The notes beneath the pieces were generated by a model, which was not told where the DNA came from, ran no database searches, and saw nothing but the letters and a program-made list of their open reading frames with translations. This document shows, one piece after another, positions 1 to 64,000 of a DNA stretch of 64,000 bases; within the stretch, counting starts at the first letter, position 1; each line of letters starts with the position of its first letter. The DNA is from Schaalia sp. ORNL0103 (GTDB lineage: Bacteria > Actinomycetota > Actinomycetes > Actinomycetales > Actinomycetaceae), in assembly GCF_019429565.1 (NCBI RefSeq), contig NZ_JAHXSA010000001.1, positions 806,001-870,000 of the forward strand, in the 5' to 3' direction. Made by a program: the position numbers and the translations under genes.

Positions 1-546
1 CTCGGAACGGTCGTTGCGCTGCCACTCGCGTATGCGATCTACCGATGGCGGCTATTGGCCGCCGCGGTGGAACCCTTCCTTGGAGCAACCCAAGCGTTGC
101 CCGCCATCGCAATCGCCCCCATTCTCGTGCTGTGGGTCGGGTATGGCATCACACCGGTTATTGTGCTGTGCGCATTAATGGTGTTCTTCCCGATCCTTGT
201 GTCCACCGTCGTCGGTTTACGTCATATCGATCGTGAGCTGCTCGAAGCTGCCGCGCTCGACGGCGCGACGGGCTGGACGATGGCTGCACAGATGGAGCTA
301 CCTCTTGCCGCTCCCGCCATTCTGGGCGGCCTGCGTAATGGGTTTGCTCTGTCTGTGACGGGCGCGGTCGTGGGGGAGATGGTCATGGGAGGGTCCGGGC
401 TCGGGCAGGTACTCACTCAAATGAGAAGCAACGTGGACACCGCCGGCATGTTTGTCGTCATCGCGATCCTGTGCATCATGGCAACAATTCTGTACGTCAT
501 CGTGTATCAGATCGAGCGGTCGAAGCGCTACGCCATCACGCAGTGA
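1..546 (+). CDS. ABC transporter permease, 3' part (SsuC/ThiX-like)
   Basis: Inner-membrane permease of an ABC importer of the nitrate/sulfonate/thiamine-precursor type. The gene runs in from the left edge; about 181 residues are visible, read in frame from base 1. Several hydrophobic segments flank the cytoplasmic EAA loop (EAAALDG...LP, bases 241-310), which contacts the ATPase subunit. The stop at 544-546 lies 12 bases before the substrate-binding lipoprotein gene, so the two belong to one importer operon; the ATPase gene is probably upstream, outside the window. The substrate (sulfonate, riboflavin or a thiamine precursor) cannot be decided from this fragment. Confidence 0.85.
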   Translation, partial: LGTVVALPLAYAIYRWRLLAAAVEPFLGATQALPAIAIAPILVLWVGYGITPVIVLCALMVFFPILVSTVVGLRHIDRELLEAAALDGATGWTMAAQMELPLAAPAILGGLRNGFALSVTGAVVGEMVMGGSGLGQVLTQMRSNVDTAGMFVVIAILCIMATILYVIVYQIERSKRYAITQ

Positions 547-558
547 AGGAGACATCCC

Positions 559-1608
559 TTGAAGCTATCCACTATCGTTCGCGCGACCGTAATTTGTGCC
601 AGCGTCTCGCTGGCACTCGGCGCTTGCACAGCCGGTCCCGGCGCGACGCAGTCGGGCGCGTCCTCGAAGGGCGCCTCGGACGTGACGATCGGCCTAACCT
701 ACATCCCGAACGTGCAGTTTGCACCCGTGTACGTCGCCGATTCTCAGGGGCTATACAACGACGCCGGCATCACGCCCACAGTCCGTCATCATGGCTCGGA
801 TGAGGGCCTGTTCACGGCGCTTCTCGCCGGCCAGGAGGATGTGGTCATCGCGTCCGGCGACGAGGCAGCGGTTGCCGCCTCGCAGGGCATGGACCTCGTG
901 TCGATTGGCCAGTATTACGCGACCTACCCGGGAAGCGTCATCGTCCGGGCATCGTCGTCGATCACGAGCCTGGCTGACCTCGCCGGAAAGACCATTGGCA
1001 TCCCAGGTGAGTATGGTTCGAGCTACTACGCAACTCTTGCCGCTATCAAGGCCGGGGGACTGCAGACATCTGACGTGACCATTTCGTCGATCGGCTACAC
1101 GCAGCAGGCGGCCCTCGCGGCTGGCCAGGTGGACGCAGTCGTTGGCTTTACCAACAACGACGCGGTGCAAATGAGACTGGCGGGCATCGACATCCGGGAG
1201 ATCCCACTGGATGGAGCCTCGACTCCGCTGGTGGCAGCCTCGATTATTACGACGCGCGAATGGGCGCAGGCCCACCCTGATGCGGCACGCGCGGTCGTGT
1301 CCGCAACAACCGAGGCGATGAACACGATCGCCGCCGATCCCCAGGTCGCAATCGACGCGACGGCGAAGTGGGATACGACGCTCAGCGACGAGACGTCGCT
1401 GGCCGCAGCAAATGCTGTACTCGCTGCGACCGTTCCTCTGTGGCTCGGAGATGATGCCCACGCTGACGGCGTGCAGGATCTTGCCACTTGGTCTTCCATG
1501 GTGTCGTTCCTGACGTCGATCGGTGTCCTCGAAGGAGACGTCGATCCGAACGTCATCGTGACCAACGAGTACGCCAGCACGGCTAATACCGCGTCGCCTC
1601 AGTCCTAA
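559..1608 (+). CDS. ABC transporter substrate-binding lipoprotein (NMT1/THI5-like)
   Basis: Extracytoplasmic solute receptor for the importer whose permease precedes it. A lipoprotein signal peptide ends in the lipobox LGAC, giving a lipidated Cys23. The mature part (TIGLTYIPNVQFAPVYVADS...) has the NMT1/THI5-like fold typical of receptors for thiamine precursors, riboflavin or sulfonates. I chose the TTG start at 559 because an AAGGAG ribosome site lies at 545-550 with a 7-base gap and the signal peptide begins there. It is 349 residues, normal for the family. The nearby lnt product could acylate such lipoproteins. The ligand is not determined; a thiamine- or riboflavin-related molecule is an inference from family resemblance. 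Confidence 0.85.
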   Translation: MKLSTIVRATVICASVSLALGACTAGPGATQSGASSKGASDVTIGLTYIPNVQFAPVYVADSQGLYNDAGITPTVRHHGSDEGLFTALLAGQEDVVIASGDEAAVAASQGMDLVSIGQYYATYPGSVIVRASSSITSLADLAGKTIGIPGEYGSSYYATLAAIKAGGLQTSDVTISSIGYTQQAALAAGQVDAVVGFTNNDAVQMRLAGIDIREIPLDGASTPLVAASIITTREWAQAHPDAARAVVSATTEAMNTIAADPQVAIDATAKWDTTLSDETSLAAANAVLAATVPLWLGDDAHADGVQDLATWSSMVSFLTSIGVLEGDVDPNVIVTNEYASTANTASPQS

Positions 1609-1657
1609 ACGGTGCGCCGTATGCTCGGGACGCGCGCGTTTCGCGTAGGGTAGGCGG

Positions 1658-2590
1658 GTGAGTACCGCCGTCAACGCTAACGTGCGCGTCCTTGAGCTTT
1701 TTGTGGAGCTCCTGGGCGCGCGTCCCGGGCGCACAAAGGCACAATTGCGCACTCTTCCCGGATATCAGGGGCTCGCGGACGATGCCTTCGAAACACAGTT
1801 CCAGCGCGACAAAGACGCGCTGCGCGACGCGGGTGCCCACATGACGATTCACTCGGGGGAGCGTTACAGCATCGCCTGGGATTCTTTTGCACCCGGCATC
1901 GAGGTGACCAGTGCCGATCGCGCGCTGATGTCGCTGGCTGCACGCGCGTGGGATAGTAGTGAGTTTTTCGCCGATGCCATTGATGCGAAGGCGGCTGCAG
2001 CTTCCTCCGACGATGTTGCTGCTCCCACTATTCGTCTCGGTCTCACCGGCCTCGGGGCAGCCACCGTGTTGTCGCAGGCAATTCGCGAGCGGCGCGTGGT
2101 GTGCTTCGAATACCCGGGATCTCGCGAGCTCACAGAGCGCTCCGTCGAGCCGTGGGCCCTGTCGGTCCAGGGCCGCGCCTTGTACCTGTGGGGATGGGAC
2201 CTCGATCGCGGCAGCGAGCGCACATTCCGTGTGTCGCGCATACGCTCCCAGATTTCATTCATCGGGGAGCCGGGAGATGCATCGCTCCCACCCGAGGGAG
2301 CTGCGTTTCCGCGTGTGTCATCGTTCGTCTCTCCCATCGTCGACGTGCGTGGGGACTGCACTGCGCGCACACTTCTTCACGGTTACGAGGCTGGGGCATT
2401 GTCTGAGGAGCACGGTTCGCCTCGGCACGGCTGGGAGCGTGTCGCGCTTGAAGGCGCAGAGATGGGAACGTGGATAGGTCGCCTTCTTCCCCTGGCATGT
2501 GACGTGGTCGTCGTATCACCCGAGTCCCTGCGCGACGCGATGGTGACGCGCCTGCAAGCGGCCGCGACGTGGGGTGAGCGCAATGCCTGA
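1658..2590 (+). CDS. pafB: WYL-domain transcriptional regulator PafB
   Basis: First subunit of the PafBC pair, which in mycobacteria activates a LexA-independent DNA-damage response. It has 310 residues from a GTG start. An N-terminal winged-helix region (about 1-70) is followed by a WYL domain whose core reads RALYLWGWD...RTFRVSRI. The stop overlaps the start of the next, related gene, the usual arrangement of pafB and pafC. The Pup-ligase and proteasome genes that flank pafBC in Mycobacterium are not seen: upstream is an ABC importer. Assignment to PafB rather than another WYL regulator rests on the tandem pair and the helY gene that follows. Confidence 0.85.
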   Translation: MSTAVNANVRVLELFVELLGARPGRTKAQLRTLPGYQGLADDAFETQFQRDKDALRDAGAHMTIHSGERYSIAWDSFAPGIEVTSADRALMSLAARAWDSSEFFADAIDAKAAAASSDDVAAPTIRLGLTGLGAATVLSQAIRERRVVCFEYPGSRELTERSVEPWALSVQGRALYLWGWDLDRGSERTFRVSRIRSQISFIGEPGDASLPPEGAAFPRVSSFVSPIVDVRGDCTARTLLHGYEAGALSEEHGSPRHGWERVALEGAEMGTWIGRLLPLACDVVVVSPESLRDAMVTRLQAAATWGERNA

Positions 2591-3521
2591 GAACGTACAG
2601 TTGGCCGTTGTCCGCCTCGCTTCGATGGTCGCGTGGATGAGTGACCATCCCGGCGCGAGCGTCGATGAGATCGCTGCGCATTTCCATCGAACTCGCCGAC
2701 AGGTGCGTCGTGATATCGAGTATCTAGCATCCGTTGGAGATTCATTGCCCGGTGCGTCCTTCGAGGTCGATTGGGAGCTCTACGAGCGAGAACAGCGCGT
2801 GTCACTACGCTCGACGCTGGGCGCCTCGGCGCCGCTGCGTCTGTCCACGTTAGAGGCGCAGGCTCTTCTCATCGGGCTGTCTGCGATCACCCCGCTGCTT
2901 GGCACGGATCTTGCCGCTCATGTTCCGCATGCCGCCCTCGTCGTCTGCGCGCTCGGGGGCCTGAAAGAGGCCGACGCCGAACAGCACGTGGAGGCCATTC
3001 CTTCTCTGGCCTCGTCGAGCGAGAGCCTCGAGAACCTGCGCGATGCCCTCCTGCGCGAAGAACGAGTGTCTTTCACCTACGTGTCCGCTTCTGGCGTTCG
3101 CACGCGCCGCATCGTCGACCCGTGGTCGCTCGAGGCGAGCGCGAGCGGCTGGCTGCTGCGCGGCTGGTGCACTCGCGCGGGGGAGGCTCGCAGCTTCGCG
3201 GTCGCGTCGATCAGCGACGTGCGTGGCGAGGGCCCGCGCGTCGAAGAGCCGCGCCGCGTGCGTCATGATGCGCCCACCTGGACGCTCGACGTCGATCGCG
3301 CTGCCCGGTGGATCGCCGACGAATACAACGGTGACATCATCGCCGAGCTGGACGGTGGGGGAGCGCGCATCACCCTTCCCGTCTGGAACGAACAGTGGGG
3401 CCTGAGCCTCCTCATCGACATTGCCCCACACCTGCGCGCAGCGACACCGGACATGCGCGACGAAGCCGCACGCCGTGCGCGCTCAGTTTTGTCGATCTGG
3501 ACCCGAGAGGATGCATCGTGA
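2574..3521 (+). CDS. pafC: WYL-domain transcriptional regulator PafC
   Basis: Partner of PafB. The N-terminus carries an HTH of the DeoR-like type (VDEIAAHFHRTRRQVRRDI), followed by a WYL domain with the degenerate core GWLLRGW...RSFAVASI. The start is GTG at 2574 or, equally possible, ATG at 2583; both lie inside the pafB 3' end, so translation is coupled. The stop TGA (3519-3521) overlaps the GTG start of helY. In Mycobacterium tatA and tatC sit between pafC and helY; here they are absent and the genes touch. Confidence 0.85.
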   Translation: MSAMPENVQLAVVRLASMVAWMSDHPGASVDEIAAHFHRTRRQVRRDIEYLASVGDSLPGASFEVDWELYEREQRVSLRSTLGASAPLRLSTLEAQALLIGLSAITPLLGTDLAAHVPHAALVVCALGGLKEADAEQHVEAIPSLASSSESLENLRDALLREERVSFTYVSASGVRTRRIVDPWSLEASASGWLLRGWCTRAGEARSFAVASISDVRGEGPRVEEPRRVRHDAPTWTLDVDRAARWIADEYNGDIIAELDGGGARITLPVWNEQWGLSLLIDIAPHLRAATPDMRDEAARRARSVLSIWTREDAS

Positions 3522-6286
3522 GCCCCAAACGACGTCGACACCGCAACCGGGACACTGAGAACGTCACCCAGCGCGAGGAGGAAGTCGGCCTCGGAGTGGG
3601 CAGTGCAGCCCAGCGCTACGCAGCGTACAAGGCCGAGGCGCAGGCCGCCTCGTCGCTGCGCGCCCGTTGGGTGTCCACGCTGAGCTTCACCCCGGACCCG
3701 TTCCAGATCCAGGCACTCGATGCCGTCGAGGCTGGCAGCTCCGTCCTCGTTGCTGCACCCACAGGTGCGGGAAAGACGATCGTCGGCCAGTTTGGCGCTT
3801 ACGTCGCCCTCGAGCAGGGAATGCGCGCGTTCTACACGACGCCGATCAAGGCTTTGTCCAACCAGAAGTACCTGGAGCTGTGCGACCTGTACGGCGCGGA
3901 CAACGTCGGCCTCGCGACCGGAGACACGTCGGTGAACTCCGGTGCCCCAGTCGTCGTTATGACGACAGAGGTCCTGCGCAACATGATCTACGCGGGCGCA
4001 TCCCTGAGCGACTTGGGCGTCGTCGTCCTCGACGAGGTCCACTACCTGGCGGATAAGATGCGCGGCCCAGTCTGGGAGGAAGTGATCATTCACCTGCCCG
4101 CACACGTCGCGATCATCGCCCTGTCAGCCACGGTGTCGAACGCGGAGGAGTTCGGCGCATGGATCCGGGAAGTGCGCTCCACCTGCGAGATCATCGTGTC
4201 CGAAAAGCGTCCCGTCCCGCTCTACCAGCACATGATTGTCGGCGAAGACATCTTTGACCTGTACGCGCCCACCGGCAAGGGAAAGCTTAATCCCGAGCTC
4301 GTGGCAGCGACGCGGGACTCCGGGATGCGCGGCGGGCGCGGCTCACGCTCGTGGAACCGTGAGGTTCGCGTGCGTCGTGAGTCGCGTCCCTCGACGCTGA
4401 TTTCTCTTGATCGCGCGCGGCTGCTGCCCGCCATTACTTTCATCTTCTCGCGGGCAGGATGCGAGGATGCGGTCCGCCAGATCCTGTCTACGCGCATCAC
4501 GCTGACGAGCCGCTCGGAGGCCGCGGAAATCGAGAGCTACGTGGATGAAGTCATCGCACTCCTTCCTCCCGAGGACGCCATCGTCCTCGGCGCCGAGGCG
4601 TGGAAACGCGGCCTCATGCGCGGTATCGCCGCCCACCACGCCGGAATGCTACCCCTCATGAAGGAGAGCGTCGAGCACCTGTTTTCGCGCGGCCTCGTCA
4701 AGATGGTGTACGCGACCGAGACTCTCGCGCTCGGCATCAATATGCCCGCGCGCACAGTCGTCATCGAATCGCTGACGAAGTGGAACGGCTCGGCGCATGT
4801 CTCTCTGTCCGCCGGTGAATACACGCAGCTGTCGGGACGCGCGGGGCGTCGCGGTATCGACACCGAAGGCCACGCGGTCGTCTCGCATCGTGGGGGAGTG
4901 GCTCCCGAAGAGGTCGCAGCCCTCGCGTCAAAGCGCACGTACCCGTTGATTTCCGCGTTCACTCCGACGTACAACATGGTCGTCAACCTGCTCGCGCGCT
5001 CGACGCGCGCCCAGACTCGCAAGGTCCTGGAGTCCTCTTTCGCACAGTATCAGGCAGATTCCGCTGTCGTCGCGCTCGCGTCGCGACTGACCGAGCTAGA
5101 GGCTCAACGCGACGCGACGGTCGAGGATCTGTCGTGTTCGCACGGTGACGTCCGCGAGTACTTGACGCTACGAGACCAGTTGGGTCAGGCTGAGAAGTCC
5201 GGCGCACGAGCGCGCAAGCGCGAGGCACGTGATGAATCGCGTCGTCTTCTGTCCGGCGTGCGCCCGGGCGACGTCCTCGCACTGACTCGTGGCCGCAAGA
5301 CCCGCCTGTGCGTCGTTGGGGCGAAGGCCACCAGCGCCTCGGGCAGGGTTGAGGTCTCCGTGATCGGGGAGGACGCCACGTGGAGGGCACTGGCCCCCGA
5401 AGACGTGCGCGGTGCAATTGCTGTCGTCGGCCATATGTCCATTCCCGGTGGGTCTGCGCTACGGCGCACGAAGGAGCGCACGCGCATCGCCGGGGACCTG
5501 CGTTCCGGCGCAGCCAAGGGCCTCTACGAGGTCCCAGTAGATTCCACGCAGGCCTCTGATCCGATTTCCGCACTGCGCGTCGCGATGCGTCAGCATCCGG
5601 TTCACCGCTGCCCGCATCGCGAGGAGCACGCTCGTGCTGGCGCCCAGTGGGCACGTCTGGCCCGCGAGATCGATCGTCTCCGCTCATCCATCGACTCCCA
5701 GACGGGTTCCGTGGCCGCCCAGTTCGACCGTGTCTGCGCGGTTCTCGAGCGCCTCGGCTTTTTGTCGGGGGACGAGGTCACAGACGCAGGTCAACGCTTG
5801 CGCCGAATCTTCGGCGAGCGCGACCTCGTGGTGGCCATGTCGATGAACGAGGGCACGTGGAATGAGCTCGACGAGGCGGAGCTCGCGTCGATGGTTTCTG
5901 CGCTCGTCTACGATTCTCGCTCCGACGACGATGCGCAGCAGCTGGCTCCTGCGGGCGTGGGCATTCGGTTGCAGGAAGCGTGGCACGAGAGCCTCGCGAC
6001 CCTGGAGCGCGTGCACCGCGTCGAAAAGGCCTGTGGCTGCGACCTGACCCCGAGCCTCGACGCCGGTCTAATGGCTGCCACACTTGCGTGGGCGCATGGC
6101 TCGACGCTGGCCACGGCGATTGATGCCACGCCGATCCAGGCCGGAGACTTCGTCCGCTGGATGCGTCAGGTCATGGACTGCCTCGGCCAGATTGCGTCGG
6201 CGTCGTCTAGCGGCGAGCTGGCGCGAAAGGCCGAGGCCGCGAAAGACCGCATCGGACGCGGTATCGTTGCGTGGTCGACGATTTGA
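3518..6286 (+). CDS. helY: DEAD/DEAH-box (Ski2-like) RNA helicase HelY
   Basis: Superfamily 2 helicase of the Ski2/Mtr4 type, called HelY in mycobacteria and presumed to act on RNA. It has 922 residues, close to the roughly 906 of the mycobacterial protein. Visible motifs: Walker A APTGAGKT at about residue 81, DEVH at about 172, SAT at about 201, and motif VI QLSGRAGRRG at about 437. A DSHCT-type C-terminal domain fills the last 200 residues. The reading frame is open back to 3395, but I chose GTG at 3518 because it overlaps the pafC stop (GTGA) and the protein then begins with a basic stretch typical of the family. Confidence 0.9.
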   Translation: MSPKRRRHRNRDTENVTQREEEVGLGVGSAAQRYAAYKAEAQAASSLRARWVSTLSFTPDPFQIQALDAVEAGSSVLVAAPTGAGKTIVGQFGAYVALEQGMRAFYTTPIKALSNQKYLELCDLYGADNVGLATGDTSVNSGAPVVVMTTEVLRNMIYAGASLSDLGVVVLDEVHYLADKMRGPVWEEVIIHLPAHVAIIALSATVSNAEEFGAWIREVRSTCEIIVSEKRPVPLYQHMIVGEDIFDLYAPTGKGKLNPELVAATRDSGMRGGRGSRSWNREVRVRRESRPSTLISLDRARLLPAITFIFSRAGCEDAVRQILSTRITLTSRSEAAEIESYVDEVIALLPPEDAIVLGAEAWKRGLMRGIAAHHAGMLPLMKESVEHLFSRGLVKMVYATETLALGINMPARTVVIESLTKWNGSAHVSLSAGEYTQLSGRAGRRGIDTEGHAVVSHRGGVAPEEVAALASKRTYPLISAFTPTYNMVVNLLARSTRAQTRKVLESSFAQYQADSAVVALASRLTELEAQRDATVEDLSCSHGDVREYLTLRDQLGQAEKSGARARKREARDESRRLLSGVRPGDVLALTRGRKTRLCVVGAKATSASGRVEVSVIGEDATWRALAPEDVRGAIAVVGHMSIPGGSALRRTKERTRIAGDLRSGAAKGLYEVPVDSTQASDPISALRVAMRQHPVHRCPHREEHARAGAQWARLAREIDRLRSSIDSQTGSVAAQFDRVCAVLERLGFLSGDEVTDAGQRLRRIFGERDLVVAMSMNEGTWNELDEAELASMVSALVYDSRSDDDAQQLAPAGVGIRLQEAWHESLATLERVHRVEKACGCDLTPSLDAGLMAATLAWAHGSTLATAIDATPIQAGDFVRWMRQVMDCLGQIASASSSGELARKAEAAKDRIGRGIVAWSTI

Positions 6287-6302
6287 GACACCTGGAGGGC
6301 TA

Positions 6303-7922
6303 GTGGGGCATCAGGACATCTTCCAGCGCGCATCGTTTGCGCACGTGTGCGGCGATTCGATCATCGCCGCGATTGCCGGCCTCGCGCTATACGCGTCGTT
6401 TCCGCCCGTAGGCTGGTGGTGGCTATCGATTCCTGCCCTCGCCCTGTTTCTGTCGCGCATTGACGAGGCCAGGGCCCCGCGCGCGCTGACGGTGACCTTC
6501 GTGTTCGGCATGAGCTTCTGGGTTCCTCTCATCGACTGGATTCCGCTGGCCGTTGGCACGACACCCCCGTGGTTCGTTCTGGCGCTCGTGCAAACGTTCT
6601 TCTTCATGGGCTGGGTGGTCTTTGCCCGCTGGACTCAGCTGTGGCGATGGGCGCGCGGTCCGCTCGTCCAGGCGTTGTTGTTTGCGCTGACCTGGACAGG
6701 CGTCGACGCTGCTCGGTCGCGCTGGCCGTGGTCGGGCTTTCCGTGGGGATCTGTTGCCTTGCCTCAGGTGGATTCACCCCTCGGTCATCTCGCACCCTAC
6801 GGAGGCACGACGCTTATCACCGCGGTCGTCGTTTTTCTCGCCGTTCTGGTACGCCGCGCTTTCGCGGCTCGCGACGCCGCAGTGATACGCGAGCATTGGT
6901 TTTCGCGTCCGGCATTGGGTCTCATCGTCGCCGCCGCATACGTCGCGCCCCTCGCAATTTCTTTGCCCAATCAGGCGGAGAACGGTATGTTACGCGTCGG
7001 CGTCGTCCAAGGCGATATCGCGTTGCCCGGAGCCGAGGCATACAGCCGTGAGGGCGAGGTGACCGATAACAACATGCGGGCGTCCCTCGAACTCGCGAGT
7101 TCGCCGCAGGTCACCGATCACCCGATCGACATCGCGCTCTGGGGCGAGGGATCCGTTGACCGCGATCCGCTTGCATTCCCTGCGATTGGTCAGGCCGTCG
7201 ATCGAGCCGCCACGGCGCTGGATGCGCCGATCCTGATCGGCTACACGAATCTCAACGAGCGCGACCGCGTGAAGAACTGGCTGGCGGTATGGGAGCCAGG
7301 CACGGGAATGGACGAGGCCGCACGTTACTCCAAGCACGTTCCCGTTCCCTTTGGCGAGTTCATTCCTTTCCGGGACTTCATTGCTTCGTTCGCGACCGAA
7401 GTTGCTCAGTCCAGCAAGGACATGGAAGCGGGGGAGGAGCCTCCCCTGATGACTATCCAGGCACGCGACGGGCGCAGTGTTCCCCTGGCCGTCGGTATCT
7501 GTTTCGAGGCTGCGTACCCCCTCGTGATCGGCGACGGCGTCGCTCGTGGCGGTCAGGTCATCGTCGTCCCCTCGAACAACTACCATTTCCGTTCGTCGGG
7601 CGAGTCCGCGCAGCAGGGCCAGCTCTTGCGCATGCGCGCGATGGAGTATTCACGCAGTGCCGTTCAGGCTTCCACGACCGGCCACTCGTACGTGATTCGT
7701 CCCGACGGCTCGATTCTCGCGAGCACAGGTACCGAGGAGGCGGCGACGCTCGCCGCCGACATCCCGCTTCGTACCTCGCAGACGTTGACAGCTTTGGCGG
7801 GGGAGAGGATTCCAGGCGCTGTGATGGTGGCGACACTAATCATGGCGATTCTCACCACCGCAACAGTTATCGGACAAGGAATCAGAGCGTCAGCGCGCGC
7901 CAGACGTGCGTCCGGCCACTAA
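6303..7922 (+). CDS. lnt: Apolipoprotein N-acyltransferase
   Basis: Integral membrane enzyme that transfers a third acyl chain to the N-terminal cysteine of lipoproteins. It has 539 residues: an N-terminal block of hydrophobic segments (to about 225), then a nitrilase-like domain with the catalytic triad visible as Glu282 (LWGEGS), Lys344 (YSKHVPVPFGEF) and Cys400 (GICFEAAYP), and a final membrane helix. The frame is open upstream into helY, but GTG at 6303 follows a good GGAGG site (6294-6298) and starts at the expected position. In Mycobacterium tuberculosis Lnt and Ppm1 are fused in one protein (Rv2051c); here they are separate, 19 bases apart. Confidence 0.9.
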   Translation: MGHQDIFQRASFAHVCGDSIIAAIAGLALYASFPPVGWWWLSIPALALFLSRIDEARAPRALTVTFVFGMSFWVPLIDWIPLAVGTTPPWFVLALVQTFFFMGWVVFARWTQLWRWARGPLVQALLFALTWTGVDAARSRWPWSGFPWGSVALPQVDSPLGHLAPYGGTTLITAVVVFLAVLVRRAFAARDAAVIREHWFSRPALGLIVAAAYVAPLAISLPNQAENGMLRVGVVQGDIALPGAEAYSREGEVTDNNMRASLELASSPQVTDHPIDIALWGEGSVDRDPLAFPAIGQAVDRAATALDAPILIGYTNLNERDRVKNWLAVWEPGTGMDEAARYSKHVPVPFGEFIPFRDFIASFATEVAQSSKDMEAGEEPPLMTIQARDGRSVPLAVGICFEAAYPLVIGDGVARGGQVIVVPSNNYHFRSSGESAQQGQLLRMRAMEYSRSAVQASTTGHSYVIRPDGSILASTGTEEAATLAADIPLRTSQTLTALAGERIPGAVMVATLIMAILTTATVIGQGIRASARARRASGH

Positions 7923-7941
7923 ATTCGGCAAGATGTGAGTC

Positions 7942-8727
7942 ATGACTGAATCTGTTCCTTCCTCTCCGTCGCCCTCCGGCGACCACACCCTGATCGTTAT
8001 CCCGACGTACAACGAGATGTCGACCTTGCCGACGATTCTGGGCGACATCTGGGCGAACGTGCCGGGCGCGCACGTGCTTATCGTCGACGATTCGTCGCCA
8101 GACGGAACGGGGGAGTGGGTCGACAACCGACGCGAGGGCGAGGAGCGTCTCCATGTCCTTCATCGCCCCGCGAAGTCGGGGCTTGCCACGGCCTACGTCG
8201 ACGGCATGGGCTGGGGCATCGACCACGGATACCCCTTCATTCTTCAGATGGATGCAGATGGGTCGCATCGTCCCATTGATCTGCCGAAGTTACTCAGCCG
8301 TATGGCTGGCCCGGACCGTCCGGACCTGGTCATCGGGTCTCGTTGGGTGCCGGGTGGAGCCATCAACGGATGGTCTGCGAAGCGTGTCGCCCTGTCCAAG
8401 GCAGGCAATTATTATGTCCGTTTTTGTCTGGGTACGCCCGTGCGCGATGCGACGGCGGGCCTGCGCCTACACCGCGCGTCATTCCTGAGCGAACACGAGG
8501 TTCTCGGTCGGGTAGCGACGACAGGATTCGGGTTCCAGGTCGAAATGACCGAGCTCGAGCGTTCCCTGGGCGCCGTTATCGCCGAGGTTCCGATCACCTT
8601 CGACGAACGCATGGCCGGCGAATCGAAGCTCGACTCGTCGATTTTCGTCGAGGAACTCGTGATGGTAACGAAAGGCGGCCTGAGCCGACTAGCCCAGGCC
8701 GCGCGACGGATCTTGCCGAAGCGTTAG
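7942..8727 (+). CDS. ppm1: Polyprenol-phosphate mannosyltransferase (Ppm1-like)
   Basis: GT2-family glycosyltransferase of the dolichol-phosphate-mannose synthase type. It would transfer mannose from GDP-mannose to polyprenol phosphate, the donor for protein O-mannosylation and cell-envelope glycolipids in actinobacteria. It has 261 residues. The N-terminal nucleotide-binding region reads VIPTYNE...LIVDDSSPDGT, and the DxD motif is D104-A-D106. There is no C-terminal membrane domain, so it probably works with membrane partners. It lies just downstream of lnt. Its stop TAG overlaps the stop of the convergent rbpA gene. Confidence 0.88.
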   Translation: MTESVPSSPSPSGDHTLIVIPTYNEMSTLPTILGDIWANVPGAHVLIVDDSSPDGTGEWVDNRREGEERLHVLHRPAKSGLATAYVDGMGWGIDHGYPFILQMDADGSHRPIDLPKLLSRMAGPDRPDLVIGSRWVPGGAINGWSAKRVALSKAGNYYVRFCLGTPVRDATAGLRLHRASFLSEHEVLGRVATTGFGFQVEMTELERSLGAVIAEVPITFDERMAGESKLDSSIFVEELVMVTKGGLSRLAQAARRILPKR

Positions 8728-9089
8728 CCCTTGCGGTAGGAACCCTCGGGACGCAGGCGACCCTCGCGGTACGCTGTGAGCTGCTCGGTCAGAACGACCT
8801 CGAGTTCGTCGATCGAGCGACGCTCGAGCAGCATGTCCCAGTGGGTACGCTGAGGCTTGACGGGCTTATTGTCCTCATCCTCGACAGTTTCGCCGATAAG
8901 CTCGGCCGCCTGGCCACACTTGCATTCCCACGTCGCAGGCGCGGTGGCCTCGCTGGACAGCGTCACCTCGAACTCGTGGCCATTGGGGCACGCGTAACGA
9001 ACGATGAAACGGTCGGCGAAAACGACACCGTCCTCAGACTCGAGGGACTTCGCACCGATCTGCATGCCACGCAGCGCGCGGTCAGCCAT
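8724..9089 (-). CDS. rbpA: RNA polymerase-binding protein RbpA
   Basis: Actinobacterial transcription factor that binds RNA polymerase and principal sigma factors and stabilises open complexes. It has 121 residues. The start MADRALRGMQIGAKS and the sigma-interacting C-terminal motif THWDMLLERRSI are diagnostic. Cysteines in CPNGHEF and WECKCG suggest a zinc-binding core. ATG at 9089 has a strong AGGAGG site upstream; the frame stays open to 9176 but without family-like sequence. The gene converges with ppm1, and the two stop codons share bases (TTAG at 8724-8727). Confidence 0.95.
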   Translation of the reverse strand: MADRALRGMQIGAKSLESEDGVVFADRFIVRYACPNGHEFEVTLSSEATAPATWECKCGQAAELIGETVEDEDNKPVKPQRTHWDMLLERRSIDELEVVLTEQLTAYREGRLRPEGSYRKG

Positions 9090-9187
9090 AACAGCCTCCT
9101 GAACAAAAGAACGAAACGGGTCCATTCTATCTGACACGTCAAGCGGAACGCTCCCACGGCCTCGTCTCAACCCCACCCACCGATCCG

Positions 9188-9201
9188 ATAATGTACATTA
9201 T
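9188..9201. promoter_or_regulatory. Perfect 14-bp palindrome, candidate operator
   Basis: The sequence ATAATGTACATTAT is a perfect inverted repeat in the divergent region between rbpA (starting at 9089 on the minus strand) and the PAP2 gene (starting at 9253). It is AT-rich in a GC-rich background and is flanked on both sides by TCCG. A dimeric regulator site is likely; the regulator is unknown. Confidence 0.4.
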
Positions 9202-9252
9202 GTCCGATATTCTTTATCGACCGCTCTCCGACCACGCGGTACAGTTACACCC

Positions 9253-9996
9253 ATGACGACAGACCATGAAGTGCGTTCGCAGCGCCCTCCTGCCATCCGA
9301 GAGACCATCGTGCTCGCGCTGGCATGCCTGTCGTATTCCATCCTGTCGTTCCTCGCGAAGGCTCCGGAATCTGTCGCGGTCGCTCACGCACACGACGTCG
9401 CCGCCTTTGAGTCCCACTTCGGGCTGTTTATTGAAGGCCCCGCAAACGCCTGGCTCACGACCCACCCGCTGCTCGCGTCTCTCGCATCCACCCAGTACGC
9501 GGTATCATTCTTCGCAATGACCGGCTTTGCCATGGTTGTTTTATGGCTAAAGGCCCCCGCTCACTATCGGATCGCCCGATGGACACTCGTCGTCATGACG
9601 CTAGGCGCGCTCATCACCTACTGGACCTATCCCCTGGCTCCCCCGCGCCTCGTTCCTGACCTTGGTTTCGTCGACGCCGTCGCCGAGCACACGTCCGCAT
9701 ATTCGCAGCTATTCGGCACGCTCGCGAACCCCTACGGCGCCATGCCCTCGATGCACACGGGTTGGTCCGTGTGGGTTGCAGTCATGCTCGGTACGTACGT
9801 CTGGCGCTCATGGTGGGCCCGGCTCATTCTCGCCGCCCACCCCGTTTTAACCATCGTGACAATCGTCGCAACGGCCAATCATTATGTGGTTGATGCCATT
9901 GCTGGTTGCGCATACTTCCTGCTCGCCTGGCTCTTTGTCACCATTGCAAACAGGGCCTTACCGGGGAATGTGCGAACGCCCGGCGAGACGTCCTAG
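9253..9996 (+). CDS. PAP2-family membrane phosphatase/phosphotransferase
   Basis: Polytopic membrane protein of 247 residues with about six hydrophobic segments. The PAP2 signature is present: PPRLVPD near residue 137, PSMHTGW with His168, and NHYVVDAIAG with His210 and Asp214. The arrangement resembles the inositolphosphotransferase (Aur1/Ipt1-like) branch often found in actinobacteria. The substrate, likely a lipid phosphate such as undecaprenyl pyrophosphate or a phosphatidyl lipid, is not determined. It stands alone, divergent from rbpA, with a palindromic operator candidate in the shared upstream region. Confidence 0.8.
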   Translation: MTTDHEVRSQRPPAIRETIVLALACLSYSILSFLAKAPESVAVAHAHDVAAFESHFGLFIEGPANAWLTTHPLLASLASTQYAVSFFAMTGFAMVVLWLKAPAHYRIARWTLVVMTLGALITYWTYPLAPPRLVPDLGFVDAVAEHTSAYSQLFGTLANPYGAMPSMHTGWSVWVAVMLGTYVWRSWWARLILAAHPVLTIVTIVATANHYVVDAIAGCAYFLLAWLFVTIANRALPGNVRTPGETS

Positions 9997-10029
9997 GTCC
10001 TCCCCTATTTAAACGCTAGTGTGGGTGCC

Positions 10030-11544
10030 ATGAGACTCGGAGTTGATTTTGGCACCACGACCACTGCGATCGCTATCGTCGATCGGGGGAACTACCCAAT
10101 CGTCTCTTTCGTCAACAATCATGACGATACGGTCGATTTCGTTCCGTCTATCATCGCTCTTGACGGCGACCGCCTGGTTTACGGTTTCGACGCCGAAGAC
10201 GCTGCCCGTGAAGGCGCTCCTCATCTGCGCTCCTTTAAGCGTCTGCTGTCCGATCCGTCGGTGACTGACACGTCCACGCTGCGCCTGGGTAATCACAGCG
10301 TCTCGATCCTCGACGCGCTGACGGGTTTCCTCAGCTACGTTGTACGCCAGCTACGCACCAACTCCTCCATCGCCTCGCTGCCGGATTCGGAGCCGCTCGA
10401 AGCGCTCGTCGGCATCCCGGCCCACGCGTGGTCAGCACAGCGCTTCCTGACTCTTGAGGCCTTCCGCCGCGCGGGATGGGACGTCCTCGCGATGGTCAAC
10501 GAGCCTTCTGCCGCAGGTTTCGAGTACACGCACCGCCATGCGGGCACACTCAATTCCAAGCGCACCGCAATCCTCGTCTACGACCTGGGCGGCGGCACTT
10601 TCGACGCCTCCATCGTGTCCGCCACGGGCACGCTCCACGAGGTCATGGGCTCGCGCGGCCTCAACATGGTCGGCGGCGATGACTTCGACGTCGTGCTTGC
10701 TACCCGCCTCGCCGCTGCCGCTGGGACCGACTCAGGCAAGCTTGGGGACGATGCGTGGGAGCGTCTCATCGAAGACTCACGCGACGCGAAGGAGACCCTC
10801 TCCCCTTCGACAAAGTTCATCACCGTGCCCGTCGATGGTAAGCCTGTGACGATTCCCGTCACCGACTTCTACGAGGCAGCCACTCCCCTGGTCGAGGCAA
10901 CGATCGAGGCCATGGAGCCCCTGTTGGTGCCGGATGCATCCGGAGTCGGCCAGCTGGGCGGCGACATCGCCGGCCTCTACGTCGTTGGAGGCGGTTCGCA
11001 GCTGCCGCTGGTTGCCCGCGTGCTCCGTTCGCGCTTTGGCCGACGCGTGCACCGCTCGCCGCACACGGCGGCCTCAACCGCGATCGGCCTGGCCATCGGG
11101 GCCGATCCCGAGGCCGCGTACACGGTGCGCGAACAGCTCTCGCGTGGCGTCGGCGTCTTCCGTGAGCGCGAGGCCGGCTCGTTCATCTCGTTCGATACTC
11201 TTCTGGAGCCGAACACCGAGCTCGCTCCCGGCGAGACCCTGACGATTAAGCGCCGCTACCGCGCCGCGCACAACATCGGATACTTCCGCTTCGTCGAGTA
11301 TTCGTCGTTCGACGAGGCCGGGGTGCCCCGCGGTGACCTGCAGCCCTACGGCGAAGTGATCGTCCCCTTCGATCGCTCCCTGCGCCGCTCCGACATCGAC
11401 CTGTCGGCCGTCCCCGTCATCCGCACCGAGGATGGACCTCTCATCGAAGAGTCCTACATTGTCGACGAAAACGGCATGGTGACCGTGGAAATCACGGATC
11501 TGGAGACCGCCTACACCGTGACGCGTCCTCTCGGCCGGCGTTAG
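10030..11544 (+). CDS. Hsp70-family (DnaK-like) chaperone-like protein
   Basis: ATPase of the Hsp70/actin fold, 504 residues and so shorter than DnaK (about 600-640). The nucleotide-binding domain is complete: phosphate-1 motif LGVDFGTTTT at the N-terminus, phosphate-2 motif VYDLGGGTFD, adenosine motif VVGGGSQLP. The remaining roughly 150 residues look like a beta-rich substrate-binding part without the helical lid. No dnaJ or grpE lies nearby. The start is ATG at 10030 or GTG at 10021; neither has a clear ribosome site, and a TATTTAAA stretch lies just upstream (about 10006-10013), so a leaderless message is possible. Its client is unknown. Confidence 0.8.
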   Translation: MRLGVDFGTTTTAIAIVDRGNYPIVSFVNNHDDTVDFVPSIIALDGDRLVYGFDAEDAAREGAPHLRSFKRLLSDPSVTDTSTLRLGNHSVSILDALTGFLSYVVRQLRTNSSIASLPDSEPLEALVGIPAHAWSAQRFLTLEAFRRAGWDVLAMVNEPSAAGFEYTHRHAGTLNSKRTAILVYDLGGGTFDASIVSATGTLHEVMGSRGLNMVGGDDFDVVLATRLAAAAGTDSGKLGDDAWERLIEDSRDAKETLSPSTKFITVPVDGKPVTIPVTDFYEAATPLVEATIEAMEPLLVPDASGVGQLGGDIAGLYVVGGGSQLPLVARVLRSRFGRRVHRSPHTAASTAIGLAIGADPEAAYTVREQLSRGVGVFREREAGSFISFDTLLEPNTELAPGETLTIKRRYRAAHNIGYFRFVEYSSFDEAGVPRGDLQPYGEVIVPFDRSLRRSDIDLSAVPVIRTEDGPLIEESYIVDENGMVTVEITDLETAYTVTRPLGRR

Positions 11545-11570
11545 TCGCCCAGGCGGCGCTCGCCGCTTGA

Positions 11571-11611
11571 TAAGTGTGGGGCCCAGGCATTGCGCCTGGG
11601 CCCCACACTTA
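11571..11611. terminator. Bidirectional terminator hairpin between Hsp70-like and MerR genes
   Basis: A perfect 18-bp stem (11571-11588 with 11594-11611) closes a 5-base loop between the converging ends of the Hsp70-like gene (11544) and the MerR gene (11627). There is no long T-run, so it may act as a GC-rich hairpin terminator for both strands. Confidence 0.7.
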
Positions 11612-11626
11612 CGTTGAAGACACGTC

Positions 11627-12178
11627 TCAGGAAGCTGAAAGCTTCGAGCGACGACGCTCGGCGAGCTCGTCGACGAAGGCGGGCTCGGAGCGCTCAAGGG
11701 GCAGCTCAGCGAGCGAACCCTCGACCTCGCGCCAGACGCGGCCCACAGCGATGCCAAAAACACCCTGTCCGCCCTGAAGAAGATCGATGACCTCATCGGT
11801 GGAGGTGCACTCGTAGACCGACGCACCGTCGCTCATCAGCGTGATGGATGCAAGGTCATCCACTCCCCTGTTCTGCAGCGACGACACGGCAACGCGAACC
11901 TGCTGGAGAGAAACGCCGGCGTCCAGGAGCTTCTTGACGACCTTCAGGACGAGAATGTCACGGAAGGAGTAGAGGCGCTGCGAGCCGGAGCCGCGCGCGG
12001 CGCGGATTGACGGCTGCAGCAGACCGGTGCGAGCCCAGTAATCGAGCTGACGGTACGTGATACCGGCTGCGCTGCACGCAACGGGACCGCGGTAGCCCAT
12101 CTCGTCCGTGTCGAGCCCCTCAAGGGGATCGCCGAACAGCATGCCTTGCCGGCTTGCGGCGTTCGCTTGTGCGCTCAC
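11627..12178 (-). CDS. MerR-family regulator (Rv1830-like)
   Basis: Transcriptional regulator of 183 residues with a MerR winged helix: GYRGPVACSAAGITYRQLDYW at the N-terminus, then a helical region (VSLQQVRVAVSSLQNRG). The GTG start at 12178 follows AAGGAG with a 7-base gap. It is the last gene of the garA-ftsR-merR series; in Mycobacterium the matching order is Rv1827 (garA), Rv1828, Rv1829, Rv1830. The DUF151 nuclease gene (Rv1829) that lies between the two MerR genes there is missing here. No metal-binding cysteine cluster is seen, so a role in growth control rather than metal sensing is likely. Confidence 0.82.
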   Translation of the reverse strand: MSAQANAASRQGMLFGDPLEGLDTDEMGYRGPVACSAAGITYRQLDYWARTGLLQPSIRAARGSGSQRLYSFRDILVLKVVKKLLDAGVSLQQVRVAVSSLQNRGVDDLASITLMSDGASVYECTSTDEVIDLLQGGQGVFGIAVGRVWREVEGSLAELPLERSEPAFVDELAERRRSKLSAS

Positions 12179-12290
12179 TCGGGGGCTCCTTGCAGGTAAT
12201 ACGTGATGAGAACAGGACTACGGTAGAGCACGAGCAACGCTCGGTCAATGACCTCCCCGGCGAGTCTAACCTTCATGTTGAACATGAGAC

Positions 12291-13058
12291 TTAGTCCCCG
12301 TCCTCCGCCAGCGACGACACCGCCACCGCCAGCATGTCCCGATGCAATTCGGCAAACAGGTCGCCCAGTTCGATAGCTCGGGCGCGCGCACGCTCACGAT
12401 CCGCGCCACGGCCTCGTCCCCTCTGAGAGGAAACAGTCTGGTCGATGATATCCGCACTACGTTCCGCGCCCTGACGAACGCCGCGCAGCACCCGAACATC
12501 CACCCCCGCGGATTCGAGACGCGCGATGGTAGAAACGGCTTGCACGCAGCGAGAAGGGAAATAACCGGCCAGATCCGGAGTGATCAGCCCAAGCCTCGCA
12601 TAACGCTCGAGGGTGTCCATATCGACGCCCGTCAGGTCCGACAGATCCGCGGCCGGAATGGCCCGACGGCCCCCCAGCGACACCGTCTGCCCCTCTGAGG
12701 ACACGACCTGCGCGACACGACGGCGCACGGGCTCGTGACCGGCATCGAGCGCATCAAGCTGCCCGCGAATCACACTCAGCGGAGTGAACGAGTCGCGCTG
12801 CTCCGTCAAGACGTAGCGCAGCCGCTCGACGTCGGCGGCCGAATACTTGCGGTACCCGGATCCGGTGCGAGCGGGTGAGACAAGGCCTTCGCTCTCCAGG
12901 TAGCGAACCTTCGACAGCGAGATCGCAGGGAACTCGTCCTTCAGTGCATCGACAACACGGCCGATCGACAGCTCCGGCGAATGGTCCGCATCATGCGGCC
13001 ACGAGGTCGCTTCCTCCACGGAAGCAACCTCGTGACGACGTGCAAGAGCTGCGCACAC
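12291..13058 (-). CDS. ftsR: MerR-family regulator FtsR (Rv1828-like)
   Basis: DNA-binding regulator of 255 residues. The N-terminal MerR helix-turn-helix reads SIGRVVDALKDEFPAISLSK followed by VRYLESEGLVSPARTGSGYR. A second MerR-like segment follows in the middle (LTGVDMDTLERYARLGLI), as in the FtsR family, where Corynebacterium FtsR activates ftsZ. The C-terminus is rich in Arg and Glu. Its GTG start (13056-13058) directly follows the garA stop, so the two are co-transcribed. The exact start is uncertain because the first 25 residues are not conserved-looking. Confidence 0.82.
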   Translation of the reverse strand: MCAALARRHEVASVEEATSWPHDADHSPELSIGRVVDALKDEFPAISLSKVRYLESEGLVSPARTGSGYRKYSAADVERLRYVLTEQRDSFTPLSVIRGQLDALDAGHEPVRRRVAQVVSSEGQTVSLGGRRAIPAADLSDLTGVDMDTLERYARLGLITPDLAGYFPSRCVQAVSTIARLESAGVDVRVLRGVRQGAERSADIIDQTVSSQRGRGRGADRERARARAIELGDLFAELHRDMLAVAVSSLAEDGD

Positions 13059-13059
13059 G

Positions 13060-13494
13060 TCAGGCCTGCTTGGTCGACGGCTGGTAGGTCAAACGATACT
13101 TTCCGATCTGCACCTCGTCGCCGGCGTGCAATTCAATTGAATCGACGCGCTCACGGTTCACGTACGTGCCGTTCAGCGAGCCAGAATCGCGCACGATGTG
13201 GCCGCCGTTCGACGCAATGAACTGGCAGTGCTTGCGCGAGACCGTCACGTCGTCCAGGAAGATGTCGGCTTTGGGGGAACGACCCGCGTTCGTCACCTCA
13301 GGATCAAGGAGGAAGCGCGCGCCCGTGTTCGGGCCGCGCTGGACGATAAGGAGCGCAGAGCCGGCAGGCAGTGCCTCGACGGCCTCACGATCGCGAGCAG
13401 ACAGGGCAACGGGAGCCTCCTCGACATCCTCCGTCACAGGCGCGAGGCCGAAGATAGAGGTTGCGGTCGGGTCAAGCGGCTGGTTGTCGGACAT
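13060..13494 (-). CDS. garA: FHA-domain metabolic regulator GarA/OdhI
   Basis: Small FHA-domain protein of 144 residues. In mycobacteria (GarA) and corynebacteria (OdhI) it binds and restrains 2-oxoglutarate dehydrogenase and acts on glutamate enzymes; phosphorylation of an N-terminal TT pair by PknB or PknG switches it off. The FHA core is visible: NAGRSPKADIFLDD, SRKHCQF, DSGSLNGTYVN. The N-terminal motif reads TATSIF (residues 10-15) where GarA has ETTSVF, so the PknB-type threonine is kept as Thr12 but the PknG-type threonine is Ala11. I start it at ATG 13494 (MSDNQP), not at the in-frame ATG four codons upstream. Confidence 0.9.
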   Translation of the reverse strand: MSDNQPLDPTATSIFGLAPVTEDVEEAPVALSARDREAVEALPAGSALLIVQRGPNTGARFLLDPEVTNAGRSPKADIFLDDVTVSRKHCQFIASNGGHIVRDSGSLNGTYVNRERVDSIELHAGDEVQIGKYRLTYQPSTKQA

Positions 13495-13583
13495 TGTGCG
13501 CTCCAAACGATCATTTCAGGGACTGTATTAAGTGTAAACGTTCACCATCCGACAAGCGCGGGCACGGTGAGCACGGTGACTCC

Positions 13584-13603
13584 CCCACCGATTATACGGT
13601 GGG
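13584..13603. other. Small hairpin between garA and DUF881 gene
   Basis: A 7-bp perfect stem (CCCACCG with CGGTGGG) around a 6-base AT loop lies just beyond the stop of the DUF881 gene (13607, minus strand). There is no T-run. It may be a weak terminator that separates garA from the genes upstream of it. Confidence 0.35.
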
Positions 13604-13606
13604 ACC

Positions 13607-14407
13607 TCACTGGTAGGTGGCGAACTGGGGTGGGCGCGGAGTCGCAATCGATTCGATCGTAATGTCCGTCGACGGCGTGATCGCCACATTGGCGCCCTTG
13701 GCGCGCATCTGCGCCGCCGAACCAGCCTGGATATCCAACGCCGTGGCGATCGTCTGAGACTCCCCGATCACTTTCCACGTGTAGGGCGACGAGATGGGAA
13801 TTCCATCGACCGCAATCGAGCCGGCCTGCCCTGTGAAGGACGACCGAGTCGACAGGCGAATACCGTTGAGTTCGATGGCCTCGGCACCCGCATTGCGCAA
13901 TTCGCCCAGCGTCATGACGAACTGCGTCGACGTCAGGTTTGCGCCGGCGTCGACGACCGAGACTGTCACGCCGGGACCGCGGACCGGCACTGTACCCGCA
14001 GCGATCTGCGCTTGGGTTTCGGCCTTTCGTGCCGCCTGCTCTCGTGCCTGTGCCTCATCGGCGGCGCTGCGCAGTTCGTCTAGTTCACTGGAAAGTTCGC
14101 CGCGACGCGTGCGCAGGTTTTGCTCCTGCGTGCCCAACTCATCGAGCACCGTGACAAGATCTTGTTCGGACAGTCCTTCGAGGGGGTCGGATCGCTGCGC
14201 CCTCACCTGCGTGGCAAGAGCGAACCCCAAAATCATAAAGATCACGAGCATCACGACGTGCAAACCACGGGGCAGCGCAAAGAACGCCTGTCGCGCCCGG
14301 GCCCACAGGCGCCGTCCGCTGTGTGGCTCACGGTGAACGCCGTGCCCGCGGGGCGCGGGCGCACTCTCGGACGCGGAGGGAATCGTCTCTTGATTCTGTT
14401 CACTCAT
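13607..14407 (-). CDS. DUF881 family membrane-anchored protein (Rv1825-like)
   Basis: Protein of 266 residues with a cytoplasmic N-terminus, one transmembrane helix at about residues 49-67, a coiled coil (about 75-125, with QEQNLRTRRGELSSELDELR) and the DUF881 domain (VRGPGVTVSVVDAG onward). The function of the family is not established. It resembles the first DUF881 gene of this cluster, and the two flank sbp, as Rv1825 and Rv1823 flank Rv1824 in Mycobacterium. Topology and coiled coil suggest an envelope or division-related scaffold, which is an inference. Confidence 0.82.
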   Translation of the reverse strand: MSEQNQETIPSASESAPAPRGHGVHREPHSGRRLWARARQAFFALPRGLHVVMLVIFMILGFALATQVRAQRSDPLEGLSEQDLVTVLDELGTQEQNLRTRRGELSSELDELRSAADEAQAREQAARKAETQAQIAAGTVPVRGPGVTVSVVDAGANLTSTQFVMTLGELRNAGAEAIELNGIRLSTRSSFTGQAGSIAVDGIPISSPYTWKVIGESQTIATALDIQAGSAAQMRAKGANVAITPSTDITIESIATPRPPQFATYQ

Positions 14408-14408
14408 G

Positions 14409-14741
14409 TCAGGCCTTCAGGAGCAGACGGCGGATCGATGCGGTGTTCGAGAAAATTCGAATACCCAGCACGACGACGACGGCCGTGGTCATGGCGGATC
14501 CGACTCCCAGCTGAGTCCCCAGGAAAACCAGCAGGCATGCAACGACGACGTTCCAGAAGAAAGAGGTCACGAACACGCGGTCTGCGAAGCGCCCCTCCAG
14601 CCATGCGCGTCCCGCGCCGAAAAGTGCGTCCAGGCCGGCAACGACCGCGACGGGGAGGAACGGGGCCAGCCACGCGGGCACTGTCGGGTCGAGCAAGACG
14701 CCGAGCACAATGCCGATGATCAATCCGATGACGGCGATCAT
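14409..14741 (-). CDS. sbp: Small basic protein, DUF1290 (Sbp)
   Basis: Membrane protein of 110 residues with about three hydrophobic segments and a basic C-terminus (IRRLLLKA). It matches the small basic protein family found next to ftsZ in Bacillus and between two DUF881 genes in actinobacteria. The ATG start (14741) overlaps the stop of the upstream DUF881 gene by 4 bases, and the next DUF881 gene begins one base after its stop, so all three are translationally coupled. Its role is unknown. Confidence 0.82.
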   Translation of the reverse strand: MIAVIGLIIGIVLGVLLDPTVPAWLAPFLPVAVVAGLDALFGAGRAWLEGRFADRVFVTSFFWNVVVACLLVFLGTQLGVGSAMTTAVVVVLGIRIFSNTASIRRLLLKA

Positions 14742-15598
14742 TGAGTGTCTCCTTCGGGTTGTGTATCCAGCGGTTGTGCGTACTGCGATGAGGTCGGTGC
14801 CAGCGCTTCCATGCTCAGCGACTGGGAGACCTTCGAGTTCACGGTCATACCGCTGACTGATTGGGCGGCGGATAGGTAGTCGCCTGTCGAGCCCCGGACA
14901 AGCGCGACGGACAGCGCGTTCGAGTCCCCGATTGCCGTCACCTCGTAGGGAGAGGACACGGGGGTCACATTGACCAGAATGGCCGACCCTGCGGTGCGCA
15001 CGAAAGTATCTGGTCCAATGCGCTGGCCGTTGACCGAAATAGCCTCCGCGCCGGCACCCCAGAGGGCGTTGACAACCATCGCGACGTCCTGGTCTCGGAC
15101 AGCTCCGCTACCCTTTCCCGGGCCGCTTCGATCCGTGAGCGTGACGGTGATGCCGGGGCCACTGATAGGTCGTGTCGCCGTCACCAGGTCTCGCGCACCA
15201 TCCACGGCGATTGGTGAGCCGGACTGCGACAGGTCATCGATCGCACGGCCGAGCGACTGCACCTCATCGTTCAAGGCTTCGACGTTGCTCGACCGCGCGG
15301 CAGCCTGCTCTTTCAGGTCGGCTTTCACGTCATTGGCCGGGCACCGCAGCGAACCGATAGCGATGACCGACCCAAACCCAAGCGCAACAGCCACTGCGAA
15401 AACGGCGATGCGGCTGACAAGTCCCGCAGGTCGCGAGCCGTGGTTTGCTTGGTAGTGCTCGTAACCGGCGTCCAGCGGATTGGCGAGGAGCGACGTGAGC
15501 AGGGACATCGAGGCCGCGGGGTCCACGGACGAGGCCTGGGCAGGAGCGTCGTCGTGCTCCTCCCCCGGCTTCGCACCTCGATGTCCCGGCTGCGTCAC
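14738..15598 (-). CDS. DUF881 family membrane-anchored protein (Rv1823-like)
   Basis: Protein of 286 residues: a polar N-terminus, one transmembrane helix near residues 62-84, a short coiled coil, then a DUF881 domain (ISGPGITVTLTDRSG). It is paralogous to the other DUF881 gene of the operon. The GTG start overlaps the pepN stop as GTGA. In Mycobacterium a CDP-alcohol phosphatidyltransferase gene precedes this block; here pepN does. Confidence 0.82.
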   Translation of the reverse strand: MTQPGHRGAKPGEEHDDAPAQASSVDPAASMSLLTSLLANPLDAGYEHYQANHGSRPAGLVSRIAVFAVAVALGFGSVIAIGSLRCPANDVKADLKEQAAARSSNVEALNDEVQSLGRAIDDLSQSGSPIAVDGARDLVTATRPISGPGITVTLTDRSGPGKGSGAVRDQDVAMVVNALWGAGAEAISVNGQRIGPDTFVRTAGSAILVNVTPVSSPYEVTAIGDSNALSVALVRGSTGDYLSAAQSVSGMTVNSKVSQSLSMEALAPTSSQYAQPLDTQPEGDTQ

Positions 15599-18174
15599 TG
15601 GCCCGAACTCCAGCGGCGCTGCACGCGCTCGTCGCGTTCGAATGAGTCGAGATGCTCAACGACGATGCGGCGCAGCTGCGCAGGAGCATCCGCGTGCTCG
15701 TCGATCCAGCGGCGCAGCAGTCCGACGGAGCGCTCGACGCTGCCATCACGGTCGACGTCGACACCGAGAGCGAGGACACCGTTGGCGTAGCGCAGCGCCA
15801 TGCCGATCGTGTGACTCTCCCAGTAGGAGATCATGCGCTCGACGGCGCTCTCAATTCCGGTCTCGCCCTCCCACGACGAGGCCTGTAGGCCGGCCAGGGT
15901 TGCGGTCAGGTAGTCGTTCGACAGGGAATCGGAGAACACCGACTCCCAGGCCCGCGCGCGAGCCTCTTCCGAGGGCAGTGACGCGAGGGCCTCGACGCTC
16001 ATGCGAGCGGCTTCGCCTGAGCCGTCGGCACTGCGCCAGGCCTCGATGGACTCCTCATCGACGAGGCCGCGTGCAGCCAGGGCGCGGCGCGCACGCCAGG
16101 CGATATCGGGGTTGTCGCTGCTGGCGAAGTCCCGGACCGTCGCCTCATACTCGTCGCCACCACGGGCGGCGAATTCAGCGATGAATGCGCGCGTGTACGA
16201 GCGCCACGCGTCGGAGTCCTCGGTCTCGCGCGACAGACGGATCGTCGTCGCAAGCACCTGGTCGTGGACGTCCGAGCGAGCCTGGCCCGGCAGGAAGGAC
16301 GAGATGGCCTCGGCGACGAACAACAGGAGACGGTCGCGGATCGCGGGCTCAGTTTCGGACGGAACGGCGTTCAGAACCGCGACTACGAAGCGGCGTGGAT
16401 CCAGCAGACCGTCCCGCACCGCGTTCCAGAGAGACGCCCAGATAACGGCGCGCGTGATAGCCGCATCAATGGTGCCCACGTAAGCCAGCGCGACGTCGGT
16501 CGAGCGCTCGTCGAGGCGCGAGATCGCGTAGGTGAGGTCATCGTCGTTCACGACGACAAGGTCAGCGGACGCGGCGCCGCCGGGCACCGCCACAGCGCCC
16601 TCGGGATCAATGGGGGCGCTGTCGCCGTCGATACGGACGTCAAACACATGCGTACGCTCAAGCGCCCCGGCGGCGACGCGCCACGTCGAAACGGTGACGC
16701 GGTGGGGACGCAGCACACCGTTGCAGGCCTCACCACCCTGATGAAGCGTGAAGTCCGTGATCGCACCGACGCTATCGGTGACCCACGAAGCCGACAGCGT
16801 CGACGGGCCTGAGGTCTCCAACCAGGCGCTCTTCCACGAAGAAAGCTCCTGCTGCGAGGCGCCTTCAAGCGCAACAAGCAGGTCCTGCAGGTTGGTCGCA
16901 CCGAACTGATGCTCGGCAAAGTAGCGACGGGCCCCCTCGTAGAAGGCGTCCTCCCCTACCCAGGCAACCAGCTGCTTGAGAACGGATGCACCCTTCGCGT
17001 AGGTGATGCCGTCGAAGTTTGTCTTGGCGGCTGCAACGTCCGGGATGTCAGCGGCGATCGGGTGCGTCGTCGGCATCTGGTCCTGCGTGTAGGCCCAGAT
17101 CTTTCGGTTCATCGCAAAGTTCGCCCATTCGCCCACGTAGCGCGTTGCCGTCGCGATCGCGCTGGCGCCCTGGTTCTCAGCGAAGGACTCCTTGAGCCAC
17201 AGGTCATCCCACCACGAGGGTGTGGCGAGGTCGCCAAACCACATATGGCACATTTCGTGCAGCGTCGTGTTCGCGCGGCGCTGGCGCTCGGAGAAGGTGG
17301 GCGTCGAGCGCGAAATGTAGTTCTCGTTGAAGGTGATGCACCCCGGGTTTTCCATGGCGCCGAGGTTGTATTCGGGCACGTACACCTGGTCGTAGGATCC
17401 CCACGGGAAGGTCACTCCGTAGCGCTCGTGGAAGAAGTCGAGTCCTGCCCGAGTCACTTCAAACACGTCGTCGGAGTCGAGGTAGCGCGCGAGCGTACGG
17501 CGGCACAGCAGGCGCAGCTCGAGCTCAGCATGGCCACCATCCGACGCGCCACCGCTCCACGTGCCGCCTTCGATGACCGCCCACGGGCCGGCGACAATCG
17601 CCGTGATGTAGCTCGAGAGCGGGCGGGTCGCCGTGAAATCATGGCGCAGCGCACCCGAGTCATCCAAGGCCTCGACGGCAGTCTCAACTCCATTGGAGGA
17701 GACGACCCAGCCTGCGGGAGCAATGACGTGGAACGTCCACTCGGGCTTCACATCCGGCTGATCCACGCACGGCCACGCACGGTGAGCGTCGTTGGGCTCG
17801 AACTGGGTGTAGAGATAGACCTCACCATCCTCGGGATCGGTGTAGCGGTGCAGGCCCTCGCCGCTGCGCGAGTAGCGCGCCAGGGCGCGAACCTCGAGGG
17901 TGATCGTCTCCCCCACCGGCAGGCCACCGACCCACACGCGGTCTTCATCGTCGTCGAACGGGTGGGGTTCGCCGTTGAGGAGAACCTCTTTTACCTCGCC
18001 AGCGATGTCGATGAAGGCGCGGTCCTCATCCGACGTCAACGTCAGCGTCGACGTCACGGGATAGCTCGGATTCGTGGTGTCCTGTGCATCTCGAAGATCG
18101 ACGACGACGTCGATAGCGGAGACATGAAGATGGGCAGCGCGATGGGTTGCTTCGTTGCGTGTCAAAATCTGCAT
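15595..18174 (-). CDS. pepN: Aminopeptidase N (M1 family)
   Basis: Cytoplasmic zinc aminopeptidase that removes N-terminal residues from peptides. It has 859 residues, normal for actinobacterial PepN. The exopeptidase motif is GAMENPGCITF. The zinc site is HEMCH followed 18 residues later by the glutamate of LKESFAENQGA. The N-terminal beta-domain, thermolysin-like domain and C-terminal helical ERAP1-like domain can be followed along the length. It starts divergently from murE, with 72 bases between them, and overlaps the DUF881 gene downstream. Confidence 0.95.
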   Translation of the reverse strand: MQILTRNEATHRAAHLHVSAIDVVVDLRDAQDTTNPSYPVTSTLTLTSDEDRAFIDIAGEVKEVLLNGEPHPFDDDEDRVWVGGLPVGETITLEVRALARYSRSGEGLHRYTDPEDGEVYLYTQFEPNDAHRAWPCVDQPDVKPEWTFHVIAPAGWVVSSNGVETAVEALDDSGALRHDFTATRPLSSYITAIVAGPWAVIEGGTWSGGASDGGHAELELRLLCRRTLARYLDSDDVFEVTRAGLDFFHERYGVTFPWGSYDQVYVPEYNLGAMENPGCITFNENYISRSTPTFSERQRRANTTLHEMCHMWFGDLATPSWWDDLWLKESFAENQGASAIATATRYVGEWANFAMNRKIWAYTQDQMPTTHPIAADIPDVAAAKTNFDGITYAKGASVLKQLVAWVGEDAFYEGARRYFAEHQFGATNLQDLLVALEGASQQELSSWKSAWLETSGPSTLSASWVTDSVGAITDFTLHQGGEACNGVLRPHRVTVSTWRVAAGALERTHVFDVRIDGDSAPIDPEGAVAVPGGAASADLVVVNDDDLTYAISRLDERSTDVALAYVGTIDAAITRAVIWASLWNAVRDGLLDPRRFVVAVLNAVPSETEPAIRDRLLLFVAEAISSFLPGQARSDVHDQVLATTIRLSRETEDSDAWRSYTRAFIAEFAARGGDEYEATVRDFASSDNPDIAWRARRALAARGLVDEESIEAWRSADGSGEAARMSVEALASLPSEEARARAWESVFSDSLSNDYLTATLAGLQASSWEGETGIESAVERMISYWESHTIGMALRYANGVLALGVDVDRDGSVERSVGLLRRWIDEHADAPAQLRRIVVEHLDSFERDERVQRRWSSGQ

Positions 18175-18246
18175 AACCCCTATCCTACTGTGTGACCGCC
18201 GGTATGTGTGGCGCGCGCCGCCGTCGCGACGAACTAGAGTAGACCC

Positions 18247-19827
18247 ATGACTTCAGTGACTGATATTCGTCCCACGATCGCGCCGGTCTCGTTGAAGGCT
18301 GCCTTAGCGGGCCTGGACATCCAGGGGCTCTACGGCTCCGATGGCTCGGCTGCGCAGATCGCCGCGTCCCCCCTCAGCCTGCGCGGCATCACCGTGTCGT
18401 CCGACGACTGCGAGGCCGACTGGCTGTTCGTCGCAATCCCGGGCCTTAAGCAGCACGGCATTCGTTTCGCGCACGCGGCGATCGAGGCCGGGGCGAGCAT
18501 CGTTCTCACCGACGAGGAGGGCCGCACGCAGGCGTTCGAACGAGGCCTGGGCGTGCCCGTCATTCAGGTGGCCGACCCGCGCGCCATCGTCCCGCAGCTC
18601 TGCGCAAACATCTACGCGTCCCCCGCCACTCGCCTCACAACGATGGCAGTGACTGGCACGAACGGAAAGACGACAACGTCCTACCTGATGCGCGCCGCCA
18701 TCGCATCACGATTCCCCAACGCGTCGCTGTGCGGCACCGTCGAAACCCACGTCGGTCCGATCTCCTTCGAGGCCGTGCGTACGACGGCCGAGGCCCCCGT
18801 CATCGCGCGCATCCTTGCGGCGACCGAAGAGTACGAGTGCGGCGCCGGCATCATCGAGCTGTCCGCGCACGCGCTCTCGCTGCACCGTGTCGACGGCATC
18901 GTCTTCGACGTAGCTGCGTTTACGAACCTCCAGCACGACCACCTGGACTACTACGGCGACATGGAGAACTACTTCCAGGCGAAGGCCCTCCTGTTCACGC
19001 CGGAGCATTCACGCCGCGGCGTTGTGTGCGTGGACGATGAATGGGGGCGCCGCCTCGCGCAGCAGGCGACCGTGCCGGTCACAACGGTGTCCGCGCTAAC
19101 CGAGGAAGCCGCCGACTGGCAGGTCCGAGATGTCACGCCCGATCAGACGATCGGACGCACCGTGTTTACCCTCGTCGACCCGTCGGGCACCGGGCACCGC
19201 GTTGCCATGCCGATCCTGGGAGAGGTCAATATTCAAAACACTGCCGTCGCGATCGTCAGCGCGGTGAGCCTCGGTATCGACCTGGCGGATGTGATCTCGG
19301 CGATCGAGGATGCTCCCCAGATCCCGGGACGCATGGAGAAGGTCAACCCGACGCCCGGCGGTCAGCCGCTCGTCATCGTCGACTACGCCCACACGCCCGA
19401 AGCTCTTGAATGGACCCTGCGATCGACCCGCGAGCTGACCCCCGGCCGCGTCGTCGTCGTCTTTGGAACGGACGGCGATCGCGATGCCACCAAGCGTGAA
19501 CACCTCGCGCAAATCGCCGCGCGTGAAGCCGACGTGCTGTGGGTGACGGACGAGAACCCGCGCACCGAGGACCCGCAGGAAATCCGCGACTACCTGCTGC
19601 GCGGCATCGCATCCGTGCGTCCGGGCATGGAAGACGTCACCGAGGTAACAACCTGCCGCCGCGACGCCGTGCGACGTGCGATCCTCGCAGCTGAGCCTGG
19701 CGACACCGTCATCATCACGGGTAAGGGCGCCGAGTGGTACCAGGAGATCCAGGGGATCCACCACCGATACAACGACGTTCCCGTTGCCGCCGAGGTCCTC
19801 GCAGGCGACGTGCGCTCGCACGAATAA
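18247..19827 (+). CDS. murE: UDP-N-acetylmuramyl tripeptide synthase MurE
   Basis: Cytoplasmic Mur ligase that adds the third amino acid to UDP-MurNAc-L-Ala-D-Glu. It has 526 residues. ATP site GTNGKT with Lys141, carbamylated-lysine motif YFQAKALLF, and DYAHTPEAL are all visible. The substrate-recognition segment reads D-E-N-P-R (residues 435-439), compared with DNPR in meso-diaminopimelate ligases and DNPA-like motifs in some L-lysine ligases, so the amino acid it adds (DAP, Lys or Orn) cannot be settled. The gene stands outside a dcw cluster, with pepN divergent upstream and der downstream. Confidence 0.92.
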   Translation: MTSVTDIRPTIAPVSLKAALAGLDIQGLYGSDGSAAQIAASPLSLRGITVSSDDCEADWLFVAIPGLKQHGIRFAHAAIEAGASIVLTDEEGRTQAFERGLGVPVIQVADPRAIVPQLCANIYASPATRLTTMAVTGTNGKTTTSYLMRAAIASRFPNASLCGTVETHVGPISFEAVRTTAEAPVIARILAATEEYECGAGIIELSAHALSLHRVDGIVFDVAAFTNLQHDHLDYYGDMENYFQAKALLFTPEHSRRGVVCVDDEWGRRLAQQATVPVTTVSALTEEAADWQVRDVTPDQTIGRTVFTLVDPSGTGHRVAMPILGEVNIQNTAVAIVSAVSLGIDLADVISAIEDAPQIPGRMEKVNPTPGGQPLVIVDYAHTPEALEWTLRSTRELTPGRVVVVFGTDGDRDATKREHLAQIAAREADVLWVTDENPRTEDPQEIRDYLLRGIASVRPGMEDVTEVTTCRRDAVRRAILAAEPGDTVIITGKGAEWYQEIQGIHHRYNDVPVAAEVLAGDVRSHE

Positions 19828-19846
19828 ACGCTGCGAAGCTGTGAAC

Positions 19847-19889
19847 TGGCGCGCCGCAGGGGCTCCCATCGGGCCTTTGCGGCGCGCCA
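19847..19889 (+). terminator. Terminator hairpin after murE
   Basis: A 12-bp perfect stem (19847-19858 with 19878-19889) lies between the murE stop (19827) and the der start (19907). It has a long loop with further partial pairing and no T-run. It probably reduces readthrough from murE into der. Confidence 0.55.
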
Positions 19890-19906
19890 CGCCGTAGACT
19901 GGGCGG

Positions 19907-21460
19907 GTGAATGACTTTGACAACCAGCCCGACGCGACCGCCGAATTCGACGCGGACGCCGCCGAGAACTACATCGCCGACGCAGCCGGCGCAGCGCCGG
20001 ACGCGATCGAACTGAGCGACGAAGAGACCGAGGCTCGTGCCCGTCTCATGCGCGCCAACCTCGACCAATTCGACTTGGACGAGGAGGACCTGGCGCTCCT
20101 GGCCGGCGAGTCTGCGCTCGCGGACTCTGACGACGTCGCCGCCGGTCTGCCCGTTCTTGCAGTCGTCGGCCGCCCCAACGTCGGCAAGTCCACGCTGGTC
20201 AACCGCATCCTTGGTCGCCGCGAGGCGGTCGTACAGGATACACCGGGCGTCACCCGCGATCGCGTCTCGTACCCCGCCGAATGGGCGGGTCGTGACTTCA
20301 CGCTCGTCGACACCGGCGGCTGGGAGATCGACGTCAAGGGTCTGGATCGTTCCGTCGCCGAGCAGGCCGAGATCGCCGTCGACCTCGCTGACGCTGTCGT
20401 CCTCGTCCTGGATGCGACCGTCGGCGTCACTGCCTCGGACGAGCGCATCGTGGAGATGCTGCGCGCCAAGAAGAAGCCGATCATCCTGGCCGCTAACAAG
20501 GTGGATTCTCCCCTGCAGGAGGCCGACGCTGCCTACCTGTGGAGCCTTGGCCTGGGCGAGCCATACCCCATTTCCGCCCTGCATGGACGTGGCACCGGCG
20601 ATCTCCTGGACGTCGTCATGGAGGTCCTCCCGACCGAGTCGGCCGTTGCCTCGGCGCTGCCGTCCGGCGGTCCGCGTCGCGTCGCCCTCGTCGGTCGTCC
20701 CAACGTTGGCAAGTCGTCCCTGCTGAACGCGCTGGCCGGCGGCGAGCGCGTCGTCGTCAACGAACTCGCCGGCACCACGCGTGACCCCGTCGATGAGCTC
20801 ATTGAGCTCGACGGCCGCTCGTGGTGGTTCGTCGACACCGCGGGTATCCGCCGCAAGATGCACCGGACGACAGGCGCCGACTACTACGCCTCCATCCGTA
20901 CCCAGGCTGCGATCGAGAAGGCCGAGGTCGCCCTCGTCCTCATCGACGGTTCGGCGCCGCTCACCGAGCAGGACGTGCGAGTCGTCCAGCAGGTCATCGA
21001 CGCGGGCCGCGCGCTCGTCGTCGTCACCAACAAGTGGGATCTCGTCGACGAGGACCGCCAGAAGGAGATCAAGAACGAGCTCGAGCGCGAGCTGGTTCAG
21101 ATCCAGTGGGCGCCGCGCATCAACCTGGCCGCGAAGACCGGCTGGCACACTAACCGCATCGTGCGTGCCCTCGACACTGCGCTCGAAGGCTGGGAGACCC
21201 GTATCCCCACCGGACAGCTCAACGCGTTCCTCGGTCAGCTCGTTGCCGCGCACCCCCACCCGCTGCGTGGCGGCAAGCAGCCCCGCATCCTCTTCGGCAC
21301 CCAGGCCTCGAGCAAGCCCCCGCGCTTCGTGCTCTTCACGACTGGCTTCCTCGACCCCGGATACCGCCGCTTTATCGAACGGCGCCTGCGCGAGACTTTC
21401 GGCTTCGCCGGCACACCGATTCAGATTTCGGTGCGTGTGCGCGAGAAGCGACGCAGGTAA
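19907..21460 (+). CDS. der: Ribosome-assembly GTPase Der (EngA)
   Basis: Double-GTPase needed for 50S ribosome maturation. It has 517 residues. Two G domains are visible (P-loops GRPNVGKS at about 88 and about 264, G2/G3 motifs TRDRV...DTGG and TRDPV...DTAG, NKVD and NKWD), then a KH-like domain ending in basic residues. The first 85 or so residues are a strongly acidic extension (20 or more Asp/Glu) ahead of the first G domain, longer than the short N-termini of non-actinobacterial Der. It starts with GTG at 19907. In actinobacteria der normally follows cmk directly or is fused to it; here cmk lies 5 kb away on the other strand. Confidence 0.95.
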
Positions 21461-21474
21461 GGACGCTGAGACGC

Positions 21475-21504
21475 GTGGCCCGCTTCCCCCTGGAGGCGGG
21501 CCAC
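21475..21504 (+). terminator. Terminator hairpin after der
   Basis: A 9-bp perfect GC-rich stem (GTGGCCCGC with GCGGGCCAC) around a 12-base loop begins 15 bases after the der stop. No T-run follows. Confidence 0.55.
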
Positions 21505-21529
21505 ACCCGTACCTACACTCCCCCGGCGT

Positions 21530-21568
21530 GTATCCACAGGGTCGTTTCGCCCAGCGTCGTTATCCACA
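21530..21568 (+). promoter_or_regulatory. Pair of DnaA boxes
   Basis: TTATCCACA at 21560-21568 is the consensus DnaA box. GTATCCACA at 21530-21538 differs by one base, in the same orientation and 30 bp (about three helical turns) upstream. They lie between the der terminator and tag. Two boxes are far too few for an origin; DnaA titration or regulation of tag is possible. Confidence 0.45.
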
Positions 21569-21620
21569 AGCATCACGGCCTTCCCTTGACCGTTGAACGC
21601 TGGGCGCGCAGGATCGACAC

Positions 21621-22256
21621 ATGGACACAACACTCATCCAATCCGCAGTTCTCCCCCTAGCCTCCGGACTCACCCTGTGCGATGACGGGCTCATCCGGCC
21701 CACGTGGGCCTCCCACGACGAGCTGTTACGCAGCTACTACGACACCGAATGGGGGTTGCCCATTCACGACGAGGCCGGCGTTTTCGAACGTCTCGTCTTG
21801 GAGGGTTTCCAGGCCGGACTCTCATGGCGCACCGTCCTGGCCAAACGGGAGGCTTTCCGGCAGGCTTTTGACGGATTTGTTCCCGATCGCGTCGCAGCGT
21901 TCACAAGCGATGACGTCGATCACCTCGTGAGCACACCCGGGATTATTCACAATCGCCGCAAGATCGACGCGGCGATCAGCAACGCTCGCGCGACGGTTGC
22001 CATGAGGAACGATTCTGCCGTGGCAGACGGCCCGTCGCATCTGGGCGAACTGGTCTGGTCGTATCGGCCGACGCTCGATCCGCTTCCGCGTTCGAAGGAC
22101 GAGGTGCCCACACAGCTGCCGGAATCCGTAGCGCTCGCCGCCGACCTCAAGAGCCGTGGTTTTTGCTTCGTGGGTCCAACGACGATGCTCGCGCTCATGG
22201 CGGCGATCGGCATCGTCAACACCGATATCGTGGGAACGCACCGCAGGCCTCGGTGA
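21621..22256 (+). CDS. tag: DNA-3-methyladenine glycosylase I
   Basis: Base-excision repair enzyme that removes 3-methyladenine. It has 211 residues; the family core EWGLPIHDEAGVFERLVLEG, FQAGLSWRTVLAKREAFRQAF and C-terminal GFCFVGPTTMLALMAAIGIVN are clear. The N-terminal CDDGLIRPTW and C-terminal GTHRR segments, which carry the zinc-snap residues in Escherichia coli Tag, are partly kept. A weak AGGA site precedes the ATG. Two DnaA boxes lie in its upstream region. Confidence 0.9.
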   Translation: MDTTLIQSAVLPLASGLTLCDDGLIRPTWASHDELLRSYYDTEWGLPIHDEAGVFERLVLEGFQAGLSWRTVLAKREAFRQAFDGFVPDRVAAFTSDDVDHLVSTPGIIHNRRKIDAAISNARATVAMRNDSAVADGPSHLGELVWSYRPTLDPLPRSKDEVPTQLPESVALAADLKSRGFCFVGPTTMLALMAAIGIVNTDIVGTHRRPR

Positions 22257-22316
22257 AGCACGCAGCGAACGTGGCTGGCGTCCTCGCAGGGCCGCGGAAT
22301 CTGGCATGATGGTGCC

Positions 22317-22829
22317 ATGGCACTGTCACAGAAGCTTCTCAGTCAGGACGAGGTTGTCGTCCGCCACATGCACACGCACATCAAGACCCTGCTGCCCGCG
22401 ATCATCGTGGAGTCGATCCTCGTGATCGCAGCGGCGGTCGGTTCGTTCTACGTCCCCGAGAACGCGCGCTACTGGGCACTTGCGACCATCTGGATCGCAG
22501 TGCTCCTCCTGTCGATTCCGCTCATCCTTGTTCCCTGGATTAAGTGGATTACGACAACCTACACGGTGACGACGAAGCGAGTCATCACCCGCACGGGCAT
22601 CATCAAGCGCACCGGTCACGACCTGCCGCTCACCCGCATCTCCGACATCCAGATCGAAAAGGACTTCGACGACCGGATCTTCGGTTGCGGCACGCTCGCC
22701 CTCCAGACCTCCGCTGACGATCCGTTGCTGCTGCGCGACGTGCCGAAGGTTGAGACGGTGCAGGTCGAGATCTCCAATCTGCTCTTCCACGACATCCAGG
22801 GAGCTATCGACGCGGATCCGACGAGTTGA
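22317..22829 (+). CDS. bPH2-domain (DUF304) membrane protein
   Basis: Protein of 170 residues with two adjacent transmembrane helices (about 24-45 and 50-72), followed by a bacterial PH domain of the YdbS/DUF304 type (TTTYTVTTKRVITRTGIIKR...LPLTRISDIQIEKDFDDRIFGCG). The family is common and membrane-associated; its biochemical role is unknown. It stands between tag and the DUF421 gene on the same strand. Confidence 0.8.
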   Translation: MALSQKLLSQDEVVVRHMHTHIKTLLPAIIVESILVIAAAVGSFYVPENARYWALATIWIAVLLLSIPLILVPWIKWITTTYTVTTKRVITRTGIIKRTGHDLPLTRISDIQIEKDFDDRIFGCGTLALQTSADDPLLLRDVPKVETVQVEISNLLFHDIQGAIDADPTS

Positions 22830-22875
22830 TCACACCACGCCAAACCGCGTCCCCACGTGCGAATAGACTGCTCTC

Positions 22876-23670
22876 ATGTTCGATATTCATGGTTTCGAGA
22901 TGACGGTCTTTAAGCTCCTGATCGGTATCACCCTGATCGTCCTCCACCTGCGCCTCACTGGCAAGCAGCGGACGGTCCAGCTGACACCGATCGACTTTAT
23001 CGGGAACTTTATCCTCGGCGGCGTTATCGGCGGCGTCATCTACAACCACGCAATCTCGTTCGCGGAGTACATCAGCTTCCTGCTCGTCACCTTTGGAATC
23101 ATCTCCGGCCTGAACTACCTGATGTCGAAGTTCATGTCGACCCGCTCTCTCGTGATGGGAAAGGCGTACACGATCATCGAGGGCGGGCGATTTACTCAGG
23201 ACGCGCTCGACAACACGGATAACAAGCTCGACCCAGTCGAGTTTCTCGCAGAGCTACGCGGCATGGGCATCTTTTCACTGAGCGACATCAGCCTCGTACA
23301 ACGCGAAGCCAACGGCTCCCTGACGGTACGGCGCAAGGGCGAGGGCGGCGTCAACTACGTCCTGGTGTCCAATGGCCAGATCGTAGCTGACAACCTCAAC
23401 CTCGCCCACCGAGACGAGGATTGGCTGCGACACGAAATTTCTCAGGCCGGTATCGGTGAACTGGAAGACCTCTTCATCGTGGAACTGACTCCCGATAACC
23501 GATTGAACATTGTCGACGAGTCCGGCAATACGACGGCCATGAGTATTTCCGATCCCGCTGTCAACGTCGTCACGACTGTGACTGAGTTCCTGAACCCCGA
23601 TTCGCAGGCGCCCACCCTCGAGGAGTTTGCAGCCGATAACACCGACACAGGCGCTGGGACTTCCGAGTGA
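22876..23670 (+). CDS. DUF421 (YetF-type) membrane protein
   Basis: Protein of 264 residues. Three N-terminal hydrophobic segments (to about residue 90) are followed by the DUF421 cytoplasmic domain (LRLTGKQRTVQLTPIDFIGN at the membrane edge; MGIFSLSDISLVQREANGSL in the soluble part) and an acidic tail. The family is linked to spore and envelope functions in Bacillus but has no settled activity. The next features are a terminator and then the insertion sequence. Confidence 0.8.
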   Translation: MFDIHGFEMTVFKLLIGITLIVLHLRLTGKQRTVQLTPIDFIGNFILGGVIGGVIYNHAISFAEYISFLLVTFGIISGLNYLMSKFMSTRSLVMGKAYTIIEGGRFTQDALDNTDNKLDPVEFLAELRGMGIFSLSDISLVQREANGSLTVRRKGEGGVNYVLVSNGQIVADNLNLAHRDEDWLRHEISQAGIGELEDLFIVELTPDNRLNIVDESGNTTAMSISDPAVNVVTTVTEFLNPDSQAPTLEEFAADNTDTGAGTSE

Positions 23671-23697
23671 GCATCCTCTAGCCCCCGACGCAGCACT

Positions 23698-23733
23698 GCC
23701 CCGGCCTCGTTCTTCTTTGGACGAGGCCGGGGC
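23698..23733 (+). terminator. Terminator hairpin after DUF421 gene
   Basis: A 13-bp perfect stem GCCCCGGCCTCGT with ACGAGGCCGGGGC around a 10-base T-rich loop. It is one of several hairpins in the window built on the same CCCCGGCCTCGT core. Confidence 0.65.
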
Positions 23734-24092
23734 TGTACTTCGGGCCAGCTCACGCGGCTCGTGCGCATATCGGTGTGTGCACTGGAAGCCGAGTGAATGC
23801 GCCGCAACCGCGCATGACCATCACCGTGGCCGCATAGATAAGCAGGTCGAAATCATCCCCGTTGACGACTTCGACCTGTGAAACAGTTTACTGCAGTCCT
23901 TGAATGAAATGTGTCCGTTGCAACGGGCAAATCCCGCCGCTTCTACCTGCGAAATTACGTGAAAGATTAGCCGAAAACCCGCGTTTACCAGTCGAAATAA
24001 AACCGCAAAATACTGCGTCACATTTCGGTTACAAAGCGAGTTGGCAACACAGATCAGGGACGGAGGTCCCCACCGATCCCCGGCACGTCAAC
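23734..24092. other. Intergenic stretch without a convincing gene, AT-enriched
   Basis: About 360 bases between the DUF421 terminator and the insertion sequence. By eye 23880-24050 is richer in A and T than the surroundings. A 9-bp inverted repeat CAGGTCGAA/TTCGACCTG lies at 23843-23878. A reading frame beginning at 23904 crosses into the insertion sequence and has no recognisable motif, so I do not call it a gene. It may be a decayed remnant or a regulatory region. Confidence 0.4.
24085..24092 (+). repeat. Target-site duplication, left copy
   Basis: ACGTCAAC directly abuts the left end of the insertion sequence and is repeated exactly at 25478-25485 next to the right end. Eight bases fits the IS256 group. 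Confidence 0.9.
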
Positions 24093-24119
24093 GGGTTAAG
24101 GGTCAAAATGTGTGTCCGG
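24093..24119 (+). repeat. Left terminal inverted repeat of the IS
   Basis: 27-bp end, inverted with respect to 25451-25477, one mismatch at position 25. Confidence 0.92.
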
Positions 24120-24161
24120 AATCGCGGATTTTCACGGATTGACCTGTAGGTTTCCGGAAAG

Positions 24162-24182
24162 TATATGCTCCGGAAGCATATA
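24162..24182 (+). other. AT-rich hairpin upstream of transposase
   Basis: TATATGCT and AGCATATA form an 8-bp perfect stem with a CCGGA loop inside the insertion sequence, 72 bases before the transposase start. It may be part of the transposase promoter or a device that limits readthrough expression after insertion. Confidence 0.4.
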
Positions 24183-24253
24183 TCTAGCCCCCGACGGGAA
24201 ATCCTCGGTGTGGCAGCCGTGATGTGCTATGCGCGGCGTGGTGTGGTGTCGCA

Positions 24254-25432
24254 ATGTCGAAGAACCAACCACGCTGCCACTGCGGCGGTGAAATGAAACG
24301 CAACGGCACCACCAGCAAAGGCACCACCAGATGGCGCTGCAAACAATGCGGCGCCTCCAGCGTCAAACGTCGAAACGACATCACCAACGCGGCAGTGTTC
24401 ACCCAGTTCATCGAGCATTGCACCACCGCAATATCACTCGACGACCTAGCCAAACGAAACGGTGTTAGCCGCGCCACCATGAAGCGGCGCTTCAAGTGGT
24501 GCTGGCTCGTTGATGTGCCTGACCCCACCGCCGGCCACCACAAGCGGATCTACGACCAGGTATTTCTCGATGGCACCTACACCGCCGGTGGCTGCCTGAT
24601 CGTCGCGGCGACCATCGACCACGTGATCGCCTGGCACTGGTGCAAACACGAAACCACCCGCGACTACCAACTGCTGCTTGAACGCATCGAAGCCCCACTC
24701 ATCGCCGTCATCGACGGCGGCCAAGGCGCATACAGCGCAATCAAAAAGTGCTGGCCGACTACGAAAATTCAACGCTGCCTCGTCCACGCCCAACGCGTGG
24801 TCCGCCGCTACACCACCACCAACCCACGCACCGATGCCGGGCGCACCATCTACCGACTTGCGCTGAAACTGACCCGGATCACCACACTGGATGAAGCCGC
24901 CGCGTGGGGTGTGCAACTGCACGAGTTTTCAACGATCTACCGGGAATGGATGAACGAGAAAACCATGATCAAAGACCCCAAAACAGGTGCATGGACCCGC
25001 GTGTGGACCCACCACAACGTGCGCAAGGCCTACAACAGCCTCAACCATCTTTGGCGGTCCGAGATGCTGTTTGTCTACCTCAACCCGCCAGCAGGAGTCC
25101 TTGCGCCCGAGCGGATCAAATCCACCACCAACAGCTTAGAAGGCGGCATCAACGCCCAGCTCAAACTGCTCGCCAGAACCCACCGCGGCAGATCAGGCGA
25201 ACGACAACGCCGCATGCTGGATTGGTGGCTCTACTTAAAAACGGAACTGCCTGACGATCCAGTACGAATCGCCAGGCAGTCCGACTGGGGCCAGGGCCAA
25301 CTCGCCAAAGTATCCACCCTGACCCAAACCGAGAACCAAGCCGACCACGAAACAGGACGCCCAGCCCTCTACGACAACGCTATCGACACCGACTACACCC
25401 ACTCAATCGGCATTCAAAAAGGCCAAATCTAA
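24254..25432 (+). CDS. IS1249-like transposase
   Basis: DDE transposase of 392 residues. An N-terminal zinc ribbon (CHCGGEMKRNGTTSKGTTRW then CKQCG) is followed by an HTH (SLDDLAKRNGVSRATMKRRF). The RNase-H-like core has acidic residues Asp106 (FLDGTY), Asp154 (VIDGGQGA) and Glu296 (TTNSLEGG), with the CLVHAQR segment between. I start it at ATG 24254 (MSKNQPRC), the usual start of such proteins; an in-frame ATG at 24224 would add ten unlikely residues. The gene is uninterrupted, so the element may be active. Its codon use is richer in A and C (aac, acc, caa) than neighbouring genes. Confidence 0.92.
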   Translation: MSKNQPRCHCGGEMKRNGTTSKGTTRWRCKQCGASSVKRRNDITNAAVFTQFIEHCTTAISLDDLAKRNGVSRATMKRRFKWCWLVDVPDPTAGHHKRIYDQVFLDGTYTAGGCLIVAATIDHVIAWHWCKHETTRDYQLLLERIEAPLIAVIDGGQGAYSAIKKCWPTTKIQRCLVHAQRVVRRYTTTNPRTDAGRTIYRLALKLTRITTLDEAAAWGVQLHEFSTIYREWMNEKTMIKDPKTGAWTRVWTHHNVRKAYNSLNHLWRSEMLFVYLNPPAGVLAPERIKSTTNSLEGGINAQLKLLARTHRGRSGERQRRMLDWWLYLKTELPDDPVRIARQSDWGQGQLAKVSTLTQTENQADHETGRPALYDNAIDTDYTHSIGIQKGQI

Positions 25433-25450
25433 CCCCCGCGACACGCCGAG

Positions 25451-25477
25451 CCAGACACACATTTTGACCCTTAACCC
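25451..25477 (-). repeat. Right terminal inverted repeat of the IS
   Basis: 27-bp end pairing with 24093-24119; it starts 18 bases after the transposase stop. Confidence 0.92.
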
Positions 25478-25485
25478 ACGTCAAC
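25478..25485 (+). repeat. Target-site duplication, right copy
   Basis: ACGTCAAC, identical to 24085-24092. Confidence 0.9.
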
Positions 25486-25501
25486 TTCGGTTCAACGCAT
25501 A

Positions 25502-25532
25502 CAAAAAACCACGAGGAGCATGTCCTCGCGGT
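25502..25532 (-). terminator. Rho-independent terminator of tRNA-Pro
   Basis: On the minus strand a 10-bp stem (ACCGCGAGGA with TCCTCGTGGT, one G-T pair) with loop CATGC is followed by TTTTTT, just after the tRNA 3' end. It is the clearest intrinsic terminator in this part of the window. Confidence 0.85.
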
Positions 25533-25540
25533 TCTTTTCG

Positions 25541-25614
<74 letters not shown>

Positions 25615-25645
25615 TATTCAGTTCGTCGCCGTGGCGACCTGTAGA

Positions 25646-25675
25646 ACTATAGCGCACCTTGACGAAGTCAGGCAA
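25646..25675 (-). promoter_or_regulatory. Promoter of tRNA-Pro
   Basis: On the minus strand TTGCCT (25670-25675) and TATAGT (25646-25651) are separated by 18 bp, about 30 bases upstream of the tRNA 5' end, a good match to principal-sigma promoters. Confidence 0.6.
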
Positions 25676-25834
25676 GCCGACCGCAGTGCGCCGCACCACA
25701 CCCTCGTCAGATTGAGCTGATACGCAGCTCGCCCCCGAGGCACGTGTCAGAAGCCGGAACAGATGAATAGACGCTCATAAGGTGACTACACTGTCCTTCG
25801 TCCGCATCCCATGCATCTACGAGAGCTTCTTTTG

Positions 25835-26458
25835 ATGACCAGTCGACACCTCCTCTCAGTCACGGCGAGCCTTGCTCTGGCAGCCGCAGGCTTCCTTGCA
25901 CCCGCGTTCATCACGCAGGGGTCCGCTGCGCTAGCGAGCCCGACGGTGACCACGCTTGCAAGTGTCCCCGCGCAGGCGCCCACCAGCATGACTCCGGGAA
26001 CGCGAGCACAGACGCAGGCGGTGACAATGCCGGCGAGGCGCATCCGAATCCGCTCGCACTCCAACAATCCCACGATCACAATCATCTCCTGGATCCTGGC
26101 AATCCTCATTGTTGGTGGCGGTATTCTGGTCCGCTTCGCGATCTTCAAGGCCACTCAGCGCAACTCGACCCCGCCGACGGCATTCAACGGCCCCAATGGC
26201 CCCCAGTACGGCGTGACAGGAAACAACTACGGAACCCCTGGAACCGGCTACGGCACTGCGGGAACCGGATACGGTACGGCTGGAACCGGCTATGGAAGCG
26301 CTGGAACCGGATACGGAACCCCTGGAGCCGGCTACGGCACTGCGGGAGCCGGATACGGAACCGCAGCGGACGCGGCACAGCCAGGCTTCCCGGCATACGG
26401 CACAGGGGCCTACGGCAACCAGCAGGGCGTCCAGGGACCCTACGGAACAGGATTCTGA
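25835..26458 (+). CDS. Membrane protein with Gly/Tyr heptad repeats, unknown function
   Basis: Unrecognised protein of about 207 residues. A signal peptide (MTSRHLLSVTASLALAAAGF) is followed by a low-complexity stretch, an Arg-rich patch (RRIRIRS), a second transmembrane helix (IISWILAILIVGGGILVRF), and a cytoplasmic or extracellular tail made of six heptads of the form G-T/S-A/P-G-T/A-G-Y, then further YG-rich sequence. I prefer ATG 25835, where the signal peptide begins; ATG 25811 is also possible. Such Gly/Tyr tails are seen in adhesive or phase-forming proteins, but nothing here proves such a role. Confidence 0.65.
   Translation: MTSRHLLSVTASLALAAAGFLAPAFITQGSAALASPTVTTLASVPAQAPTSMTPGTRAQTQAVTMPARRIRIRSHSNNPTITIISWILAILIVGGGILVRFAIFKATQRNSTPPTAFNGPNGPQYGVTGNNYGTPGTGYGTAGTGYGTAGTGYGSAGTGYGTPGAGYGTAGAGYGTAADAAQPGFPAYGTGAYGNQQGVQGPYGTGF
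26231..26356 (+). repeat. Six tandem 21-bp repeats coding Gly/Tyr heptads
   Basis: Six in-frame units encode GTPGTGY, GTAGTGY (twice), GSAGTGY, GTPGAGY and GTAGAGY. The DNA copies differ mainly at synonymous positions. Unit number could vary between strains by slippage or recombination. Confidence 0.85.
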
Positions 26459-26468
26459 GCCTTTCACC

Positions 26469-26504
26469 GTGAGTGCCCCGTACCAATAGGTACGGGGCAC
26501 TCAC
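26469..26504. terminator. Bidirectional terminator hairpin
   Basis: A perfect 16-bp stem (26469-26484 with 26489-26504) and a 4-base AT loop between the converging repeat-protein gene (stop 26458) and cmk (stop 26523). Confidence 0.75.
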
Positions 26505-26522
26505 GTGTATCGATACGCTGTC

Positions 26523-27257
26523 TCAGCGCGTTGCGTCGCGGACCTCGAGATCGCGGTCAACGTAGACCAGGACGGCCTCACAAACGCCTTCGATATCGAG
26601 TCCCGTGGAGTCAACGGTCTCGACACCAGGGGCGGCCACCATGAACTCAGAGACCTGCGAATCGGCCTTGTCACGGCCCTCGACCTGGGCCCGCACAATC
26701 TCCATGTGTTCCTCGGTGGCATCCCCGTAGAGTTCGAGCGTCCGACGACGCAGACGGGCCTCCTGATCGGCGAGCAACAGAACACGAACATCCGCATCAG
26801 GGCAGACAACGGTCGTGATATCACGCCCCTCGGCGATCATGCCGGAGCCTTGTTCACGGGCCTCCATCATTCGGCGACGCTGCTCGGCTGCCATCCACGC
26901 GCGCACATCCATATTCGTCGAGATGTGCTTAATCGCGAGGGCTATACGCGGCTCGCGAATCTCGAGGGTGATCTCTGAATCACCGATCCACACGTGCGGA
27001 TCCGAAGGATCCGAGACGAGGCGCAGCGGCATGCGATCCGCAGCAGCTGCTACAGCAGCCGTATCTTCCAGATCGATGCCTTCATCCAGGCAGTACCACG
27101 TGAGCGCACGGTACATGGCGCCCGTGTCCAAGTAGCCGATGCCCAGACGGGTCGCCAGAGCCTTTGAGACCGTGGACTTACCCGAACCGGCCGGTCCATC
27201 GATGGCAATCGTGATGCCGACGCGGGAAATCGCATCTCGACGCTGCGTGTCGTTCAT
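26523..27257 (-). CDS. cmk: Cytidylate kinase
   Basis: Phosphorylates CMP and dCMP. It has 244 residues; P-loop IDGPAGSGKSTVSKALA, the GYLDTGAMYRALTW segment and the EGRDITTVV motif are typical. I start at ATG 27257 (MNDTQRRD), which follows a GGAGA site; the frame is open further back to 27305, into tyrA. It closes the xerD-parA-scpA-scpB-rluB-tyrA-cmk operon. der, its usual downstream neighbour in actinobacteria, is missing here and lies at 19907 on the other strand. Confidence 0.93.
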   Translation of the reverse strand: MNDTQRRDAISRVGITIAIDGPAGSGKSTVSKALATRLGIGYLDTGAMYRALTWYCLDEGIDLEDTAAVAAAADRMPLRLVSDPSDPHVWIGDSEITLEIREPRIALAIKHISTNMDVRAWMAAEQRRRMMEAREQGSGMIAEGRDITTVVCPDADVRVLLLADQEARLRRRTLELYGDATEEHMEIVRAQVEGRDKADSQVSEFMVAAPGVETVDSTGLDIEGVCEAVLVYVDRDLEVRDATR

Positions 27258-27283
27258 CAAAACGTTCTCCTCACCGAGGTCGT

Positions 27284-28483
27284 TTAGTGGGTGATGAGTC
27301 GCCAACCCCGCTGTTGCAGGTCGGCGACAGCGCGGTCAACGACCGCCGGGTCAATCATGATGCGGGCGACGCCTGCCTGTGCGCCCGCAGAGTGCTCCAG
27401 TACCAAATCCTCAATGTTGATACCAGCCTCGCCAAGCTCGCTGAAAAGCCTACCGAGAGCACCCGGCTCGTCGGGGATGAGCACTTCGATCTCGCGATAC
27501 CGAGAAGGAGCCCCACCGTGCTTGCCGGGAATGCGCGCGACACCCTGATTACCCGCGGTCATGACCCGATTGATCGCGCCCACGGAACCGCCACGCAGGG
27601 GGCCGAGTTCTGCGGCCGCGTCGAGATGTGTCAGCAAGTCATCGAGGTCGGTGCGCAGATCGCGCAGGATGTCTGCGACCGGACCGGCATTGCCGGCCAA
27701 AATCGCTGTCCACAGGCGCGGATCGGAGGCCGCAATGCGGGCGGTATCGCGCAGCCCCTGCCCCGCCAGCCCGAGCGCCTGGGCGGGGGCGTCAACAAGA
27801 CGCGCAGCAAGCATCGACGACACCAGCTGAGGAACGTGCGACACGAGAGCGACGGCGTGGTCATGCGTTCCCGCGTTCATCTCGAGGGGCACGGCTCCGA
27901 CGTCCGTCGCCAACGCGCGCGCCACCAGCACCGCGCGCGGCCAGGTCGACTCGTGTGCAACGATCACCCACGGACGTCCGTAGAACAGATCGGCATCTGC
28001 GGCACCCGCACCGCTGCGCTCGCGTCCTGCCATAGGATGCGAACCGACGTAACGCGAGGCTTCCTCGAGACGTCCTTCGCGCTCCAAGCCGCGCAGCACA
28101 TCGGCGACAACCGCGTCCTTCACGGAGGCAACATCGGTGACGATCGCATCGGGGAAACGCAGCAGCGATTCGACGATCACACGGTCCGCGACATCCGGAG
28201 GAGTCGCGACGACAACAATGGACGGTGCCTGATACGAAGGCGTATCCGAGCCACACTCGCGAGGGTGCACCCCGGCCTCGGCGAGAACGTCGCCGAACGC
28301 CTGCCCGGCGCCCACGTCGGAGGCCAGGCGCAGCGAGGTGGGCGAGGCGTCTTCGAGGTAAACGCGCACTCCCCCGGCCCGCAGCGCGAGGCCCAGGGAC
28401 GCACCCAGCAGACCCGATCCGATGATGAGAACCGGCCCCGCCGTTTGCACGACGCGCGCGCCGACGCCGTCCGAGGTGCTCAC
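27284..28483 (-). CDS. tyrA: Prephenate dehydrogenase
   Basis: Tyrosine-pathway enzyme of 399 residues. The N-terminal NAD(P)-binding motif is VLIIGSGLLGASLGLALR; the catalytic region holds SHPMAGRERSG and the helical domain. A C-terminal ACT domain (VLIPDEPGALGRLFSELGEAG) suggests control by an amino acid such as tyrosine. The GTG start overlaps the rluB stop. Its placement between rluB and cmk is not the mycobacterial order (rluB-cmk) but is compatible with operon insertion in related genera. Confidence 0.92.
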   Translation of the reverse strand: MSTSDGVGARVVQTAGPVLIIGSGLLGASLGLALRAGGVRVYLEDASPTSLRLASDVGAGQAFGDVLAEAGVHPRECGSDTPSYQAPSIVVVATPPDVADRVIVESLLRFPDAIVTDVASVKDAVVADVLRGLEREGRLEEASRYVGSHPMAGRERSGAGAADADLFYGRPWVIVAHESTWPRAVLVARALATDVGAVPLEMNAGTHDHAVALVSHVPQLVSSMLAARLVDAPAQALGLAGQGLRDTARIAASDPRLWTAILAGNAGPVADILRDLRTDLDDLLTHLDAAAELGPLRGGSVGAINRVMTAGNQGVARIPGKHGGAPSRYREIEVLIPDEPGALGRLFSELGEAGINIEDLVLEHSAGAQAGVARIMIDPAVVDRAVADLQQRGWRLITH

Positions 28484-29229
28484 AGTCCGACGGCTCCGTA
28501 CAGTGCGCTCAGCGCGTTGCCCTTCACGCGGCGGGTCGTCCCCTGCTTGAGATGGTCGAGAGTGATCGGACCGAAGCCCGTGCGGACGAGCTCGCGCACC
28601 GGGTAGCCAACAGCCTCCATCATGCGGCGCACGAGGCGGTTGCGGCCCTCGTGCACAACGATCTCGACGGTCGTGATATCGCCGTAGGTATCGACGATGC
28701 GGAAGGAGTCAACCTTGATCGGGCCGTCCTCCAGCTCGATGCCGTTCATGAGCGTGCGCTTGACGCCGGGCTTGACCTCACCGTGCAGACGCGCCACGTA
28801 GGTCTTGCGAATCTCGTACTTGGGGTGCGTCAGACGGTTCGCCAGCTCGCCGTCGTTGGTCAGCAAGAGCAGGCCGGACGTGTCGATGTCGAGGCGGCCC
28901 ACGTGGTACAGACGCTCGGGGTAGTCGGCGATCAGGTCGGCGATCGTGGGGCGGCCCTCCGGGTCGCTCATCGTGGACACGGTGCCGATCGGCTTATTGA
29001 CGGCTAGAACGATGTGCTTCGTCTCATCCAGGATGAGGCGCTCGCCGTCGACGTGAATGACCTGTTTCGCCGGGTCCACGCGCACGCCCTGGTTACGGAT
29101 CACGGTGCCATCGACACTCACGCGTCCGTCGGCGATCATCTGTTCGGACGCGCGCCTGGATGCGACGCCTGCCTGGGCGAGCACCTTCTGCAGGCGCACT
29201 CCACCCTCGGTGTAGGGGTTAGCCCTCAT
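28480..29229 (-). CDS. rluB: 23S rRNA pseudouridine synthase (RluB/RsuA family)
   Basis: RNA-modifying enzyme of 249 residues. An N-terminal S4 domain (RLQKVLAQAGVASRRASEQM) precedes the pseudouridine synthase domain with the catalytic aspartate in GRLDIDTSGLLLLTNDG. The C-terminal motif HEGRNRLVRRMMEAVGYPV is typical. ATG overlaps the scpB stop (ATGA) and its own stop overlaps tyrA, so translation is coupled along the operon. Confidence 0.92.
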   Translation of the reverse strand: MRANPYTEGGVRLQKVLAQAGVASRRASEQMIADGRVSVDGTVIRNQGVRVDPAKQVIHVDGERLILDETKHIVLAVNKPIGTVSTMSDPEGRPTIADLIADYPERLYHVGRLDIDTSGLLLLTNDGELANRLTHPKYEIRKTYVARLHGEVKPGVKRTLMNGIELEDGPIKVDSFRIVDTYGDITTVEIVVHEGRNRLVRRMMEAVGYPVRELVRTGFGPITLDHLKQGTTRRVKGNALSALYGAVGL

Positions 29230-29786
29230 AGTTCTTCCTCCAATTCCTCCAGCGCGTCGGCGTCTGGCAGGTAGGGTGCCAACGGTACCAGCTCCGACAG
29301 GCTCGTTAATCCCATTTTCTCAAGAAATTCCCCGGTCGTCCCGTACAGGCGCGCGCCAGACGGTGTCAGTCCCGTCTCTTCCACGAGGCCTCGGGCGAGC
29401 AGCGTACGCACGACACCGTCCACATTCACCCCACGAATACGGCAGATTCGCGCCCTCGAAATGGGCTGACGGTAGGCAATGACCGCCAGCGTTTCGAGAG
29501 CAGCCTGAGAAAGGCGCGCGTGCGAGGAGCCGACGACGAAACGACCGACCACATCCGCGTATGCCCGTGCGGAATAGATGCGCCAGCCGCCCGCCACTTC
29601 GCGCAGCTCGAAACCGCGCGGGCGTTCCTGCCCCTCGCCCAGGTACTCGGCGGCGAGAGCGCGCAGGTGCTGTTCAATGTCCGCGGTGCTCACGCCGAGG
29701 ACATCGGCAAGATCGGACGCGGCAACCGGCTCCGAGGCGACCATCAGAATCGCCTCGATCGCACCGCGCAGCGTATTCTCACTCAT
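29226..29786 (-). CDS. scpB: Segregation and condensation protein B
   Basis: Winged-helix partner of ScpA in the SMC-ScpAB condensin. It has 186 residues from ATG 29786 (MSENTLRGAIEAILMVASEP); the core AALETLAVIAYRQPISRARICRIRGVN and the GTTGEFLEKMGL segment identify it. The frame continues upstream without family-like sequence. It overlaps scpA by 8 bases. Confidence 0.93.
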   Translation of the reverse strand: MSENTLRGAIEAILMVASEPVAASDLADVLGVSTADIEQHLRALAAEYLGEGQERPRGFELREVAGGWRIYSARAYADVVGRFVVGSSHARLSQAALETLAVIAYRQPISRARICRIRGVNVDGVVRTLLARGLVEETGLTPSGARLYGTTGEFLEKMGLTSLSELVPLAPYLPDADALEELEEEL

Positions 29787-30657
29787 CGGCGTCTTCTCCT
29801 TCTGTCTCAATCGCGGCCACGTGCGGGGACGAGGCCGTGGCAGGGACCGCGTCACCGGCACCCGTATAATCGTCCACGTCGATGTCGATGCTTCCCTCGT
29901 CGCCGGTCCACTGAATCGTCAGCGTGCCAAGCGCCCCGTCTTGCTCAAACTCGACGGCTCCGCGCCTGTAGAGTTCCAAAAGCGCAAGAAAACGAGAGAC
30001 GACGACGGCACGCGTGGGTGCATCCTCGACGAGCTGATGGAAGGTCATGCGCCCTGCTTCGGCGAGCATCGATGAGACGAGGAGAGCCTGCTCGCGGACG
30101 GGCACAACGGGATCGTGCAGGTGGGCGACCTGAACCGTCGGACTCGTCGATGACAGGGCATTGGCAGCCAAACGAGCAAGGTCTTCGGGGGTTGTTAGCC
30201 AATGAAGTTCGGGCAGGAGGCTCGCGAAATGCGGCTCGAGAGGCACGTCCCTGGCGACGTACGAGCCGTACTCCCCCATCCGCTCGTCGATGTGTTTCGC
30301 GGCTTCCTTGAAAGCCCGATACTGCAGGAGCCGTGAGAATAGGAGATCGCGGGCCTCCAGATCAGCCTCGGACGCGTTATCCTCCTCGTCGACACTGGGC
30401 AGCAAATGCGCCGCCTTCATGTCGAGTAGTGTCGCCGCAACAACCAGGAATTCAGTTGTGCGCGACAAATCCGGGGATGCCTTCATAAACGCGATGAATT
30501 CGTCGGTCACCTGCGCGAGCGCGACCTCGGTGATGTCGAGTTTCTTGCGCGCGATCAGCGACAGGAGAAGATCGAAAGGACCTTCAAAAACCGGGAGCGA
30601 AACCGCGAAGAGGTCGAACTCCCCCTGAACCTCGAGACTGTCAGGCCGCGTCGCCAC
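29779..30657 (-). CDS. scpA: Segregation and condensation protein A
   Basis: Kleisin subunit of the SMC-ScpAB complex, 292 residues. The N-terminal kleisin motif FEGPFDLLLSLIARKKLDIT and the C-terminal winged helix (RAVVVSRFLALLELYRRGAV) are clear. I chose GTG 30657, which overlaps the end of parA and brings the kleisin motif to about residue 24; the frame is open 74 codons further back but in antisense-like Ser/Arg-rich sequence within parA. A GGAAG site lies about 9 bases upstream. Confidence 0.9.
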   Translation of the reverse strand: MATRPDSLEVQGEFDLFAVSLPVFEGPFDLLLSLIARKKLDITEVALAQVTDEFIAFMKASPDLSRTTEFLVVAATLLDMKAAHLLPSVDEEDNASEADLEARDLLFSRLLQYRAFKEAAKHIDERMGEYGSYVARDVPLEPHFASLLPELHWLTTPEDLARLAANALSSTSPTVQVAHLHDPVVPVREQALLVSSMLAEAGRMTFHQLVEDAPTRAVVVSRFLALLELYRRGAVEFEQDGALGTLTIQWTGDEGSIDIDVDDYTGAGDAVPATASSPHVAAIETEGEDADE

Positions 30658-31504
30658 GGGCGATGACTTCCCGCGCGAGTCGACGGTACGCGTGAGCGCC
30701 CGCGTGGTTGGGAGCGTAGGAGATGATCGGCTCGGTGGCCACCGATGCGTCCGGGAACTTGATCGTGCGGCCGATACGGGTATCGAACACGAGATCTCCG
30801 AAAGCCTCCTGCAGACGCTGGAGGACCTCACGCGAGTGCAGCGTGCGCGAGTCGACCATCGTGGCGACGATACCGTCAATCTTCAGGCGCGGGTTAATGC
30901 GATCGCGCACCGTCTCGATCGTCTCGACCAGCAGGGCCACGCCACGCAGCGCGAAGAACTCTGCCTCGACCGGAACGATAACGCCGTGAGCGGCCGTCAG
31001 AGCGTTGACCGCGAGCAGGCCGAGGGAAGGCTGGCAGTCGATCAGCACCACGTCATAGTCGGATTCGACGTGACGCAGGACACGAGCCAGGGCGCTCTCA
31101 CGGGCGACCTCGTTGACGAGCTGAACCTCCGCCGCAGACAGGTCAATGTTCGCGGGGATAATGTCAAGATTTTCCGTCGACGTGTGGCAGATCGCCGCCT
31201 TGACGTCCGCCTTCGGGTTCATGAGCAGCGTGTAGATCGTCTGCTCCATGTCGAGTGCATTGATCCCCAGGCCGACAGAAGCGGCACCCTGGGGATCGAA
31301 GTCCACGATCAGCACACGGCGCCCGTACTCAGCCAGCGCGGCGCCCAGGTTAATGGTGGTCGTCGTCTTGCCGACACCACCCTTCTGGTTGCACATCGCG
31401 ATCACACGGGCGGGACCATGCCCCGACAGCGGCGCGGGCACGGGAAAATCGACCGGCTCTTCGTGCAGGTCGGGCGTCAGCGTAGGGTGCGAGTTCGTGG
31501 TCAC
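30641..31504 (-). CDS. ParA-family ATPase (Rv1708-like)
   Basis: Deviant Walker ATPase of 287 residues: KGGVGKTTTTINLG, DFDPQGAAS, and VLIDCQPSLGLL. No parB partner or parS site is nearby, so it is the second ParA of the scpAB locus found in actinobacteria rather than the origin-linked ParA. Its job is probably chromosome organisation with ScpAB, inferred from position. GTG start; 17 bases separate it from xerD. Confidence 0.9.
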   Translation of the reverse strand: MTTNSHPTLTPDLHEEPVDFPVPAPLSGHGPARVIAMCNQKGGVGKTTTTINLGAALAEYGRRVLIVDFDPQGAASVGLGINALDMEQTIYTLLMNPKADVKAAICHTSTENLDIIPANIDLSAAEVQLVNEVARESALARVLRHVESDYDVVLIDCQPSLGLLAVNALTAAHGVIVPVEAEFFALRGVALLVETIETVRDRINPRLKIDGIVATMVDSRTLHSREVLQRLQEAFGDLVFDTRIGRTIKFPDASVATEPIISYAPNHAGAHAYRRLAREVIARGDAA

Positions 31505-31521
31505 GACCCCATCCTAATTCA

Positions 31522-32469
31522 TCACCGCGCGGATGCGTCGGTGCCACGCGCCCGAGGGTGCGAGAGCGTAAAGACTTCGCGCAGCGCAGCGGCAGTCACC
31601 TGCGTGTAGATCTGGGTCGTCGCCACCGACGCATGCCCGAGAAGCTCCTGCACTTCACGGACGGATGCGCCGCCCTCGAGCAGATGCGTCGCAAAGGAGT
31701 GCCGCAGCGTATGCGGAGACACCCGCTCCCCCAGCTGCGCCGCCTCCGCCGCGCGGCGGATTGCAGTCCACGCGCTTTGCCGGGACAGCGCGCCTCCCCG
31801 GGAGTTCAGGAAAAACGCGGTGGATCCCCGGCCTCGTGCGGCGAGCGCTGGGCGGGCGCGCACCCGATACGCATCGAGGGCGTCCACGGCGAACGATCCG
31901 ACGGGAACAATCCGCTCTTTGCGTCCCTTTCCGAACAGGCGCACGACAGGAACGTCTCCGTCCAGGTCGAGGTCGTCAGCACTGAGGGACACCGCCTCTG
32001 AGACGCGGGCACCCGTCGCATACAGGAGCTCGAGGAGGGCGGCATCGCGCAGGCCGATCGGAGAGTCGTCGGCGTGGGCGGCGTCCAGCAGTCGTCCCAC
32101 CTCGTCGACGGACAGGGCCTTGGGGAGGTGGCGCCCCTGACGCGGGGCATGCAGCTGCGCCGCTGCATCGGTTCCGACCGCCCCCTCGGTCAGCGCGTAC
32201 TTGTGGAGCCCGCGAATTGCCGCCGACGCGCGCGCCACAGACGACGCCGCCGCCGGAGTTCCCGTGACCTGCCCAGATGCCAGGCGCATCGTGTAATCCT
32301 CAATGTCCCTGGGACTGATGTCTTCAACGTTGAGCTTCCCTTGACTCTTCATGTCAAACGCGTAGCGGGCGACGTCGCGGCGATAGTTCGAAACTGTATG
32401 CGCAGACGCCCCCTTCTCAACGCGCAGATAGTCCACCCAGTCGCGGACGAGAGCTTCGAGGGATGTCAT
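31522..32469 (-). CDS. xerD: Site-specific tyrosine recombinase XerD
   Basis: Resolves chromosome dimers at dif together with XerC. It has 315 residues. An N-terminal SAM-like core-binding domain (LRVEKGASAHTVSNYRRDV) is followed by the catalytic domain: Arg in ATGARVSEAVSL, HTLRHSFATHLLEGGASV, LGHAS, and the nucleophile Tyr in TTQIYTQV. ATG 32469 (MTSLEALVRDW) is the natural start; sequence before it is the tkt-xerD intergenic region. It is the first gene of the operon and divergent from tkt. It could be XerC, but the operon context favours XerD. Confidence 0.92.
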   Translation of the reverse strand: MTSLEALVRDWVDYLRVEKGASAHTVSNYRRDVARYAFDMKSQGKLNVEDISPRDIEDYTMRLASGQVTGTPAAASSVARASAAIRGLHKYALTEGAVGTDAAAQLHAPRQGRHLPKALSVDEVGRLLDAAHADDSPIGLRDAALLELLYATGARVSEAVSLSADDLDLDGDVPVVRLFGKGRKERIVPVGSFAVDALDAYRVRARPALAARGRGSTAFFLNSRGGALSRQSAWTAIRRAAEAAQLGERVSPHTLRHSFATHLLEGGASVREVQELLGHASVATTQIYTQVTAAALREVFTLSHPRARGTDASAR

Positions 32470-32597
32470 GGTGACAGGGTAAGCGACTGTGCAACATATG
32501 TGCGTGAGCGCTATCGGCAAGCGCACATTTTCGCTAGACTGTGACGCGGTAAACCATTTCCTGCCCCAACGCTGGGGCCCAACAACTGGAGACCAAC
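32470..32597. promoter_or_regulatory. Divergent promoter region xerD/tkt
   Basis: 128 bases. A TAGACT at 32535-32540 could be the -10 of tkt; no convincing -35 is seen. A short hairpin (GCCCCA at 32563-32568 with TGGGGC at 32573-32578) lies in the presumed tkt leader, followed by a TGGAGA ribosome site. Confidence 0.35.
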
Positions 32598-34682
32598 GTG
32601 TCACTTCACTGGGATCACATCGATGACGAAGCGGTCAAGACCGCTAAGCTCCTCGCCGCCGACGCCGTCGAGCAGGCCGGATCGGGCCACCCCGGCACCG
32701 CCATCTCGCTCGCCCCCGCCGCCTACCTCCTCTACAACAAGGTCATGAACGTCGATCCCGCCGACCCCCGTTGGATCGGCCGCGACCGCTTCATCCTCTC
32801 GGCCGGCCACTCGTCGCTGACCCAGTACGTCCAGCTCTACCTGTCCGGCTTCGGTCTCGAGCTCGACGACATCAAGACGCTGCGCACCGCCGGCTCCCTG
32901 ACCCCGGGCCACCCCGAGTACGGCCACACCAAGGGCGTTGAAATCACCACCGGCCCGCTGGGCACCGGCATCGCCTCCGCCGTCGGCTTCGCCATGAACG
33001 CCCGTCGCGTCCACGGCCTGCTCGATCCCGAGACCCCGCTCGGTGAGTCCGTCTTCGACCACAACGTCTACGTCATCGCCGGCGACGGGTGCTTCCAGGA
33101 AGGCGTCTCCGCCGAGGCTTCGTCCCTCGCGGGCACCCAGGAGCTGGGCAACATCACCGTCATCTGGGACGACAACCACATCTCCATCGAAGACGACACT
33201 TCGATCGCCTTCACCGAGGATGTCCTGGCCCGCTACGAGGCCTACGGCTGGCACGTCCAGCGCGTCGACTGGCTCGGTGAGGACGGCTCCTACGAAGAGA
33301 ACACCGCTGCCCTGAACGACGCCCTCGACAACGCCAAGGCCGAGACGAAGAAGCCCTCGCTCATCGCGCTGCGCACCATCATCGGCTGGCCGACCCCCGG
33401 CAAGCAGAACACCGGTGGCATCCACGGCTCCAAGCTCGGCTCCGAGGCCCTCAAGGGCCTGAAGGAAGCCCTGGGCGCCGACCCCGAGAAGATGTTCGAC
33501 GCTGACGCCGCCATCGTGGACGAGGTCCGCGCCCGCGCCGCCGCCCGCGCCGCCGAGTACCGCAAGGACTGGGATGCACGCTTCGAGGCATGGAAGGCCG
33601 CTCACCCCGAGCAGGCCGCCCTGCTCGAGCGCCTCCTGGAAGGCCGCCTCCCCGAGGGTTGGGAAGCCGCGCTCCCCGCCTTCGAAGAGGGCAAGGCTAT
33701 CGCGACCCGCGCCGCCTCCGGCCAGGTCCTCAACGCGATCGCCCCCGTCCTGCCCGAGCTGTGGGGCGGCTCCGCCGACCTCGCCGGCTCGAACAACACC
33801 TTCCTGAAGGGTGAGCCCTCGTTCCTGCCCGCGCACCGTTCCTCCTCGTCCTTCAGCGGCGACAAGTTCGGCCGCAACCTCCACTTCGGCGTGCGCGAGT
33901 TCGCGATGGGTGCCGCCCTCAACGGCATCGCCGCCGACGGCTTCACCCGCGCTTACGGCGGCACGTTCTTCGTGTTCTCCGACTTCATGCGCGGCGCCGT
34001 GCGTCTCGCCGCCCTCATGGACCTGCCCGTCACCTACGTGTGGACCCACGACTCCATCGGCGTGGGCGAGGACGGCCCGACCCACCAGCCGATCGAGCAT
34101 CTGGCCTCCTACCGCGCAATTCCGAACTTCGCTGTCGTGCGCCCCGCCGACGCCGCCGAGACCGCCGCGTCCTGGAAGGCCATCCTCGAGCAGTCCCACC
34201 CGGCCGCAATCATCCTGTCGCGCCAGAACCTGCCCAACCCGGCACGTGGCGAAGGCACGGGCCTGGCCACCACCGAGGACCTGGCGCGCGGCGCCTACGT
34301 CCTGGCCGACACCGAGGGCACGCCCGACGTGATCCTGCTGGCCTCCGGCTCCGAGGTTTCCGTCGCCCTCGAGGCACGCGAAGCCCTGGCCGCCGACGGC
34401 ATTGCCGCCCGCGTCGTGTCCGTGCCCTGCCTCGACTGGTTCGAGGCCCAGGACCGCGAGTACCGCGACTCCGTCCTGCCCCCGTCGGTGCGCGCCCGCG
34501 TCTCCGTCGAGGCCGGCATCGCCCTGCCGTGGTACCGCTGGATCGGCGACGCCGGCCGCGCAGTCTCCATCGAGCACTTCGGCGCCTCCGCGCCGGGCGA
34601 ACTCCTCTTCAAGGAATACGGCATCGATGCCGAGCACGTGGCCGCAGCCGCGAAGGAATCCATCGAGGCCGCTCGTTCGTGA
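32598..34682 (+). CDS. tkt: Transketolase
   Basis: Thiamine-diphosphate enzyme of the non-oxidative pentose-phosphate pathway. It has 694 residues, normal length. Visible: SGHPGTAISLAPAAYLL, the TPP motif AGDGCFQEGVSAEASSLAG...IWDDNHISIEDD, and the transketolase signature GRNLHFGVREFAMGAALNGI. GTG start with TGGAGA upstream. In Mycobacterium transaldolase follows tkt; here a terminator and then zwf follow, and no tal is in the window. Confidence 0.96.
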   Translation: MSLHWDHIDDEAVKTAKLLAADAVEQAGSGHPGTAISLAPAAYLLYNKVMNVDPADPRWIGRDRFILSAGHSSLTQYVQLYLSGFGLELDDIKTLRTAGSLTPGHPEYGHTKGVEITTGPLGTGIASAVGFAMNARRVHGLLDPETPLGESVFDHNVYVIAGDGCFQEGVSAEASSLAGTQELGNITVIWDDNHISIEDDTSIAFTEDVLARYEAYGWHVQRVDWLGEDGSYEENTAALNDALDNAKAETKKPSLIALRTIIGWPTPGKQNTGGIHGSKLGSEALKGLKEALGADPEKMFDADAAIVDEVRARAAARAAEYRKDWDARFEAWKAAHPEQAALLERLLEGRLPEGWEAALPAFEEGKAIATRAASGQVLNAIAPVLPELWGGSADLAGSNNTFLKGEPSFLPAHRSSSSFSGDKFGRNLHFGVREFAMGAALNGIAADGFTRAYGGTFFVFSDFMRGAVRLAALMDLPVTYVWTHDSIGVGEDGPTHQPIEHLASYRAIPNFAVVRPADAAETAASWKAILEQSHPAAIILSRQNLPNPARGEGTGLATTEDLARGAYVLADTEGTPDVILLASGSEVSVALEAREALAADGIAARVVSVPCLDWFEAQDREYRDSVLPPSVRARVSVEAGIALPWYRWIGDAGRAVSIEHFGASAPGELLFKEYGIDAEHVAAAAKESIEAARS

Positions 34683-34707
34683 CTTTATAGTCAACTGAAC
34701 TGGAGAT

Positions 34708-34743
34708 AGGGCTGCTGGCGCGCGAGGGCGTGCCAGCAGCCCT
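34708..34743 (+). terminator. Terminator of tkt
   Basis: A perfect 12-bp stem AGGGCTGCTGGC with GCCAGCAGCCCT, 12-base loop, then the T-rich tail ATTCTCTT. Confidence 0.75.
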
Positions 34744-34850
34744 ATTCTCTTACACATGTGTGGGTCCTCGGTCCCGTTCCATTTCCCCCTGCGGGCGAAG
34801 CGTTCGGGCCACGGCCTCGTCCTTCCCCCTAGCGAACGGAGCGACCACTC

Positions 34851-36377
34851 GTGACCAACGAGATCCCCACCCTGCGCGATCCCCAGGATCGCAGGCTTCC
34901 GCGCATCTCCCCGCCGTGTGGCCTCGTCATCTTCGGCATCACGGGCGACCTCGCGCGCAAGAAGCTCCTTCCCGCGATCTACGACCTCGCCAACCGTGGT
35001 TTGCTCCACCCGGCGTTCTCCCTCACCGGCTTTGCCCGCCGTGACTGGAGTCCGCAGGACTTCGAGGAATACGTGCGCGCCTCCATCGAGGCACACACCC
35101 GCACCGGCTTCAACGAGGGAACCTGGAACCAGCTGCGCTCGGGCCTGCGCTTCGTCTCGGGCACCTTCGACGACCCCGATGCCTACCGCCAGCTGGCCGA
35201 CACCGTCGCCGAGCTCGACCACTCGCGCGGCACCGGCGGCAACCACGCGTTCTACCTGTCGATTCCGCCCTCATACTTCCCGGTCGTGGCCAAGCACCTG
35301 TCTGACACGGGCCTCAACAAGCGTCAGGGCCGCGAATGGCGTCGCGTCATCATCGAGAAGCCTTTCGGACACGACCTCAAGTCCGCGCAAGAGCTCTCCG
35401 ACGTCATCTCGCAGATTTTCGACGAGCAGGACGTCTTCCGCATCGACCACTACCTGGGCAAGGAAACCGTCCAGAACATCATGGCGATGCGCTTCGCGAA
35501 CGCGATGTTCGAGCCGCTATGGAAGGCGAACTACGTCGATTCCGTGCAGATCACGATGGCCGAGGACATCGGCATCGGCACGCGCGCGGGCTACTACGAC
35601 GGCATCGGCGCGGCCCGCGACATCATCCAGAACCACCTGCTTCAGCTCATGGCGCTGACCGCCATGGAGGAGCCCGTCCACTTCACGCCCGAGGAAATCC
35701 GGGCGGAGAAGGAGAAGGTACTCTCCGCGGTGCGCCTGCCCGAGGACCTGGCCATCGATACGGCTCGCGGGCAGTACGCCGGCGGCTGGCAGGGCGGCGA
35801 TCAGGTGCGCGGCTACCTCGAGGAGGACGGCATTCCGGCCGATTCGACCACCGAGACCTTCGCCGCGATCAAGCTCTTCGTGGACACGCGCCGCTGGGCG
35901 GGCGTGCCCTTCTACCTGCGCGCCGGCAAGCGCCTCGGCAAGCGTGTCACCGAGATCGCCGTCATCTTCAAGCGTTCAGCCCACGTACCCTTCGGCAACA
36001 CCGACCTCAGTGAGTCGGGTCAGAACGCGCTCGTTATTCGCGTCCAACCGGACGAGGGCCTGACCCTCAAGCTTGGTGCGAAGGTTCCGGGCACTTCCAT
36101 GCAGGTGCGTGACGTGACCATGGACTTCGCCTACGGCCACGCGTTCACCGAGGACTCACCCGAGGCCTACGAACGCCTCATCCTGGACGCGCTCGTCGGC
36201 TCAGCTCCCCTGTTCCCGCACCAGCGCGAGGTCGAGGCCTCGTGGAAGATCCTCGACCCGATCCTGTCCTTCTGGGAGACCCAGGGTCAGCCTGAGCCCT
36301 ACGCGCCCGGCACGTGGGGTCCCCAATCCGCGCACGACATGCTGGCCCGTGACGGCCGTTTCTGGAGGCTCCCGTGA
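34851..36377 (+). CDS. zwf: Glucose-6-phosphate 1-dehydrogenase
   Basis: First enzyme of the oxidative pentose-phosphate pathway. It has 508 residues. NADP-binding motif FGITGDLARKKLLPA and active-site motif RIDHYLGKETVQN are visible, and the C-terminal domain is complete. GTG start at 34851. The stop overlaps the opcA start (GTGA), matching the known need of OpcA for G6PD assembly. Confidence 0.96.
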   Translation: MTNEIPTLRDPQDRRLPRISPPCGLVIFGITGDLARKKLLPAIYDLANRGLLHPAFSLTGFARRDWSPQDFEEYVRASIEAHTRTGFNEGTWNQLRSGLRFVSGTFDDPDAYRQLADTVAELDHSRGTGGNHAFYLSIPPSYFPVVAKHLSDTGLNKRQGREWRRVIIEKPFGHDLKSAQELSDVISQIFDEQDVFRIDHYLGKETVQNIMAMRFANAMFEPLWKANYVDSVQITMAEDIGIGTRAGYYDGIGAARDIIQNHLLQLMALTAMEEPVHFTPEEIRAEKEKVLSAVRLPEDLAIDTARGQYAGGWQGGDQVRGYLEEDGIPADSTTETFAAIKLFVDTRRWAGVPFYLRAGKRLGKRVTEIAVIFKRSAHVPFGNTDLSESGQNALVIRVQPDEGLTLKLGAKVPGTSMQVRDVTMDFAYGHAFTEDSPEAYERLILDALVGSAPLFPHQREVEASWKILDPILSFWETQGQPEPYAPGTWGPQSAHDMLARDGRFWRLP

Positions 36378-37315
36378 TCATCACCCTGAAGAACACCACG
36401 TCGGCCGAGGTTGCCTCCCGCATCGTGGAGCTGCGTGACGAGCGCGGTTCCGCCGCTCTGAGCCGTGTCCTCACGCTGCTCATCTGTGTGCCCGACCTCA
36501 TCGACGTCGACAACGCAATCGAGGTCTCCGACGCGGTCTCGCGCGAGCATCCCTGCCGCGTGATCGTCATCGTCGAGCCCGAGTCCACCGAGGGCACGGC
36601 TCGACTCAACGCCCAGATCCGCGTCGGCGACGCAGCGGGCCTGTCCGACATCATCATCCTGGAGCCTCGCGGTGAGGCCGCGTCGAACATCGACTCGCTC
36701 GTCATGCCGCTTCTCCAGTCGGATACGCCGGTCGTCACGTACTGGCCGGTCGTTCCCCCGCAGAACCCGGGCGCGCACCCGCTTGGTCGCCTCGCGGTCA
36801 AGCGCATCACCGATTCGCGCGCAACCGAGTGCCCCATGGATACCCTGTCGGCCCTCTCGGCCGTCTACACCCCCGGCGACACGGATCTCGCGTGGGCCGG
36901 CGTCACTCTGTGGCGGGCACTACTTGCGGCCATCGCAGAGGACTTTGACCGCCTGCCGACGTCGATCCGCGTCGCGGGTAACGCAACGCACCCCTCGCCT
37001 TTCCTCGTGGCCGCGTGGCTGCACCACCAGCTGGGTGTGCCCGTCGAGCGAGTCGTGGATCCCGAGGCCCTCACAATCACGGACATCACGTTCTTCTTCG
37101 ACGACGACGAGACCGTGTCGCTGTCGCGTAGCGCCTCCTCATCGGTCGCGCGCCTGTCGCGCCCGGGCCTCGAGGATCGCTCCGTGAACCTCGCACGCCG
37201 CTCCGTGCAGGACTCCCTCATGGAGGATCTGCGTCGCATGGATCCGGACGTGTACTACGGGGAGCTCCTCACCAAGGAACTCCCGCGGCTGGCTGCTTGC
37301 TCTGAGGGTGAGTGA
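36374..37315 (+). CDS. opcA: Glucose-6-phosphate dehydrogenase assembly protein OpcA
   Basis: Protein of 313 residues of the OpcA family, which in cyanobacteria and actinobacteria activates or assembles G6PD. No catalytic motif is expected. Family segments seen: VIVIVEPE, VTYWPVVPPQNPGAHPLGRLA and DLAWAGVTLWRALLA. It overlaps zwf on the left and pgl on the right, so zwf-opcA-pgl is one coupled operon. Confidence 0.92.
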   Translation: MIITLKNTTSAEVASRIVELRDERGSAALSRVLTLLICVPDLIDVDNAIEVSDAVSREHPCRVIVIVEPESTEGTARLNAQIRVGDAAGLSDIIILEPRGEAASNIDSLVMPLLQSDTPVVTYWPVVPPQNPGAHPLGRLAVKRITDSRATECPMDTLSALSAVYTPGDTDLAWAGVTLWRALLAAIAEDFDRLPTSIRVAGNATHPSPFLVAAWLHHQLGVPVERVVDPEALTITDITFFFDDDETVSLSRSASSSVARLSRPGLEDRSVNLARRSVQDSLMEDLRRMDPDVYYGELLTKELPRLAACSEGE

Positions 37316-38061
37316 CGATGGCGACTGTCCACACGTTCGAGGTCTACCCGACCGTCGAGGAACTGAACGAGGCCGTCGGCCGCGCGTTCCTCGCTCGTCT
37401 CAACACACTCATCGACGAGGCCGGAGCTGACTCGCGCATCAATCTGGCCATCTCGGGGGGCGCCATCACGACAACCCTCTTGCCGTCGTTGCTCCCGTCT
37501 GCCGACAAGATCGACTGGTCACGCGTGCGCGTGTGGCTGGTCGACGAGCGTTATGTGCCGGCGGGCAACGAGGATCGCAACGATGATCAGGCGTGGGAGG
37601 GCTTCCTCCACGCGGCCACCGGCGTCGAGTTCGTCCGTATGCCGACCTCGGATGCGTCCGCTCCTGGCGCGGGTTCCCTTGACGAGGCGACCACGGCGTT
37701 CGCTGACACGTGGCGTGAGCTGATGGGCGAGGGTTCCTTTGACATCGCACTGATCGGCATGGGCCCCGACGGGCACATCTGCTCACTCTTCCCGGGACGC
37801 GTCGACATGGACGAGGCCTCCCCCATTCTGGCGATCCGCAATTCTCCCAAGCCCCCACCCGAGCGCATCACGGTATCGATGCCAGTCATGCGCGCGTGCG
37901 GCGAGGTGTGGCTGACGACGGCGGGTACAGCGAAGGCGGATGCTCTCGGGCAAGCCTTTGCGGGCGCGTCTCCCCTCGACCTCCCGGTCGCGGGCATCCT
38001 CTCCCCCACGACGCGCGTTTATCTCGACGAGGCGGCCGCCGCGCGAATTAAGCTCGCGTAA
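37312..38061 (+). CDS. pgl: 6-phosphogluconolactonase
   Basis: Hydrolyses the product of Zwf. It has 249 residues with the sugar-isomerase-like fold: NLAISGGAITTTLLPSL, VWLVDERYVP, and IGMGPDGHICSLFPG. GTG 37312 overlaps the opcA stop; ATG 37318, two codons on, is an alternative. Last gene of the pentose-phosphate operon, followed by a strong hairpin. Confidence 0.93.
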   Translation: MTMATVHTFEVYPTVEELNEAVGRAFLARLNTLIDEAGADSRINLAISGGAITTTLLPSLLPSADKIDWSRVRVWLVDERYVPAGNEDRNDDQAWEGFLHAATGVEFVRMPTSDASAPGAGSLDEATTAFADTWRELMGEGSFDIALIGMGPDGHICSLFPGRVDMDEASPILAIRNSPKPPPERITVSMPVMRACGEVWLTTAGTAKADALGQAFAGASPLDLPVAGILSPTTRVYLDEAAAARIKLA

Positions 38062-38074
38062 TACTGCAACATCA

Positions 38075-38118
38075 CCGTGTGGGGCCGTCCTCTTCATGAA
38101 GAGGACGGCCCCACACGG
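38075..38118. terminator. Bidirectional terminator, 44-bp perfect palindrome
   Basis: The whole 44-bp stretch is a perfect inverted repeat beginning CCGTGTGGGGCCGTCC, between the pgl end (38061) and the separate secG terminator. Confidence 0.75.
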
Positions 38119-38126
38119 GTTTCCGG

Positions 38127-38164
38127 ATAAAAAATGGCTCCCCGCTCACAAGCGGAGAGCCATT
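38127..38164 (-). terminator. Rho-independent terminator of secG
   Basis: On the minus strand a 14-bp stem with one mismatch (AATGGCTCTCCGCT...AGCGGGGAGCCATT) runs into TTTTTTATCC, a classical intrinsic terminator. Confidence 0.8.
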
Positions 38165-38182
38165 AGAAAGACGAGAGAGCCG

Positions 38183-38434
38183 TCAGGCACCGAACTTCGC
38201 GAGCAGCGCGTAGCCAATGATGCACACCAGCCAGATGAGCAGCGTGCCCAGGGTGATGCGGTTCAGGTTACGCTCGGCAACGCCGGAGGAGCCGGCCGAC
38301 GAGGAGATGCCACCACCGAACATGTCCGACAGACCGCCGCCCTGTCCCTTGTGCATCAGGACGGTCAGGGTCAGCAGGATGCTGGTCAGGAAGATCAGAA
38401 CGATCAGCGTGTTGTTCAGAATGGTCACAGTCAA
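38183..38434 (-). CDS. secG: Preprotein translocase subunit SecG
   Basis: Small subunit of the SecYEG channel, 83 residues, with two transmembrane helices (about 9-27 and 60-78) joined by the Gly-rich loop HKGQGGGLSDMFGGG that marks the family. It follows tpiA on the same strand, as in other actinobacteria, and has its own intrinsic terminator. Confidence 0.93.
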   Translation of the reverse strand: MTVTILNNTLIVLIFLTSILLTLTVLMHKGQGGGLSDMFGGGISSSAGSSGVAERNLNRITLGTLLIWLVCIIGYALLAKFGA

Positions 38435-38499
38435 TCCAGTTTCTATCGCAGTTCACCCCGGATCGGGGTACATATGGCTTTAGTTTAACTGAGAATGCC

Positions 38500-38533
38500 G
38501 GTGGGGCCAACCGGCACACCGGTTGGCCCCACC
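38500..38533 (-). terminator. Hairpin between tpiA and secG
   Basis: A perfect 15-bp stem (38500-38514 with 38519-38533), 4-base loop, 58 bases after the tpiA stop. It probably ends the gap-pgk-tpi message or limits readthrough into secG. Confidence 0.65.
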
Positions 38534-38590
38534 TCGCGTCCGCTCCGACCCGGCTGACGTGGCCAAGCGAAGCGAGTGCGCGACGGTTTC

Positions 38591-39367
38591 TCAGGCGTAG
38601 AACGTCGCCATGGCGGCGAAGGAGTCAGCCTTGAGGGACGCGCCGCCGACGAGGCCGCCGTCGACGTCGGGCTGAGCCATGAGCTCCTTGATGTTGTCGG
38701 GCTTGGCGGAGCCACCGTAGAGGATGCGGGTGGACTCGGCGGTCTCGGCGCCGAAGTCCTCGGCCAGGGCGGCGCGGATGGCGCCGCACACTTCCTGGGC
38801 GTCCTCGGCGGAAGCGGTCTCGCCGGTGCCGATGGCCCAGATGGGCTCGTAGGCGATGACGATCTTGGCGACCTCTTCGGCCTTCCAGCCGGCGAGAGCG
38901 GCGCGGATCTGGCCGAGCACGAACTCGACGTAGGTGCCGGCCTTGCGAACCTCGAGGGCCTCGCCGCAGCACAGGATCGGGGTCATGCCGGCGTCGAAGA
39001 CCTTGCGGGCCTTGGCGCCGACGAGCTCGTCGGACTCGCCGTGGTACTCGCGACGCTCGGAGTGGCCCATGACCACGTAGGAGACGCCGAGCTTAGTCAG
39101 CATTTCGGTGGAGATTTCGCCGGTGTAGGCGCCGTTGTCGTGGATCGACACGTCCTGAGCACCGTACTTGATCTGCAGCTCATCGGCATCAACGATGGTC
39201 TGGACGGTGCGGATGTCGGTGAACGGCGGGATGACGAGGACCTCGCACTTGGAGTAGTCGTGGTCCGCGTCGGACAGGGCCATCGCCAGGCCCTGGACGA
39301 GGTGGTTGGCCTCAAGGTGATCGAGGTTCATCTTCCAGTTGCCGGCCATCAGGGGCGTACGTGCCAT
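38591..39367 (-). CDS. tpiA: Triosephosphate isomerase
   Basis: Glycolytic enzyme of 258 residues. Catalytic residues are visible: Lys in GNWKMN, His in MGHSERR, Glu in [11 protein letters not shown]; the phosphate-binding ends YGGSAKPDN and GGLVGGASL are present. It starts three bases after the pgk stop. Confidence 0.97.
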
Positions 39368-39370
39368 GAG

Positions 39371-40561
39371 TCAGTCCTCCAGAACTGCGATACCGGGCAG
39401 AACCTTGCCCTCGAGGAGCTCGAGGGAGGCGCCACCACCAGTGGAAATGTGAGAGAAGGTGTTCTCGTCAAAGCCGAGCAGGCGCACGGCCGCGGCGGAG
39501 TCACCACCGCCGATGACGGAGAACATGGAGCCCTTAGAGAGGGCTTCGGCGACGGCGCGGGTGCCGCCGGCGAACGCATCGAACTCGAAGACGCCCATGG
39601 GGCCGTTCCAGGCCACGGTCTTCGCGGTGGCCAGCTTCTCGGCGAAGAGCTTCTGCGATTCGGGGCCGATGTCCAGACCCATCTGGTCGTCGGGGATGGC
39701 GTCGACCTTGACGACGGTCGCGGGCGCGTCGGCCGCGAACTCGGGGGCGACGATGACATCCACGGGCAGGACGAGGTCGACGCCGCGCTCTGCGGCCTCG
39801 GCGATGTAGCCCTTGACGGTCTCGATCTGGTCTTCCTCCAGGAGGGACTTGCCCACGGAGTAGCCCTGAGCGGCCAGGAAGGTGAAGACCATGCCGCCGC
39901 CGATGAAGAGCATGTCAGCCTTCTTCAGCAGGTTGGCGATGACGCCCAGCTTGTCAGAGACCTTGGAACCACCGAGGACGACGCCGTAGGGGCGCTCGGG
40001 GTCGCCGGTGACCTTGGACAGGGACTCGATCTCCTTAAGGACGAGCAGGCCTGCGGCCGAGGGCAGGATCTTAGCGATGTCGTAGACGGAGGCCTGCTTG
40101 CGGTGGACGACGCCGAAGCCGTCGGAGACGAAGGCGTCACCGAGCTTGGCGTACTCACGGGCCAGCTCTTCGCGCTCTTCGTCGACCTTCGAGGTCTCAC
40201 GAGCGTCGTAGCGGACGTTCTCGAGCAGGGCGATCTCGCCCTCACCCAGGGCGGCGACGGTCTCGGTGGCGGACGGGCCAACGACGTCGGAGGCCAGCGT
40301 GACCTTCACGCCGGACAGCTCGGCGAGGCGCGTGGCGACGGGGGCCAGCGAGAAGGCGGGATCGACCTGACCCTTGGGGCGGCCGAGATGGGCCATGATG
40401 ACGACCTTGGCACCGGCGTCGGTGAGGGTCTTGAGGGTCGGCAGCGCCGCGCGGATACGGCCGTCGTCGGTAATGACGCCGTCCTTGAGCGGAACGTTGA
40501 AGTCGGAGCGGACGAGGACGCGCTTTCCGCGCAGGTCGCCCAGGGTGGAGATGGTCCTCAC
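39371..40561 (-). CDS. pgk: Phosphoglycerate kinase
   Basis: Glycolytic kinase of 396 residues. N-terminal [19 protein letters not shown], and the C-terminal nucleotide site [13 protein letters not shown] and [13 protein letters not shown] are present. A hairpin separates it from gap upstream (40599-40632). Confidence 0.97.
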
Positions 40562-40598
40562 GAGGAGTCCTTTCGGTCTGAAGGCGGTGGCGATGTAC

Positions 40599-40632
40599 GA
40601 GATGCCCGTGCACGAGCGTGCACGGGCATCTC
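40599..40632 (-). terminator. Hairpin between gap and pgk
   Basis: A perfect 15-bp stem GAGATGCCCGTGCAC with GTGCACGGGCATCTC, loop GAGC, 36 bases after the gap stop. No T-run. It may partly terminate or stabilise the gap transcript so that gap is made in excess of pgk and tpiA. Confidence 0.6.
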
Positions 40633-40668
40633 GCTGATCAGCTCATGGCTGGTGTATCAGCTGTGTGC

Positions 40669-41880
<1,212 letters not shown>

Positions 41881-42864
41881 TCAGTCCTCTTCGAGCATGT
41901 CGAGGGTGAGCGCAGATTCCGTGTCCGGAATGCCGCGTTCGTGCGCGACCTTGTCGGCGAGAGCCAGAAGGCGACGGATACGCCCCGCGACGGCATCCTT
42001 AGTGAGAGGCGGATTCGTGTGCTTGCCGAGCTCCTCGAGGGAGGCCTGCTTGTACTGCAGACGCAGCGTGCCGGCCTCGAGCAGGTGGGCGGGGACGTCG
42101 TCTCCGAGGATCTCGAAGGCGCGTTCAACGCGGGCACCCGCGGCGACGGCCGCGCGGGCGGAGCGGCGCAGGTTCGCGTCGTCAAAGTTAGCCAGTCGGT
42201 TGGCGCTGCCTCGGGCCTCGCGGCGTTCGCGCCTCTCCTGCCACGCCTCGAAGGTCTGGGGGGCGCCCATGGCGGAGATCAGGGTTCCGATCGCGTCCGA
42301 ATCGCGGACGGAAACACGGTCGGTGCCGCGCACCTCCTTGGAACGGGCGGCTGCGCCGAGTTTGCGCGCACAGCCGACCATCGCGAGAGCCACCTCGGGA
42401 CCGGGGCACGTGATCTCGAGCGAAGAAGAACGCCCGGGTTCCATGAGCGAGCCGCGTGCGAGGAAGGCACCGCGCCAGATAGCCGCGGCCTCCGCGGTTC
42501 CGGAGGCGACAAGAACCGGGGGCAGGCCGCGCACGGGTCGACGCAGGGAATCGACGAGGCCGGTAAGGCGCGCAAGCTCGTCGGCCTTGTGGACGACGCG
42601 CACGACGTAGCGCTTGCCACGTCGCAGAGAAGAACCGGACACCACGACGACGGAAGACTCGGCGTTGTACAGCGCCTGCAGGTAGGTGCGCAGGCGGCGC
42701 GCGGCCACGGGCGAGTCAAGCTCGGCCTCGACGAGGATGCGGCCACCCACGAGGTGCAGGCCTCCCGCGAAACGCAGCGTCGCGCTCACTTCGGCGGCGA
42801 CCTCAGACGGCGTCGTAACGACGGCGCGCGCCAGCTCGTCCTTCATGTCAGATGTCAGGGACAC
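41881..42864 (-). CDS. whiA: DNA-binding protein WhiA
   Basis: Conserved regulator of 327 residues with a LAGLIDADG-like N-terminal domain and a C-terminal HTH ([20 protein letters not shown]). In Streptomyces it controls sporulation division genes; in other Gram-positives it affects division and chromosome segregation. GTG 42864 gives [16 protein letters not shown], the usual family start, behind a GGAGA site; the frame continues to 42903. It follows yvcK and rapZ, the classical order. Confidence 0.93.
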
Positions 42865-42909
42865 GGCTTCTCCAGATATGTCATGTCGTTTGTCAGCAGG
42901 CAACAGGTT

Positions 42910-43914
42910 CTAAGGTAACCACGTTTCGCTCTGTCCTACCTCACCGAGGAAGCCGTCAAATGCGTCACGCAGCGCGGCGGCGAGGCGCAGCGGGTCGTGA
43001 TGCGGGGCTCCATCACCCGTGCGAACCTGCCGCAACAGGACACGCGCGCCGAGTTCTTCCGCGGCAACGATCAGGTCGTCGATGTCGTCGCAGGCCGTCG
43101 GATCCGCAACGACAACGTCAAGCTTGAGCATGGGTGCGTACTCGCGCAGAACACGTACGTGGTCGGCGGTCGACATGAGATCGGTTTCGCCGCGCTGGCG
43201 CGCCAGGTTGAGCACAAGCGCGCGGTGGGCGTCGGTCGTAGCAAGCGCGCGGTTAATCTCTGGCACCAGCAGGTGCGGGATCACGGAGGTGTACCACGAG
43301 CCGGGCCCCAGGACGACCCAGTCGGCCTCGGAGATAGCCTCGGTGACCGCGGCAGGTACCTCGGGCGCTTCAGGAGTGATGCGTACGTGCTCGACGGTGC
43401 CGGGAGCGACGGCGACCTTGGATTGACCCGAAACAACGTAGCGGCGGCCACCGTCGTTCATATCCGCCTCGATGTCGATCGGCGTCGACGACATGGGCAG
43501 GACGCGTCCCTGCGCGCCGAGGAGACGACCGACCCAGTCGAGGCCCTCGACGGGATCGTCGAGGAGCTGCCACAGGCCGGAGATCAGCAGGTTGCCGAGG
43601 GCGTGCCCATTGAGCGGGCCGGTCGTGTCCAGGCGCAGCTGCATGACGTCGCGCCAGGTCAGGCCCCACTCGGATTCCTCGCAGAGGGACGCCAGCGCCA
43701 TGCGGAGGTCGCCGGGAGGCAGGATCGGCATCTCCTGGCGCAGTCGGCCGGAGCTTCCGCCGTCGTCGGCGACGGTCACAACAGCCGTCAGCGCGCGGGT
43801 GATATGGCGCAGGGCCCGCAGCGTCGCGGACAGGCCATGTCCGCCGCCGAGGGCGACGATGTTTTGGCCGGATTCTCCACGTTGAACCCAGCCGGCTGCA
43901 TCAAGATAGGGCAT
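42910..43914 (-). CDS. yvcK: UDP-GlcNAc-binding regulator YvcK/GlmR
   Basis: Protein of 334 residues of the YvcK/CuvA family, needed for cell-wall precursor supply on gluconeogenic carbon. N-terminal GGGHGLSATLRALR and VADDGGSSGRLR form the nucleotide-sugar site; LGPGSWYTSVIPHLLV is conserved. Its ATG shares a base with the rapZ stop (TGATG), so translation is coupled. Confidence 0.93.
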   Translation of the reverse strand: MPYLDAAGWVQRGESGQNIVALGGGHGLSATLRALRHITRALTAVVTVADDGGSSGRLRQEMPILPPGDLRMALASLCEESEWGLTWRDVMQLRLDTTGPLNGHALGNLLISGLWQLLDDPVEGLDWVGRLLGAQGRVLPMSSTPIDIEADMNDGGRRYVVSGQSKVAVAPGTVEHVRITPEAPEVPAAVTEAISEADWVVLGPGSWYTSVIPHLLVPEINRALATTDAHRALVLNLARQRGETDLMSTADHVRVLREYAPMLKLDVVVADPTACDDIDDLIVAAEELGARVLLRQVRTGDGAPHHDPLRLAAALRDAFDGFLGEVGQSETWLP

Positions 43915-44909
43915 CAGTCTCTCCCAATGTCACGGTGCATCACGCGAACCGTGTATCCGTGTGTGCGCAGGCGTTCGGCGATAGCCTCAGAGGACGCAAC
44001 GGAGCGGTGCTTTCCGCCCGTGCATCCGACGGCGATCGTGACGAATGGCTTCAATTCTGCCAGATAGCCGCTGAGCATGGGGGCAAGAAGGTCGGCATAT
44101 CCGAGAGCAAAATCGCGCGCGCCCGGCTGAGAGAGAACGTAGTCGGCGACCGCCTGGTCCTTGCCCGTCAGGTGGCGCAGCTCGTCCACCCAGTACGGGT
44201 TCTTCAAGAAGCGCACGTCGACGACGTGATCGGCGTCGAGCGGGAGTCCATGCTTGAATCCGAAAGACTCAACCGTGACCTGCAGGGGGCGCTCCTCCCC
44301 CGCCACGATGTCGCGGATCCGCCTCGTCAGATCGTGGACGCTCATCGTGGAGGTGTCGATGACCTCGTCGGCCGCGCGACGCAGGGGCGCAAGCAAGCGC
44401 ATCTCGGCCTTGATACCGTCCATGAGGGTGCCGGCTCCCTGGAGGGGATGCGGGCGGCGGTTGGATTCGTAGCGGCGCACCAGAGTCTCGGGGCTGGCCT
44501 CGAGGAAGATGACACGATAGGCGATGCCCGCTCCCTTAAGCTGTTCGAGCGTGGCATCAAGCGTGCGGAAGAAGGTACGCGAGCGCACGTCCACGCCGAC
44601 AGCCAGTCGGTGCACGCCCGCAGCCGGGTCGTTCGACATCATGCCGACGAGAGCGGGCAGCATCGTCGGCGGCAGGTTGTCGACGACGTACCAGTCCAGG
44701 TCTTCGAGTGCACGGGCGGCGCCGGTGCGGCCCGCTCCGGAGTAGCCGGTGATGATGAGAACCTCGTTGGAGGCGCGCGGCTCGTACTTGACGCGCATCA
44801 TGTCGCGCACAGCGATGCCCTCGGGGACCGTGGGAGGGTTCTCCTCGTTCATCGACGAGGCCTGGGCCTCGTCTGCGTCGTGAGCATCCGTGGGTGTGTG
44901 GTCGGGCAT
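43914..44909 (-). CDS. rapZ: RNase adapter/nucleotide-binding protein RapZ
   Basis: P-loop protein of 331 residues. The N-terminal P-loop reads TGYSGAGRTGA, with Arg where the classical Walker A Lys would be, as commonly in actinobacterial members. The C-terminal domain has GFKHGLPLDADHVVDVRFLKNP and VGCTGGKHRSV. In Escherichia coli it steers glmZ decay; in actinobacteria the role is unknown but linked to amino-sugar or wall metabolism through yvcK. ATG 44909 follows AGGAGG; the first 45 residues are an acidic, variable extension. Confidence 0.92.
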   Translation of the reverse strand: MPDHTPTDAHDADEAQASSMNEENPPTVPEGIAVRDMMRVKYEPRASNEVLIITGYSGAGRTGAARALEDLDWYVVDNLPPTMLPALVGMMSNDPAAGVHRLAVGVDVRSRTFFRTLDATLEQLKGAGIAYRVIFLEASPETLVRRYESNRRPHPLQGAGTLMDGIKAEMRLLAPLRRAADEVIDTSTMSVHDLTRRIRDIVAGEERPLQVTVESFGFKHGLPLDADHVVDVRFLKNPYWVDELRHLTGKDQAVADYVLSQPGARDFALGYADLLAPMLSGYLAELKPFVTIAVGCTGGKHRSVASSEAIAERLRTHGYTVRVMHRDIGRD

Positions 44910-44951
44910 GGCGTCCTCCTGACGGGTCGGCTGGTCGGGTGATGGGAGCTG

Positions 44952-46175
44952 TTAGGCGGAAGGCGCGGAGGCGTCGTCGATCGTGATGCCGGCGGCGGCG
45001 CGCCTGGCGATGACTCGCGATTCCTTCGGCGTGCTCGCGGTGGTGGCAACGACACCGACGCGCCTGCCGGCGCGGCTCACCGGCTTGCCGAAGATGCGTA
45101 CGAGGTCGGCGGATTCGAGGGCGCGAGCAACACCGTTGTAGACGGGGACATCGACGGCGCTCGTCGACTTGATGACCGCCGACGCGCCCGGGGTAGTCTG
45201 GGCGGTCGAGACGGGCAGGCCGAGGATGGCGCGTGCGTGCAGCTCAAACTCGGACTGGGCTTGAGTCACCATCGTGACCATGCCGGTGTCGTGGGGGCGG
45301 GGCGAGAGCTCGGAGAACCAGACGTCGTCGCCCTTCACAAAGAATTCGACGCCGAAGATGCCGAGACACGGGCCGTTTCCGGCCTCAGCCAGGGCGTCGG
45401 TCACGGCCTTGGCCATCTGTCGCGCACCCTCGAGGGCGGCCTCGCTCATGGCCATGGGCTGCCAGGATTCGACGTAGTCGCCGCCCTCCTGGCGGTGACC
45501 AATCGGAGCGCAGAAGCTCGTCGTGACGTTGCCCGAAGCTGCGTCCCAGGAGCGCACGGTGAGCAGCGTGATCTCGTAGTCGAAGTCAACGCCCTCTTCG
45601 ACAATGACGACGCCGGTCGTCGCACGCGCGTCTTCCTCGGCGTGTGCCCAGGCAGAGGCGGCCTGCTCGGGTCCCGTCACGCGGGACTGGCCGTGCCCGG
45701 AGGAGGACATCGTGGGCTTAACGAAAGCGGGGTAACCGACCTCGTCAAGAGCCGCGGCCAGCTCGGCCTCGCTGCGCGCGAAGCGGAAGGCCGATGTGCG
45801 CAGCCCGGGCAGGGATGCGGCAAGGTTGCGGATGCGTTGACGATCCATCGTCGCCTGGACGGCAAAGGCGTTGGGGACGACGCGCACGCCACGCGCTTCA
45901 TAGGCGCTCAGCTCGTCTGTCGCGATGGCCTCGACCTCGGGAACAATGAGGTCAACGTCGACGCTGTCGAGCACCTCGCGCAGAGCCTGCGGGTCGCTCA
46001 TGTCAAAGACGCGGGATTCGTCCGCAACCTGCATGGCGGGGGCGTTGGCGTAGGAGTCGCAGGCGATCACGGTACATCCGTAGCGTTGCAGGGCGATCAC
46101 GACTTCCTTACCAAGTTCGCCCGATCCCAGCAGCAGCACGCGTGCCGGCAGCGGCACGGGAAGCGTCGTTGTCAT
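44952..46175 (-). CDS. purT: Formate-dependent phosphoribosylglycinamide formyltransferase
   Basis: ATP-grasp purine-pathway enzyme that formylates GAR using formate and ATP. It has 407 residues: GSGELGKEVVIALQRYG at the N-terminus, FVKPTMSSSGHGQS in the ATP-grasp domain, and GIFGVEFFVKGDDVWFSELSPR with HDTGMVTM near the metal site. Its ATG overlaps the uvrC stop (ATGA). In Mycobacterium uvrC and rapZ are adjacent, so purT appears inserted here. Confidence 0.93.
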   Translation of the reverse strand: MTTTLPVPLPARVLLLGSGELGKEVVIALQRYGCTVIACDSYANAPAMQVADESRVFDMSDPQALREVLDSVDVDLIVPEVEAIATDELSAYEARGVRVVPNAFAVQATMDRQRIRNLAASLPGLRTSAFRFARSEAELAAALDEVGYPAFVKPTMSSSGHGQSRVTGPEQAASAWAHAEEDARATTGVVIVEEGVDFDYEITLLTVRSWDAASGNVTTSFCAPIGHRQEGGDYVESWQPMAMSEAALEGARQMAKAVTDALAEAGNGPCLGIFGVEFFVKGDDVWFSELSPRPHDTGMVTMVTQAQSEFELHARAILGLPVSTAQTTPGASAVIKSTSAVDVPVYNGVARALESADLVRIFGKPVSRAGRRVGVVATTASTPKESRVIARRAAAGITIDDASAPSA

Positions 46176-48187
46176 GGTGTATCCTCCCTCGACGATGTCG
46201 CTAGCCTATCGCGGATCGTGCGCGCAAGGCCGAGTCCCACGCCCTTGACCTCGGCAATCTGCTCGGGCGTTGCCTCTCGAATCCGCTTCACAGAGCCGAA
46301 ATGCTTGAGCAGCGCGGCCTGGCGCGCGGGTCCAAGCCCTGGGATGGAATCGAGGACCGAGCGGCGCTGGGCCTTCGACCGACGCTTGCGGTGCTTCGTG
46401 ATCGCGAAGCGGTGGGACTCGTCGCGCAGATACTGCAGGAGGTACAGAGCCTCCGACGTGCGCGGGAGGATGAGCGGGAAGTCGTCGCCGGGGATCCACA
46501 CCTCTTCGAGGCGCTTAGCCAGACCCACGACGGGTACGTCCGCGCCCACCGCGTCCAGAGCGGCGCGTGCGGCGTTGACCTGGGGTAGGCCGCCGTCCAC
46601 GACGACAAGGTCGGGCCGGTAGGAGAAACGCTTGGGGCGTCCCGTCATCGCGTCGATCGGGCCGGAGGCGTAGGCGACGCCGTCTTCGTCCTCTCCGTCG
46701 ACGCCGGCCTCCTCAGCGAGGAGCCGCGAGAAGCGGCGCGTGAGAACCTCGTTCATCGCGCTCGTGTCGTCGGGGGTTCCGTTTCCGTCCTCGCCGCGGA
46801 TGTTGTAGGTGCGGTAGGCGTCCTTGCGCGGCATGCCGTCCTCGAACACAACCATCGAGGCAACCTGGTTCTCCCCGCCCGTGTGCGACACGTCGTAGCA
46901 CTCGATGCGCAGGGGCGCGCCCGGCAGGTCGAGGTTTTCCGCGAGCTGCTCGAGTGCCTTCGAGCGCGCCGTAATGTCTCCCGCGCGCTTCGTGCGGTGC
47001 AGCGCGAGGGCTTGTCGGGCGTTCTCCGTGACCGTGTCCATGATCTGGGCCTTCGGGCCGCGCTTGGGCACGTGCACTGAGACGGACGCGCCGCGGATCT
47101 CGGCCAGCCACTTCGCGATGGTTTCCTTCTCCTCGGGCTCAACGGAGACGAGCACCTCGCGCGGGATTGCGGACGTCGGCGTGTGTGCGACGTCGTCCAC
47201 GCTCACGGCCGCCACCTTGGCTGCCTTCCCGGCCCCGGCCTCGTCCGTCGACGCCGACGAGTACACCTGCTCGAGAAGGCGAGCCATGAGCGCCGCGTCG
47301 TCTGCGCCGTCCACGCGCTCGATGACCCAGCCGCGCGTGCCTCGGATGCGCCCACCGCGCACGTGGAAAACATGCACCGCAGCGTCCAAGTCGTCGCTCA
47401 CGAGAGAGAACACGTCCGCGTCCGACCCGTCGTCGAGCACGACCGCGTTGCGCTCCAGCACCGTGCGCAGCGCCTTGACGTCATCGCGCAGCTTCGCCGC
47501 ACGCTCGAAGTTGAGCTCCATGGAGGCCTGGCGCATCTGCTCCTCCAGGTCACGAATCACCGGGCCCGTGCGCCCCTCCATGAACTGGCACAGCCCCTCC
47601 GCGAGCTCGCGATGCTCCTCCATCGAGATGCGGCCCACGCACGGGGCCGCGCACTTGTCGATATAGCCGAGCAAACACGGACGCCCCTGCGCCTTCGCGC
47701 GCTGAAACACGCCCGCCGAACACGAGCGCATCGGAAAGACGCGCAGCAGCTGATCAATCGTCTCGCGGATCGCCCACACCTGCGTGTACGGGCCGAAGTA
47801 GCGCGATCCCGCCCGTTTGCGCTCCCGCGTCACCTGCACGCGCGGGAAACGCTCCCCCATCGACACCGCCAGGTAGGGGTAGGACTTATCGTCCTTAAAC
47901 ATGACGTTGAAACGCGGATTGAACTCTTTAATCCACGTGAACTCCAGCGTCAGCGCCTCGACCTCGGAGCGCACGACGGTCCACTGGACAGCGCTCGCGG
48001 TCGTCACCATCTGCTGGGTGCGCGGGTGCAGGTTCGCCAGGTCCTGGAAGTAGTTGGTGAGGCGATTGCGCAGGTTTTTGGCCTTGCCGACGTAGATGAC
48101 GCGGCCCTGCGGGTCTGAGAATCGGTAGACGCCCGGCGAGGTCGGGATGTCTCCCGTGCGGGGTCGGTACGTCGAAGGATCTGCCAC
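46172..48187 (-). CDS. uvrC: Excinuclease ABC subunit C
   Basis: Makes both incisions in nucleotide-excision repair. It has 671 residues. GIY-YIG nuclease domain (GVYRFSDPQGRVIYVGKAKN), UVR domain (IRDLEEQMRQASMELNFERA), RNase-H-like domain (RIECYDVSHTGG, VVDGGLPQV) and a C-terminal helix-hairpin-helix pair (SIPGLGPARQAALLKHFGSV). The frame is open to 49297 but only through sequence antisense to glnA; I chose GTG 48187 (VADPSTYRPRTGDIPTSPG), which lines up with the start of mycobacterial UvrC. Confidence 0.94.
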   Translation of the reverse strand: MADPSTYRPRTGDIPTSPGVYRFSDPQGRVIYVGKAKNLRNRLTNYFQDLANLHPRTQQMVTTASAVQWTVVRSEVEALTLEFTWIKEFNPRFNVMFKDDKSYPYLAVSMGERFPRVQVTRERKRAGSRYFGPYTQVWAIRETIDQLLRVFPMRSCSAGVFQRAKAQGRPCLLGYIDKCAAPCVGRISMEEHRELAEGLCQFMEGRTGPVIRDLEEQMRQASMELNFERAAKLRDDVKALRTVLERNAVVLDDGSDADVFSLVSDDLDAAVHVFHVRGGRIRGTRGWVIERVDGADDAALMARLLEQVYSSASTDEAGAGKAAKVAAVSVDDVAHTPTSAIPREVLVSVEPEEKETIAKWLAEIRGASVSVHVPKRGPKAQIMDTVTENARQALALHRTKRAGDITARSKALEQLAENLDLPGAPLRIECYDVSHTGGENQVASMVVFEDGMPRKDAYRTYNIRGEDGNGTPDDTSAMNEVLTRRFSRLLAEEAGVDGEDEDGVAYASGPIDAMTGRPKRFSYRPDLVVVDGGLPQVNAARAALDAVGADVPVVGLAKRLEEVWIPGDDFPLILPRTSEALYLLQYLRDESHRFAITKHRKRRSKAQRRSVLDSIPGLGPARQAALLKHFGSVKRIREATPEQIAEVKGVGLGLARTIRDRLATSSREDTP

Positions 48188-48252
48188 GCTCCCAGGGTAC
48201 GAGGCCGGGGCTGGGCGTGCCCGGCACCCACCTTGGGCGTGCTGTATGTCAT

Positions 48253-48307
48253 GAAACATTTGAATAATGAAACCAATACGCGCAGCCGCCACCTGTGGGC
48301 ATATACT
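48253..48307 (+). promoter_or_regulatory. Candidate glnA promoter and GAAAC repeats
   Basis: TATACT at 48302-48307 could be the glnA -10, giving a leader of roughly 60 bases. Upstream, GAAAC occurs twice (48253-48257, 48269-48273) at 16-bp spacing. GAAAC is a half-site of actinobacterial GlnR boxes, but the spacing does not fit the published box, so a nitrogen-regulator site is only a possibility. Confidence 0.3.
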
Positions 48308-48373
48308 GGACTTGGTTGCGAATTGACCGATTCTTGACCTTTGAGTACAGCTCTCCCACAAAGAAGGACGTTC

Positions 48374-49798
48374 ATGTTCACCTCCACCCAAGAGGTCGCA
48401 GACTTTATCTCCGAGCAGAACATTGAACTCGTCGACGTGCGCTTCTGCGACGTCCCCGGGGTTCAGCAGCACTTTACGATCCCCGTGAGCGAGTTCCTGG
48501 ACGCCGCTTTGTCGGACGGCCTCATGTTCGACGGCTCCTCGGTCCGCGGATTCACCGCCATCCACGAGTCCGACATGAAGCTCATCCCGGACATCTCCTC
48601 CGCGTTCGTCGATCCGTTCCGTGATCGCAAGACCCTGGTCGTGAACTTCTCGATCGTCGATCCTTTCACCGACGAGCCCTTCTCGCGCGACCCGCGCCAG
48701 GTGGCCGCCAAGGCCGAGGCCTACCTGCGTTCGACCGGCATCGCGGACGAGTGCTTCATCGGCGCCGAGGCGGAGTTCTACCTCTTCGACGACGTGCGCT
48801 ACCAGGTCACCCCGCACAACACCTTCTTCTCCGTTGACTCCCCCGAGGCGTACTGGAACACCGGTCGCGCCGAAGAGGGCGGCAACATGGGCTACAAGGT
48901 GCCCATCAAGGGCGGCTATTTCCCCGTCTCCCCCGCCGACAAGTACGCGGACGTGCGCGACGAGATGAGCCGCCTCCTCGAAGAGGTTGGCCTGACGATC
49001 GAGCGCGCCCACCATGAGGTCGGCTCGGGTGGCCAGCAGGAGATCAACTACCGCTTCGCGACGCTGCAGACCGCGGCCGACGACATGATGAAGTTCAAGT
49101 ACGTCATCAAGAACTCCGCCCTCGAGTTCGGCCATTCCGCGACCTTCATGCCTAAGCCCCTGTTCGGCGACAACGGCTCGGGCATGCACACGCACATCTC
49201 GCTGTGGAAGAACGGCGAGCCCCTGTTCTACGACGAGCGCGGCTACGGCTCCCTGTCCGACACGGCCCGCTGGTTCATCGGCGGCCTGCTCGAGCACGCG
49301 CCCGCGCTCCTCGCCTTCACGAACCCGTCGGTGAACTCCTTCCGACGTCTCGTTCCCGGTTTCGAGGCCCCGATCAACCTCGTGTACTCGGCGCGCAACC
49401 GCTCCGCGTGCATCCGCATCCCCGTGACGGGCACGTCGCCCAAGGCCAAGCGCGTGGAATACCGAGTGCCGGACCCGAGCGCGAACCCCTACCTGGCGTT
49501 CTCCGCGTGCCTCATGGCGGGCATCGACGGCATTAAGCGCCGCATCGAACCGGCAGCCCCCATCGACAAGGACCTCTACGAGCTACCCCCGGCCGAATAC
49601 CAGGACATCGCAAAGCTGCCCAGCTCGCTTGAGGCTGCGCTCGACGCGCTGCGCGAGGATCACGAGTTCCTCACCGAGGGCGACGTCTTCACGCAGGACC
49701 TGATCGACACGTGGCTGGAGTACAAGGAGACCAACGAGGTCGCCCCGATGCGCGCCTACCCGCACCCCTACGAGTACCAGATGTACTACGACCTGTGA
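48374..49798 (+). CDS. glnA: Glutamine synthetase, type I
   Basis: Makes glutamine from glutamate, ammonia and ATP as a dodecamer. It has 474 residues. Visible: [24 protein letters not shown], the ATP site [14 protein letters not shown], and [10 protein letters not shown]. The adenylylation-site loop reads [10 protein letters not shown] with Tyr402, so control by adenylyltransferase is plausible. ATG 48374 follows AGAAGGA; the in-frame TTG at 48341 is not needed. Divergent from uvrC. Confidence 0.96.
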
Positions 49799-49813
49799 TC
49801 TAATCGTCACTCA

Positions 49814-49847
49814 GCGGCCCCCACCCCGATTAAGGGGCGGGGGCCGC
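49814..49847 (+). terminator. Terminator of glnA
   Basis: A 14-bp GC-rich stem with one mismatch (GCGGCCCCCACCCC with GGGGCGGGGGCCGC), 6-base loop, 15 bases after the glnA stop. Confidence 0.65.
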
Positions 49848-49913
49848 GCCACAACCAGTAGACTCACATTGAACCTGTTGTTCAGTCTTTGAACCGACAT
49901 CCCGGAGGACACG

Positions 49914-51779
49914 ATGAAGCGCATGCGTGATGGCTCGTACACGATTAAGCCGGCCTACAAGGTCGGCGAACACGACATCGTTCCGGACATGCTGGCCAAG
50001 CGCGCGCTCCTACACCCCGACCAGGTGGCGGTCGAGCAGCGCTCTTCCGTCGGCTCCACGCGCTCCCTCACCACGTCTGAGCTCCAGCGCCAGGTCGAGT
50101 ACACCGCCTGCGGCCTCATCGGCCTCGGCGTGCAGGCGGGCGACGCGGTCGCAATCCTGGCCCCGACCTCGTACGAGTGGCTCCTCCTCGACCTCGCGCT
50201 CCTGTCCATCGGCGCGATCACCGTCCCGATCTACGAGTCCGACTCCGCTGCCCAGATCGAGCACATCCTCACCGACGCGCACGTGACCCGCGTCTTCACG
50301 GCCACCACCCAGCAGGCCGAGCTCGTGCACTCCGTGGCCCCCGAGTACACCGTGGCGGTCGACTCCTTCGATCGCGGCGCCCAGCGCATGATCGCGCGCG
50401 CCGCCACCGGCATCACCATTGAGAACGTCGAGCAGCGCCGCGCGGCCATCTCCTCCTCTGACATCGCGACCATCATCTACACCTCCGGCACGACCGGAAA
50501 CCCGAAGGGTGTGGCCCTGACGCACGCGAACTTCGTCGCGACCTCGGAAGGCGCGCGCCAGGTCCTCGGTGACGTCATCGACTCCCCCGAGACCCGCCTG
50601 CTCCTCTTCCTGCCCGTCGCCCACGTGCTCGCGCGCCTCGTCATGCACGTGATCCTGTCGGGCCAGGGCGTCCTCGGCTTCTCGCCCAGCATCAAGAACC
50701 TGCTGCCGGACATCCAGGCCTTCAAGCCCTCCGTGCTCCTCGTCGTGCCCCGCGTACTCGAGAAGGTCTACAACGCGGCCTCCTCCAAGGCGGGCGGCGG
50801 CATCAAGGGCCGCATGTTTGCGTGGAGCGCCAAGCAGGCGCGCACCTTCTCCGTGGCCTCCGAGAAGACCTTCGGCCCCGGCCTGTTCAAGAAGATGCGC
50901 CACGGCATCGCCGACGCGCTCGTCCTCAAGAAGATCCGCTCGGTTCTCGGCCCCAACCTGCGCTACATCGTCTCCGGCGGCGCGCCCCTGGCCACCGACC
51001 TCGCGCACTTCTACGCCGGCATGGGCATCACCCTCATCCAGGGCTACGGCCTGTCCGAGACCACCGGCCCGATCTCCGTCCAGCACATCGGCAAGAACCC
51101 CGTCGGCGGCGTCGGACTGCCCCTGCCCGGCAACTTCATCAAGATCGCCAAGGACGGCGAGATCCTCGTGCGCGGCCAGTCCGTCATGCCCGGCTACTAC
51201 CACCTGCCCGAGCAGACCGCAGAGGTCATGCCCGACGGCAAGTGGTTCCACACCGGCGACCTGGGCTCGATAGACCGCAAGGGCCAGCTGACCATCACGG
51301 GCCGTAAGAAGGAACTTATCGTCACCGCAGGCGGAAAGAACGTGTCCCCCGAGGTCCTCGAGGACTCCCTGGCCACGCACCCGCTCATCGCGAACGTCAT
51401 CGTCGTCGGTGATCAGCGCCCCTACGTCGGCGCCCTGTTCACCCTCGACGCCGACATGCTGCCCGACTGGCTGGCCAAGCACGGCCTGCCGCAGTGCTCG
51501 CCCACCGAGGCGGCCGAGCTGCCCGCCGTTCGCGAGTCTCTCGAGAAGGCTGTCGAGCGCGCGAATAAGGCCGTCTCCCGCGCCGAGTCGATCCGTAAGT
51601 TCCGTATCATCGATGCCACCTTCACCGTCGAGAACGGCTACGTGACGCCGTCGATGAAGCTGCGCCGCCGCAAGGTTATCGCCGACTACGCCCACGAGAT
51701 CGACGCCCTGTATGGCGGCCCCGTCTCCGCCGAGCAGCCTAAGAAGCGCGGGCTTTTCGGTCGCGGCAAGAAGAACTGA
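49914..51779 (+). CDS. Long-chain acyl-CoA ligase (AMP-binding), copy 1
   Basis: ANL-family adenylating enzyme of 621 residues, most like long-chain fatty-acid-CoA ligases of the FadD15 type. AMP-binding loop YTSGTTGNPKG at about residue 189, YGLSETTGPIS, TGDLGSIDRKGQL, and the catalytic lysine region of the C-terminal domain. The tail is basic (KKRGLFGRGKKN), suggesting membrane contact. ATG follows GGAGGA. A paralogue follows 46 bases downstream. Confidence 0.88.
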   Translation: MKRMRDGSYTIKPAYKVGEHDIVPDMLAKRALLHPDQVAVEQRSSVGSTRSLTTSELQRQVEYTACGLIGLGVQAGDAVAILAPTSYEWLLLDLALLSIGAITVPIYESDSAAQIEHILTDAHVTRVFTATTQQAELVHSVAPEYTVAVDSFDRGAQRMIARAATGITIENVEQRRAAISSSDIATIIYTSGTTGNPKGVALTHANFVATSEGARQVLGDVIDSPETRLLLFLPVAHVLARLVMHVILSGQGVLGFSPSIKNLLPDIQAFKPSVLLVVPRVLEKVYNAASSKAGGGIKGRMFAWSAKQARTFSVASEKTFGPGLFKKMRHGIADALVLKKIRSVLGPNLRYIVSGGAPLATDLAHFYAGMGITLIQGYGLSETTGPISVQHIGKNPVGGVGLPLPGNFIKIAKDGEILVRGQSVMPGYYHLPEQTAEVMPDGKWFHTGDLGSIDRKGQLTITGRKKELIVTAGGKNVSPEVLEDSLATHPLIANVIVVGDQRPYVGALFTLDADMLPDWLAKHGLPQCSPTEAAELPAVRESLEKAVERANKAVSRAESIRKFRIIDATFTVENGYVTPSMKLRRRKVIADYAHEIDALYGGPVSAEQPKKRGLFGRGKKN

Positions 51780-51825
51780 TCCCACCACGCACGGCGCTCA
51801 GCGCCCACCCCACGAAAGGACCGCA

Positions 51826-53742
51826 ATGACGGTACGCAGGCTCGCCGACGGCTCATGGGAGTCGATCGCGACCCGAGAAGCCACCGAGGACATGAACCTG
51901 CCGAAGATGCTCCACCAGCGCGCGGCGTCTCACCCCGGGCAGGTCGCGATCGAGCGCCGCTCCAACGTCGGCGCGTGGCGCCCCGTCACGATGGAGACCT
52001 TCCTCGGCGAAGCCGACTCGATTGCGCGAGGCCTCATCGGCATCGGGCTCGAGCCCGGCGACCACCTGGCGATCCTGGCCCCCACCTCCTACGAGTGGGC
52101 GCTCATCGACGTGGCCGCGCTGTCCTGCGGCGCCATCACCGTGCCGATCTACGAGACGGACTCCGCGTCGCAGATCGCGCACATCCTGGCCGACGCCAAC
52201 GTACGCATCGTCATCACGGCCACCACGCAGCAGGCCGAGCTGGTCGAATCCGTGCGCACCGACGGCGTGCGCCATATCCTCTCCCTGGACCGCGGGGCCG
52301 AGCGCGTCCTGACCGGCGCCGCACAGGGCGTGACCGTCGAGCAGGTGCGAGAGCGCACCGACGCCGTGACGCTTCGCGACGAGGCAACGGTCATCTACAC
52401 CTCCGGCACGACCGGCATGCCCAAGGGCGTCGTGCTGACGCACGGCAACTTCATCTCGCCGATGCTGCAGGCCTACGATTTCCTGCCCCTCCTCATTAAC
52501 GACCCGAAGTCGCGTTCCCTGCTCTTCCTACCGGTTGCCCACGTGCTCGCGCGTTTCGTCATGTACTGCCTGCTCGCAGGCCAGGGCGTCACCGCGTTCT
52601 CCCCCGACACGCGCAACCTGGTCAACGACATCGCGACCTTCAAGCCGACAATGCTCCTCGTAGTCCCGCGCGTCATGGAAAAGGTCTACAACGCCGCGGC
52701 GGCGAAGGCTGGCGGCGGCATGAAGGGCCGTATGTTCGCCTGGGCCGCCAAGCAGGCGCGCGCCCTGTCCAAGGCCACCGCCTACGTCGACTCTCCCCTG
52801 CCTGAGTCCGCCGTCGCAGGTCCCGGCCCGGACACGACGCCCATTCCCGACGCATCGGCGATGCCCTCCCCCGGCCCGTCCACCGCGCTCAAGCTGCGCG
52901 GCCGCGTCGCCGACGCGCTGGTCCTGTCGAAGGTACGCGCGATCCTGGGCCCGAACCTGCACACCATCATCTCGGGCGGCGCTCCCCTGGCCCTCGACCT
53001 GGCGAACTTCTATCGAGGCCTGGGCATCACGCTGCTGCAGGGCTACGGCCTATCCGAGACGACCGGCCCGATCTCCGTGGAGACGCCCCAGGACTTCCCG
53101 CCGGACTCGGTGGGCTTCCCCTGGCCCGGCAACCGCATGAAGATCGCTCCCGACGGCGAGCTGCTCGTCCAGGGCATCTCCGTGTCGAAGGGCTACCACA
53201 ACCTGCCCGAGGCAACGGCTGAGGCTTACGTCGACGGCTGGTTCAAGACCGGCGACCTCGCCTCCATCGACGATCGCGGCCACCTGCGGATCACGGGCCG
53301 CAAGAAGGAGCTCATCGTCACCGCAGGTGGAAAGAACGTCTCCCCCGAGATCCTCGAAGAGTCCCTGTCGACGCACCCGCTCATCGCGAACATCATCGTT
53401 GTTGGCGACAACCGTCCGTACATCGGCGCGCTCATCGCCCTGGACACGGAGATGCTGCCCGAGTGGCTGGCCACCCACGGCCTGCCCGTCGTGGATGCTG
53501 CGCAGGCCGCGAACCTGCCCGAGGTGCGCGACTCGCTCGAGAAGGCGATTGCCCGCGCCAACAAGGCGGTCTCTCGCGCCGAGTCGATCCGCCGCTACCG
53601 CATCGTCAACGCGGCGTTCACGGTGGAAAACGGCTACATGACGCCCTCCCTCAAGCTCAAGCGCCGCCGTGTCCTGGCCGACTACGCCGACGAGGTCGAC
53701 GCGCTGTACGCGTCTGGCGAGGCAGCGAAGAATCAGGAGTAA
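51826..53742 (+). CDS. Long-chain acyl-CoA ligase (AMP-binding), copy 2
   Basis: Tandem paralogue of the preceding ligase, 638 residues. AMP loop YTSGTTGMPKG at about 191, YGLSETTGPIS, TGDLASIDDRGHL. It differs by a Pro/Ser-rich insertion of about 25 residues (around VAGPGPDTTPIPDASAMPSP) before GRVADALVLSK. ATG 51826 has an AAAGGA site; the frame stays open into the end of copy 1. Whether the two copies differ in chain-length preference is unknown. Confidence 0.88.
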   Translation: MTVRRLADGSWESIATREATEDMNLPKMLHQRAASHPGQVAIERRSNVGAWRPVTMETFLGEADSIARGLIGIGLEPGDHLAILAPTSYEWALIDVAALSCGAITVPIYETDSASQIAHILADANVRIVITATTQQAELVESVRTDGVRHILSLDRGAERVLTGAAQGVTVEQVRERTDAVTLRDEATVIYTSGTTGMPKGVVLTHGNFISPMLQAYDFLPLLINDPKSRSLLFLPVAHVLARFVMYCLLAGQGVTAFSPDTRNLVNDIATFKPTMLLVVPRVMEKVYNAAAAKAGGGMKGRMFAWAAKQARALSKATAYVDSPLPESAVAGPGPDTTPIPDASAMPSPGPSTALKLRGRVADALVLSKVRAILGPNLHTIISGGAPLALDLANFYRGLGITLLQGYGLSETTGPISVETPQDFPPDSVGFPWPGNRMKIAPDGELLVQGISVSKGYHNLPEATAEAYVDGWFKTGDLASIDDRGHLRITGRKKELIVTAGGKNVSPEILEESLSTHPLIANIIVVGDNRPYIGALIALDTEMLPEWLATHGLPVVDAAQAANLPEVRDSLEKAIARANKAVSRAESIRRYRIVNAAFTVENGYMTPSLKLKRRRVLADYADEVDALYASGEAAKNQE

Positions 53743-53772
53743 CCCGGCGACCCGACCGGGGATCCCGAACCA

Positions 53773-53820
53773 ACGAAGTGGCCCCGGCCTCGTTCATCGA
53801 CGAGGTCGGGGCCACTTCGT
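53773..53820. terminator. Bidirectional terminator after the ligase genes
   Basis: A 21-bp stem with one G-T pair (53773-53793 with 53800-53820) and a 6-base loop, between the ligase stop (53742) and the convergent membrane-protein gene (stop 53834). It contains the CCCCGGCCTCGT core seen elsewhere. Confidence 0.75.
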
Positions 53821-53833
53821 GCGTTCATGCCTC

Positions 53834-54328
53834 CTAATCCCGGCTATTGCGACCGGCGACGAATGCACAGAAGGGAGCGAGGAGGACAGCGACGCCCGCG
53901 ACGGGCAGCGGAATCCAGTACGCCAGACGGTAGGCAAACTCCATGATGCCGGCGATCGCCATCGCGACCACGAGGAACAGGTGAAAGGCCCTCGACCACA
54001 GGAATCCACTCGATCCACCGCTCCACAGAGACACGAGCGTCATCAGCAAGAAGACGAACGCAACCGTATAGAGCGCGCCCACCATGCCCATCAGCCACGT
54101 GTGCCGGGCCTCGGCCTGCACGAGAACGCACAAGCTCAGGTTTCCGATGCCCGCCACGAAGCCGCAGCTCAGGCCAAAGACGCGCGATCTGCCGACCCCG
54201 CGTGCCATGAGCGCGGAGATCGTGAGCGCGGCTGCGACGCCCATGAGCGCAATGACGATCAGGTGGACCCATGCTGGCCAGTAGTACATGTGGCCGAAAT
54301 ACCGGTAACCAGGAAGCATAAGGCCCAT
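53834..54328 (-). CDS. Hypothetical integral membrane protein
   Basis: Unrecognised protein of 164 residues with four or five hydrophobic helices (WVHLIVIALMGVAAALTIS, CGFVAGIGNLSLCVLV, MVGALYTVAFVFLLMTLVSL, FHLFLVVAMAIAGIMEFAY, LPVAGVAVLLAPFCAFV). It starts 14 bases after the uvrA stop on the same strand. ATG 54319 (MLPGY) is an alternative start with a slightly better ribosome site. No domain or motif points to a function. Confidence 0.65.
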   Translation of the reverse strand: MGLMLPGYRYFGHMYYWPAWVHLIVIALMGVAAALTISALMARGVGRSRVFGLSCGFVAGIGNLSLCVLVQAEARHTWLMGMVGALYTVAFVFLLMTLVSLWSGGSSGFLWSRAFHLFLVVAMAIAGIMEFAYRLAYWIPLPVAGVAVLLAPFCAFVAGRNSRD

Positions 54329-54342
54329 CCTAGCCGTTCACA

Positions 54343-57210
54343 CTACTGGGCAGCTGCGTCGCGCGCGGCCTCCTTCGCGAGAACCTCGGCGAGGTACTGG
54401 CCGGTGAAGGATTCCTCAACCGTTGCGACCTCTTCGGGCGTGCCCTGCGCAACGACCGTGCCGCCTCCAGCGCCACCTTCGGGACCCATGTCGATGATCC
54501 AGTCGGCGCTCTTGATGACGTCCAGGTTGTGCTCGATAACGATGACGGTGTTGCCCTTGTCAGCGAGCGACTGGAGCACCAGGAGGAGCTTGCGGATGTC
54601 TTCGGAGTGTAGGCCGGTCGTGGGCTCGTCGAGCACGTACACCGTGCGGCCGGTCGAGCGTCGCTGCAGCTCGGAGGCCAGCTTCACGCGCTGAGCCTCA
54701 CCGCCCGACAGGGTCGTGGCGCTCTGGCCGAGGCGCACGTAGCCCAGGCCCACCTCGACGAGCGTGTTGAGGTGGCGGGCGATGCGCGAGATCGGTGCGA
54801 AGAACTGCGCGGCCTCCGCAATCGGCATGTCGAGGACATCCGCGACGGTCTTGCCCTTGTACTCAACCTCGAGGGTCTCGCGGTTGTAGCGGGCGCCGTG
54901 GCAGACCTCGCAGGGCACGTAGACGTCGGGCAGGAAGTTCATCTCGATCTTCAGGGTGCCGTCGCCCTTGCAGGACTCGCAGCGCCCACCCTTGACGTTG
55001 AAGGAGAAGCGTCCCGGACCGTAACCGCGCACCTTCGCCTCCTGCGTCTCAGCGAAAAGCTTGCGGATCTGATCCCACACACCCGTGTACGTCGCCGGAT
55101 TCGAGCGCGGCGTCCGACCAATCGGGCTCTGGTCCACGTGCACGACCTTGTCAAGCTGCTCGATGCCCGTGATCGTGCGGTGGCGTCCGGGTACCATGCG
55201 CGCGCCGTTCAGACGCGAGGCCAGGGTGCGATACAGGATGCCGTTGACGAGCGTCGACTTACCGGAACCAGACACGCCGGTGACGGCGGTGAGCACGCCG
55301 AGCGGGAAGGACACGTCAACATTCTTCAGGTTGTTTTCGCGCGCGCCCTTGACGGTCACGACGCGCTTCTTGTCAATCGGGCGTCGCGTCGGCGGCAGAA
55401 TGATGCGGCGCTTGCCGGACAGGTACTGGCCGGTCAGCGACTTGCGGTTCTTGAGCAGTTCCGAGAGCGGGCCCGAGTGCACGACCCAGCCGCCGGTCTC
55501 GCCGGCACCGGGGCCGATGTCGACGATCCAGTCGGCGGCCTCCATCGTTTCCTCGTCGTGCTCGACGACGATGAGCGTGTTGCCCAGGTCCCTCAGGCGC
55601 TCGAGGGTGGCGATGAGCTTGCGGTTGTCGCGCTGGTGCAAGCCGATCGAAGGCTCGTCGAGGACGTAGAGGACGCCGACGAGGCCGGAGCCGATCTGCG
55701 TGGCCAGGCGGATACGCTGCGCCTCGCCACCCGACAGCGTGCCGGCACCACGCGACAGCGTCAGGTAGGTAAGTCCAACATCGACGAGGAAGGCCAGGCG
55801 GGCCTCGATCTCCGTGAGGATGGGCGCGGCGATCGAGCGGGCGCGCTGCTCGAGCTCGACGTCGGCGAGGAACGCGCGAGCGTCCGCGATCGACATGTCG
55901 GACAGCTCCGCGATCGACTTGTCGCCGATGCGCACGGCGAGAACCTCGGGCTTGAGACGCGCACCGTGGCACGTCGGGCACGGGATCTCGCGCATGTAGG
56001 AGTCGAGCTTCTCCGAGACGGCCGCGGACTCGGTTTCCTCGCGCTTGCGCTCGATGTACTTGACGGCGCCCTCGAAGCCCGTCGTATAGGAGCGCTCGCG
56101 ACCCCAGCGGTTACGGAACTTGACGGTGACCTCGTAGTCCTTGCCGTACAGGACCGCGTCCTTAACCTTCTTGGGCAGGGACTTCCAGGGTGTGCCCATC
56201 GCGAAGCCCAGTTCCTTGGCGAGCGATTCGAGGAGCTTCTTGTGGTACTTGAAGTTCGAGTTCCACGGGATGACCGCGCCGTCGGCGAGGGAGAGTTCCT
56301 CGTCGGGCACGACCAGCTCGGGGTCGACCTCGAGGCGGAACCCGAGGCCCGCGCAGTCGGGGCAGGCACCGTACGGCGCGTTGAAGGAGAAGGTCCGCGG
56401 CTCGATCTCGTCAAGCATCAGCGGGTGGTCGTTGGGGCACGCACGCTTCTCGGAGAAGCGGCGGCGGCGCTCGGGATCATCGGCATCAAGGTCGACGCAC
56501 TCGATGACGACGAGGCCATCCGACAGGCGCAGGGCGGTCTCGACGGAGTCGGTGAGGCGCTGGCGCATGCCCTCGCGCACAACGAGACGGTCGACGACGA
56601 CCTCGATCGTGTGCTTGAGCTTCTTCTCCAGCTTGGGTGCGTTCTCGAGGCGAACCATCTCATCATCGATAATCGCGCGCGTGTAGCCCTCGGAGCGAAG
56701 CTCATCGATGAGGTCCTGGTACTCGCCCTTACGGCCGCGCACGACCGGGGAAAGCACCTGGAACCGCGTGCCCTCATCCATCGTGCGCACACGGTCGACG
56801 ATCTGCTGAGGTGTCTGCGCCTGAATGCGGGCGCCACACTCGGGGCAGTGCGCCACGCCCGCGCGGGCGTAGAGCAGACGCAGGTAGTCGTGGATCTCCG
56901 TGATCGTGCCGACGGTCGAGCGCGGGTTGCGCGAGGTCGACTTCTGGTCGATGGAGACGGCGGGCGACAGACCTTCGATGAAGTCCACGTCGGGCTTGTC
57001 CATCTGTCCGAGGAACTGGCGCGCATACGAGGACAGTGACTCCACGTAGCGGCGCTGTCCCTCGGCAAAAATCGTGTCGAAGGCGAGGGACGACTTACCG
57101 GATCCTGACAGGCCGGTGAAGACGATCATGGAGTCACGGGGTAACTCGAGGTTCACGTCTTTGAGGTTGTGTTCGCGGGCACCCTGGATGATTAGCTTGT
57201 CATGCACCAT
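54343..57210 (-). CDS. uvrA: Excinuclease ABC subunit A
   Basis: Damage-recognition ATPase of nucleotide-excision repair, 955 residues. Two ABC modules: Walker [15 protein letters not shown] and [13 protein letters not shown], signatures [13 protein letters not shown] and [13 protein letters not shown]. Zinc-finger cysteines are present (CPNDHPLM...[14 protein letters not shown]...CEVCHG). The start ATG 57210 gives [17 protein letters not shown], the usual N-terminus. uvrB lies 5 kb away on the same strand. Confidence 0.97.
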
Positions 57211-57258
57211 TCGATACTATCCGCCATCTAGGCAAATGCCGGGATCAGGGCTAGTGTT

Positions 57259-57546
57259 ATGCGTATGGCTTACTATGCAGTTGAATACGTCTACAACCCG
57301 TCGATGACCGAGACCATGGACGAGGTTCGCCCGACGCACCGCGCGTTCCTGTCCGGCCTGCTCGAGCAGGGGATCAACATCGCATCCGGTCCCCTCGTTG
57401 GCGAGATCCCCGGCGCCCTGATCCTCATCAACGCCGAGAGCCAGGCCGACGTCGAGCGCATACTCAACGAGGACCCCTTCTACGTCGCCGAGGTCATCCA
57501 GGCGCGCCTGATCCGCGAGTGGAACCCCGTCATCCGGGCGTTCTGA
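57259..57546 (+). CDS. YciI-family protein
   Basis: Small dimeric ferredoxin-like protein of 95 residues. The N-terminus (MAYYAVEYVYN) and a His after a conserved Arg-Pro turn (RPTHRAFLSGLLEQG), plus EDPFYVAEVIQARLIREWNPV, match the YCII family. Its substrate is unknown. ATG 57265 is an alternative start. It is divergent from uvrA and ends in a strong hairpin. Confidence 0.8.
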   Translation: MRMAYYAVEYVYNPSMTETMDEVRPTHRAFLSGLLEQGINIASGPLVGEIPGALILINAESQADVERILNEDPFYVAEVIQARLIREWNPVIRAF

Positions 57547-57560
57547 TCACAGCAAACGAA

Positions 57561-57599
57561 CGAGGCCGGGGCCGGGTGATTCACCCGGCTCCGGCCTCG
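57561..57599. terminator. Bidirectional terminator between YciI and P-type ATPase genes
   Basis: A 19-bp stem (57561-57579 with 57581-57599) with one G-T pair and almost no loop. It again carries the CGAGGCCGG core. Confidence 0.7.
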
Positions 57600-57616
57600 A
57601 CTCGTATTAAGCGGTC

Positions 57617-60007
57617 TCAGCCCTCCAGTGAACGGGCGAACTGGCGCGCGTAGAAGATGCGCTGAGCAACCTCGACGAGGAGGGCCGCGCAGGCACCGAC
57701 GCACGCGATGACGAGCCACTCGTATCCGCTCGGCGCGACCATCGAGAAGAAGTGGCGCACAGGCGGAATGAGCACGCCGCCCACGGTCGCGGAGATGACG
57801 CTCGCCAGCAGGACCCACTTCCAGGTCGAGAGCGGGCGCGACGTGATGACGAGCAGCCAGATGGCACCCAGCATGAGGGAAAGAATCGCGGCCGTGGACT
57901 CGCGCGCCTGCGGCGGGCCATCAACGATACCGAAGGCCGTGAGGGCTGCCGCCGCCAGGATGATGCCCGTGGGCATCGCGAGCGACAGCGTACGCTTCAG
58001 GAATCCGGGCACGTAGCGGCGCGGGTTCGGCCACAGCGCCAGGAAGAACGCGGGAATACCGATGGTCAGCGAGTCGATGTAGCTGAACTGGCGGGGCAGG
58101 AACGGATAACGCCAGCCAACCAGGGCCGTCACGATGACAAGGACGGCAGCGTAGGTGGTCTTCGCCAGGAACAGCGAGGACACGCGTTCCATGTTGGCGA
58201 TGATGCGGCGGCCCTCCGAGAGAACACCCGGCAACACCGAGAACTTCGAGTCCACGAGAACGATCTGCGCGACCGCCTTCGTGGCCTGCGTGCCGTTCCC
58301 CATCGCGATACCCAGGTCGGCGTCCTTGAGCGCGAGCGCGTCGTTCACGCCGTCTCCCGTCATAGCCACGCAGTGATCGCGTGCCTGGAGCGCACCGACC
58401 ATCGCGCGCTTCTGCTCGGGAGTCACGCGCCCGAACACGTCGTGGTTCTCGATCGCGTCGATAAACGCCTCAGAGGTCAGGTCTTCGGGCAGGTCACGCG
58501 CGTCCATGAGGCGCGCGGGCGTGCCGTCGGGCGCCGTCAGGCCTGCCTGCGCGGCCAGCGCACCCACCGTCGTCGGATTGTCGCCCGAGATGACGCGCAC
58601 GTGCACATCCTGGGAACGGAAGTAGTCGAGAGTCTCGGCCGCGTCGGGGCGCAGATCCTCCTCGAGGACCACAAGCGCGGCAACCGAACGGCGCACGGGA
58701 AGCTCGTCGTCCGCCACAGCCTCATCGGCGTGGACGAGGGCCACCACGCGGGAGCCTTCCTGCGCGATGCCCCGCACCTTCGCAAGGAGATCGGCATTGG
58801 CAGCCGAGGCCTCGTCAATGACGAACTCGGGGGCGCCGAGGATCCAGGATTCGTGCCCGCTCCCCCACGCACTCCACTTGCGGGCCGAGGAGAAGGGGAC
58901 GGACCACTCAATCCGATCGGACGCGCCGGAGCGCTCAGATTCGCCCAGGTGCTCCCAAATGGCTTCCGCTGTCGCGTTGGTACGGTCGCTCGCGGCGCTC
59001 GCCAGTGCGCGAAGCACCACGACTTCGTCACCGGAAACGACCTCGACGCCCCGCACGCGAATGCCGCCGGTGGTGAGCGTACCCGTCTTGTCGAGGCACA
59101 GGCAGTCCACGCGCGCGAGGACCTCAACAGCGGGAAGTTCCTGGACGAGTACACCGCGGCGTGCCAGCGTCGCCGATCCGATCGCGAAGTTCATGGACGT
59201 CAGGAGCACCAGGCCCTGCGGGATCATGCCGATCACCGAGGCGACCGAGAGCACGAGGGCCTCGCGCCAGTCTCCCCCGTGACCGCCGGCGATGCGATTC
59301 TGCGAGTAGAAGGTCAGGACGACGATGGGAAGCAGCATCACGGAAACGACCTGCAGCACCCGATTGATCGACGTCTGGATCTCCGAGACCGTACGCGTGA
59401 AGGCACGCGCCTGCTCGGACAGGCCCTGCGCGTAGACGCGCTCGCCGACAGCCGTGGCCACCATGCGACCAGCACCCGCGACGACGCTCGTGCCGGCCAA
59501 CAGCTGATCGCCCTGCTTCTTCTTCACCGGGCGCGACTCGCCGGTCAGCAGCGACTCATCGATTTCGAGGCCCGCCGAGGACAGAACCGTACCGTCCACG
59601 CTCACCTGATCGCCGAGCGTCAGATCGATGACGTCGTCAAGCACGACGTCACGTGCGGGGACGACCGACAGGGTGCCGTCACGCAGGACGGTCGCCTGCG
59701 GAGCATCGACGATAGCGAGCGAGTCGAGGGTTCGCTTGGCACGCAGCTCAGAAACAATGCCGATCACCGCGTTGATGATCATCACGCCGCCGAAAATGCC
59801 ATCACGCAGGTCGCCGAACAGCAGCACGATCACGGACGCCGCGACGATGATCGCGTTGAACAACGTCAGGACGTTCTCGCGGATGATCGACGCCACCGAG
59901 CGGGACGTACGATCCTTCACCCGGTTGACCGCGCCGCGGGCGACGCGCTCGGCGACCTCGGCGGCGCTCAGGCCATGTTCATCGATCGTCAGGCTGTCAG
60001 CGCTCAT
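57617..60007 (-). CDS. P-type cation ATPase (CtpE-like)
   Basis: Membrane cation pump of 796 residues. TGES in the actuator domain, phosphorylation site DKTGTLT (Asp306), hinge TGDGVNDALALKDADLGIAMG, and about ten membrane helices. Overall it resembles mycobacterial CtpE, a calcium-related pump. The M4 motif reads IPQGLVLLTS with Gln264 where the ion-binding Glu of PEGL usually stands. No heavy-metal domain or CPC motif is present. ATG 60007 lies 11 bases inside the end of terC2, with GGAGGG upstream, so translation is coupled. Specificity (calcium, manganese or other) is not settled. Confidence 0.88.
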   Translation of the reverse strand: MSADSLTIDEHGLSAAEVAERVARGAVNRVKDRTSRSVASIIRENVLTLFNAIIVAASVIVLLFGDLRDGIFGGVMIINAVIGIVSELRAKRTLDSLAIVDAPQATVLRDGTLSVVPARDVVLDDVIDLTLGDQVSVDGTVLSSAGLEIDESLLTGESRPVKKKQGDQLLAGTSVVAGAGRMVATAVGERVYAQGLSEQARAFTRTVSEIQTSINRVLQVVSVMLLPIVVLTFYSQNRIAGGHGGDWREALVLSVASVIGMIPQGLVLLTSMNFAIGSATLARRGVLVQELPAVEVLARVDCLCLDKTGTLTTGGIRVRGVEVVSGDEVVVLRALASAASDRTNATAEAIWEHLGESERSGASDRIEWSVPFSSARKWSAWGSGHESWILGAPEFVIDEASAANADLLAKVRGIAQEGSRVVALVHADEAVADDELPVRRSVAALVVLEEDLRPDAAETLDYFRSQDVHVRVISGDNPTTVGALAAQAGLTAPDGTPARLMDARDLPEDLTSEAFIDAIENHDVFGRVTPEQKRAMVGALQARDHCVAMTGDGVNDALALKDADLGIAMGNGTQATKAVAQIVLVDSKFSVLPGVLSEGRRIIANMERVSSLFLAKTTYAAVLVIVTALVGWRYPFLPRQFSYIDSLTIGIPAFFLALWPNPRRYVPGFLKRTLSLAMPTGIILAAAALTAFGIVDGPPQARESTAAILSLMLGAIWLLVITSRPLSTWKWVLLASVISATVGGVLIPPVRHFFSMVAPSGYEWLVIACVGACAALLVEVAQRIFYARQFARSLEG

Positions 60008-60995
60008 CGGCACCCTCCTCGTCCATCGCGCTGCGCACCAGCGACGCAATCACGGTGACCACCAGAGTCACGACGATGACTCCCAGCGACACAGACACCG
60101 AAATCTCCGGTGCCCACTCGAAGCCGTGGCCCCCATTGATGAACGGCAGCGTGTTGGCATGCAGGGCCTCAAGAATCAGCTTAATGCCGATAAAGCTCAG
60201 GATGACGCCGAGACCGTAACCCAGGTACACGAGCTTGCCGAGGAGCGCGTCCACCAGGAAGAACAGCTGTCGCAGCCCCATGAGTGCAAACACGTTGCAC
60301 GCAAACACCAGGAATGCCTGCGATGTGATGCCGAAGATCGCGGGGATCGAGTCGAAAGCAAACATGAGGTCGGCAGACCCCAGGGCCAGCACGACGACGA
60401 ACAGCGGGGTGAGGTACGTGCGCCCACCGTGACGGTACAGCATGCGGTCGCCGATAAAGCCGTCCGTGATGGGCAGGACTCGGCGTACGACGCGGATGAA
60501 GGCGTTCTCCTCGTACTCCTCCTCGTCGCCGCCACCGGTCGCGGTCTCCTTAATCTGCGAGAAAGCAGTCCACAGCAGCCACACGCCGAAAATGAAGAAC
60601 ACCCAGGAGAAGCGCGCCACCAGCGCGGCACCCAGCAGAATGAACACGAGGCGCAACAGCAGTGCGATGACGATGCCGAAGAGCAGCGCCTTCTGCTGGT
60701 TCTCTCGCGGGACCCTGAATGCTTTCAGGATCAGGATGAACACGAAAAGGTTGTCCACGGAGAGTGACCATTCCATCGCCCATCCCGCGTAGAACTCCTG
60801 GGCGTACAGCCACCCGTTGGTGAGCCAGATTCCGACGCCGAAGACGGCCGCCAACCCCACGTAGAACAGCGTCCAGCGCGCCGCCTCGGCAGCGGTCGGC
60901 GGATGGGGATTACGGGCGTGCCCAAGGAAATCGAGCGCGACGAGACCGATGGCAACGAGGGCCAGAATGCCCCACGCCCACGGGTGAACAACCAT
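59997..60995 (-). CDS. TerC-family membrane protein, copy 2
   Basis: Integral membrane protein of 332 residues with eight or nine helices. TerC signature SVDNLFVFILILKAFRVP, FAFDSIPAIFGIT with its acidic residues in the membrane, and FINGGHG. An acidic cytoplasmic loop (GGGDEEEYEEN) follows the fourth helix. TerC proteins export manganese or help load it onto secreted enzymes in several bacteria. It follows terC1 by 58 bases and overlaps the P-type ATPase start. Confidence 0.9.
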   Translation of the reverse strand: MVVHPWAWGILALVAIGLVALDFLGHARNPHPPTAAEAARWTLFYVGLAAVFGVGIWLTNGWLYAQEFYAGWAMEWSLSVDNLFVFILILKAFRVPRENQQKALLFGIVIALLLRLVFILLGAALVARFSWVFFIFGVWLLWTAFSQIKETATGGGDEEEYEENAFIRVVRRVLPITDGFIGDRMLYRHGGRTYLTPLFVVVLALGSADLMFAFDSIPAIFGITSQAFLVFACNVFALMGLRQLFFLVDALLGKLVYLGYGLGVILSFIGIKLILEALHANTLPFINGGHGFEWAPEISVSVSLGVIVVTLVVTVIASLVRSAMDEEGADER

Positions 60996-61053
60996 GTGTA
61001 CCTCTTAACTATCCGACCATGGAATTTTACCGCTGCCCCACGGTCGACTCATG

Positions 61054-62034
61054 TCACGCGCGCCGTTTGCTGGAAACCGCGAGGGAGGCCACGACCGTGA
61101 CCAGGATCGTCACGACGATGAAGCCCAGCGAGAACGCGATGGACGGCTCGGGGATCGCAGCTACCTCGTGTCCGCCATTGATGAAGGGCAGCTCGTTGGT
61201 GTGCAGGGCGTGGTTGATCAGCTTGAAGCCGATAAAACCGAGAATCGCGGCCAGGCCGTAGTGAAGGAACACGATGCGGTCGAGCAGGCCGTCGATGAGG
61301 AAGTACAGCTGGCGCAGGCCAAGCAGCGAGAACGCGTTGGCCGCAAACACCAGGTACGCCTCGGAGGTCAGCGAGTAAATCGCGGGGATCGAGTCGACGG
61401 CAAACATGACGTCGGCGGTGCCGATCGCGATGACGCACAACAGCATCGGCGTGATGTAGGTGCGTCCGCCGTGGCGGTAGAGCATGCGCGAGCCGATAAA
61501 TCCGTCGGTGACGGGCACGACTTTTGACACCCAGCGCACGATTGACGGCGGGCGGTACTCCTCGTCGTCGTCATCGCTGGAGCCTTCGCGAACCTGGCTG
61601 ATTGCTGTCCACAGCAGCCACGCGCCGAACAGATAGAAGACCCACGAGAAGTTTTCGATAAGCGCAGCACCAGCCAGAATGAAGATGAGGCGCAGAACCA
61701 GGGCGATGATGATGCCGGCGAGCAGCACCTCCTGCTGGTTTTTCCTGGGTACGCGGAAGGTGGAGAGGATGATGACGAACACGAACAGGTTGTCAATACT
61801 CAGCGCTTTTTCGGTGATATAGCCGCCGAGGTATTCCTGGCCGTATTGGGGTCCCCAGACCGCCCAGACGATGGCGCCGAAAATAAGGGCGATCGCGATG
61901 TAGGCGACGGACCACCAGGTCGCTTCCTTGAGCGTGGGTTCGTGGGGTGTGCGGACGTGGGCGACGATGTCGACGACGATCATGGTCAGGATGATGCCAG
62001 CCAGGACTATCCAGGCAAGGGCGTGCACGTGCAT
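61054..62034 (-). CDS. TerC-family membrane protein, copy 1
   Basis: Protein of 326 residues, a close paralogue of the next gene: SIDNLFVFVIILSTFRVP, FAVDSIPAIYSLT, FINGGHE, with an acidic loop SSDDDDEEY in the matching position. ATG 62034 (MHVHALAWIV) is set by the GGAGG site 8 bases upstream; the frame is open to 62148 but through the structured leader. The leader is a yybP-ykoY-type riboswitch, so expression probably rises with manganese. Confidence 0.92.
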   Translation of the reverse strand: MHVHALAWIVLAGIILTMIVVDIVAHVRTPHEPTLKEATWWSVAYIAIALIFGAIVWAVWGPQYGQEYLGGYITEKALSIDNLFVFVIILSTFRVPRKNQQEVLLAGIIIALVLRLIFILAGAALIENFSWVFYLFGAWLLWTAISQVREGSSDDDDEEYRPPSIVRWVSKVVPVTDGFIGSRMLYRHGGRTYITPMLLCVIAIGTADVMFAVDSIPAIYSLTSEAYLVFAANAFSLLGLRQLYFLIDGLLDRIVFLHYGLAAILGFIGFKLINHALHTNELPFINGGHEVAAIPEPSIAFSLGFIVVTILVTVVASLAVSSKRRA

Positions 62035-62042
62035 ACGTGGGG

Positions 62043-62070
62043 CCTCCGGTACGAGTCGGGTACCGGAGGT
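62043..62070 (-). promoter_or_regulatory. Anti-Shine-Dalgarno hairpin of terC1
   Basis: CCTCCGGTAC (62069-62060) and GTACCGGAGG (62052-62043) form a perfect 10-bp stem with a 7-base loop. The 3' arm contains the terC1 ribosome site GGAGG. The 5' arm contains the six bases that form the 3' strand of riboswitch helix P1, so the two structures exclude each other. Confidence 0.75.
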
Positions 62071-62176
62071 CTCCTCCCGCCAGGAAATCCTGGCCGGTGA
62101 CGCCGGAGGCCGCGCCGCATGGGCGGGCCGTCGTGATGACGACGCCACTGTTGGTGGGAGTACTCCCCTCCGCTTA
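62060..62176 (-). ncRNA. yybP-ykoY (manganese) riboswitch
   Basis: In the minus-strand leader of terC1. Helix P1 pairs CGGAGG (62172-62167) with CCTCCG (62069-62064). The first conserved internal element is GGGGAGTA directly after P1, then a hairpin, then GTCGTCATCACG, then CCGGCGTCACC, a GCCAGG/CCTGGC hairpin, and GGAGACCTCC closing P1. Order and sequence match the yybP-ykoY class, which senses manganese and often precedes terC. It probably turns translation on: folding of P1 frees the ribosome site from the overlapping hairpin. Confidence 0.85.
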
Positions 62177-62183
62177 CACCTCT

Positions 62184-62189
62184 ATCCTA
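62184..62189 (-). promoter_or_regulatory. Candidate -10 element for the terC operon
   Basis: TAGGAT on the minus strand, 11 bases before helix P1 of the riboswitch, where a -10 would be expected. No convincing -35 at proper spacing was found. Confidence 0.3.
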
Positions 62190-62316
62190 GTCGGAAGCAC
62201 CCGATCCCAGGCGATTCATGACAAGTGGCGTCTGTCGCCTTCACGATGCCGGCCGCTCCCGATAGACGAGGCCGGGGCCGACCCACGCTCACAGGAAACC
62301 TGGGCGGGGGCCGTCG

Positions 62317-64000
62317 TCAGTGGGCGCGCTTCATGGCGCGCAGTTCCTTCTTCAGGTCTTCGATTTCGTCACGCAGGCGAGCCGCGACCTCGAATTGGAG
62401 GTGCTGGGCGGCGGTCATCATCTGGGCGGACAGCTCCTCGATGAGTTCGGCGAGCTCGGCTTCGGCGCGCTGACCCGATGTCGCGGCGCGGCCGCCGCCG
62501 GTCGCGTCGCTACGCTCCCGCTTGCTCTTCTCCTTGCGGTACCCGCCCTCAAGGAGGGTCTGCGTATCAACCTGCTCGCGGGCAAGCATGTCGGTGACGT
62601 CGGAGATCTTCTTGCGCAGCGGCTGCGGGTCGATGCCGTGTTCCTTGTTGTAGGCGATCTGGATCTCACGGCGACGCATCGTCTCCGAGATGGCCTCGTT
62701 CATAGAATCCGTCATGTTGTCCGCGTACATATGGACCTCACCGGACACGTTTCGTGCTGCACGACCGATCGTCTGGATGAGCGAGCGGGTGGAGCGCAGG
62801 AAGCCTTCCTTGTCCGCATCGAGGATCGACACGAGGGAGACCTCGGGCAGGTCCAGGCCCTCACGCAGCAGGTTGATGCCGACGAGCACGTCGAAGGTGC
62901 CCAGGCGCAGCTCGCGCAGCAGCTCGACGCGGCGCAGGGTGTCGACGTCGGAGTGCAGGTATTCAACCTTGACGCCGCGCTCGGCAAGGTAGGTCGTGAG
63001 CTCCTCGGCCATCTTCTTCGTCAAGGTGGTGACGAGGACTCGTTCGTCACGTTCCACACGCACACGCACCTGCTCGAGGAGATCGTCGATCTGCCCCTCG
63101 GTGGGCTTGACGACGACGAGCGGGTCGACGAGTCCCGTCGGGCGAATGATCTGCTCGACGACACCGTCGGAGCGCTCGAGCTCGTAGGGGCCGGGGGTCG
63201 CCGACAGGTAGACGGTCTGTCCGATGCGCTGGGTGAACTCGTCCCACTTCAGGGGGCGGTTGTCCATCGCCGAGGGCAGGCGGAAGCCGTAGTCGACGAG
63301 AGTGCGCTTACGGGACATGTCCCCCTCGAACATCGCGCCGATCTGCGGGACGGTCACGTGCGACTCGTCGATGATGAGCAGGAAGTCGTCGGGGAAGTAG
63401 TCCAGCAGCGTGTGCGGGGGCGTTCCGGGCCCGCGCCCGTCGATGTGGCGCGAATAGTTCTCGACGCCCGAGCACGAGCCGATTTCCTTGAGCATCTCCA
63501 GGTCGAAGGTGGTGCGCATACGCAGGCGCTGCTCCTCAAGCAGCTTGTTCTGACCGCGGAACCACGCGAGGCGATCATCGAGCTCATCCTCGATGGAGGC
63601 GATCGCCTTCTTCATGCGTTCCTCGCCGGCCACGTAGTGCGAGGCCGGGAACAGGTAGGTGTGATCCACGTGATCGATCACATCGCCGGTGAGCGGGTGG
63701 AGAACTGCAAGAGACTCGATCTCGTCGCCGAACATCTCGATGCGGATCGCGAGCTCCTCGTACACGGGGATGATCTCGATCGTGTCGCCGCGCACGCGGA
63801 AGGTACCGCGCGTGAAGGCCATATCGTTACGGACGTACTGCATGGCGACGAAGCGGCGCAGCAGCGCGTCGCGGTCGATGATCATGCCCCGCTCGAGCTC
63901 AATCATGCGAGCCACGTATTCCTCGGGCGTGCCGAGGCCGTAGATGCAGGACACCGAGGAGACGACGACCGTGTCGCGCCTCGTCAGCAGCGAGTTCGTA
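62317..64000 (-). CDS. uvrB: Excinuclease ABC subunit B, 3' part
   Basis: Helicase-like subunit of nucleotide-excision repair. The gene runs off the right edge; about 561 residues of roughly 690 are visible. Seen: the beta-hairpin-adjacent region [26 protein letters not shown], the HSDVDTLRR and [17 protein letters not shown] motifs, QTIGRAARN, and the C-terminal UVR domain ([20 protein letters not shown]) that binds UvrC. The stop is followed by the terC operon leader on the same strand. Confidence 0.96.

Follow-up and report, generated by a model that had tools for sequence, protein, structure and literature searches.

Whether the RNA upstream of terC1 senses manganese, and how such a signal might reach the ribosome, is the question raised by a short minus-strand region in Schaalia sp. 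ORNL0103. We studied this region within a 64,000-nt stretch of contig NZ_JAHXSA010000001.1 (GCF_019429565.1), called the window here, and all coordinates count along it. Our analysis indicates that the leader RNA very probably activates a gene for manganese handling when this metal is abundant. We hold with considerable confidence that it is a translational yybP-ykoY manganese riboswitch with alx-like architecture, which controls terC1 and probably also terC2 and a P-type ATPase. The leader belongs to an established riboswitch class, within which it recurs across the lineage; it does not represent a new class.

The structured leader spans 62172-62064 on the minus strand, on which all features described here lie, and the expression platform spans 62069-62043. 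The original prediction had listed the yybP-ykoY hallmarks in a defined order, and this is the order found: GGGGAGTA at 62168-62161, GTCGTCA at 62143-62137 and GGAGACC at 62074-62068. In RNA letters, the class-defining loops follow one another as L1, GGGGAGUA closed by AGACC, and L3, UCGUCA, and the conserved frame of P1.1, P1.2, P3.1 and P3.2 is present. From the 5' end, the P1.1 5' strand CGGAGG (62167..62172) leads into the 5' side of L1, GGAGTA (62161..62166), and then into the P1.2 5' strand CTCCC (62156..62160), whose partner is GGGAG (62078-62074). The junction strand ACCAACA (62149..62155) takes the place of the P2 hairpin of other members. It is followed by the P3.1 5' strand GTGGCG (62143..62148; partner CGTCAC, 62102-62097), the 5' side of L3, TCGTCATCAC (62133..62142), the P3.2 hairpin (62106..62132), the 3' side of L3, CGG (62105-62103), and a P4 hairpin, GCCAGG-ATTT-CCTGGC (62079..62094), assigned by fold prediction. 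The closing segment (62064..62078) contains GGGAG (P1.2 3' strand), GAGA (L1 3' side) and CCTCCG (P1.1 3' strand), as assigned from the letters, an alignment (A1) and covariation.

The expression platform reads CCTCCGGTAC-CCGACTC-GTACCGGAGG (62043..62069) and forms the perfect 10-bp hairpin that had been proposed, with arms at 62069-62060 and 62052-62043 and a 7-base loop. Also as proposed, the P1 3' strand CCTCCG (62069-62064) is wholly contained in the 5' arm, and the 3' arm includes GGAGG (62047-62043), at 8 bases from the terC1 ATG (62034). Such a hairpin is by itself not rare in the window: perfect 10-bp hairpins with a loop of 3-12 bases begin at 28 positions on the minus strand of the 64 kb. 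What stands above chance is the combined set, namely the motif pair, the fold stability, and the helices and hairpin, which relatives keep through compensatory changes. In the 2.35-Mb genome, GGGGAGTA..GTCGTCA is present as a pair a single time, and the fold of the 143-base leader has a z of -4.12, with none of 200 shuffles equally stable.

We built a covariance model, R1, from 38 of 60 dereplicated sequences (125 bases or less), the window's own leader included. Because this training set contained that leader, a leave-out model, R2, was built to lessen circularity. R2 derives from 18 sequences whose records are named outside Actinomycetaceae (Blastococcus, Geodermatophilus, Isoptericola, Luteimicrobium, Paraoerskovia, Quadrisphaera, Xylanimonas and a 'Streptomyces sp.'), an outside-family status that rests on the record names. 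R2 gives the window site a score of 67.6 bits and an E of 1.2e-13 over 73 kb; genome-wide, the site has an E of 4e-12 and the next-best place an E of 0.94.

The relatives were aligned with MAFFT to give A1, after removal of L030, which was false, and L061, which had a wrong 3' end. Since MAFFT misaligned L3 in some A1 rows, pair counts were taken from a model-derived alignment, A2, of 89 rows (83 distinct), which includes one doubtful weak match (L079 3365-3477, E 0.042). In A2, which leans to the structure to which it was fitted and whose counts are inflated by related rows, 89.5% of cells are paired, compared with 75.5% when shuffled and 45-58% when slid; two-sided changes are seen in 24 of 26 pairs and occupy 327 cells, compared with 108 when shuffled. 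They affect 21 of the 23 pairs of the conserved frame: 5 of 6 in P1.1 (helix 1 of A2, 95.8% paired), 4 of 5 in P1.2, and all six in both P3.1 and P3.2, the latter with 85% of cells paired. P4, helix 5 of A2, has just 69.5% of its cells paired, and its length differs among relatives. As for the loops, the 5' side of L1 is invariant in A1 and in a further alignment, A4, and the CGTCA of L3 is invariant in A1.

In E. coli, the gene annotated as Mn exporter Alx has a leader that matches R1 end to end (46 bits, E 2.3e-10) and likewise R2 (37.2 bits). According to PMC9603457, translational fusions to alx rise 3- and 6.5-fold at 1 and 2 mM Mn in an mntP deletion strain; because both models match alx, the window leader is homologous to an experimentally shown member. 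The two share GGGGAGUA, UCGUCAUUACG and GAGACC, and in our reading both have about five to eight bases between P1.2 and P3.1 and no P2 hairpin. By eye, the P1 3' strand of alx also continues into a downstream stem. The window RNA differs from alx in being GC-rich, in its short P4 and in the perfect 10 base pairs of its ribosome-site hairpin, and also in the genes that follow it, two of terC and one for an ATPase.

A match to Rfam RF00080, put forward as the check on the original prediction, with its absence as grounds for refuting that prediction, did not materialize, either at the gathering score in the window or at E up to 10 in 156 bases and the whole genome. This failure carries little weight, because the same model also misses the positive control: it gives no match, even at E 10, on the alx leader (L177 1874-2000), a published manganese riboswitch. 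RF00080 scores E. coli mntP at 41.6 bits, under its 45-bit cut-off, and at E up to 10 mntP gives no match to R1 or R2. The window leader has GGGGAGUAGC and the overall motif order in common with mntP and with RF00080 ('Manganese') of Rfam 15; the difference lies in L3, where the printed RF00080 consensus is GUCAACAUACU, which is mntP-like, against UCGUCAUUACG in alx and UCGUCAUCACG in the window. At E up to 10, RF00080 has sub-threshold matches, often partial ones, in 24 of the 151 genomes of the family and in 63 of the 297 of the order, and none of the 151 family genomes exceeds the cut-off. Weak full-length matches below the cut-off overlap R1 matches in three order genomes (L162, L164, L166). 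Separately, the leaders L112 1501-1622 and L163 1501-1605, both on the minus strand and from two order genomes, carry an mntP-like L3 (GUCGACAUACU) and match both RF00080 and R1 weakly; both L3 types seem to occur within the order. Weak matches to other Rfam families at the window site were rejected, since they are below the respective cut-offs (L17 leader, 20.1 of 34.9 bits; groES, 17 of 50; sR-tMet, 16.1 of 50; mir-1976, 12.4 of 71). The idea that the element is novel because Rfam misses it was dropped, as alx is missed as well.

P1 and the ribosome-site hairpin compete for one strand and are mutually exclusive. In 68 of 75 leaders, a set consisting of 77 dereplicated leaders minus two in which no ribosome site was found, each helix forms at least 5 of the 6 shared pairs. 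When the platforms of all 77 were folded, at least 3 of 4 ribosome-site bases were paired with the P1 3' strand in 71; the exceptions are three leaders with none of the four bases paired, one with two, and the two without a ribosome site found. At P1 pair 4, counted from L1, G-C is replaced by A-U in 9 of the 75 leaders and the hairpin partner is held by a G-U pair. At pair 5, G-C becomes C-G in three (L016, L017 and L083), where the partner in the hairpin is C twice and U once; the platform fold of L016 and L017 is weak. Hairpin arms taken from the same leader have a mean energy of -16.0 kcal/mol, compared with -14.6 when swapped and -15.1 for the best permutation. For P1, 436 of 450 pairs form, against a permuted mean of 418 and a maximum of 426 (2000 permutations), a result that is inflated, as is P1 pairing itself, because the P1 3' end was picked partly by pairing (at least 4 pairs required); the hairpin pairing is free of that selection. 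This conserved pairing of the P1 3' strand with the ribosome site is a feature of a translational on-switch. The originally proposed competition, together with the class, gene and helix assignment, is supported by the comparative data, the alx match and membership of the TIGR03718 protein family.

In the mechanism we propose, transcription would begin beside P1, and Mn2+ would dock between L1 and L3, as expected from the class, so that P1.1 stays closed. Closed P1.1 would retain the 5' arm of the ribosome-site hairpin, leaving GGAGG free for TerC to be made; with no metal, P1.1 would open, the 10-bp hairpin would mask GGAGG and translation would be off. We infer the ligand, direction and timing of the switch, taking the metal-on direction from the riboswitch class and from the helix that frees GGAGG. 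The computed energies of the window RNA are -75.7 kcal/mol with the hairpin (blocked) and -66.8 with P1 forced, P3 and P4 being kept in both. Because this 8.9 kcal/mol gap favours the off state, it would have to be paid by metal docking or co-transcriptional timing. A -10-like box, TAGGAT (62184..62189), suggests by its position that the P1 5' strand lies near the transcript start; the RNA would then begin with P1. The box is recognized by its conservation: TANNNT starts at -28..-14 from GGGGAGTA in 58 of the 77 dereplicated leaders, compared with counts of 2, 2 and 4 for three equally wide control windows. A scan for the sigma-70 consensus around the leader found no promoter.

Downstream, three genes run in the same direction. 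terC1 (61054..62034) starts with ATG and encodes a TerC/Alx family protein (PF03741, 166 bits; TIGR03718, 365 bits against a cut-off of 246). The second TerC/Alx gene, terC2 (59997..60995; PF03741, 158 bits; TIGR03718, 350 bits), begins 58 bases past terC1 and probably shares its transcript. The third encodes a P-type cation ATPase (57617..60049; PF00122, 133 bits; TIGR01494, 231 bits), whose listed TTG start is probably too early. Both TerC proteins belong to TIGR03718, 'R_switched_Alx', which places the leader before genes of metal transport or homeostasis. The 58-base gap between terC1 and terC2 (61053-60996) contains GGTAAAATT, which may be the -10 box of another promoter.

Across relatives, we examined the genes behind the 57 best-scoring R1 loci of the order and phylum searches, chosen without regard to genes, with our own locus included and thus not a random sample. 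TerC follows in 44 and a P-type ATPase in 8 (together 52 of 57), and five were assigned to neither; four loci had no ORF and some ORFs were off-frame, and six genes were placed by tblastn.

This gene context bears on whether the fold might answer to a signal other than Mn2+ alone, such as another divalent ion (Ca2+, for example) or Mn2+ combined with alkaline pH. According to a review (PMC9495176), the mgtA member from Streptococcus has a tighter hold on Ca2+ than on Mn2+, alx responds to alkaline pH besides Mn as described in PMC9603457, and some members of the present set precede P-type ATPases for which a Ca2+ pump model is the top NCBIfam match. The predominance of the TerC/Alx family, behind 44 of the 57 loci, argues against such a signal, which we consider unlikely, although it is the most credible of the alternatives. 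A leader acting on transcription, for instance through Rho or pausing, with the ribosome-site hairpin secondary, appears improbable: transcriptional members do exist in the yybP-ykoY class (PMC6754395), but no intrinsic terminator-like site lies in 61950-62350, and what is conserved in the platform is pairing between the ribosome site and the P1 3' strand.

It is more improbable still that the leader uses no ligand and is a constitutive structure or one recognized by a protein. Folding energy alone prefers the blocked state, as such a view would have it, whereas the invariance of the unpaired L1 and L3 loop bases in A1 and A4 and the alx match to both R1 and R2 speak against it. A translational manganese switch remains the reading we prefer.

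The crystallized yybP-ykoY aptamers of L. lactis and X. oryzae have the same L1 and L3 loops and P1 and P3 legs but, as described in PMC6754395, a four-way junction that includes the P2 hairpin, where the window has the seven bases ACCAACA. The P2 hairpin of that subtype is absent from the window leader and from A2, which has 8 columns between P1.2 and P3.1, so that three helices would meet at the junction. This absence is not novel in itself, since a review gives the same three-way junction for the Streptococcus mgtA member (PMC9495176).

The hint that the layout might be undescribed for this lineage has weak support. Among the papers listed by our literature search, for which subscription papers were mostly beyond reach, no title or abstract reports the element in Actinomyces. 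The layout itself is order-wide, and the leader of C. glutamicum terC (cg2157) was placed under RF00080 in 2013, with its transcript observed, according to Table 2 of PMC3890552. That leader is also an actinobacterial terC leader, from another genus, and is likened to ours by this listing.

At E up to 0.01, R1 finds the element in 211 of 297 order genomes and 74 of 95 genera, compared with 0 of 297 for RF00080 above its cut-off, and at E up to 0.001 in 78 of 396 genomes of the phylum. The E-values of R1 are approximate, and stricter filters applied to searches over 40 genomes. In many genomes of actinobacteria, annotation with the present Rfam model therefore leaves out alx-type manganese riboswitches, and this gap is the most useful by-product of our analysis. 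The GGGGAGTA..GTCGTCA pattern occurs in 72 of 151 family genomes, some of them by chance, since a reversed control gave 9 matches in 7 genomes. Among the best 80 of 575 TerC relatives found by protein, 79 have the element directly upstream of terC (68 of 69 in L032-L100 and 11 of 11 in L101-L111 with R1), L087 being the sole exception in the R1 search. The R1 upstream search took 90 sources, L101-L111 and L087 were run in another search, and L015, L018-L021, L024, L025, L028, L030 and L031 lie outside the count of 80. In two Blastococcus loci (L107 6276-6379 and L110 6672-6775), the first terC is followed by a second copy of the element.

The nearest named TerC1 relatives come from Actinomyces and related Actinomycetaceae, with 93% identity in Actinomyces bouchesdurhonensis among the best-scoring relatives. 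Two further records, L032 (Xylanimonas cellulosilytica 352_XCEL) and L033 (Sanguibacter keddieii 250_SKED), have a TerC1 98-99% like that of the window and a near-identical leader; their labels look doubtful, as if mislabelled.

The leader offers a probable manganese switch reduced to one helix against another, which is easily testable. The evidence is evenly balanced on a broader proposal: that actinobacteria hold a P2-less, alx-type subclass with a three-way junction and a uniform P1/ribosome-site switch, present in most order genomes and outside the Rfam model, which may deserve its own family and whose regulon may include at least one uncharacterised protein family. In one genus, the R1 match precedes such a protein, and not a known metal gene, at L193 (R1 match near 1500, gene from about 1676, plus strand) and L201 (583-1458, minus strand), both among the five loci assigned to neither TerC nor a P-type ATPase. 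The two proteins are 42% identical over 191 aligned residues, and that of L201 (292 aa) has no Pfam match; from sequence, they are possible new members of the manganese regulon. At L190, an R1 match lies before a plus-strand gene (1614-2948) for a 444-aa membrane protein, which by eye looks like the sodium/calcium exchanger family.
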